In this document: in pieces, positions 1 through 25,089 of the stretch
Position numbering within the stretch: position 1 is the first letter of the stretch
How the letters are laid out: each line of letters starts with the position of its first letter
Assembly: GCA_945935945.1 (NCBI GenBank)
Contig: CAMESA010000007.1
Coordinates: 1-25,089, forward strand
DNA length: 25,089 nucleotides
Direction of reading: 5' to 3'
Source: an uncultured Mollicutes bacterium
Lineage (GTDB): Bacteria > Bacillota_I > Bacilli_A > RFN20 > CAG-826
Made by a program: the position numbers and the translations under genes
Notes under the pieces: generated by a model
What the model saw: only the letters and a program-made list of their open reading frames with translations
The model's database searches: none
Told to the model about the DNA's origin: nothing

Positions 1-1233
1 GGAAAAATTAAATCAAAAGGTTTTTATTTATCTAATGAGAAATTTGGTAAAGCGACTTCTAAAATCCTTTGTAATCTTGTGACTGGACAATCTCCTCTTG
101 AAGGTACTGAACCTAGGGATTTTGTTATTTTCAAAAGACACGGTATAGGTGAAATATATGATGGTAAAACTAGAGAAAAACTTGAGGGCCGTAGTTTAGC
201 TTTTGTTGTAGGTTACCCAAATGACCCACGTACTCAAAGTTATTATAGTCGTAGTAGAAATGAGAGAGAAGTTGCTAAAAAAGATGAAAATGGAAAACCT
301 GTATTAAATCAATATGGTGAACAGGTTATGGAAAAAATAAACAGTGAGAGTAAAATATCTGGTTTTACGGATTATATGTTGTTGGTAGATGATTTAAACA
401 CACTGAAATTAGAGGAAATAAATACAAGAGAATATATAAACTTTGCTAAAAATCTACTTGGAAAAGAAGAGGATTTTGGTCCATACTATACAGAAGGTTA
501 TTTAAAATCAGACGAACCTACTTTTATGCAAGCATTAAATCCTTTTAAAAATAACACTGATCCGTATCCAACAAAAGCAGGAATGATAAATCGTAATTTC
601 TTGTTCGAATGTGATTATTTAACAAAAGAAGAACAAGAAGAGATGATTAAGAGAGTAGAAGAATATACTTATAGAATTGTTTGGTCTGGACATAGAAGTT
701 ATCACATTGTTGTGAGAATAGATGCACCTATTCCTTCTACAAAATATAGAAAAGTTTGGGAATTTTTGCGTAGTAAGCTTAGGTTCACAGGGGCTGATGA
801 GATGTGCAATCAACCTTCTAGATACACAAGAGTTCCAGATCAAATCAATCCAAAGACAGGGGAAATGCAAACCCTTTATAGTGAACGTAAATATGTGTTT
901 AATACAGAGAAGATTTTAGAAGATTTACCAGTATTACATGAAAAACAAATTACTCCTACAAAATTCAAGGGTGAGCCAACAATTGAAGCTTTACAGAAAC
1001 ATATTGCTAAACAGGATTGGAGTGAAGGTAATAGATTTGCAGCTTGTCAAAAGTTAAGTCCATGTCTTATTTCTTTGGTTAGTTTAGAAACTTTATATGA
1101 AATGATACCGTGTAAATTAGATAAAGACCATAAATACGTGATTAGAAGTAAAAGAAGAGCTTGGGAAAAAGAAAAAGCGGAAGAAGAAAGTTGTCCTGAC
1201 GTTTATGAAATAATTGATGGAAAAGTAGTATAA
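1..1233 (+). CDS. Archaeo-eukaryotic-type (AEP) primase domain protein, 5' end outside the window
   Basis: The reading frame is open from the first base, so the gene begins upstream; a GTG at 79 is only an internal codon. 410 codons are visible. The middle carries a pattern typical of AEP/PrimPol catalytic cores: an acidic F-E-C-D pair near codon 203, then W-S-G-H-R-S-Y-H about 27 codons later (the sxH motif), then G-A-D-E and R-Y-T-R-V-P followed by N-P-K-T-G, which resembles the RxP...N.KTG loop of these primases. The likely role is RNA or DNA primer synthesis at the phage fork. No helicase motif is seen in the visible part, but one could lie upstream. The gene heads a block of nucleotide-metabolism genes, which fits. 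The family call rests on motifs only. Confidence 0.6.
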   Translation, partial: GKIKSKGFYLSNEKFGKATSKILCNLVTGQSPLEGTEPRDFVIFKRHGIGEIYDGKTREKLEGRSLAFVVGYPNDPRTQSYYSRSRNEREVAKKDENGKPVLNQYGEQVMEKINSESKISGFTDYMLLVDDLNTLKLEEINTREYINFAKNLLGKEEDFGPYYTEGYLKSDEPTFMQALNPFKNNTDPYPTKAGMINRNFLFECDYLTKEEQEEMIKRVEEYTYRIVWSGHRSYHIVVRIDAPIPSTKYRKVWEFLRSKLRFTGADEMCNQPSRYTRVPDQINPKTGEMQTLYSERKYVFNTEKILEDLPVLHEKQITPTKFKGEPTIEALQKHIAKQDWSEGNRFAACQKLSPCLISLVSLETLYEMIPCKLDKDHKYVIRSKRRAWEKEKAEEESCPDVYEIIDGKVV

Positions 1234-1267
1234 TTGACTTTACTTTAGCATAAACTTTTTGTATTCT
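1234..1267 (+). promoter_or_regulatory. Early-type promoter (TTGACTTTAC / TATTCT)
   Basis: TTGACTTTACT at 1234-1244, a 17-nt spacer, then TATTCT at 1262-1267. It overlaps the primase stop codon and lies 20 nt before the next start. It shares the 10-mer TTGACTTTAC with four other sites in the window, so it probably starts the dUTPase-to-thymidylate-synthase transcript. Confidence 0.7.
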
Positions 1268-1287
1268 CAATAAAGAAAGGAATTTGT

Positions 1288-1548
1288 ATGATTACCATAG
1301 GGAATTTACTAAATGGTGTAAAAATAAGTTTTGAAACCAGAGGAGTTGATGATGAAACTGCAGATTTTTTGTGGAATCAACTCTCTCCTAGTAAAATAAA
1401 ACAGTTTACTGAAGAAACTGGACACAATCTTGTTGTTTATGATAAAAAAGGTGAACAAGTAGCTGTTTTAATAGAATATGGAGAAACTAAGCATTTACAT
1501 CAGAAAGTTTATAATGTTCGTTGTGGAAAAAGTTTTAATGAGGAATAA
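1288..1548 (+). CDS. Small hypothetical protein, first gene of the nucleotide operon
   Basis: 86 residues from an ATG with AAAGGA seven bases upstream. The protein is soluble in appearance, with an acidic middle and no membrane segment, signal peptide or recognisable motif; a single cysteine lies near the C terminus. It sits directly behind a strong early-type promoter and one base ahead of the dUTPase start, so it is probably expressed early and co-translated with dut. I do not recognise the family. The start and frame are well supported by the ribosome binding site and tight spacing; the function is unknown. Confidence 0.75.
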   Translation: MITIGNLLNGVKISFETRGVDDETADFLWNQLSPSKIKQFTEETGHNLVVYDKKGEQVAVLIEYGETKHLHQKVYNVRCGKSFNEE

Positions 1549-1549
1549 A

Positions 1550-1999
1550 ATGAAATTAGGTATACAATATTTAGAAAATTACAATAAAGAATGGGGACTT
1601 GTTTCATCTAAAGAAGGTGATTCTGGATATGATTTAAGAGCAGCTATATCAGAACCAATTGTGTTATCTCCTGGTGAAAGAAAAGTTGTTCCAAATGGCA
1701 TTAAAACTCAATTGTACTCTAGTATAAATGTAGAAATTCAGATTCGTCCTAGATCTGGTCTTGCTGCTAAAAAAGGTATAACTGTTGTAAATGCTCCAGG
1801 GACGGTGGATTATTCTTATCGTGGAGAATTGATGACGATTTTATTAAACACAGGTAATGAAGATTTTGTAATTAACCCTGGTGACAGAATTTCACAAATG
1901 GTTATATGTCCAATTTATAAACCAGAGGTTTTTGAAATCAACGAGGTTAATGAAACAGATCGTGGTGATAACGGTTTTGGTTCTTCTGGAGTATTGTAG
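1550..1999 (+). CDS. dut: dUTPase (deoxyuridine 5'-triphosphate nucleotidohydrolase)
   Basis: Hydrolyses dUTP to dUMP and pyrophosphate, keeping uracil out of DNA and feeding thymidylate synthase. The 149-residue length is normal for the trimeric family. All five family motifs can be read in order: S-G-Y-D-L-R-A-A (I), R-P-R-S-G-L-A (II), G-T-V-D-Y-S-Y-R-G-E (III, with the catalytic-site Asp and the uracil-loop Tyr), R-I-S-Q-M-V-I (IV) and R-G-D-N-G-F-G-S-S-G (V, the C-terminal nucleotide-covering arm). The frame is open upstream to 1478, but the ATG at 1550 has AGGA at proper spacing and gives the usual N terminus, so the longer form is rejected. The next gene starts immediately after its TAG. 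Confidence 0.95.
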   Translation: MKLGIQYLENYNKEWGLVSSKEGDSGYDLRAAISEPIVLSPGERKVVPNGIKTQLYSSINVEIQIRPRSGLAAKKGITVVNAPGTVDYSYRGELMTILLNTGNEDFVINPGDRISQMVICPIYKPEVFEINEVNETDRGDNGFGSSGVL

Positions 2000-2350
2000 A
2001 TGTCAGAAAAGAAACAATACCCATCTATTGAAGTATTGAAAACGGCTGTTGAAGCATTGAAGAAGATGGATGAAGACGAAAATAGATGGCAAAAAACTTT
2101 TGATGAGATGTTTAACGGTTCATGGTGTATTCCTAGTTATTACGATGAACCAAGACACGCAATTTGTGCAATGATTGAACAAATTTTTGATGATCCTGCT
2201 GGCCAATATGGATCACAATTTTCTTGGTGGGTATATGAAGCTGAATATGGAACAAAAGAAGGTATTGCTGATTCTATGAAAGAAGCTGATGGCACACCTA
2301 TTCCAATGGCTACTGTAGAAGATTTATATAATTATTATATTTCAAGATAA
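2000..2350 (+). CDS. Hypothetical acidic protein
   Basis: 116 residues; the ATG follows the dUTPase stop with no gap, and its ribosome binding site (GGAG) lies inside the end of dut, so the two are translationally coupled. The protein is rich in Asp, Glu, Trp and Tyr, with a charged N-terminal helix and a C-terminal half containing W-W-V-Y-E-A-E-Y. No membrane segment or catalytic motif is visible. The position between dUTPase and dNMP kinase suggests a role in nucleotide metabolism or early takeover, but that is context only. Family not recognised. Confidence 0.75.
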   Translation: MSEKKQYPSIEVLKTAVEALKKMDEDENRWQKTFDEMFNGSWCIPSYYDEPRHAICAMIEQIFDDPAGQYGSQFSWWVYEAEYGTKEGIADSMKEADGTPIPMATVEDLYNYYISR

Positions 2351-2379
2351 GAATTTGATTAAATAGAAAGGAAAATAAA

Positions 2380-2655
2380 ATGAAGAGGGATTCACTTGTA
2401 AAAATCGGAATGCAAGCTGAAAAGCAAAGACTTTTTGTGGAGAAGTTGAAAAAAGCATCTCCAAATGTCAAAGAAGATTTCGATGTTGTAATGGAAAAAG
2501 TTTATGGGAACTTAGCATATCAATTTAGAGTGTTATGTGAACGTGGGTATTTCAATCATCTCAATCAAGAGGATTATATTCACTATTTAGAAAATGAAAT
2601 TTTATGTCTTAAATTGTTAAAAGAAGATTTAATTGATAACGAAGGAATTCTCTAA
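2380..2655 (+). CDS. Small helical hypothetical protein
   Basis: 91 residues from an ATG preceded by GAAAGGAAA. It is predicted to be mostly alpha-helical, with a basic N terminus and an acidic, leucine-rich C-terminal helix; no known motif is seen. Its stop codon TAA shares one base with the ATG of the downstream dNMP kinase, and the ribosome binding site for the kinase (AAGGA) is inside this gene, so the two are coupled. The function is unknown. Confidence 0.75.
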   Translation: MKRDSLVKIGMQAEKQRLFVEKLKKASPNVKEDFDVVMEKVYGNLAYQFRVLCERGYFNHLNQEDYIHYLENEILCLKLLKEDLIDNEGIL

Positions 2656-3338
2656 TGAAAAAAATCATTGCTTTAACAGGTCAAGCTGGTGCAGGTAAAG
2701 ATACACTTGCCAAATTGGTTATTGACTATGCACCATTAGCCGAGGATGGATCTAATTGTTGGGTTAAGATGTCTTTTGCTTCTCATTTAAAAGACGTTGT
2801 TTCTTTGTTATTTGGTATGGATAGAACTATGTTAGAAGGTGTTACTCCAGAAGATAGAGAAAAAAGAGAACAACCAGATAAATTTTGGTCTGCTAAAATG
2901 GGAAAATCGTTTACACCTCGTTATGCGTTACAATATTTAGGAACAAATCTTTTGAGAAATCAATTACATGAAAATATTTGGGTTGATTGTCTAGAAAAGA
3001 AGATTGATGAATGTGATTCTAATATTCTTGTTACAGATGTTAGGTTTAAGAATGAAATTGCAATGCTTAGACGTAAAGGTGCAATGTTTGTTCGTATGGA
3101 ATTTGAAAAGAAGCCATATTACTGGGATGTTGTATATAAAAATAATCTTTTTGAACCTCTAAGTGATCAAGAAAAAAGAAAATTAGAAGAAATTAAAGAT
3201 ACTGTACATAGTTCAGAAACAGATTGGATAGGTATAGATAATCCTTCTTATATTTTTACGCATAGAAATGATATTGAATTGTTAAAAGAAGATTTGATAA
3301 ACAGTGATCTTTGGAAATGGATTACAAACGATATTTAA
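2655..3338 (+). CDS. Deoxynucleoside monophosphate kinase (T4 gp1-like)
   Basis: Phosphorylates deoxynucleoside monophosphates to diphosphates with ATP. The 227-residue chain starts almost at once with a P-loop, G-Q-A-G-A-G-K-D-T (residues 9-17), and ends with the family's signature region: H-S-S-E-T-D followed by a short strand and a helix (E-L-L-K-E-D-L), as in the 'SE...N.GT..eL' tail of T4 gp1. An internal V-T-D-V-R-F-K-N-E segment also matches. The gene lies between dUTPase and thymidylate synthase, the classic phage dNTP set. Which bases it accepts cannot be read from the sequence; phage enzymes of this type often act on dTMP, dGMP and modified dCMP. Confidence 0.85.
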   Translation: MKKIIALTGQAGAGKDTLAKLVIDYAPLAEDGSNCWVKMSFASHLKDVVSLLFGMDRTMLEGVTPEDREKREQPDKFWSAKMGKSFTPRYALQYLGTNLLRNQLHENIWVDCLEKKIDECDSNILVTDVRFKNEIAMLRRKGAMFVRMEFEKKPYYWDVVYKNNLFEPLSDQEKRKLEEIKDTVHSSETDWIGIDNPSYIFTHRNDIELLKEDLINSDLWKWITNDI

Positions 3339-3355
3339 AAAGGAATAGATGAACA

Positions 3356-4225
3356 ATGAAACAATATCTCGATTTATTAAAAGACATTATGGAAAACGGA
3401 ATTGACTGTATGGATAGAACTGGTGTAGGTACTCGTTCTGTTTTTGGTCGTCAAATTAGATTTAAATTTGAAGATGGGTTTCCTGCAGTTACAACAAAGA
3501 AATTAGCATGGAAAGCGGTTGTAAGTGAATTGCTTTGGTTTTTAGAAGGTTCAACAACTACTCATAGACTTGCTGAAATTAAAAATGATAATAAGCCATA
3601 CGAAAAATTGACAGAAAAAGAAAAATTCACTATTTGGAATGCTAACTACGAGTGTCAAGGTAAAGCATTGGGTTATACAGAAGGTGAGCTTGGGCCTGTA
3701 TACGGGAGTCAATGGAAAAATTTTAATAACGAGGGTGTTGACCAAGTTAAACAAGTTATTGATAAAATCAGAACAAACCCAAACGATAGGCGTTTGATAG
3801 TATCTGCTTGGAATCCTGCCCAATTAGATAAAATGGCTCTTCCACCTTGTCATATGATGTATCAGTTTTATGCCAAAGATGAAAAATTGAGTTTGATGTG
3901 GTATCAACGTTCAGTAGATTCTGCTACAGGGTTACCGTTCAACATTGCTTCATATGCTCTTCTTTTGTGTATTGTAGCAAAAATGACAAATAAAATCCCA
4001 AATGAGTTAATTGGTACTCTTGGTGACACGCATATTTATAAAAACCATTTCGAAGGTGTACAAGAACAATTAAAAAGAACACCGCATAAATTACCAACAC
4101 TTGAAATGCCTGATATAGATTGGAGTGGTTCTATAGATGATGTTTTAAGACAAGTTAAAACAAGTGATTTTAAACTTATTAATTATGTACATGATGATCC
4201 GATTAAATTTGAAATGGCTGTATGA
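3356..4225 (+). CDS. thyA: Thymidylate synthase (ThyA type)
   Basis: Makes dTMP from dUMP with methylene-tetrahydrofolate. The 289-residue chain shows the full ThyA landmarks: D-R-T-G-V-G-T-R-S near the N terminus (phosphate-binding Arg), the folate-side L-W-F-L-E-G-S-T, then G-P-V-Y-G-S-Q-W, R-R-L-I-V-S-A-W-N-P, the catalytic Cys165 in L-P-P-C-H, the dUMP-binding Q-R-S-V-D and G-L-P-F-N-I-A-S-Y, and G-D-T-H-I-Y. Nothing essential is missing. It is the conventional folate-dependent enzyme, not flavin-dependent ThyX. The ribosome binding site (AAAAAGGA) is about 11 nt from the ATG, slightly wide. With dUTPase and dNMP kinase it completes the dTTP route. Confidence 0.97.
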   Translation: MKQYLDLLKDIMENGIDCMDRTGVGTRSVFGRQIRFKFEDGFPAVTTKKLAWKAVVSELLWFLEGSTTTHRLAEIKNDNKPYEKLTEKEKFTIWNANYECQGKALGYTEGELGPVYGSQWKNFNNEGVDQVKQVIDKIRTNPNDRRLIVSAWNPAQLDKMALPPCHMMYQFYAKDEKLSLMWYQRSVDSATGLPFNIASYALLLCIVAKMTNKIPNELIGTLGDTHIYKNHFEGVQEQLKRTPHKLPTLEMPDIDWSGSIDDVLRQVKTSDFKLINYVHDDPIKFEMAV

Positions 4226-4237
4226 TTGGAGCTGAAG

Positions 4238-4498
4238 ATGCTAGATTGTGTTCAAGTTAGATTAGAAAATGACTTTGTTTGGGAACCTTTTTTGAAGAGT
4301 TCACAATCTGATGAAGATGCTATAAAAGAATTTTGTAGATATCATCCAGAATATTATCTTAGAAACGTAGAATTAGATGGATATAAGGAATTATGTATTG
4401 AAGTTAGAAACAAATGTGGTAATATAAAGAAGTATGATGTCTACATCGATAATTCTAGCAATTTCTCCATAAAAGAAGCTAAAAATTTAGTTCTATAA
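4238..4498 (+). CDS. Hypothetical protein after thymidylate synthase
   Basis: 86 residues. The frame is open back to a TTG at 4226, but GGAG lies six bases before the ATG at 4238, so the shorter start is preferred. The sequence looks like a small alpha/beta protein: strand, acidic helix, then an I-E-V-R-N-K-C-G-N-I-K-K-Y-D segment, with a short helix at the end. No motif was recognised. The last codons overlap an AGTTCTAT element that may serve the next gene. Confidence 0.65.
   Translation: MLDCVQVRLENDFVWEPFLKSSQSDEDAIKEFCRYHPEYYLRNVELDGYKELCIEVRNKCGNIKKYDVYIDNSSNFSIKEAKNLVL
4489..4496 (+). promoter_or_regulatory. AGTTCTAT element (possible middle/late promoter)
   Basis: AGTTCTAT followed by AAAT, at the very end of the preceding gene and about 20 nt before the next start. 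It resembles the elements in front of several other units in the window. Because it overlaps coding sequence it could be coincidental. Confidence 0.2.
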
Positions 4499-4516
4499 AT
4501 CAGAAAGGAAAGAAAA

Positions 4517-4894
4517 ATGGAACAAAAAGTAGAAAAAATGTCTGTTTTAGTCATCAGCTATGATGAAGTTAAAGATTATAGGCAATTTAAAATAGCAATA
4601 TTAAAAAGTTTTAATTTAAATTTTGTTAATAAAATCTATTTTGTTGAAAAAGAGAAGTTTACAGAAGAAATGAAAAGGTTCTGTAAAGAATTTAAGATGG
4701 ATTTTGAAGCAATAACACCACTACCTGCAAAACTTTCGAATGATCAAAGCGAAAAGCTATCTAAAGTTAGAGGTTTGATAGTGTTTAACAATGGTGAAGA
4801 TAAGAAGATAAAGAAATACGAAACTTTTGTTAAAAAATTACCTGTTTATATCAGTATTTGGAAAACAAAGAACGGAAATTTGATTTTGAAATAG
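4517..4894 (+). CDS. Hypothetical protein, possibly a degenerate SLOG (DUF2493-like) fold
   Basis: 125 residues from an ATG with GAAAGGA upstream. The pattern strand (V-L-V-I-S), D-Y-R-Q-F helix, strand (K-I-Y-F-V), a helix with K-R-F-C-K-E-F, strand (D-F-E-A-I), a charged linker, strand (G-L-I-V-F), then a helix and final strand (V-Y-I-S-I) follows the order seen in small DUF2493/YspA proteins of the SLOG superfamily. However, the glycine-rich nucleotide-binding motif (GG.rGaD) that defines active members is absent, so if this is a relative it has lost ligand binding. The assignment is weak; the gene itself is well supported by its ribosome binding site and spacing. Confidence 0.6.
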   Translation: MEQKVEKMSVLVISYDEVKDYRQFKIAILKSFNLNFVNKIYFVEKEKFTEEMKRFCKEFKMDFEAITPLPAKLSNDQSEKLSKVRGLIVFNNGEDKKIKKYETFVKKLPVYISIWKTKNGNLILK

Positions 4895-4906
4895 AAAGGA
4901 TTAAAA

Positions 4907-5509
4907 GTGAACGTATGGTTAACATCAGATTGTCACTTTTCACATAGAAACATACTGAAGTTAGGAAAAGGAAGACCTTTTGATAATATTGAAGAACATG
5001 ATCAAACACTTATTAACAACTGGAATAGTGTTGTAGCTCCTGGTGATGTTGTATATGTTCTTGGGGATATGTTTTTTACTCTAGATATGGGTTATATGGA
5101 GTATGTTTTAGGTCAATTGAATGGTTCTAAACATTTAATACTCGGAAACCATGATAGAACTAAGATACAAGCCTACTTATTAAACAAAAATCTTTGGCAA
5201 TCTATAAGAGATAATAACTCTATAAATTGTACTTTGGCAAATGGTAAGACAATTAGAGTTATCATGAGTCATTACCCTATTTTAGAGTTTAATGGGGCAT
5301 ATCGTCAATGTTATATGCATGCTTATGGGCATATTCATGATATAACGAATTATGATTATATTTATAGAGAGCTAGGGTTTAAAGCAGTAAACGTTGGAGT
5401 TGATGTAAGTGGTAATATTGTAAACACAGATCCATTTACACCAGTTAACATTGAAAACGCTTGGCTACAAGCGAATCTTATAGCAAAAGGAAATACAGAT
5501 GAAGCTTAA
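4907..5509 (+). CDS. Calcineurin-like metallophosphoesterase
   Basis: 200 residues from a GTG start with GAAAGGA seven bases upstream. The five metal-site motifs are all present: D8-x-H10, G-D54, G-N81-H82-D83, H122 (in M-S-H-Y-P) and G-H142-x-H144. The length and the S-D-C-H-F-S-H-R-N opening match short phage and bacterial phosphoesterases of the calcineurin superfamily, which hydrolyse phosphomonoesters or diesters with two metal ions. The substrate cannot be told from sequence. It could act in nucleotide turnover, given its neighbours. The next gene overlaps its end by 11 nt. A second, different phosphoesterase lies at 19738-20733. Confidence 0.88.
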   Translation: MNVWLTSDCHFSHRNILKLGKGRPFDNIEEHDQTLINNWNSVVAPGDVVYVLGDMFFTLDMGYMEYVLGQLNGSKHLILGNHDRTKIQAYLLNKNLWQSIRDNNSINCTLANGKTIRVIMSHYPILEFNGAYRQCYMHAYGHIHDITNYDYIYRELGFKAVNVGVDVSGNIVNTDPFTPVNIENAWLQANLIAKGNTDEA

Positions 5510-5708
5510 AATAATTAAAAATCCAGACATAAAGATATTTGAACAAGTTACCGCAGATGTAAAAGCTTGTAATGGTCAATGCCCTTGTTTTTACCCTATG
5601 GATAAAGATGATAAAGATTTTCGTTGTGTTTGTAAAAATTTTAGGGATCAACAAGAGCCAGGTCCGTGTCATTGTGGTAGATATGTTAAAATCATTGTAG
5701 AAGAATAA
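5499..5708 (+). CDS. Small FeS protein resembling ferredoxin-thioredoxin reductase catalytic (beta) chain
   Basis: 69 residues, with its AAAGGA and start inside the end of the phosphoesterase gene. Seven cysteines include three CxC pairs: C28-P-C30, C43-V-C45 and C57-H-C59, the last in G-P-C-H-C-G-R-Y. This CPC...CxC...CHC order is that of the catalytic chain of ferredoxin-thioredoxin reductase, where four cysteines hold a 4Fe-4S cluster and two form the redox disulfide. By analogy C28, C43, C45 and C57 would be ligands and C30/C59 the disulfide; this is inference. The protein is shorter than the plant/cyanobacterial chain (about 110 residues) and has no variable-chain partner here. A redox role near dNTP synthesis is plausible. 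Confidence 0.75.
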   Translation: MKLKIIKNPDIKIFEQVTADVKACNGQCPCFYPMDKDDKDFRCVCKNFRDQQEPGPCHCGRYVKIIVEE

Positions 5709-5709
5709 G

Positions 5710-5740
5710 CAGTAAGGTTCTTGTCCTTTCGACCTTATTG
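5710..5740 (+). other. RNA hairpin downstream of the FeS-protein gene
   Basis: A 9-bp stem (5710-5718 with 5732-5740, one G-U pair) with a 13-nt loop containing CCTTTC, the complement of the window's usual GAAAGG ribosome binding site. It lies between the stop codon and the terminator. It may be a processing or stabilising structure, or the first half of a double terminator; it has no U-run of its own. Confidence 0.4.
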
Positions 5741-5747
5741 TTTATAG

Positions 5748-5779
5748 TGGCCCTCTCTAAAAAAGAGGGTCATTTTTTT
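5748..5779 (+). terminator. Rho-independent terminator
   Basis: A stem of 9 bp (TGGCCCTCT pairing with AGAGGGTCA, one G-U pair) followed by seven T. It closes the nucleotide-metabolism transcript that starts near 1275. Confidence 0.9.
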
Positions 5780-5787
5780 AGTTCTAA
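5780..5787 (+). promoter_or_regulatory. AGTTCTAA element (possible middle/late promoter)
   Basis: AGTTCTAA followed by TAGGGTATAG, directly after the terminator and about 35 nt before the membrane-protein start. There is no good -35/-10 pair in this gap, so this element is the best candidate for starting the next transcript. Confidence 0.4.
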
Positions 5788-5820
5788 TAGGGTATAGTGT
5801 TATTTTGTGAGTTTAAGTAA

Positions 5821-6810
5821 ATGAAATACTGGTTTATGCTTTTTATTGCTTTTGCTATGGCAATTATATCATCCCTGTTAACTGCTTTTGGTATGTCTGA
5901 TTTGTTTTCAGGTGTAGGTATGTTGATTCTGACGATGTTTGTTGTCATTGACTTAGGACGATTTCTCTTATTTAACTTTTTGGTAGATGAATGGAATAAT
6001 CTGAGAAAAGTTAAGTATTTTATTGTTATAATTTTATGCTCATTGTTTGTCTATTCTGGTATAGGTATATTTTCAAAGATGTCTTCTTTAGTTTCGTCAC
6101 AAGTCGAAGAAGCTATGATAAATGTGACTTCTATAAATAAAGCAACTCAAAATGCTAACATAAAAAGAAATAGATCAGAAGATTTAGCGAAAATAGCACA
6201 AGATGAATATAAAAACACCTTATCTTGGAATGAAACTGATTATCAAAACTGTATAAAAAGAGCTAGAGGTAATGTTAATTCTGAAAACAATTGTAATAAT
6301 ACGAAAAGAAGACTTGATAAAAACGCTTTAACGGCCCTACAAACGTCATTAAAAGAAGCAAATGAAAACTTACTAGGGATTGAGGAGATTACACTTCAGG
6401 AGTCAAAAAATAAGTCACAAGTATCACACGTTTTAATGACAATATGTAAAATGTCTCAAAGAAAGTGTGATAATTACGATGATCTTCAATTGGCATTAAG
6501 TATTATCATTTTTTTAGTGATAATAGGTACAGATTATCTTCAAATCGCTATTGTTCTTGCTGTTAATACTCGTAAAAACAAAATTATTAATAAGGAAGAA
6601 AAAATTGATGAAAAACAAGAGGTTAAAATAGAATATCAACAACCTATGAGTTTTCAAATGGTTCCTCAAACTGTAGAAATTAAACTTCCAGAAACAAAAC
6701 AAGAGACAAAAAAGATAGACGAAAAAAAGGAAGAAATTGTTAAGCCTGTGGATAAAAAAGAACAAGAAAAAATAGTTCAACATCATCCAAAAAAATTTAG
6801 TTTCAGATAA
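5821..6810 (+). CDS. Four-helix membrane protein with a large extracytoplasmic coil
   Basis: 329 residues. Hydrophobic segments lie at about 4-24, 28-54, 66-85 and 223-248. Between helices 3 and 4 is a polar, helical stretch (about 86-222) with four cysteines (144, 158, 209, 216), which would be outside the cytoplasm if both termini are inside. The last 80 residues are highly charged (Lys/Glu repeats) with Gln- and Pro-rich patches. An in-frame TAA lies just before the ATG, so the start cannot be further upstream; the ribosome binding site is poor. The gene stands alone between a terminator and the nrdG promoter region. It could be a membrane-remodelling, exclusion or lysis-related protein, but I do not recognise the family and it does not look like a standard holin. 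Confidence 0.75.
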   Translation: MKYWFMLFIAFAMAIISSLLTAFGMSDLFSGVGMLILTMFVVIDLGRFLLFNFLVDEWNNLRKVKYFIVIILCSLFVYSGIGIFSKMSSLVSSQVEEAMINVTSINKATQNANIKRNRSEDLAKIAQDEYKNTLSWNETDYQNCIKRARGNVNSENNCNNTKRRLDKNALTALQTSLKEANENLLGIEEITLQESKNKSQVSHVLMTICKMSQRKCDNYDDLQLALSIIIFLVIIGTDYLQIAIVLAVNTRKNKIINKEEKIDEKQEVKIEYQQPMSFQMVPQTVEIKLPETKQETKKIDEKKEEIVKPVDKKEQEKIVQHHPKKFSFR

Positions 6811-6950
6811 ATCAACAGGTTACAAATTTTCTTTTTAAAAAGTCAAAAAATTGTTTTTACTTTTCATTTAATTTAAGTTAAAAAGATTTAAAATAGGTTG
6901 TTCTAGAATCCACTACCCTAAAATTTTAGATTAAGAAGGAAGGAATTTTA
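6811..6950 (+). promoter_or_regulatory. Control region upstream of nrdG
   Basis: 140 nt without a gene. It holds a weak early-type promoter (TTTACT at 6856-6861, 17-nt spacer, TAAAAA at 6879-6884), a GTTCTAGA element at 6900-6907, and a perfect 12-bp palindrome CTAAAATTTTAG at 6918-6929 just before the ribosome binding site. Several overlapping signals suggest that the reductase genes are controlled separately from the first block. Confidence 0.5.
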
Positions 6951-7451
6951 ATGGCATATTTTGTACAACTAGAAGAGACTTGGTTAGACTACCCTACTCC
7001 TGATGGAAACGCTGTTATAGCTTATTTTTGTGGTTGTGAGCATCATTGTCCAGGTTGCCATAGTCCACTTCTTCAACAGGATTATGAATATGCTGAATCA
7101 AAAGAAGAAATTTTAAATAGGATTATAGATTATACGAATCGTGCAGATACCAACAAACTTGTGTTTCTTGGTGGTGATCCTTTATACTCAAAAAATTTAG
7201 AATTAATAAAATATCTTGTGAGTAACTTATCAAATAAATATGACATCTGTATATTCACTGGATATGATATTGATTACGTTAAAAAAATTGCATTAAAAGG
7301 TGTTAAATTTTGGAAATGTGGAAGGTTTGACATCAATAACGTAAGAAAATCAATGAAAACTGATGAAGAGTATGTTTTAGCATCTCCTAATCAAAACTTT
7401 TATGACGGTAATTACAAACAATTATCAACTAATGGTATTTTAAAATTTTAA
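6951..7451 (+). CDS. nrdG: Anaerobic ribonucleotide reductase activating protein (radical SAM)
   Basis: Uses S-adenosylmethionine and a 4Fe-4S cluster to put a glycyl radical on NrdD. 166 residues, normal for phage NrdG. The cluster-binding C29-x3-C33-x2-C36 motif lies in C-E-H-H-C-P-G-C-H. Later come V-F-L-G-G-D-P (the GGEP-like SAM-binding motif, with Asp in place of Glu) and a C-I-F-T-G-Y-D strand. A strong AAGGAAGGA precedes the ATG. It is placed before nrdD, 23 nt away; in T4 and many bacteria the order is nrdD then nrdG, so the order here is reversed. Confidence 0.93.
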   Translation: MAYFVQLEETWLDYPTPDGNAVIAYFCGCEHHCPGCHSPLLQQDYEYAESKEEILNRIIDYTNRADTNKLVFLGGDPLYSKNLELIKYLVSNLSNKYDICIFTGYDIDYVKKIALKGVKFWKCGRFDINNVRKSMKTDEEYVLASPNQNFYDGNYKQLSTNGILKF

Positions 7452-7474
7452 CAATTTAATGGAAGGTAATACTC

Positions 7475-9229
7475 ATGTCTGAAAAAAAGCCTATTAAAGT
7501 AACATATCCAAAATTTAATCCAAATGAGGAAAATCCATATCAAGAAGAAATGGATAAATTAGTAGATATTAGTTTAGCACAAGCAGGTACTACTCGAACA
7601 CGCAAAAATATTATTGAATGTCTAACAAAATCTTTAAAATCAAAATACGGTATAGTAGACAAAGAGGAATTAAAAGAAAAAGTAAATAAATTCATGAATT
7701 TACACGGTTTGGGTGAAGAAAATTTTGATCCATTGGCTATTATTTCTAAATTAATTTTTGGCAATTTAGAAACTGTTAATGATTTATCTGTTGATGCGAA
7801 TGCCAATAAGAGCTCAAAAAATACAGAAGGCATTTGTGCAGAAGCGATGTTACCATATAAAAAATTAGTTGGTTATGATTATTTATATCAGACTTTAAAA
7901 GAGTTATATGGAAAAAGCGAAGCCGAAAAATGTTGTGCTTCTATGTATGATTTGTCTTTATTTTTACATGATGCAACAAATATTTTAAAACCATATTGTT
8001 ATTGTATTGATGCCTCAAAAATTGTAACAGAAGGACGTAATTTTGGGCAAGTACATTCTGGTCCAGCACATCGTATTTCTACTTATGTTACAACATTAGG
8101 AGATACTATTAGAGAAATCAGTTTTAATATTGCTGGAGCTTGTGCTATAGGTACATTTTTCTTAGATATTGCTAATTTAGCTATTTATCGTGAACGCATT
8201 ACTTTAGATGATCTGAGAAATGATAGAAAAATACGTAAAGCCGTATCAAATAACATGCAGCAATTTATTTATACAGTAAATCATTATAGCAGATCTGCAG
8301 TTGAAAGTCCATTTACAAATGTTTCTTTGTTTGATAGAGAAAAACTTAGAAATTTAATTGGTGAAGATAATTATGCTTGGTATTTTCCTAAAAAAGCTGC
8401 TGTAATTGAAGATAATGGATTAGAAAATACAAAAGAAGCGTTTAAAGAATTTGTATTAGATTACATTGAAGAATTGCAAGAGATTTATATTGATGTATTT
8501 GATGCTGGTGATCCTCTTCGTAATGGCTTGCAATTTCCATTTCCTGTAACAACAATTAATTTAAGTACAACTGTTGACGAAAATGGAAAAACTAGATTAA
8601 CTATTCCACCATCAGAAAATCGTTTATTGGAATATGTATCACATAAAGACGTTTCTAAAGAAAATTGGTATGTTTCTAGTGGTACGAAAGTAGCTAGTTG
8701 TTGTAGATTACTTTCTGATTCGGAAATGTTAGGTCTTGGTTCTGGAGTTAATTCTTTTGGCGGTTCACAAGTTTCGCTTGGTTCTCATCGTGTTGTAACT
8801 ATTGATTTTTCACGTTGTGCATATGAGGCAGAATCTTATGATGACTTTAAAAAAATTATTACAGATCGCGTTGAAGAAATGACAAAAATACTTAAAGCTC
8901 ATCGTATATTAATTCATAAATTAGAAAAATATGGAACTCAACCGTGGATTACAAATGGTTTTATTAATATGTCGCATATGTTTTCAACATATGGTTGTGC
9001 TGGATATGTTGAAGCAGACGAAATTCTTAAATTTAAGTTTAATCATTGTGATTTTGATTATATGAAAGATTTCTTAGTGTATTTCAATCAAGAATGTGCA
9101 CGTATTGGTGAGCGAGAAAAAATGATTTGGAATATCGAAGCTGTGCCTTTTGAAGGAGGTTCACCGAAGGCCGCAAAAGCAAATAAACTTTTGTTTGCAG
9201 ATGAAAACGGTTATTATGTAATAGATTAA
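7475..9229 (+). CDS. nrdD: Anaerobic ribonucleoside-triphosphate reductase, large N-terminal part of a split NrdD
   Basis: 584 residues forming the catalytic ten-stranded barrel of class III ribonucleotide reductase but not the glycyl-radical C terminus, which is encoded by the next gene. Landmarks include H-S-G-P-A-H-R-I-S-T-Y, F-P-F-P-V-T-T-I-N-L, and G-T-K-V-A-S-C409-C410-R-L (the active-site Cys region), followed by G-S-G-V-N-S-F-G-G-S-Q-V-S-L. The N-terminal 100 residues do not show the V-x-K-R-D-G pattern of an ATP-cone, so this regulatory domain seems absent. The chain ends at TAA in D-E-N-G-Y-Y, just before the region where one-piece NrdD continues with Y-S-N-Q. Starts with ATG behind GGAAGG. 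Confidence 0.93.
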   Translation: MSEKKPIKVTYPKFNPNEENPYQEEMDKLVDISLAQAGTTRTRKNIIECLTKSLKSKYGIVDKEELKEKVNKFMNLHGLGEENFDPLAIISKLIFGNLETVNDLSVDANANKSSKNTEGICAEAMLPYKKLVGYDYLYQTLKELYGKSEAEKCCASMYDLSLFLHDATNILKPYCYCIDASKIVTEGRNFGQVHSGPAHRISTYVTTLGDTIREISFNIAGACAIGTFFLDIANLAIYRERITLDDLRNDRKIRKAVSNNMQQFIYTVNHYSRSAVESPFTNVSLFDREKLRNLIGEDNYAWYFPKKAAVIEDNGLENTKEAFKEFVLDYIEELQEIYIDVFDAGDPLRNGLQFPFPVTTINLSTTVDENGKTRLTIPPSENRLLEYVSHKDVSKENWYVSSGTKVASCCRLLSDSEMLGLGSGVNSFGGSQVSLGSHRVVTIDFSRCAYEAESYDDFKKIITDRVEEMTKILKAHRILIHKLEKYGTQPWITNGFINMSHMFSTYGCAGYVEADEILKFKFNHCDFDYMKDFLVYFNQECARIGEREKMIWNIEAVPFEGGSPKAAKANKLLFADENGYYVID

Positions 9230-9252
9230 ATAATTTAATTGGAGTAAATAAA

Positions 9253-9687
9253 ATGCGTAAATTTAAAATGCCTGATTTGTTAGCCAATCAATGGTGTTCA
9301 CTTTGGAAAGATTATACTTTAGCTGAAAAAATGAAAAGAGATGGAGAAATAAATGCTCTTATGAGTGGAGGTTCAATTATACATAATAATATTGATGGAA
9401 ATATTACAGCTACACAAGCAAAAAATCTTATTCAAAAAGCCGTAGAAAATAATGCAGAACATTTTGCTTTAAATTCAGTTTATGTTGAATGTCAAGAATG
9501 TGGTAAGGTGCATAAAGGAAAATTTGATCAATGTCCAAATTGTGGTTCAACAAAATTGAATTTTTTTACAAGAATCATAGGCTATTTTAGTAAAGTAAAT
9601 AATTGGTCTGAAGATAGGCGAAAATATGATTGGCCTAATCGTAAGTTTACTTCTCAAGAATCAATTAATGAACAATTAAAAAATTAA
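9253..9687 (+). CDS. Glycyl-radical C-terminal part of split NrdD
   Basis: 144 residues that match the missing end of the preceding gene: L-A-N-Q-W near the start (the Y-S-N-Q region of the family), S-G-G-S-I-I-H-N-N-I, a zinc site C80-x2-C83 and C94-x2-C97, and the radical loop R-I-I-G110-Y, where Gly110 should carry the stable radical made by NrdG. The two parts add to 728 residues, close to a complete NrdD. The gap is only 23 nt and contains its own GGAG ribosome binding site eight bases from the ATG, so this is a separate functional gene and not a simple frameshift or an intron. The two chains must assemble for activity. Confidence 0.9.
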   Translation: MRKFKMPDLLANQWCSLWKDYTLAEKMKRDGEINALMSGGSIIHNNIDGNITATQAKNLIQKAVENNAEHFALNSVYVECQECGKVHKGKFDQCPNCGSTKLNFFTRIIGYFSKVNNWSEDRRKYDWPNRKFTSQESINEQLKN

Positions 9688-9737
9688 ATTTTAATTTAAA
9701 TTTGTTTAAAAAATCTCTTCTTGTTGTCATTTTTAAT

Positions 9738-9745
9738 AGTTCTAT
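9738..9745 (+). promoter_or_regulatory. AGTTCTAT element upstream of the repeat nuclease
   Basis: AGTTCTAT followed by ATATTATTA, about 32 nt before the nuclease start. This is the best example of the element found before several transcription units. Confidence 0.4.
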
Positions 9746-9777
9746 ATATTATTAAAGATAATAAGGGGAGATTTTTT

Positions 9778-11154
9778 ATGTTTAAATTAATTTGCAAAAA
9801 GTATAATTTGAATTTAGATAAATTTTATAGAGATTACTATTTAGATAAAGTTAAAAGGGGTGAAAGAATAAATAAAGAAGATTTATACTATTGCTTCATA
9901 GAATCGAATTTGCAGTTACAAGAATGTAAAGAGGTATTTGATGTAAGTTATAGTAAATTGAGGGATGATCTACGCTATTATGGTATATTTAAATCACCTA
10001 TTCAGCAACAACGCAATCGTGAAAAGAATTGTATTGACAAATATGGAGTTATAAATCCAAGTTGTAGAAAAGAAGTAAAGAAAAAACGTATACAAACAAA
10101 TTTGGAACGTTATGGATATGAAAATTCTTCGATGAACCCAGAAATAAAGGCAAAAACATTAAAAACAATGAATGAAAGATATGGTGGTAATGCTCCAATA
10201 TGTGATAGAGAAATTTTAGAAAAGATTAAGCGAACAAACTTGGAACGCTATGGAGCTGAATGGCAATGGCAAACAGAAGATGGTAAAAAACGTAGAGAAG
10301 ACGTTTGTTTAGAAAAGTACGGTGTAAAATATCCTGCTTCATTATCAGAAACTCAAGAAAAGATAAAACAAACCAAGCTTAAAAAATATGGTCGTATAAA
10401 TATTGGGCAATTTGGCACAGAAGAACATAAAAAAGCCATTAAAGAAAAATATGGCGTTGACCATGTAATGCAAAACGAAGAAATAAAAAACAAAATTAAA
10501 CAAACAAATTTAAAAAAATATGGTGTAGAAAACGTATTTCAATTACCAGAAGTTAAAGAAAAAGCTAAACAAGCGATAATAGATAAATATGGTGTAAAAT
10601 CAATAAGTTGTATACCAGAAATAATAGAAAAGATGAAAGAAGGTAGAGCAAGATGGAGAGAATCACCTGAATATCCAGAAAAGCGTAAATTAATGACAGA
10701 ACATGGCTGGGAGACACGTAAAAGAAATGGTACCTGTAATAGTTCTAAAACTGAAAATAAAATTTTTGAATTATTAAAACAAAAATTTATTGATGTAAAA
10801 AGAGAGTACAAATCTGAATTATATCCCTTTCATTGTGATTTTTATATACCATTATTAGATTTATATATTGAATATCAAGGTGACTGGAGTCATGGTAGCA
10901 AAGGAAATGTTATTTATGGACCATTTGATAAAGATAATATAGATCATATTAAAATTCTAAATGAATGGAAAGAAGGTAGTAAAAAAATAGCTAATGAAAA
11001 GAATACAGTTGGAAAAAGAAATAGATACACAAATGCAATTGAAGTCTGGACAATTCGTGACCCATTGAAACGTGAAACAGCTCGTAAAAATAACTTGAAT
11101 TGGATTGAGTTTTTCACAATAGATGAGTTTATGAAATGGTACGATACAATTTAG
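9778..11154 (+). CDS. Repeat-containing homing-endonuclease-like protein with PD-(D/E)xK-type nuclease domain
   Basis: 458 residues. The frame is open back to 9721, but AAGGGGAG lies eight bases before the ATG at 9778, and the longer form would start at TTG inside the promoter region. After an N-terminal helical part come nine tandem units of about 23 residues with the core (L/I)-x-(K/R)-(Y)-G plus a lysine-rich helix (units begin near C-I-D-K-Y-G, then T-N-L-E-R-Y-G, and so on), probably a DNA-reading array. The C-terminal part resembles a PD-(D/E)xK fold: E326 in K-T-E-N-K, D354 in C-D-F-Y-I-P and E365-x-Q367. Such proteins are common as free-standing homing endonucleases in large phages. 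It lies 90 nt downstream of the split nrdD. Confidence 0.75.
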   Translation: MFKLICKKYNLNLDKFYRDYYLDKVKRGERINKEDLYYCFIESNLQLQECKEVFDVSYSKLRDDLRYYGIFKSPIQQQRNREKNCIDKYGVINPSCRKEVKKKRIQTNLERYGYENSSMNPEIKAKTLKTMNERYGGNAPICDREILEKIKRTNLERYGAEWQWQTEDGKKRREDVCLEKYGVKYPASLSETQEKIKQTKLKKYGRINIGQFGTEEHKKAIKEKYGVDHVMQNEEIKNKIKQTNLKKYGVENVFQLPEVKEKAKQAIIDKYGVKSISCIPEIIEKMKEGRARWRESPEYPEKRKLMTEHGWETRKRNGTCNSSKTENKIFELLKQKFIDVKREYKSELYPFHCDFYIPLLDLYIEYQGDWSHGSKGNVIYGPFDKDNIDHIKILNEWKEGSKKIANEKNTVGKRNRYTNAIEVWTIRDPLKRETARKNNLNWIEFFTIDEFMKWYDTI

Positions 11155-11170
11155 TCACATAAACGTAATT

Positions 11171-11204
11171 TTGACTTTACTTTTTCTGATTTTTCTGTTA
11201 TAAT
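11171..11204 (+). promoter_or_regulatory. Early-type promoter (TTGACTTTAC / TATAAT)
   Basis: TTGACTTTACT at 11171-11181, a 17-nt spacer, and a perfect TATAAT at 11199-11204, 30 nt before the start at 11235. It is one of five copies of the same signal. Confidence 0.85.
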
Positions 11205-11234
11205 ACACTCATTAACAAAACGAAAGGGTAGAGA

Positions 11235-12059
11235 ATGTCGGAACAAGAAAAAGTTATAAATACAAGATTTTATGATGGTACTTCTGTATTTAACAAAAAG
11301 AAAGAATCATCCAAAGCAACTCAGATTATATGTTCAGCTTATGATAAATGTGAATTATATGCGAAAGGAAGATGTGTATGTAGAGGTTTTAATCTTTTTT
11401 CTTGGAATAATTGTAAATTTGGTAAAGTAAAAACAATTAGTGGTCCAACAAGAAGAGCGAAATCTTTTAGTACATTTCAGCGTGTATATAAAGAAAGTGA
11501 TACGTATGAGAAAGTAAAAGCCACAGAAGATCAAAAAATTTTTAGAGTTAGTGGATATATTGGTGTTAAATTCAAATATGTTGGTTATGACGATGAAAAG
11601 AACTGTTTGACCGATCCAACATTTACTTCTGGTAACTGGGAATTCATAGAAGAAGAAAATTTCAATAACGATTTTATACATCACGTTTGTACTTTTGAAC
11701 CACGTGCTATGATGGGTGGTATTATTAAAAGTTATCAAAAAGAAGCAGTTCCAGAGTTTTTGTATCAATTAAAAACTTATTTACCAGACATATACAATAG
11801 ATTTGTACAAGAGTATTCTGAATTTAGTGTAAAAGAAGTGAATTATGTCGGTAAAAAAGCCTATGCTAAAACTCTTCGTAAAGGATGTGTAATTAAAGGG
11901 TTCACATTTGATGGAGAATGTTTATATAATCCAAATTACCACATTACTTTTTTCTTTATTGATAATGCACAAACAGAAGTTAAAGTAAAAGTAACTGATG
12001 ATATGGTAGTTGAAATTACAGATAATTCACAAGTTGATGAAAACACTATGTTCGTTTAA
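11235..12059 (+). CDS. Hypothetical protein with an N-terminal cysteine cluster
   Basis: 274 residues from an ATG with GAAAGGG upstream and a perfect sigma70-like promoter 30 nt before it, so strong early expression is expected. Cysteines 33, 39, 47, 49 and 60 form a possible metal-binding knot near the N terminus (C-S-A-Y-D-K-C ... C-V-C-R-G-F). The rest is a mixed alpha/beta protein with many aromatic residues and no catalytic motif I recognise. The C terminus is acidic. The gene stands outside the reductase cluster and has its own promoter. The family is unknown. Confidence 0.75.
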   Translation: MSEQEKVINTRFYDGTSVFNKKKESSKATQIICSAYDKCELYAKGRCVCRGFNLFSWNNCKFGKVKTISGPTRRAKSFSTFQRVYKESDTYEKVKATEDQKIFRVSGYIGVKFKYVGYDDEKNCLTDPTFTSGNWEFIEEENFNNDFIHHVCTFEPRAMMGGIIKSYQKEAVPEFLYQLKTYLPDIYNRFVQEYSEFSVKEVNYVGKKAYAKTLRKGCVIKGFTFDGECLYNPNYHITFFFIDNAQTEVKVKVTDDMVVEITDNSQVDENTMFV

Positions 12060-12064
12060 TTTTT

Positions 12065-12072
12065 AGTTCTAT
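12065..12072 (+). promoter_or_regulatory. AGTTCTAT element upstream of 12105
   Basis: AGTTCTAT followed by ATACATATG, 32 nt before the next ATG, in a 45-nt gap with no other promoter. Confidence 0.4.
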
Positions 12073-12104
12073 ATACATATGTTAATTTATCAAAAGGTTA
12101 AAAA

Positions 12105-12341
12105 ATGTCAGATTTTCGCAAAAAAATATATAAATTATTAAAAGAAAATGGATTTGTAGATACTTCAAATGGTGATTTAATTAAAACATATATAGATCAA
12201 TTGAATGAACAGGGAAGTGTAAATATATCTGATCCTAAAGAACGAGCAGCTTTATTTGACTATTGTTATGATCACTATGAAGAATTGCCGTTTGATCCAG
12301 ATGATTTACGTGCAGAAGATGAATATATATGGTTATCTTAG
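12105..12341 (+). CDS. Small acidic hypothetical protein
   Basis: 78 residues from an ATG preceded by AAAAGG. It is very acidic in the second half (Y-D-H-Y-E-E-L-P-F-D-P-D-D-L) and helical at the N terminus. No membrane segment or metal site is seen. It lies with the next small gene between an AGTTCTAT element and a strong terminator, so the pair may form one short transcript. Small acidic phage proteins can act as DNA mimics or inhibitors of host enzymes, but nothing here proves that. Confidence 0.65.
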   Translation: MSDFRKKIYKLLKENGFVDTSNGDLIKTYIDQLNEQGSVNISDPKERAALFDYCYDHYEELPFDPDDLRAEDEYIWLS

Positions 12342-12365
12342 TTTATTTCAAAGAAGAGGTTAAAA

Positions 12366-12611
12366 ATGCCATTAGTTAGTGTTAAAATAGTCTCAGTTTA
12401 TGCTGGTGTTGCTCACGAATCTGTAGATGCTGTTGAGGTAAACAAAGACGCTATCGTTATGATTAAAAAAGTCTATTACCCAATTAAAAAAGAAGTTGAA
12501 GAAAATGGAAAGATGATTGAAAAGTTTGTAAATAATCCTTTCTATAAGGTATCATTTATGAATGGTGAATCTTTTAGTGTTACAGAAACTGAAAAGAATA
12601 AATTGAGTTAA
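12366..12611 (+). CDS. Small hypothetical protein, beta-rich
   Basis: 81 residues from an ATG with AGAGG upstream. The composition alternates hydrophobic and polar residues (V-S-V-K-I-V-S-V-Y-A, then K-V-Y-Y-P-I-K), suggesting a small beta-barrel or sandwich; a lysine/glutamate-rich loop lies in the middle. It is the last gene before a terminator and the tail-fibre gene. Family not recognised. Confidence 0.65.
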   Translation: MPLVSVKIVSVYAGVAHESVDAVEVNKDAIVMIKKVYYPIKKEVEENGKMIEKFVNNPFYKVSFMNGESFSVTETEKNKLS

Positions 12612-12635
12612 TTGAGTAACATTTTAATTGTATAA

Positions 12636-12669
12636 AAAGAGTTGGTTTGATTATCAACTCTTTCTTTTT
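12636..12669 (+). terminator. Rho-independent terminator
   Basis: A 9-bp stem (AAAGAGTTG with CAACTCTTT), a 10-nt loop, then a T-rich tail. It separates the short-gene transcript from the fibre gene. Confidence 0.85.
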
Positions 12670-12670
12670 A

Positions 12671-12678
12671 TGTTCTAT
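12671..12678 (+). promoter_or_regulatory. TGTTCTAT element upstream of the fibre gene
   Basis: TGTTCTAT followed by TAGATATAAGG, right after the terminator and 53 nt before the fibre start. Because fibre genes are normally expressed late, this supports a middle/late role for the element. Confidence 0.4.
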
Positions 12679-12731
12679 TAGATATAAGGATTTGATTGTT
12701 TATAACTTCAACCAATAGGAAAGCAACCAAG

Positions 12732-15641
12732 ATGGGTACACTTAACGAAAAATTAGAGTATTTAAAAGAAACTAAAAGTCAAATTAAAGAAGCTATTATA
12801 TCGAAGGGTCAAGAGGTATCTTCTTCTGATACGTTTAGGTCATATGCTAGTAAAATTTCAGCAATTGACACCGTAAACAATGAAGATCTAACAGTAAACC
12901 CTATGACTTCTGTACAAACATTTACACCTACGCAGGGCTATACTGGTTTTGGTGAGGTTAATGTCAATGCGGTTACGTCAACTATAGATTCAAACATTAC
13001 TGCTGAAAACATTAAAGCTGGTGTAAGTGTACTTGGTGTTGTTGGTAGCTACGAAGCTCCTGAACCTGTTGTTCAAGATAAAACTGTAAACCCAACGACT
13101 TCTTCTCAGGTCATATCACCAGACGAAGGGTACGACGCTTTAAGTTCTGTTACTGTCAACGCTGTTTCAAGTAGCATTGATAGTAATATTGTCGCTGGTA
13201 ATATCAAACAAGGTGTTACTATTTTAGGTGTAGAAGGTACGGTTGAAGAGCTCAATGGCACAACGTTAGAGGTTACTCCTTCTGCAACAACCCAAATAAA
13301 TACTCCTAGTGGAGGATATAACGCTTTTACATCCGTAACAACAAACGGTGATGAAAACTTAACTGCTGAAAATATTGCTGAAGGTGTAACAATCTTTGGT
13401 GTCACTGGTTCATTCCATGGCGGTGAAGACATTAACAATCAAGATATTACCATTACAACAAACGGCGAATACACTCCTGATGAAGGATACACTGGTTTCG
13501 GTACAGTAACAGTTGATACTGAAACTGTAAGCAACGTTGATTTGGCCATAGGTGAAAATGGTACTTATACACCGCAAGAACCATACACGGGTTTTGGAAC
13601 AGTACGAGCATTGATTCCAGCTACGGGTTCTCAAATTCAGATTACAAACACAACTGGTTCTGAAATAGCTGCAAACGATAAAGTTTGGTTGAATTTTGTT
13701 ACCAGAGAAGGTGGAACAAGCTTCAGTGGTTCTACGACTTCCAATTATGCTGGTGTCATTTCTGGTAATGGTGATTATGTCATATATGCAAACAAATTAT
13801 ATTCGATAGAGAACAATGAGTTCACACAAGTAAAATTGCTTGACGCTTCTTTTCAAACCTTCTGGGGTTATGGACATAATACAAATGTTGTTTTATTTGC
13901 TCAAAACGAGGGTTTAAATGATTCAAAATGGGATATTGTGGATTTAGTAACTGGTAAAGTGAATACTTACGCAAGATACCCAGTAATAAGCAATGGCTTA
14001 TATTACGCTGACCATTACTATAGTAATTTTAATATTAGAAAATTAAATGTAAACGACTTGACGACATTTGAGTTTACAATTTCTTTAAGCGATGAAGATC
14101 TCATGGATAGGAGAGGGTTTGCCTTTCAAGATGAGACTATCGCTGATTCCAATTACTATGCAGCTAAATTGTGGAAAGTCAGTGAAGACAAAACATCTTT
14201 CAATCAAGTAGGGTCTTTGACGAAAACAAACCTTGTTAACACCTGTTACATGGGCTTATCTTCTGATTATAAACTTTTGATGCTCATAAATGATAGCCGT
14301 AGTGGTACGTATGGAACAATTCAGTTTGCAACCGTAGACAACGAAAATCACGCTATCAGTGGTTATGGATTAGACCAAATGCCTGCCGAGTTGCAACCTT
14401 TCTACGCAGGGAACGCTGAGAACAATTATGCTACTTACGTATGGAATCAATGGTCAAACATCTTAACGGTTTCTCATGATAACGGTGTGTTTGCTCTTAA
14501 ACGTGACCCATTGACAGAAACTTGGACAAATCTGAACATAGAATTACCTGGTTACACTCCGAATAAGAGCAATTATGTATCCTTGAGTGATGATGCTTCA
14601 ACATGTTTTGTAGCTGGGTCTAATGTATGCACGGTATACAGATTGACTAACACAGCGAAATGGGTAGCTGTTGCGTATGATATCACGAACATAACTAATA
14701 AATCCGTTACGGGTACGGCTGTTTCGACAATAGCAAACAACGCTATTGGGAATGTTATCATCGGCGGTGAAGTTGCTTTAGAAGAAAAAACAATCATAGA
14801 GAATGGTGAATATACCCCGAGTAGTGGATATGACGGATTTTCTAAGGTAATTGTGAACATTCCTTCGTCTGGTACTGTAATAAACAATCAGAATAAATCT
14901 GTTATTCCTAGTGCAATTGAGCAACAAATAACTGCTGATTCTGGTTATACTGGTTTAGGTACGGTAACAGTGTCAGGAGATTCAGATTTAGTTTCTGAAA
15001 ACATTAAATCAGGTGTTAACATTTTTGGTGTTGTAGGTAATGTAGTTGAATCTAATAATACTACTACAACTATTACACCAACAACATCTTTACAAATGAT
15101 TACTCCAGATAGTCCTTATAATGGTTTTAGTTCAGTAACAGTTGATGCGGTAACTAACTCTATTGATAAGAATATTGCTGCTGGAAACATTAAAAAAGAT
15201 GTCACAATACTTGGAGTAACAGGTACTTTAGAAGAAGGTACTGCAATAAACAATCAGGATATTTCAGTAACAACAGATGGTTCATATACTGCAGATGCTG
15301 GTTACACAGGTTTGGGAACAGTTACTGTTACAGCTGGTGCAGTTGCCAGTGCAGCTACTCAAAACGAAATAGCTGAAGAACTTATGCTGATAAACGATGG
15401 TGCTACAACATTTACGCTTACTGTTTCTCCAACAGATGCTACTCCAGTTATTACTTCAACAACGAATTCTGTTGTATTAACTCCATCAAGCTCTTCTGGT
15501 GGTGTATCTGTATATTCAATCTCAGTTAATGCATTAAAGACGTACAGTTATTCTGTTTCAAAAGAAGGATATGTGACATCTACTGGAACAATTAATGGTG
15601 GTACCGCAAGTTTAACCGTTACTTTGGTAGCTGAATCATAA
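12732..15641 (+). CDS. Tail-fibre-like structural protein with repeats and a central beta-rich domain
   Basis: 969 residues from the ATG at 12732 (AGGAAAG eight bases upstream); a TTG at 12696 in the same frame is less likely. The N terminus (L-N-E-K-L-E-Y-L-K-E-T-K ... S-D-T-F-R-S-Y) is typical of surface or tail proteins of Bacillota phages. Residues about 46-295 hold three units with the core N-I-x-A-x-N-I-K-x-G-V-x-x-x-G-V and two units with the core G-x-Y-T-P-x-x-G-Y-T-G-F-G-T-V. A central block (about 295-683) has many short beta strands and could be a propeller-like receptor-binding part. The two repeat types return at about 683-871, followed by an Ig/PEGA-like beta domain to the end. 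Twenty more sense codons follow the TAA in frame. Confidence 0.85.
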   Translation: MGTLNEKLEYLKETKSQIKEAIISKGQEVSSSDTFRSYASKISAIDTVNNEDLTVNPMTSVQTFTPTQGYTGFGEVNVNAVTSTIDSNITAENIKAGVSVLGVVGSYEAPEPVVQDKTVNPTTSSQVISPDEGYDALSSVTVNAVSSSIDSNIVAGNIKQGVTILGVEGTVEELNGTTLEVTPSATTQINTPSGGYNAFTSVTTNGDENLTAENIAEGVTIFGVTGSFHGGEDINNQDITITTNGEYTPDEGYTGFGTVTVDTETVSNVDLAIGENGTYTPQEPYTGFGTVRALIPATGSQIQITNTTGSEIAANDKVWLNFVTREGGTSFSGSTTSNYAGVISGNGDYVIYANKLYSIENNEFTQVKLLDASFQTFWGYGHNTNVVLFAQNEGLNDSKWDIVDLVTGKVNTYARYPVISNGLYYADHYYSNFNIRKLNVNDLTTFEFTISLSDEDLMDRRGFAFQDETIADSNYYAAKLWKVSEDKTSFNQVGSLTKTNLVNTCYMGLSSDYKLLMLINDSRSGTYGTIQFATVDNENHAISGYGLDQMPAELQPFYAGNAENNYATYVWNQWSNILTVSHDNGVFALKRDPLTETWTNLNIELPGYTPNKSNYVSLSDDASTCFVAGSNVCTVYRLTNTAKWVAVAYDITNITNKSVTGTAVSTIANNAIGNVIIGGEVALEEKTIIENGEYTPSSGYDGFSKVIVNIPSSGTVINNQNKSVIPSAIEQQITADSGYTGLGTVTVSGDSDLVSENIKSGVNIFGVVGNVVESNNTTTTITPTTSLQMITPDSPYNGFSSVTVDAVTNSIDKNIAAGNIKKDVTILGVTGTLEEGTAINNQDISVTTDGSYTADAGYTGLGTVTVTAGAVASAATQNEIAEELMLINDGATTFTLTVSPTDATPVITSTTNSVVLTPSSSSGGVSVYSISVNALKTYSYSVSKEGYVTSTGTINGGTASLTVTLVAES

Positions 15642-15704
15642 GGTGGTGGTGGATTACCAGAAAACTCAGAAATGCCTGAACCTAGTATTGAAAATCCAGG
15701 CTAA
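15642..15704 (+). other. In-frame open tail after the fibre stop codon
   Basis: Directly after the TAA at 15639-15641, 20 sense codons continue in frame before another TAA: four glycines, then L-P-E-N-S-E-M-P-E-P-S-I-E-N-P-G. A glycine linker followed by a Pro/Glu tail looks like protein sequence, not chance spacer. It may be made by stop-codon readthrough or be the remains of a longer fibre. Confidence 0.5.
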
Positions 15705-15717
15705 GATTTATAAATCA

Positions 15718-15750
15718 GAAAGGGTTCATAAAGAACCCTTTCTTTTTTTT
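15718..15750 (+). terminator. Rho-independent terminator after the fibre gene
   Basis: A 10-bp stem (GAAAGGGTTC with GAACCCTTTC) with a 5-nt loop, then eight T. It ends the rightward fibre transcript between convergent genes; the minus strand lacks an equally good U-run. Confidence 0.92.
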
Positions 15751-16624
15751 ATAATATGATGTTTGAACTTTCTTTTATGTCTTTCTCTTCTTGTTCTTTT
15801 AAAAGATATTGATATATAAGTTCGTTTGTACAGGTATTTTCAAGGATTTCTATTTTCTTTTTGATTAAGCTGAAATCACCTGCGCATAAGTGAGGTAATT
15901 TATTCAGTTGTTCTTCTGATAAACTAAATTCTTCTCCAAAATATTCTTTTACACCAGCGTTTACATTTTCTGGTTTCATATAATTGAATCTAATTTTGAA
16001 GATAAATCTACGCATAGAAGCTTTGTCTATTCTCTCTTTCAAATTTGTTGTCATAATAAGAGGGTATTGAAAGTCTTCCATTTGTGTAAGTAACTCGTTT
16101 ACTTGTGATACTTCAAATTCACGTTGAGAGTATGTTCTATCGTATAAGAAAGAATCAGCTTCATCAAGTAACAATATCGCTTTTTCTTCACTAGCTTCTT
16201 GAAAGGCTGCTTTAATATTTCCCTCAGTTTCTCCTACCCATTTTGCGATTAAATCTGAACTTCTTTTCTTTATAATTGGCATACCTAATTGTTGAGCGAT
16301 ATATCTACCTAATTGACTTTTACCACTACCACTTTCTCCATATAGTAAGATGGCATAGTTTTTTATTTCGGATTTAATTAACTTACCAACAAATTCCTCA
16401 AGGTCTTCACTAGCATTGACCATATTAAAATTATAAATTACATCGGTCGGAGGTGTCAGTTTTTCAGTGTATTGTTTACCTTTATCACCAGTATTATCAC
16501 CTTTTTTTGCTTGTTTTTCAAGAAGAGCTTTTATATCAGGTGGCAAAAAATCAGACACACTTGGATCAATGAATACTTGGGTAAAAAGTGGTATAGTTTG
16601 TGTTTTTTCAGGGCTTTCATTCAT
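15749..16624 (-). CDS. AAA+ ATPase of the SpoVK/Ycf46/Vps4-like classic group
   Basis: 291 residues. After a Pro-rich N-terminal region of about 85 residues comes one AAA domain: Walker A G-E-S-G-S-G-K-S (96-103), the pore-loop-like K-W-V-G-E-T-E-G-N-I (128-137), Walker B L-L-L-D-E-A-D (151-157), sensor 1 T-T-N (192-194) and an arginine-finger pair R205-R206. The helical lid follows. Proteins of this kind form hexameric rings that unfold or remodel protein complexes. No protease or second AAA domain is present. The start follows the stop of a 54-residue coiled-coil gene by one base with no clear ribosome binding site, suggesting coupled translation. Possible roles include chaperoning virion assembly or disassembling host complexes; the target is unknown. 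Confidence 0.88.
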   Translation of the reverse strand: MNESPEKTQTIPLFTQVFIDPSVSDFLPPDIKALLEKQAKKGDNTGDKGKQYTEKLTPPTDVIYNFNMVNASEDLEEFVGKLIKSEIKNYAILLYGESGSGKSQLGRYIAQQLGMPIIKKRSSDLIAKWVGETEGNIKAAFQEASEEKAILLLDEADSFLYDRTYSQREFEVSQVNELLTQMEDFQYPLIMTTNLKERIDKASMRRFIFKIRFNYMKPENVNAGVKEYFGEEFSLSEEQLNKLPHLCAGDFSLIKKKIEILENTCTNELIYQYLLKEQEEKDIKESSNIIL

Positions 16625-16625
16625 T

Positions 16626-16790
16626 TTAATTATCCAACATATTTAATTCGTTTCTCATAAAAGCGTTTTCTTTCTCTAACTTCGCTATTTTCGCTTTTAA
16701 TTCTTCTATAATCTTATCTTTTTCATCATACACATTTTGTTCAGGTAAAAATATTAAGTTGTCTTCATAATCAGGAGCATTATTACTCAT
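16626..16790 (-). CDS. 54-residue coiled-coil protein encoded just before the AAA+ ATPase
   Basis: A short gene read on the minus strand from the ATG at 16790, with AAAGGAAAAGGGA upstream. The first half is acidic with hydrophobic patches (N-L-I-F-L-P-E-Q-N-V-Y); the second half is a heptad-like helix (K-I-I-E-E-L-K-A-K-I-A-K-L-E-K-E-N) ending in M-L-D-N. Its TAA is one base from the ATPase start, so the two are almost certainly co-translated. It may be an adaptor or oligomerisation partner for the ATPase. The frame, ribosome binding site and two promoter signals upstream support it being real. Confidence 0.7.
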   Translation of the reverse strand: MSNNAPDYEDNLIFLPEQNVYDEKDKIIEELKAKIAKLEKENAFMRNELNMLDN

Positions 16791-16828
16791 TTTCCCTTTT
16801 CCTTTGTATTGTTAATTGTTATATTCCA

Positions 16829-16836
16829 TAGAACTA
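16829..16836 (-). promoter_or_regulatory. AGTTCTAT element upstream of the coiled-coil/ATPase pair
   Basis: On the minus strand the sequence reads TTAGTTCTATGGAATATA, 39 nt before the small-gene start and just downstream of an early-type promoter. The two signals together suggest that the pair is transcribed in more than one phase, or that the element acts as an operator. Confidence 0.35.
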
Positions 16837-16840
16837 ATTC

Positions 16841-16874
16841 ATTTTAAACAACTTAAAAACAAATGTAAAGTCAA
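16841..16874 (-). promoter_or_regulatory. Early-type promoter (TTGACTTTAC / TAAAAT)
   Basis: On the minus strand TTGACTTTACA, a 17-nt spacer and TAAAAT, 50 nt before the coiled-coil gene. It is one of the five exact 10-mer copies. Confidence 0.75.
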
Positions 16875-16889
16875 TCTTATAATTTGTAG

Positions 16890-16927
16890 ATAAAAAAAAC
16901 GCTTGCTAGAATTAACCAACAAGCGTT
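16890..16927 (-). terminator. Rho-independent terminator of the Hsp20 gene
   Basis: An 8-bp stem AACGCTTG/CAAGCGTT with a 14-nt loop; on the minus strand it is followed by a run of T. It lies 20 nt after the Hsp20 stop and separates that gene from the ATPase unit. Confidence 0.9.
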
Positions 16928-16946
16928 ACACTCCTTCTTTTAAACT

Positions 16947-17435
16947 TTATTCCGTTATCTTAAGTGAGATACGATCATCTGTTTGTTCTGGCAGTTTTAT
17001 CTGTACTGTGATACGTAATAAACCATTGATGAATTTTACTGTTTGAACTTTTGCGTGTTTTGGTAATTTAAGTGACCATTTAAAATACTTATTAGTGATA
17101 CCATTATAAAGATATGTTGGTTCAGGATCTGGTTTACAAGAAATGTCTTCTACAAACAATGTATTATCTTTAACATATACATCAAGATTTTCTTTTGAAT
17201 ATCCAGCTAGAGCTAAATCAATGATAAATTTACTCTTATCATATCCTAAATTGTCATCATTACCCTCTTCTTTTGATGTAGGGGCATAATAGATGTTATA
17301 TCTTGGGAATTTATCTTCTCTATTGATTAAATTGAGTGGAAGTTCGTTTGAAAAGAATTCGTCTACGAAAGATGATAAAGGTGACCTGAAAATACGATCT
17401 AAATTGCTGTTAACCAGCGATAATTGCTTATTCAT
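16947..17435 (-). CDS. Hsp20-like small heat-shock protein
   Basis: 162 residues with AGGAG upstream of the ATG. The alpha-crystallin domain covers roughly residues 45-155: F-I-I-D-L-A-L-A-G-Y-S-K-E-N-L-D-V-Y-V matches the conserved strands 3-5, and the domain ends with K-F-I-N-G-L-L-R-I-T-V, the family's N-G-x-L-x-I signature. The N terminus (I-F-R-S-P-L-S-S-F-V-D-E-F-F) is of the kind found in phage and bacterial Hsp20. Such proteins hold unfolding chains in a soluble state without ATP; in phages they are thought to help virion-protein folding. The gene has its own promoter region and terminator. Confidence 0.93.
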   Translation of the reverse strand: MNKQLSLVNSNLDRIFRSPLSSFVDEFFSNELPLNLINREDKFPRYNIYYAPTSKEEGNDDNLGYDKSKFIIDLALAGYSKENLDVYVKDNTLFVEDISCKPDPEPTYLYNGITNKYFKWSLKLPKHAKVQTVKFINGLLRITVQIKLPEQTDDRISLKITE

Positions 17436-17478
17436 GATAAAATCTCCTAATATTTAAGCAAGATTGTTGTTATTTGTC

Positions 17479-17486
17479 ATAGAACC
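17479..17486 (-). promoter_or_regulatory. GGTTCTAT element upstream of hsp20
   Basis: On the minus strand GGTTCTATGACAAATA, about 44 nt before the Hsp20 start, in the same relation as the other elements of this kind. Confidence 0.35.
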
Positions 17487-17520
17487 TTATGAATTTAACC
17501 CGAAAGTGGCATTAAACTCC

Positions 17521-17561
17521 AGTTCTATACAATATATAAGAACTAAATTCTAGAAAGTCAA
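17521..17561. promoter_or_regulatory. Divergent promoter region between hsp20 and the nuclease island
   Basis: AGTTCT at 17521-17526 and AGAACT at 17539-17544 form an inverted pair 12 nt apart, so an AGTTCTAT-like element points in each direction. On the minus strand TTGACT (17556-17561) with a 17-nt spacer and TATATA (17533-17538) make a sigma70-like promoter towards hsp20. The rightward element lies about 55 nt before the nuclease start. Confidence 0.45.
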
Positions 17562-17582
17562 TAGAAAGAAAAGAAATAAATT

Positions 17583-18083
17583 ATGAAAACAAGAATATCA
17601 CAAAGAAAACCAGGAATGTCTAAATTAGCGTTCAAAAAAATACTCAAAAAGAACTTTAATCCAGCAAAGCAAACTCTAGTTCCTGTTGGTAAGTACAATA
17701 TTAAGGTTGGAAAATCTGTTAGTGAAGAAAAATGGATCCAGAAGCTAGAAATGGTATTCAATACAAAGATTATACGTGAACAACTTGTCTATGGTCCAAT
17801 TATAAATGGAAACAAACGCCAAATGTATGTTGTTGATGGATATATACCAGAAAAAAGAATAGTTTTGGAATATTTGGGTTCAGCGTGGCACGGAAATCCT
17901 AGATTATATAATCCAAGAGCCTATTTTAAGGTTACAAAATGTACTTATGGTGAATTGTATCAAAAAACGTATGATAGATTTAATTATCTTTTAAGGCTAA
18001 ATTATAAAGTGTTTTATTTATGGGAAGATGAAGATAAAAAAGGTATTCTAGGCAAATTTTATAAAGCAGGAGAATCATTATGA
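17583..18083 (+). CDS. Vsr-like (EDxHD-type) endonuclease
   Basis: 166 residues. The basic N terminus is followed by an E-E-K-W-I-Q-K-L-E helix (E49), then V-V-D85-G-Y-I-P, V-L-E96-Y-L-G-S-A-W-H103-G-N-P, a T-Y-G-E-L-Y-Q-K-T-Y helix and Y-K-V-F-Y-L-W-E-D-E. This order (Glu, Asp, His in W-H-G-N-P, final acidic pair) is that of very-short-patch-repair-like nucleases found in free-standing homing endonucleases of phages, of which I-Bth0305I is the model. The gene has only a weak purine-rich ribosome binding site. It overlaps the next gene by ATGA and together they form a two-gene plus-strand island between minus-strand genes, as expected for a mobile insertion. Confidence 0.75.
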   Translation: MKTRISQRKPGMSKLAFKKILKKNFNPAKQTLVPVGKYNIKVGKSVSEEKWIQKLEMVFNTKIIREQLVYGPIINGNKRQMYVVDGYIPEKRIVLEYLGSAWHGNPRLYNPRAYFKVTKCTYGELYQKTYDRFNYLLRLNYKVFYLWEDEDKKGILGKFYKAGESL

Positions 18084-18418
18084 GAATTGATGATATTTTA
18101 GATGAAACGATTGAACTCATTATAGCTAATATGAACGGTGGTAATTTTAAGGACATTGGATCATTACGTAAGTCAGAATATCAACACTCTAAAGGTGAAG
18201 ACGATGCTTTTTTGCGTAGTGATATGTATAAAGGTATAAAAGGTAATTCAGAAGCTGTTAAAAAAGGGCACATTACACGTAAGAAAAATAAAAATTATAA
18301 AAAAGATATAGAAAAAGCAGCAAAAACACGCTCTGAATGGTATCAAAACGCAGAAAACAGAGCGAAATTTCTAAAAAAGATAAAAGAACGGGATAAAAAG
18401 AAAGCTAGGAAAAAATAG
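18080..18418 (+). CDS. Basic protein coupled to the Vsr-like nuclease
   Basis: 112 residues, starting inside the nuclease stop (ATGA). The N-terminal 40 residues are helical and near neutral; the rest is strongly basic (Lys/Arg-rich, with W-Y-Q-N-A-E-N-R-A-K-F-L-K-K-I), suggesting nucleic-acid binding. It may be a DNA-recognition partner or a separated domain of the nuclease. Its stop codon directly abuts the stop of the converging minus-strand gene with no spacer. No known domain was recognised. Confidence 0.65.
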   Translation: MRIDDILDETIELIIANMNGGNFKDIGSLRKSEYQHSKGEDDAFLRSDMYKGIKGNSEAVKKGHITRKKNKNYKKDIEKAAKTRSEWYQNAENRAKFLKKIKERDKKKARKK

Positions 18419-18805
18419 TTATTCTTTATAATCTTTTCCGTACATTATAGTCTTATATGGTTTGAATTTTTCAGCAACATTTACTAGTTTCCAACGATCA
18501 AAAGTAGGATATTCAGATTCAATCTTTTTCAGTTCTTTTGCGTGGTTTTTCATGAATTCTTTTGCTTGACGTTGAGTATAAAAGCATAGACCAGAATAAA
18601 GCTGTTTTTTACTTTGTATATAGGAATGATCTTCTTTTCTTGAGATTGTTGTATCAAATGGTTTCCATTTATAACTGCCGTGTCTCAAACATACACTTTT
18701 CGTAGTTAAATCTAAATCAACGAAAGCTTCTCTTGGTGCTATATTTCTTTTATATCTTGTTTCCTTTGTACCAATTGTCGAAAGTTTTATTTTTATTGTC
18801 TTCAT
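18419..18805 (-). CDS. Hypothetical basic protein
   Basis: 128 residues, rich in Lys, Arg and Tyr; the region T-Q-R-Q-A-K-E-F-M-K-N-H-A-K-E-L is a likely amphipathic helix and the rest looks beta-rich. In-frame TAG and TAA codons lie just before the ATG, so the start cannot be further upstream, yet no good ribosome binding site is at the usual distance. A strong GAAAGGA further up faces a two-codon ATG-GAT-TAG instead. It is driven by an early-type promoter at 18860-18893. Family not recognised. Confidence 0.7.
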   Translation of the reverse strand: MKTIKIKLSTIGTKETRYKRNIAPREAFVDLDLTTKSVCLRHGSYKWKPFDTTISRKEDHSYIQSKKQLYSGLCFYTQRQAKEFMKNHAKELKKIESEYPTFDRWKLVNVAEKFKPYKTIMYGKDYKE

Positions 18806-18859
18806 TTACTACACTAACCCTAATCCATCGTTACAATTTCCTTTCGATTTCATAGAGTT

Positions 18860-18893
18860 AGTATAATAAATGTTTGTGTTAATGTAAAGTCAA
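18860..18893 (-). promoter_or_regulatory. Early-type promoter (TTGACTTTAC / TATACT)
   Basis: On the minus strand TTGACTTTACA, a 17-nt spacer and TATACT, 54 nt before the start at 18805. It follows the end of the 212-residue gene, so it restarts transcription for the last gene of the leftward run. Confidence 0.82.
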
Positions 18894-18904
18894 TTTTTCA
18901 ATTT

Positions 18905-19543
18905 TTAAGATTGTTTACACGTAATAGTGAAAGAATTTCCGATTTCAAATATAAATTCGTTATCAGATAAAGTTTTGATGGTTGGTTTTAAACTTCCAAT
19001 CTCTGTTGATGTATTTTTAATCAATTCTCCACCTTCAACAAGTGCTTTTAAGTTATTTTTAGAAATTTCCCAACACCAATTATTTGATTTGATAGAGTAA
19101 ATTATCTTTCCTGTTAAAGAATCTTTACGAAACTTTATTATTAAACGTTGGGGCATTTCGTCTACATCGTTTTGTTTTTTAGAAAAGGTTATTTCGTTAG
19201 TAAGATCTGTATGTACAACCCAATCAACCTTTTCTTTATCAAGAAATGTATCTAAATCGAAGTTAATTTCGTTTGCCAAACTCTCTGCTTCTGATTTGAG
19301 TGACAAATACTTAGCTACAGCAAATGGAGTATCCATAGCATCCTTAAAAGGTTGATGAACAATTAGATCGTTTTCTTTACACAGTTTATCAATGATTTCA
19401 GGTTCAACTATATCAAATGTTCTATACTCTTTTCCACCAATTGCTTTTAATTCTTGTTGTACTAATTCAATGTTGTGCTTGAGTTCAGGTTCAATGACTT
19501 TCTCAAGTTGTATTTGTAGTTCTTCACTTAATTGTTCACTCAT
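18905..19543 (-). CDS. Hypothetical acidic protein
   Basis: 212 residues from an ATG with AAGGAG upstream. The first 45 residues form a strongly acidic helix (E-Q-L-S-E-E-L-Q-I-Q-L-E-K-V-I). The rest is mixed alpha/beta, with a W-V-V-H-T-D-L-T-N-E-I-T-F segment and a beta-rich C terminus (E-F-I-F-E-I-G-N-S-F-T-I-T). No membrane segment, metal site or ATP motif is visible. It ends the RNA-repair run before an early promoter. Function unknown. Confidence 0.75.
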   Translation of the reverse strand: MSEQLSEELQIQLEKVIEPELKHNIELVQQELKAIGGKEYRTFDIVEPEIIDKLCKENDLIVHQPFKDAMDTPFAVAKYLSLKSEAESLANEINFDLDTFLDKEKVDWVVHTDLTNEITFSKKQNDVDEMPQRLIIKFRKDSLTGKIIYSIKSNNWCWEISKNNLKALVEGGELIKNTSTEIGSLKPTIKTLSDNEFIFEIGNSFTITCKQS

Positions 19544-19555
19544 ATTAGTTCTCCT

Positions 19556-19738
19556 TCATTGTTTATCAGTAAAATTAATGTTAACAGAAGATATATCACC
19601 TTTAATAAGTGTAGGTACTATAGAAATGATTTCTTCGTATGATACATCTTCAAAACATATTGTAGATAATATAGTGTCATTTTCTGAAATTTTTAATCTC
19701 CATTGCCCAGAAACTTTATAAAAATCAAAATTAACCAT
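19556..19738 (-). CDS. Small hypothetical protein
   Basis: 60 residues. The ATG shares one base with the stop of the upstream phosphoesterase (TAATG) and is preceded by GGAGG at the right spacing, so it is very probably translated. It appears to be a small beta-rich domain (D-F-Y-K-V-S-G-Q-W-R-L-K-I) with an acidic middle. No family recognised. Confidence 0.7.
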   Translation of the reverse strand: MVNFDFYKVSGQWRLKISENDTILSTICFEDVSYEEIISIVPTLIKGDISSVNINFTDKQ

Positions 19739-20733
19739 TATAATTCCTCCGTATCTATAATCAAGTTAGGGTTAAATTTCTTTTCTTTACCAAATGGCTC
19801 GTTATAAGCTATATAACCACAAGGGTTTAATATATATCTAACGTGTCTATTTCCAAAAGTAAAGTCATTTCTATTATGTACGTGTCCAGATATAACAAGT
19901 TTTACACCTGGAAGTTTTTTGTCAACCCAATTTTCAAGATTCGATGTATAACTCGCATTCATCAATCCCTTTCTATATTTTTCTGATATAACTTTTGGAG
20001 ATAGGCAATGGTGTGTCATAAGAATTACTTTAGCATTTGGGTTTACGGTTAAAATTTCATCGTGACATCTTTTGACTTCCTTTTTAGCTAATTTGTGTAA
20101 CTCAAGATAATATTCTGGTGTTAACTTGCTCGTAGCATTTTGTTTTCCCCATCTAAAATCATTTAATCTACTTATAGCTTCAGCCATAGTTTCATTACGA
20201 ATAACTTGTTTTGTTAATTTCGTTACAGGTTCGTATTTACTAGGAAATCCATACGCTTGAAACCAAACATCCCACGCTTTTAATTTTTCATTAAATTCAT
20301 CAAGCCTTAGATCACAGTAATTATAGTCAGTATAAAACGTACTTCCGATAATAGCTACTTTTGGATAATCTAACCACATCCAATCGTTTTCTAAGTAATG
20401 CCAAAACATATGTTCTTTTGGAAATTTTTCTTTAAGTTCTTGTTTTACTTTAGATAAAATTGGTTTACTACCATCTTCATTTTCGAAATATATTACATGA
20501 TTACCGTCAACGAATATAACATTTTGATTAGGAAAAAAGGCTTCTAAAAATTTTTCGTGATTTTCTACCCCTTCGCAAATGTCTCCAGCAATTAGTGTAT
20601 AATCTGGTTTTTCCTTTTTAAGCTTTTGTCCGAAATAATGATATAATCCAGATTGTTTATAAGTTTTGTTATAATCTGGGCCATTTATTCCTCTTGTATA
20701 ATGCAAATCGCTTAATATTCTTATTTTTGTCAT
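19738..20733 (-). CDS. Calcineurin-like metallophosphoesterase in the RNA-repair run
   Basis: 331 residues. Metal-site motifs: D9-x-H11 in L-S-D-L-H-Y, G-D51, G-N78-H79, M-T-H-H and S-G-H-V-H. A long insert (about residues 85-235) between the N- and C-terminal halves holds helices and W-F-Q-A-Y-G-F-P, so this is a larger relative than the 200-residue enzyme at 4907. It is encoded two genes after an RNA ligase and three after a polynucleotide kinase. In the bacterial Pnkp enzyme an end-healing phosphatase of this same superfamily is fused to kinase and ligase domains, so a role in removing 2',3'-cyclic or 3' phosphates is possible. That role is inferred from neighbours. Confidence 0.85.
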   Translation of the reverse strand: MTKIRILSDLHYTRGINGPDYNKTYKQSGLYHYFGQKLKKEKPDYTLIAGDICEGVENHEKFLEAFFPNQNVIFVDGNHVIYFENEDGSKPILSKVKQELKEKFPKEHMFWHYLENDWMWLDYPKVAIIGSTFYTDYNYCDLRLDEFNEKLKAWDVWFQAYGFPSKYEPVTKLTKQVIRNETMAEAISRLNDFRWGKQNATSKLTPEYYLELHKLAKKEVKRCHDEILTVNPNAKVILMTHHCLSPKVISEKYRKGLMNASYTSNLENWVDKKLPGVKLVISGHVHNRNDFTFGNRHVRYILNPCGYIAYNEPFGKEKKFNPNLIIDTEEL

Positions 20734-21158
20734 TCTCTAAACCTATAGTGTAAAAGTTCTCTTATTGTTTGTATATCTTCTTTAGTTAATGGGTCTTGAT
20801 TACCATATCCATATGCCAAGTGTTCTATCTTCTGAAATAAACAACCATATAATTGCGTAATTGCAGTTCTTTCGTTTCGAATGAGATTCATAGCATCTTC
20901 ATAACCGTCATCATATGTTTCATCTGGTTTTGGCAAATCATCTTCGTCTACATATACTTCATCAATGTTAGCTTCAACTTCAAACCCTTTAGTAACGTCT
21001 CCTAACATATCAAGAGATTCTTCTATTTTCTTTATATCATTCTCATCATACACTTTCTTTTTATCATTCCATTTTTTGAATTGATCTAAAATTCGTGATG
21101 AATTATATGAAGAAAAGTCCAAAGTTACAATTTGGTCTTCGTCTACATTTATATACAT
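20730..21158 (-). CDS. Hypothetical acidic protein between RNA ligase and phosphoesterase
   Basis: 142 residues, very acidic in the middle (V-D-E-D-D-L-P-K-P-D-E-T-Y-D-D) with a helical C-terminal third. The ATG directly follows the ligase stop (TAAATG) with GAGGAG upstream, and its end overlaps the phosphoesterase start by 4 nt, so all three are translationally linked. It may be a partner of the repair enzymes. Not recognised. Confidence 0.72.
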   Translation of the reverse strand: MYINVDEDQIVTLDFSSYNSSRILDQFKKWNDKKKVYDENDIKKIEESLDMLGDVTKGFEVEANIDEVYVDEDDLPKPDETYDDGYEDAMNLIRNERTAITQLYGCLFQKIEHLAYGYGNQDPLTKEDIQTIRELLHYRFRE

Positions 21159-22391
21159 TTATAGGTTCTCCTCTTTCTTTAATATCTCAACCATTTCTTT
21201 ATATTTAATGTGGTCTAAATAACGATCATAATTTGGTACATCGTTCGCACCTTCAAAAACAGCAAAATAAAGTACAGGATAGGTTTTCTTTACCCAATCT
21301 GCATAAATACGTCTTGTTTGTTTTATATCATTTGTTTCAGATAAAATACGGTTAAATTCTTTTTTACCAATTTTACCATATGATTCTAACAACTCTTTAT
21401 ATCGTATAGCTGTTTCTTTTATTTCTTTGATACGCTCATTTAATTCTGGAAATACTTGTAAGGCATCATCAATAGTACCTTCACGCATACCTTTCCAAAT
21501 TTGTTCTTCAGTAGTATCAAACATATTACGATAACCTTTTAACCGTATATAATCTTCACATTTTATCTTTATACGATTAAATTTGTCATCTACAACAACT
21601 ACACCTTCATCAACATCACCTTTATATGAATTGCACAATGCTAAAACTTCATCGATGTTGTGTAAATCAAAGTAGTTAACAGTATTAAATCTTTCAATAA
21701 CAGGAATTAACTTTTTTGCTATATAGAGATTATATTCGTTATAACTGTAATTGTTTCTACAGCCTAAATAAACCAAATCTGTTTTGGGGTTATCTACTAA
21801 AATTCTTACCTTAGGCGAAATCAATTCAAACATATATGTGTAGTCTGGATTAAATTCGTCCGTTGCTACATTATTTTTGTTCATACAATATTCAATTAAG
21901 TCGCCAACAGTTTTACAATCATCTGTTTCTTTTTCTTTATATTTTGATGGTAATTTTGTAATCATATTAAATTCGACATTTGTATTCCAGCTATTATTAG
22001 TAATCCAATGCCACTCCTTGTTATAATAAAACAGTTTGATGAGAATACCATCTACTTTTTGTTCAACTAAAGCAGAAGCCCAATCTATTTCAGGACAGAA
22101 TTCTTGACCAAAGTTACCAAATTTTACAAATGGAGCACATATCATTTGTGGATTTTCTTTATCTTCAACAGAAACGATACATCCTCTACATAATCTAACA
22201 TATTGATCGTTAAAGTCGCTCAAAATACCATTATATGATAACATATATAAATTTGGATATTTTACATTTCCTTCTTCGTCTTTCCAAGGACATTGTTTTA
22301 TATCAACGAATCTAGGTTCTTGTTTTAAGAATTTCTTCCAATTTTTATTTGTTCTGATTAAATTAAGTAATGGTTCATATAAAAACATCAT
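21159..22391 (-). CDS. RNA ligase, T4 Rnl1 type
   Basis: 410 residues (two ATGs in a row; the second, at 22388, is better spaced from GGAG). It joins 5'-phosphate and 3'-hydroxyl RNA ends using ATP through an enzyme-AMP intermediate. Nucleotidyltransferase motifs are complete: R-L-C-R-G (66-70), motif I K112-V-D-G with the AMP-accepting Lys, motif III Y-M-F-E-L-I-S (186-192), motif IV D-E-G-V-V-V (261-266) and motif V K275-I-K277. A helical C-terminal domain of about 120 residues follows, as in T4 Rnl1, which uses this part for tRNA anticodon loops. It overlaps the kinase gene by 4 nt. Confidence 0.92.
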   Translation of the reverse strand: MMFLYEPLLNLIRTNKNWKKFLKQEPRFVDIKQCPWKDEEGNVKYPNLYMLSYNGILSDFNDQYVRLCRGCIVSVEDKENPQMICAPFVKFGNFGQEFCPEIDWASALVEQKVDGILIKLFYYNKEWHWITNNSWNTNVEFNMITKLPSKYKEKETDDCKTVGDLIEYCMNKNNVATDEFNPDYTYMFELISPKVRILVDNPKTDLVYLGCRNNYSYNEYNLYIAKKLIPVIERFNTVNYFDLHNIDEVLALCNSYKGDVDEGVVVVDDKFNRIKIKCEDYIRLKGYRNMFDTTEEQIWKGMREGTIDDALQVFPELNERIKEIKETAIRYKELLESYGKIGKKEFNRILSETNDIKQTRRIYADWVKKTYPVLYFAVFEGANDVPNYDRYLDHIKYKEMVEILKKEENL

Positions 22392-22891
22392 TGTTCTCCA
22401 AATTTATCATATTGAATTGTCATAGATTCGAATTCAAGCAGTTTTGTTTTTTGTATTCTTTTGTACATATTTTTTATAACATCCTCAGGAACAAATCTAC
22501 CACCGTTTTCAAGTCTTATTCTATTATTATTCAAGCAATGTTCTAAAGGTAACATAGAAAAGTCGATAATCACAAATTGAATACTAGAATCTATTTCTTG
22601 TAGTACTTTATATTGCTTCAATATAGATTTTCGTGATATAAATGTTGCGTCAATTATCGTTGTTTTATTTTTCTTTAATGATTCTTTCAAACGCTCATCT
22701 ACAGTTTTCCAAACTTTATACTCAAACTTATCCCCAAGTTTTTCTTTTTCACTCTTAAACTCTTCTCGAATATTATCTGGACAGATTACATTTACTTCTG
22801 GATCAGCACCAAATTTATTTGATATGAATGTACTTTTCCCACTTCCAGGTATTCCATGTGTTAAGATTAAGTATTTATCGTTTTCAAACAT
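22388..22891 (-). CDS. Polynucleotide 5'-kinase (T4 Pnk kinase-domain type)
   Basis: About 167 residues. Phosphorylates 5'-hydroxyl RNA or DNA ends so that the ligase can seal them. The P-loop is G-I-P-G-S-G-K-S-T, close to the N terminus as in T4 Pnk; V-I-C-P-D-N-I-R (the phosphate-acceptor Asp region), I-I-D-A-T-F and a C-terminal lid R-I-R-L-E-N-G-G-R-F-V-P followed by a helix also match. The HAD-type 3'-phosphatase domain of T4 Pnkp is absent. The frame is open to an ATG at 22912, but the ATG at 22891, one base after the upstream stop and behind GAAAGAAAAG, is preferred; both give the same domain. It overlaps the ligase gene. Confidence 0.86.
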   Translation of the reverse strand: MFENDKYLILTHGIPGSGKSTFISNKFGADPEVNVICPDNIREEFKSEKEKLGDKFEYKVWKTVDERLKESLKKNKTTIIDATFISRKSILKQYKVLQEIDSSIQFVIIDFSMLPLEHCLNNNRIRLENGGRFVPEDVIKNMYKRIQKTKLLEFESMTIQYDKFGEQ

Positions 22892-22892
22892 C

Positions 22893-23525
22893 TTATTCTT
22901 TTCTTTCATCATATAGTAATGCTTCTTTTGGATACTTGTTCAGAAGTATACTGTTGTAATCTAAAAACATTCCTTTTCTTACTAGCCATAGATTTACAAT
23001 TTCTTTTAATCTCTTGTATTTAATATGTTGCAAAATCTCTGGATCCAAGTTGTTTTCTGGACTCTTTATAAAAGTAATGATAGTATCCTTCCATTTTTCA
23101 GTTTCTATGCTATTACTATTTATTATGGTTTTAATATACCAGTCATGGTTTCTATAATCCAAAGCTTTTTTAATTTGCTCTTTTGTTCGTAGTCTTTTGA
23201 GTTTTTCAAGCTTATCCTTTCTCCATATTAAGATTTTTTTGTTCATTTTGGTTAATATACTTGGATCTCTATTTTTTAATACTACTTCAGATATTACTCT
23301 ATTTAGTAGTTGCTTTCTTTTGTTTGGTTTACCTTTATCATCATTAAAAAGATCGTAATTCCCTTCATACCACGTAAATCTATGGCGAATAAAATTGACT
23401 TTTTCATCAAAGCTAAGTGCAATAGGTTTATCATTTAGTATATCTGAAATACTACGTCTACCTATTTTCTTTGTTTTAGCTTTTGATGCTCTTTCAGCGG
23501 CATATTTTACTGAAGAAATAGTCAT
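22893..23525 (-). CDS. Hypothetical basic protein upstream of the kinase
   Basis: 210 residues with a strongly basic N terminus (S-K-A-K-T-K-K-I-G-R-R) and many helices rich in Lys, Arg and Trp; F-I-R-H-R-F-T-W-Y-E lies at about 45-54. The basic charge suggests RNA or DNA binding, and the tight coupling to the polynucleotide kinase (stop one base from its preferred start) suggests a link with RNA repair. No good ribosome binding site precedes the ATG. Family not recognised. Confidence 0.7.
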   Translation of the reverse strand: MTISSVKYAAERASKAKTKKIGRRSISDILNDKPIALSFDEKVNFIRHRFTWYEGNYDLFNDDKGKPNKRKQLLNRVISEVVLKNRDPSILTKMNKKILIWRKDKLEKLKRLRTKEQIKKALDYRNHDWYIKTIINSNSIETEKWKDTIITFIKSPENNLDPEILQHIKYKRLKEIVNLWLVRKGMFLDYNSILLNKYPKEALLYDERKE

Positions 23526-23530
23526 GGTTA

Positions 23531-23815
23531 TTATTTTTTATCAATTGTTACGATTCTAATATTGTCTGACATCACTTCTTTTATTTGTTTAGGGAAAAAT
23601 GGTGTTTCTTCATATACTTTCACCATTGTTGCGGTTCCTCTTGAACATGTACGATAGAAGTAAGAGTTTCCTTCGTATATCAACTCATCACCATTATAAA
23701 CTTTTGTATAAGGTGCTGTTCTTACGTTGTAGTAATGGTATCCTAGTGTAATAGATCCTGTTAAAATAAGAAATACCACTATGATTTTAGTTACGTTTTT
23801 TATAAAATCTAACAT
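23531..23815 (-). CDS. Small one-helix membrane protein
   Basis: 94 residues. GGAGG lies five bases before the ATG at 23815; the frame is open to a TTG at 23827 that is itself part of this ribosome binding site, so the longer form is rejected. A hydrophobic helix (I-I-V-V-F-L-I-L-T-G-S-I-T-L-G-Y) lies near the N terminus, followed by a beta-rich soluble part of about 65 residues that would be outside the cytoplasm under the usual positive-inside rule. There is no lipobox cysteine. Possible roles include superinfection exclusion or membrane takeover; unproven. Confidence 0.72.
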   Translation of the reverse strand: MLDFIKNVTKIIVVFLILTGSITLGYHYYNVRTAPYTKVYNGDELIYEGNSYFYRTCSRGTATMVKVYEETPFFPKQIKEVMSDNIRIVTIDKK

Positions 23816-23827
23816 TATTTCCTCCAA

Positions 23828-24100
23828 TTAAACTAAATCATTATGTTTGTTTTCCATAGTTCTGTTCCAATTTTCTATGGTTCTTTTTACAGTTGAGCCT
23901 AGATAATCATACGGATCTGAACGATGACATTTTGGGTTAGAACATTGCGCATAATATAATTCATCAATTTCTACAATCTTTGGATATACAATGCGCCCTC
24001 CTCTTTTGCAAAATTTACAGGGTGCTGCCCCTTTTTCGTCGTAAATCAAGCCTTTTTTATTTGAAGGCTTTTTTAATTCATAAGTTCTTTCTGTTTTCAT
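23828..24100 (-). CDS. Lar-like zinc-ribbon protein
   Basis: 90 residues from the ATG at 24100. The frame is open to a TTG at 24130, but that codon touches the -10 hexamer of the promoter at 24131-24164 and cannot be in its transcript. Two cysteine pairs, P-C28-K-F-C31 and C53-S-N-P-K-C58, and the closing T-I-E-N-W-N-R match the layout of the Lar restriction-alleviation family (C..CG ... C..C ... A...WN). Lar proteins modulate host type I restriction; many relatives have unknown roles. The ribosome binding site (AAAGGA) is about 17 nt away, wider than normal. Confidence 0.65.
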   Translation of the reverse strand: MKTERTYELKKPSNKKGLIYDEKGAAPCKFCKRGGRIVYPKIVEIDELYYAQCSNPKCHRSDPYDYLGSTVKRTIENWNRTMENKHNDLV

Positions 24101-24130
24101 TTCTATTTTTCTGTTTTTCCTTTCGAGCAA

Positions 24131-24164
24131 ATTATATACAATTTTTGATAAAAAGTAAAGTCAA
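24131..24164 (-). promoter_or_regulatory. Early-type promoter (TTGACTTTAC / TATAAT)
   Basis: On the minus strand TTGACTTTACT, a 17-nt spacer and a perfect TATAAT. It probably drives the long leftward run that includes the Lar-like and RNA-repair genes, placing RNA repair early in infection. Confidence 0.88.
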
Positions 24165-24166
24165 TT

Positions 24167-24472
24167 TTATAATTTATTTTCTAAAAGTAACATGAAAAGA
24201 ACCATTTTGTTGTAATCTAAATCACACAAATATGCTTCGTTGACAAATACTTTTCCTTCTTTTGTAAAAGTAATTAAAGTGTTTTCTTTAATTCTTTTCG
24301 TGAGAAGTGTTCCGTTTGTTAACTTAGTGTATCCAAATTGCTGTACACATTCAGTTACATCTTCCCATGTCTTAACTTGTTGTTTATTTACACCACATGA
24401 TACAATTTTAGGCACTTCATACCATTGTTCTGCTACTCTAGTTGGCGTTAATAAAATATCATATTCACTCAT
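24167..24472 (-). CDS. Hypothetical protein
   Basis: 101 residues from an ATG with AGGA seven bases upstream; the start overlaps the end of the upstream gene by 8 nt. The chain has W-Y-E-V-P-K-I-V-S-C-G-V near the N terminus, a helix (T-W-E-D-V-T-E-C-V-Q-Q), and a C-terminal hydrophobic helix (K-M-V-L-F-M-L-L-L) too short for certain membrane insertion. No family recognised. Confidence 0.7.
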   Translation of the reverse strand: MSEYDILLTPTRVAEQWYEVPKIVSCGVNKQQVKTWEDVTECVQQFGYTKLTNGTLLTKRIKENTLITFTKEGKVFVNEAYLCDLDYNKMVLFMLLLENKL

Positions 24473-24842
24473 ATTTAAATCCTGTTTGCAAAATTAAAGG
24501 CTCCTCACTATCTTCGAAAATGACTTGAAGAACAGCTTGACGAATCATACCACATTCATTTAATATTCTGTTCCACCAGTTCACTAGTTCTTCTTTGTCT
24601 TCTTTTCCAAAATCACGTAAGTCACCAAATATAGCAATAGTATAAGCAGACATAGCATCTGGATCTGGATTTCTTATGATTCTGTAATCTAAACTACCTT
24701 CTGATCCATTTGGCATATTACACTCGCCATCATCTTTTTCATCCCAAAGGTTTTTTACGAAAATTTTCTTGAAATCTGGTTGTGGCATAAATGGGAACGA
24801 ATCAACTCTTATACAACCAGACACGTGTGTCCAAGTACTCAT
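24465..24842 (-). CDS. Conserved-looking phage hypothetical protein
   Basis: 125 residues with AAAAGGAG before the ATG. The opening S-T-W-T-H-V-S-G-C-I-R-V-D-S, the middle N-M-P-N-G-S-E-G-S-L-D-Y and the later I-A-I-F-G-D-L-R-D-F give the impression of a compact alpha/beta domain of a kind I have met in hypothetical proteins of large phages, but this is recollection and no function is known to me. There is no membrane segment. It overlaps the next gene by 8 nt. Confidence 0.72.
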   Translation of the reverse strand: MSTWTHVSGCIRVDSFPFMPQPDFKKIFVKNLWDEKDDGECNMPNGSEGSLDYRIIRNPDPDAMSAYTIAIFGDLRDFGKEDKEELVNWWNRILNECGMIRQAVLQVIFEDSEEPLILQTGFKYE

Positions 24843-24843
24843 A

Positions 24844-25038
24844 TTATTCTCCTTTTAATTGGGTTATTTCTGAACAATTAAGCACACCAGTAAACTTGAT
24901 TTGCTTCTGTTCTTGTGCATTTACATAAGCAATTGCCAATATTATAATGATTGTGAGTATATATCCTTTCGTAAGATGGAAATAATATTCAAAATCCTTT
25001 ACTATTGGTTCTTTTTTCTTTTTTTCATCATTTTTCAT
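24844..25038 (-). CDS. Small one-helix membrane protein with charged N terminus
   Basis: 64 residues from an ATG with AAGGA eight bases upstream. A lysine-rich N terminus (K-N-D-E-K-K-K-K-E) is followed by a hydrophobic helix (Y-I-L-T-I-I-I-I-L-A-I-A-Y-V) and a polar tail of about 24 residues with one cysteine. The positive charge before the helix suggests the N terminus is inside. Function unknown. Confidence 0.68.
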   Translation of the reverse strand: MKNDEKKKKEPIVKDFEYYFHLTKGYILTIIIILAIAYVNAQEQKQIKFTGVLNCSEITQLKGE

Positions 25039-25049
25039 ATTTTTAGTCC

Positions 25050-25089
25050 TTATAATGAAATACCTTTACCATCATTGTTCAATATACGA
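25050..25089 (-). CDS. C-terminal end of an upstream gene, truncated by the window
   Basis: On the minus strand one frame is open from the window edge to a TAA at 25052-25050, giving R-I-L-N-N-D-G-K-G-I-S-L. The spacing (11 nt before the next start) and the tight packing of this strand suggest that it is the end of a real gene, but 12 codons are too few to be sure. Confidence 0.4.
   Translation of the reverse strand, partial: RILNNDGKGISL

What the first reader, a model, noticed from the sequence alone, without database searches (positions are those of the whole stretch)
7475..9687. Anaerobic ribonucleotide reductase split into two separately translated genes
NrdD is normally one chain carrying both the catalytic barrel and the C-terminal glycyl-radical loop. 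Here a 584-residue gene ends just before the family's Y-S-N-Q region, and 23 nt later a 144-residue gene starts with its own ribosome binding site and supplies the zinc cysteines and the R-I-I-G-Y radical loop. All key residues are present, so the enzyme is probably active as a two-chain complex, with the radical made on one polypeptide and used on the other. The ATP-cone also seems missing. Split class I reductases are known in phages (the Aeh1 NrdA case involves a homing endonuclease). A split at the glycyl-radical domain of class III, with a nuclease gene just downstream, is a parallel I do not know to be described.
Basis: partly seen in the sequence, partly recalled or inferred. Interest (0 to 1): 0.75.

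Follow-up and report, generated by a model that had tools for sequence, protein, structure and literature searches.

The report
Two-piece anaerobic ribonucleotide reductase in phages
A group of uncultured phages appears to build the oxygen-sensitive enzyme that makes DNA precursors from two separately translated proteins, with the gene cut inside its catalytic core, and close relatives occur in both one-piece and two-piece form.

Summary
Confirmed. A phage class III ribonucleotide reductase (NrdD) is encoded as a 584-aa chain (7475-9229) and a 144-aa chain (9253-9687) with its own start and Shine-Dalgarno site, downstream of nrdG. The chains align to consecutive residues of Thermotoga NrdD. 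Of 17 contigs of this clade, window included, 11 are split, 4 one-piece, 2 end before the junction. Gaps are 9-89 nt in all three relative frames, with a Shine-Dalgarno match at 11 of 11 starts (22 of 487 control ATGs), so no intron, intein or error. Both chains are under purifying selection; three 227-232 kb split contigs hold no second NrdD. Two corrections: the break lies inside the catalytic barrel, so the short chain carries the barrel's end as well as zinc site and radical loop; and the neighbouring homing endonuclease is not tied to the split. New: split and one-piece forms interleave on the tree (11 changes; 3 with DNA-verified rows alone), and some one-piece relatives nested in the window's split clade have a linker resembling both split ends joined, suggesting re-fusion. 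Most likely an active two-chain enzyme, comparable to split class I (Aeh1) and class II (NrdJa/NrdJb) reductases; activity is inferred.

The parts
6951..7451 (+). nrdG: radical-SAM activase, CxxxCxxC at residues 29-36
   Evidence: PF13353 58.7 bits and PF04055 36.6 bits; its 4 NCBIfam hits are NrdG models, all below their equivalog cut-offs; phrog_626; motif
7475..9229 (+). nrdD chain N, 584 aa: most of the catalytic barrel with Cys175 (7997-7999) and finger-loop Cys409/Cys410 (8699-8704)
9230..9252 (+). 23-nt gap with Shine-Dalgarno GGAG at 9241-9244; chain C is in relative frame +2
9253..9687 (+). nrdD chain C, 144 aa: end of the barrel, Zn cysteines (codons at 9490, 9499, 9532, 9541) and glycyl-radical loop R-I-I-G110-Y (Gly codon 9580-9582)
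9721..11154 (+). homing-endonuclease-like gene (DUF7487); neighbour, not part of the enzyme
   Evidence: PF24308 150 bits, phrog_3339; not found beside the other split loci except a 49-aa tail match in L001

Best explanation
The two genes encode an active two-chain class III ribonucleotide reductase. Chain N (584 aa) and chain C (144 aa) lie in one gene row downstream of nrdG, each with its own start and, for chain C, its own ribosome site (shown by sequence). They would associate to close the ten-stranded barrel: chain N gives most of the strands and the finger-loop cysteines, chain C the last part of the barrel, the zinc ribbon and the glycine loop (the division is shown by alignment; the strand count is inference). 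NrdG would make the glycyl radical at Gly110 of chain C, which then takes hydrogen from the finger-loop cysteine of chain N, so the radical is stored on one chain and used on the other (inference from the family mechanism). In evolution a one-piece gene with a short linker was cut at that linker, each side gained a short tail or head, and the two forms have interchanged several times, including apparent re-fusion (tree-based inference).
For: Consecutive alignment to Thermotoga NrdD, nothing missing. Key residues kept. 11 of 17 clade contigs (window included) have the break at the same linker, 4 are one-piece, 2 (L017, L019) end before it; gaps 9-89 nt, relative frame 0 in 6, 1 in 3, 2 in 2. 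Shine-Dalgarno match of 4 or more bases at 11 of 11 starts against 22 of 487 ATGs inside 10 chain N genes. dN/dS below 0.3 in every pair computed. One NrdD in each of three split contigs of 227-232 kb. 25 of 34 short homologues start 10-17 residues before the A-N-Q motif and reach the glycine loop. Tree: 11 changes of state, 10-11 over bootstrap trees; one split clade rejected, p-AU 7e-45. One-piece linkers: 18-21 aa in 17 of 32, 27-32 aa in 15 of 32. Fused P0049/P0051 nest with the window in the N tree (100/99) and the C tree (100/95); holding them out gives p-AU 3.4e-5. Splits work in class I and II: Aeh1 NrdA (PMC2988022, passages) and P. aeruginosa NrdJa/NrdJb (PMC4520616, abstract).
Confidence: 0.8

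Rival explanations
1. The gap is what remains of a group I intron or intein, or is still spliced, so that one polypeptide is made.
For: This gene is a hot spot: inteins sit at Cys223, near residue 360 and at Cys410 in relatives (9 proteins examined); L001 has two more interruptions near 176 and 410; Enterococcus phage EF1 has an HNH-bearing insert of about 1 kb, by eye 25-30 residues upstream of our break, absent in phage VRE9_2. For Jug phages splicing of nrdD was supported by RNA reads except in one gap (PMC12363816, passages).
Against: Gaps are 9-89 nt, far too short for an intron or intein; frames differ between relatives; a Shine-Dalgarno site at 11 of 11 starts; the inteins mapped sit at conserved codons, not in this variable linker; no Rfam hit at gathering score in the window or in L036, L020, L044, L058.
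Confidence: 0.03
2. Programmed recoding (stop read-through, frameshift or bypass) makes a fused chain.
For: In L002, L003 and L004 the two genes are in one frame with a single stop between them.
Against: The window, L001, L007, L010 and L013 are out of frame; the ATG and a Shine-Dalgarno match of chain C are present in 11 of 11.
Confidence: 0.04
3. Decaying pseudogene, or an assembly error.
For: Interrupted phage nrd genes can be remnants (Cpt10 nrdA, PMC3653736 section 9).
Against: Purifying selection on both chains; the same split in other assemblies and 10 other contigs; key residues kept.
Confidence: 0.02
4. The split arose by insertion of a free-standing homing endonuclease, as in Aeh1 nrdA, followed by its loss or shift downstream.
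For: A homing-endonuclease-like ORF starts 33 nt after chain C; L001 keeps 49 aa of a similar gene there. Other mobile elements attack this gene.
Against: No nuclease in any of the 11 gaps; no match beside 8 of 8 other split loci; state changes are not clearly fewer near the junction: 12, 11, 10 for the three thirds of chain N.
Confidence: 0.2
5. No re-fusion: each split is independent, cut in a gene that already had a long linker.
For: P0138/P0141, a deep branch, are one-piece with a long linker.
Against: Needs 18 splits at one place against 11 changes; P0049/P0051 and P0090 sit inside split clades (in one search P0090's place is less well supported).
Confidence: 0.3

Closest known systems
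Pseudomonas aeruginosa NrdJa/NrdJb, split class II RNR (PMC4520616, abstract; PMC9669993, passages)
   Same: One RNR on two chains, both needed; the short chain holds a zinc-finger domain; conserved in a lineage
   Different: Class II, B12; the short chain there serves thiol exchange, whereas here it carries the radical glycine and part of the barrel
Phage Aeh1 split nrdA, class I RNR (PMC2988022, passages; PMC3653736, section 9)
   Same: Phage RNR large chain split into two working polypeptides without an intron
   Different: Class I; a homing endonuclease gene (mobE) was inserted; here the gaps are 9-89 nt and a clade shares the split
Thermus phage phiYS40 nrdJ-a/nrdJ-b (PMC3653736, section 9)
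   Same: Two consecutive genes, 12 nt apart
   Different: Class II
Aeromonas phage phiAS4 nrdD in three pieces (PMC3653736, section 9)
   Same: Class III nrdD broken without intron or intein; one 41-nt gap
   Different: One phage, 97% like intact nrdD of phage 25, cause unknown; not shown to be kept or working
Interrupted phage nrdD: T4, c-st, 949 (PMC3653736), Jug phages, 95 of 104 genomes (PMC12363816, passages), Enterococcus phage EF1
   Same: nrdD coding sequence in pieces
   Different: Introns, inteins or nuclease-bearing inserts; in Jug phages one gap without splicing evidence, place not compared here
YfiD/GrcA and T4 Y06I, spare-part glycyl-radical proteins for pyruvate formate-lyase (PMC8683613, passages)
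   Same: A separate short chain carries the radical glycine and docks in the barrel of another chain
   Different: Those repair a complete enzyme after damage; here the long chain has no radical loop of its own, and chain C matches NRDD, not the Gly_radical profile

Membership tests
Class III ribonucleotide reductase (NrdD) | NRDD profile over most of its length | tested here: met
   PF13597 31-439 on chain N and 447-554 on chain C, of 562
Class III ribonucleotide reductase (NrdD) | Finger-loop cysteine, Zn cysteines, glycine in R-x-x-G-[YF] | tested here: met
   Cys409/410; Cys80/83/94/97; Gly110
Class III ribonucleotide reductase (NrdD) | Adjacent radical-SAM activase NrdG | tested here: met
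   6951-7451, CxxxCxxC, NrdG-type hits below equivalog cut-offs
Class III ribonucleotide reductase (NrdD) | Glycyl radical formation and NTP reduction | not testable with these tools
   needs the bench
Class III ribonucleotide reductase (NrdD) | Single polypeptide (usual form) | tested here: not met
   two genes in the window and 10 other contigs
Thermotoga-like NrdD lineage (two-cysteine finger loop) | Two cysteines in the finger loop; closest solved structures T. maritima | tested here: met
   A-S-C-C-R-L; 4coi and 4u3e are the 2 chain N sequence hits at E<=1e-3 and T. maritima entries the top fold hits; lineage description from PMC9669993 passages
Aeh1-type split RNR | Homing endonuclease gene between the halves | tested here: not met
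   gaps of 9-89 nt
Autonomous glycyl radical cofactor (YfiD/GrcA) | Gly_radical domain (PF01228, number recalled) | tested here: not met
   chain C hits at E<=1e-3 were PF13597, PF09810 and PF23458 only
Intron- or intein-interrupted nrdD | Insert of intron or intein size between the pieces | tested here: not met
   gaps of 9-89 nt; no Rfam hit in five sources

The most novel reading that the evidence does not exclude
The split makes the radical-bearing part of the enzyme a replaceable subunit: oxygen cleaves the chain at the glycyl radical, and a fresh 144-aa chain C can take the place of the broken one while the 584-aa chain N is reused. It would be the RNR counterpart of the YfiD/Y06I spare parts, built into the enzyme, and the switching between split and fused forms would reflect how much oxygen the phages' hosts meet.
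Probability: 0.18. Interest if true: 0.85.

Novelty: new variant of a known kind. Interest (0 to 1): 0.6.

Why it matters
Working split reductases were known for class I and class II; this adds an intron-less, clade-wide split of class III, cut inside the catalytic barrel, with the radical glycine on a separate small chain. If it works as proposed, radical formation, docking and oxygen damage could be studied on separate proteins. The apparent splitting and re-fusing at one linker is a natural experiment on how a radical enzyme tolerates being cut. PMC8683613 (passages) states that spare-part proteins have been validated only for pyruvate formate-lyase and may exist for other glycyl radical enzymes; this is a natural candidate to test.

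Tried and rejected

Literature: full-text searches (searches returned 0 papers) listed no paper that I recognised as describing a clade-wide intron-less two-chain class III RNR; listings were judged by title and abstract start. Searches were for NrdJ and YfiD. Seen of papers: PMC3653736 section 9 whole plus passages; passages only of PMC2988022, PMC12363816, PMC9669993, PMC8683613, PMC1524935, PMC11226230; PMC4520616 abstract and section list.

Rows dropped before counts: P0137, P0144, P0145, P0146 (partial) from the N trees, which use the 120 listed of 804 proteins; near-copies at 97% (126 to 68 rows) and 95% within a state (133 to 68; 99 to 81); L057 left out. From the C tree: P0024, P0025, P0026, P0034, proteins outside 136-160 aa, proteins after P0172 other than P0174 and P0177, L013, and L006 and L010 were not put in.

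Full report

WHERE THE BREAK LIES. Chain N aligns to P. copri NrdD as far as residue 601 and chain C to about 595-736 by fold and 624-725 by sequence (residues 22-119 of chain C). The published core of that enzyme, with its ten-stranded barrel, runs from 123 to 671 and the glycyl radical domain from 676 to 739 (PMC11226230). So about 70 residues of the barrel core are on chain C. In the predicted model chain C has two strands (42-47, 70-80) before the zinc ribbon; that these are the last two barrel strands is inference, and the model is weak. Neither chain should then form the closed barrel alone.

NOT AN ARTEFACT, INTRON OR RECODING. Near-identical products occur in other assemblies (P0035 99%, P0001 98%). 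Of 17 contigs of the clade, window included, 11 are split (nine IMG/VR: L001, L002, L003, L004, L005, L006, L007, L010, L013; one MAG contig, L058; the window), four are one-piece (L008, L009, L012, L014) and two end before the junction (L017, L019). L005 and L006 are probably near-copies. In the 11 the gaps are 9-89 nt and chain C is in frame 0 (6), 1 (3) or 2 (2) relative to chain N. A match of at least four bases to the Shine-Dalgarno core lies 4-18 bases upstream of 11 of 11 chain C starts, against 22 of 487 ATGs inside ten chain N genes. dN/dS is 0.06-0.29 for chain C pairs (15 of 15) and 0.04-0.21 for chain N pairs (14 of 15; one not computable); many dS values exceed 1, so these are rough. 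In three contigs of 227, 231 and 232 kb that carry the split, PF13597 matches nowhere else; the contigs may be incomplete. The MAG behind L058 has a second, complete NrdD on another contig, perhaps the host's.

HOW WIDE IT IS. A search limited to short proteins found 34 relatives of chain C; 25 of 34 start 10-17 residues before the A-N-Q motif and reach the glycine loop, the other nine being truncated or pieces of one-piece proteins, or probably so. The chain N search gave 804 proteins, of which 120 are listed; they include chains of 580-592 aa that stop at the linker, one-piece proteins of 712-736 aa, and intein-bearing forms. A profile search for short chains gave 189, of which 120 are listed; some have clean heads of their own (P0175, P0182, P0185, P0210, P0211, P0223, P0226) and may be further splits, but I saw no DNA for them.

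SPLIT AND FUSED FORMS INTERLEAVE. On a tree of chain N (68 rows after removal of near-copies; 36 split, 32 one-piece; last residues left out) the state changes 11 times, 10-11 over bootstrap trees; on an earlier tree also 11; on a chain C tree 13, with few columns and one or two doubtful labels. One clade for all split rows is rejected, p-AU 7e-45. Restricted to the 17 rows verified on DNA, 3 changes are needed, so most of the 11 rests on protein length and ending. With a one-piece root and no re-fusion, 18 splits would be needed. One-piece linkers come in two lengths: 18-21 aa (17 of 32, including the five distant one-piece outgroups) and 27-32 aa (15 of 32). The long ones read like a chain N tail followed by a chain C head, for example FADESGNYNTFKMPDIL (P0090) against FADENGYYVID and MRKFKMPDLL of the window. 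P0049 and P0051, both long, nest with the window's split clade in both trees; holding them out is disfavoured, p-AU 3.4e-5, a test chosen after seeing the tree. Re-fusion is the simplest reading there. The number of changes hardly differs between the thirds of chain N (12, 11, 10), so I found no strong sign that the state travels by recombination at the junction.

MOBILE ELEMENTS. Inteins in relatives sit at Cys223, near residue 360 and at Cys410 (9 proteins mapped); L001 has two interruptions near 176 and 410. None is at the split. The nuclease gene after chain C is present in the window, leaves a 49-aa match in L001, and was not found beside the 8 other split loci with at least 1.5 kb of downstream DNA. 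Enterococcus phage EF1 has nrdD in two annotated pieces around an HNH gene, and its relative VRE9_2 lacks that insert; by eye the site is 25-30 residues upstream of ours.

WHAT WAS KNOWN. Split nrdD was counted in 6 cases among 128 RNR-bearing phage genomes, with introns, inteins, and in phiAS4 an unexplained intron-less break (PMC3653736, section 9). Jug phages have nrdD in pieces in 95 of 104 genomes, with splicing supported by RNA reads except in one gap of the example shown (PMC12363816, passages). The split enzymes of class I (Aeh1, PMC2988022) and class II (NrdJa/NrdJb, PMC4520616) show that a cut RNR can work.

HOW IT PROBABLY WORKS. Shown: two genes, consecutive coverage, key residues, own start and ribosome site, selection on both. 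Inferred: the chains assemble, NrdG makes the radical on chain C, and it is used on chain N. The bold reading is a replaceable radical subunit, as YfiD and T4 Y06I are for pyruvate formate-lyase; PMC8683613 says only those two are validated and that others may exist. Nothing here tests it.

VERDICT. A real and unusual variant of a known kind: a clade-wide two-chain class III RNR, cut inside the barrel, with apparent repeated splitting and re-fusion.

Noticed in passing
L001 1853-3103 and 3836-5402: Chain N itself is interrupted twice more, near residues 176 and 410; no Rfam hit at gathering score (L036, the same contig).
   Followed up: partly
P0036, P0044, P0062, P0063; P0123, P0130, P0136, P0145; P0140: Inteins at three places in chain N relatives (at Cys223, at Cys410, near 360); P0036 is otherwise 99-100% identical to the window's chain N.
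   Followed up: partly
9721-11154: DUF7487 (PF24308) protein, several matched stretches; PHROG calls the family homing endonuclease.
   Followed up: partly
L094 (Enterococcus phage EF1) 2362-3396: About 1 kb insert with an HNH gene inside nrdD, absent in phage VRE9_2, which has another insert of about 1 kb near the end of nrdD; no Rfam hit at E<=0.5.
   Followed up: partly
L058 (JAFZWP010000001.1): A 245 kb contig binned in a buffalo-rumen Bacilli MAG carries the split nrdD at 71% identity: probably a phage genome in the bin, and a hint at the host.
   Followed up: no
12696-15641: 981-aa protein with many repeats of an N-P-T-T-S type motif; no Pfam hit; perhaps a tail or adhesion protein.
   Followed up: no
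P0175, P0182, P0185, P0210, P0211, P0223, P0226: Short NrdD C-terminal proteins at 36-45% identity with their own distinct heads: possible further splits in other lineages.
   Followed up: partly
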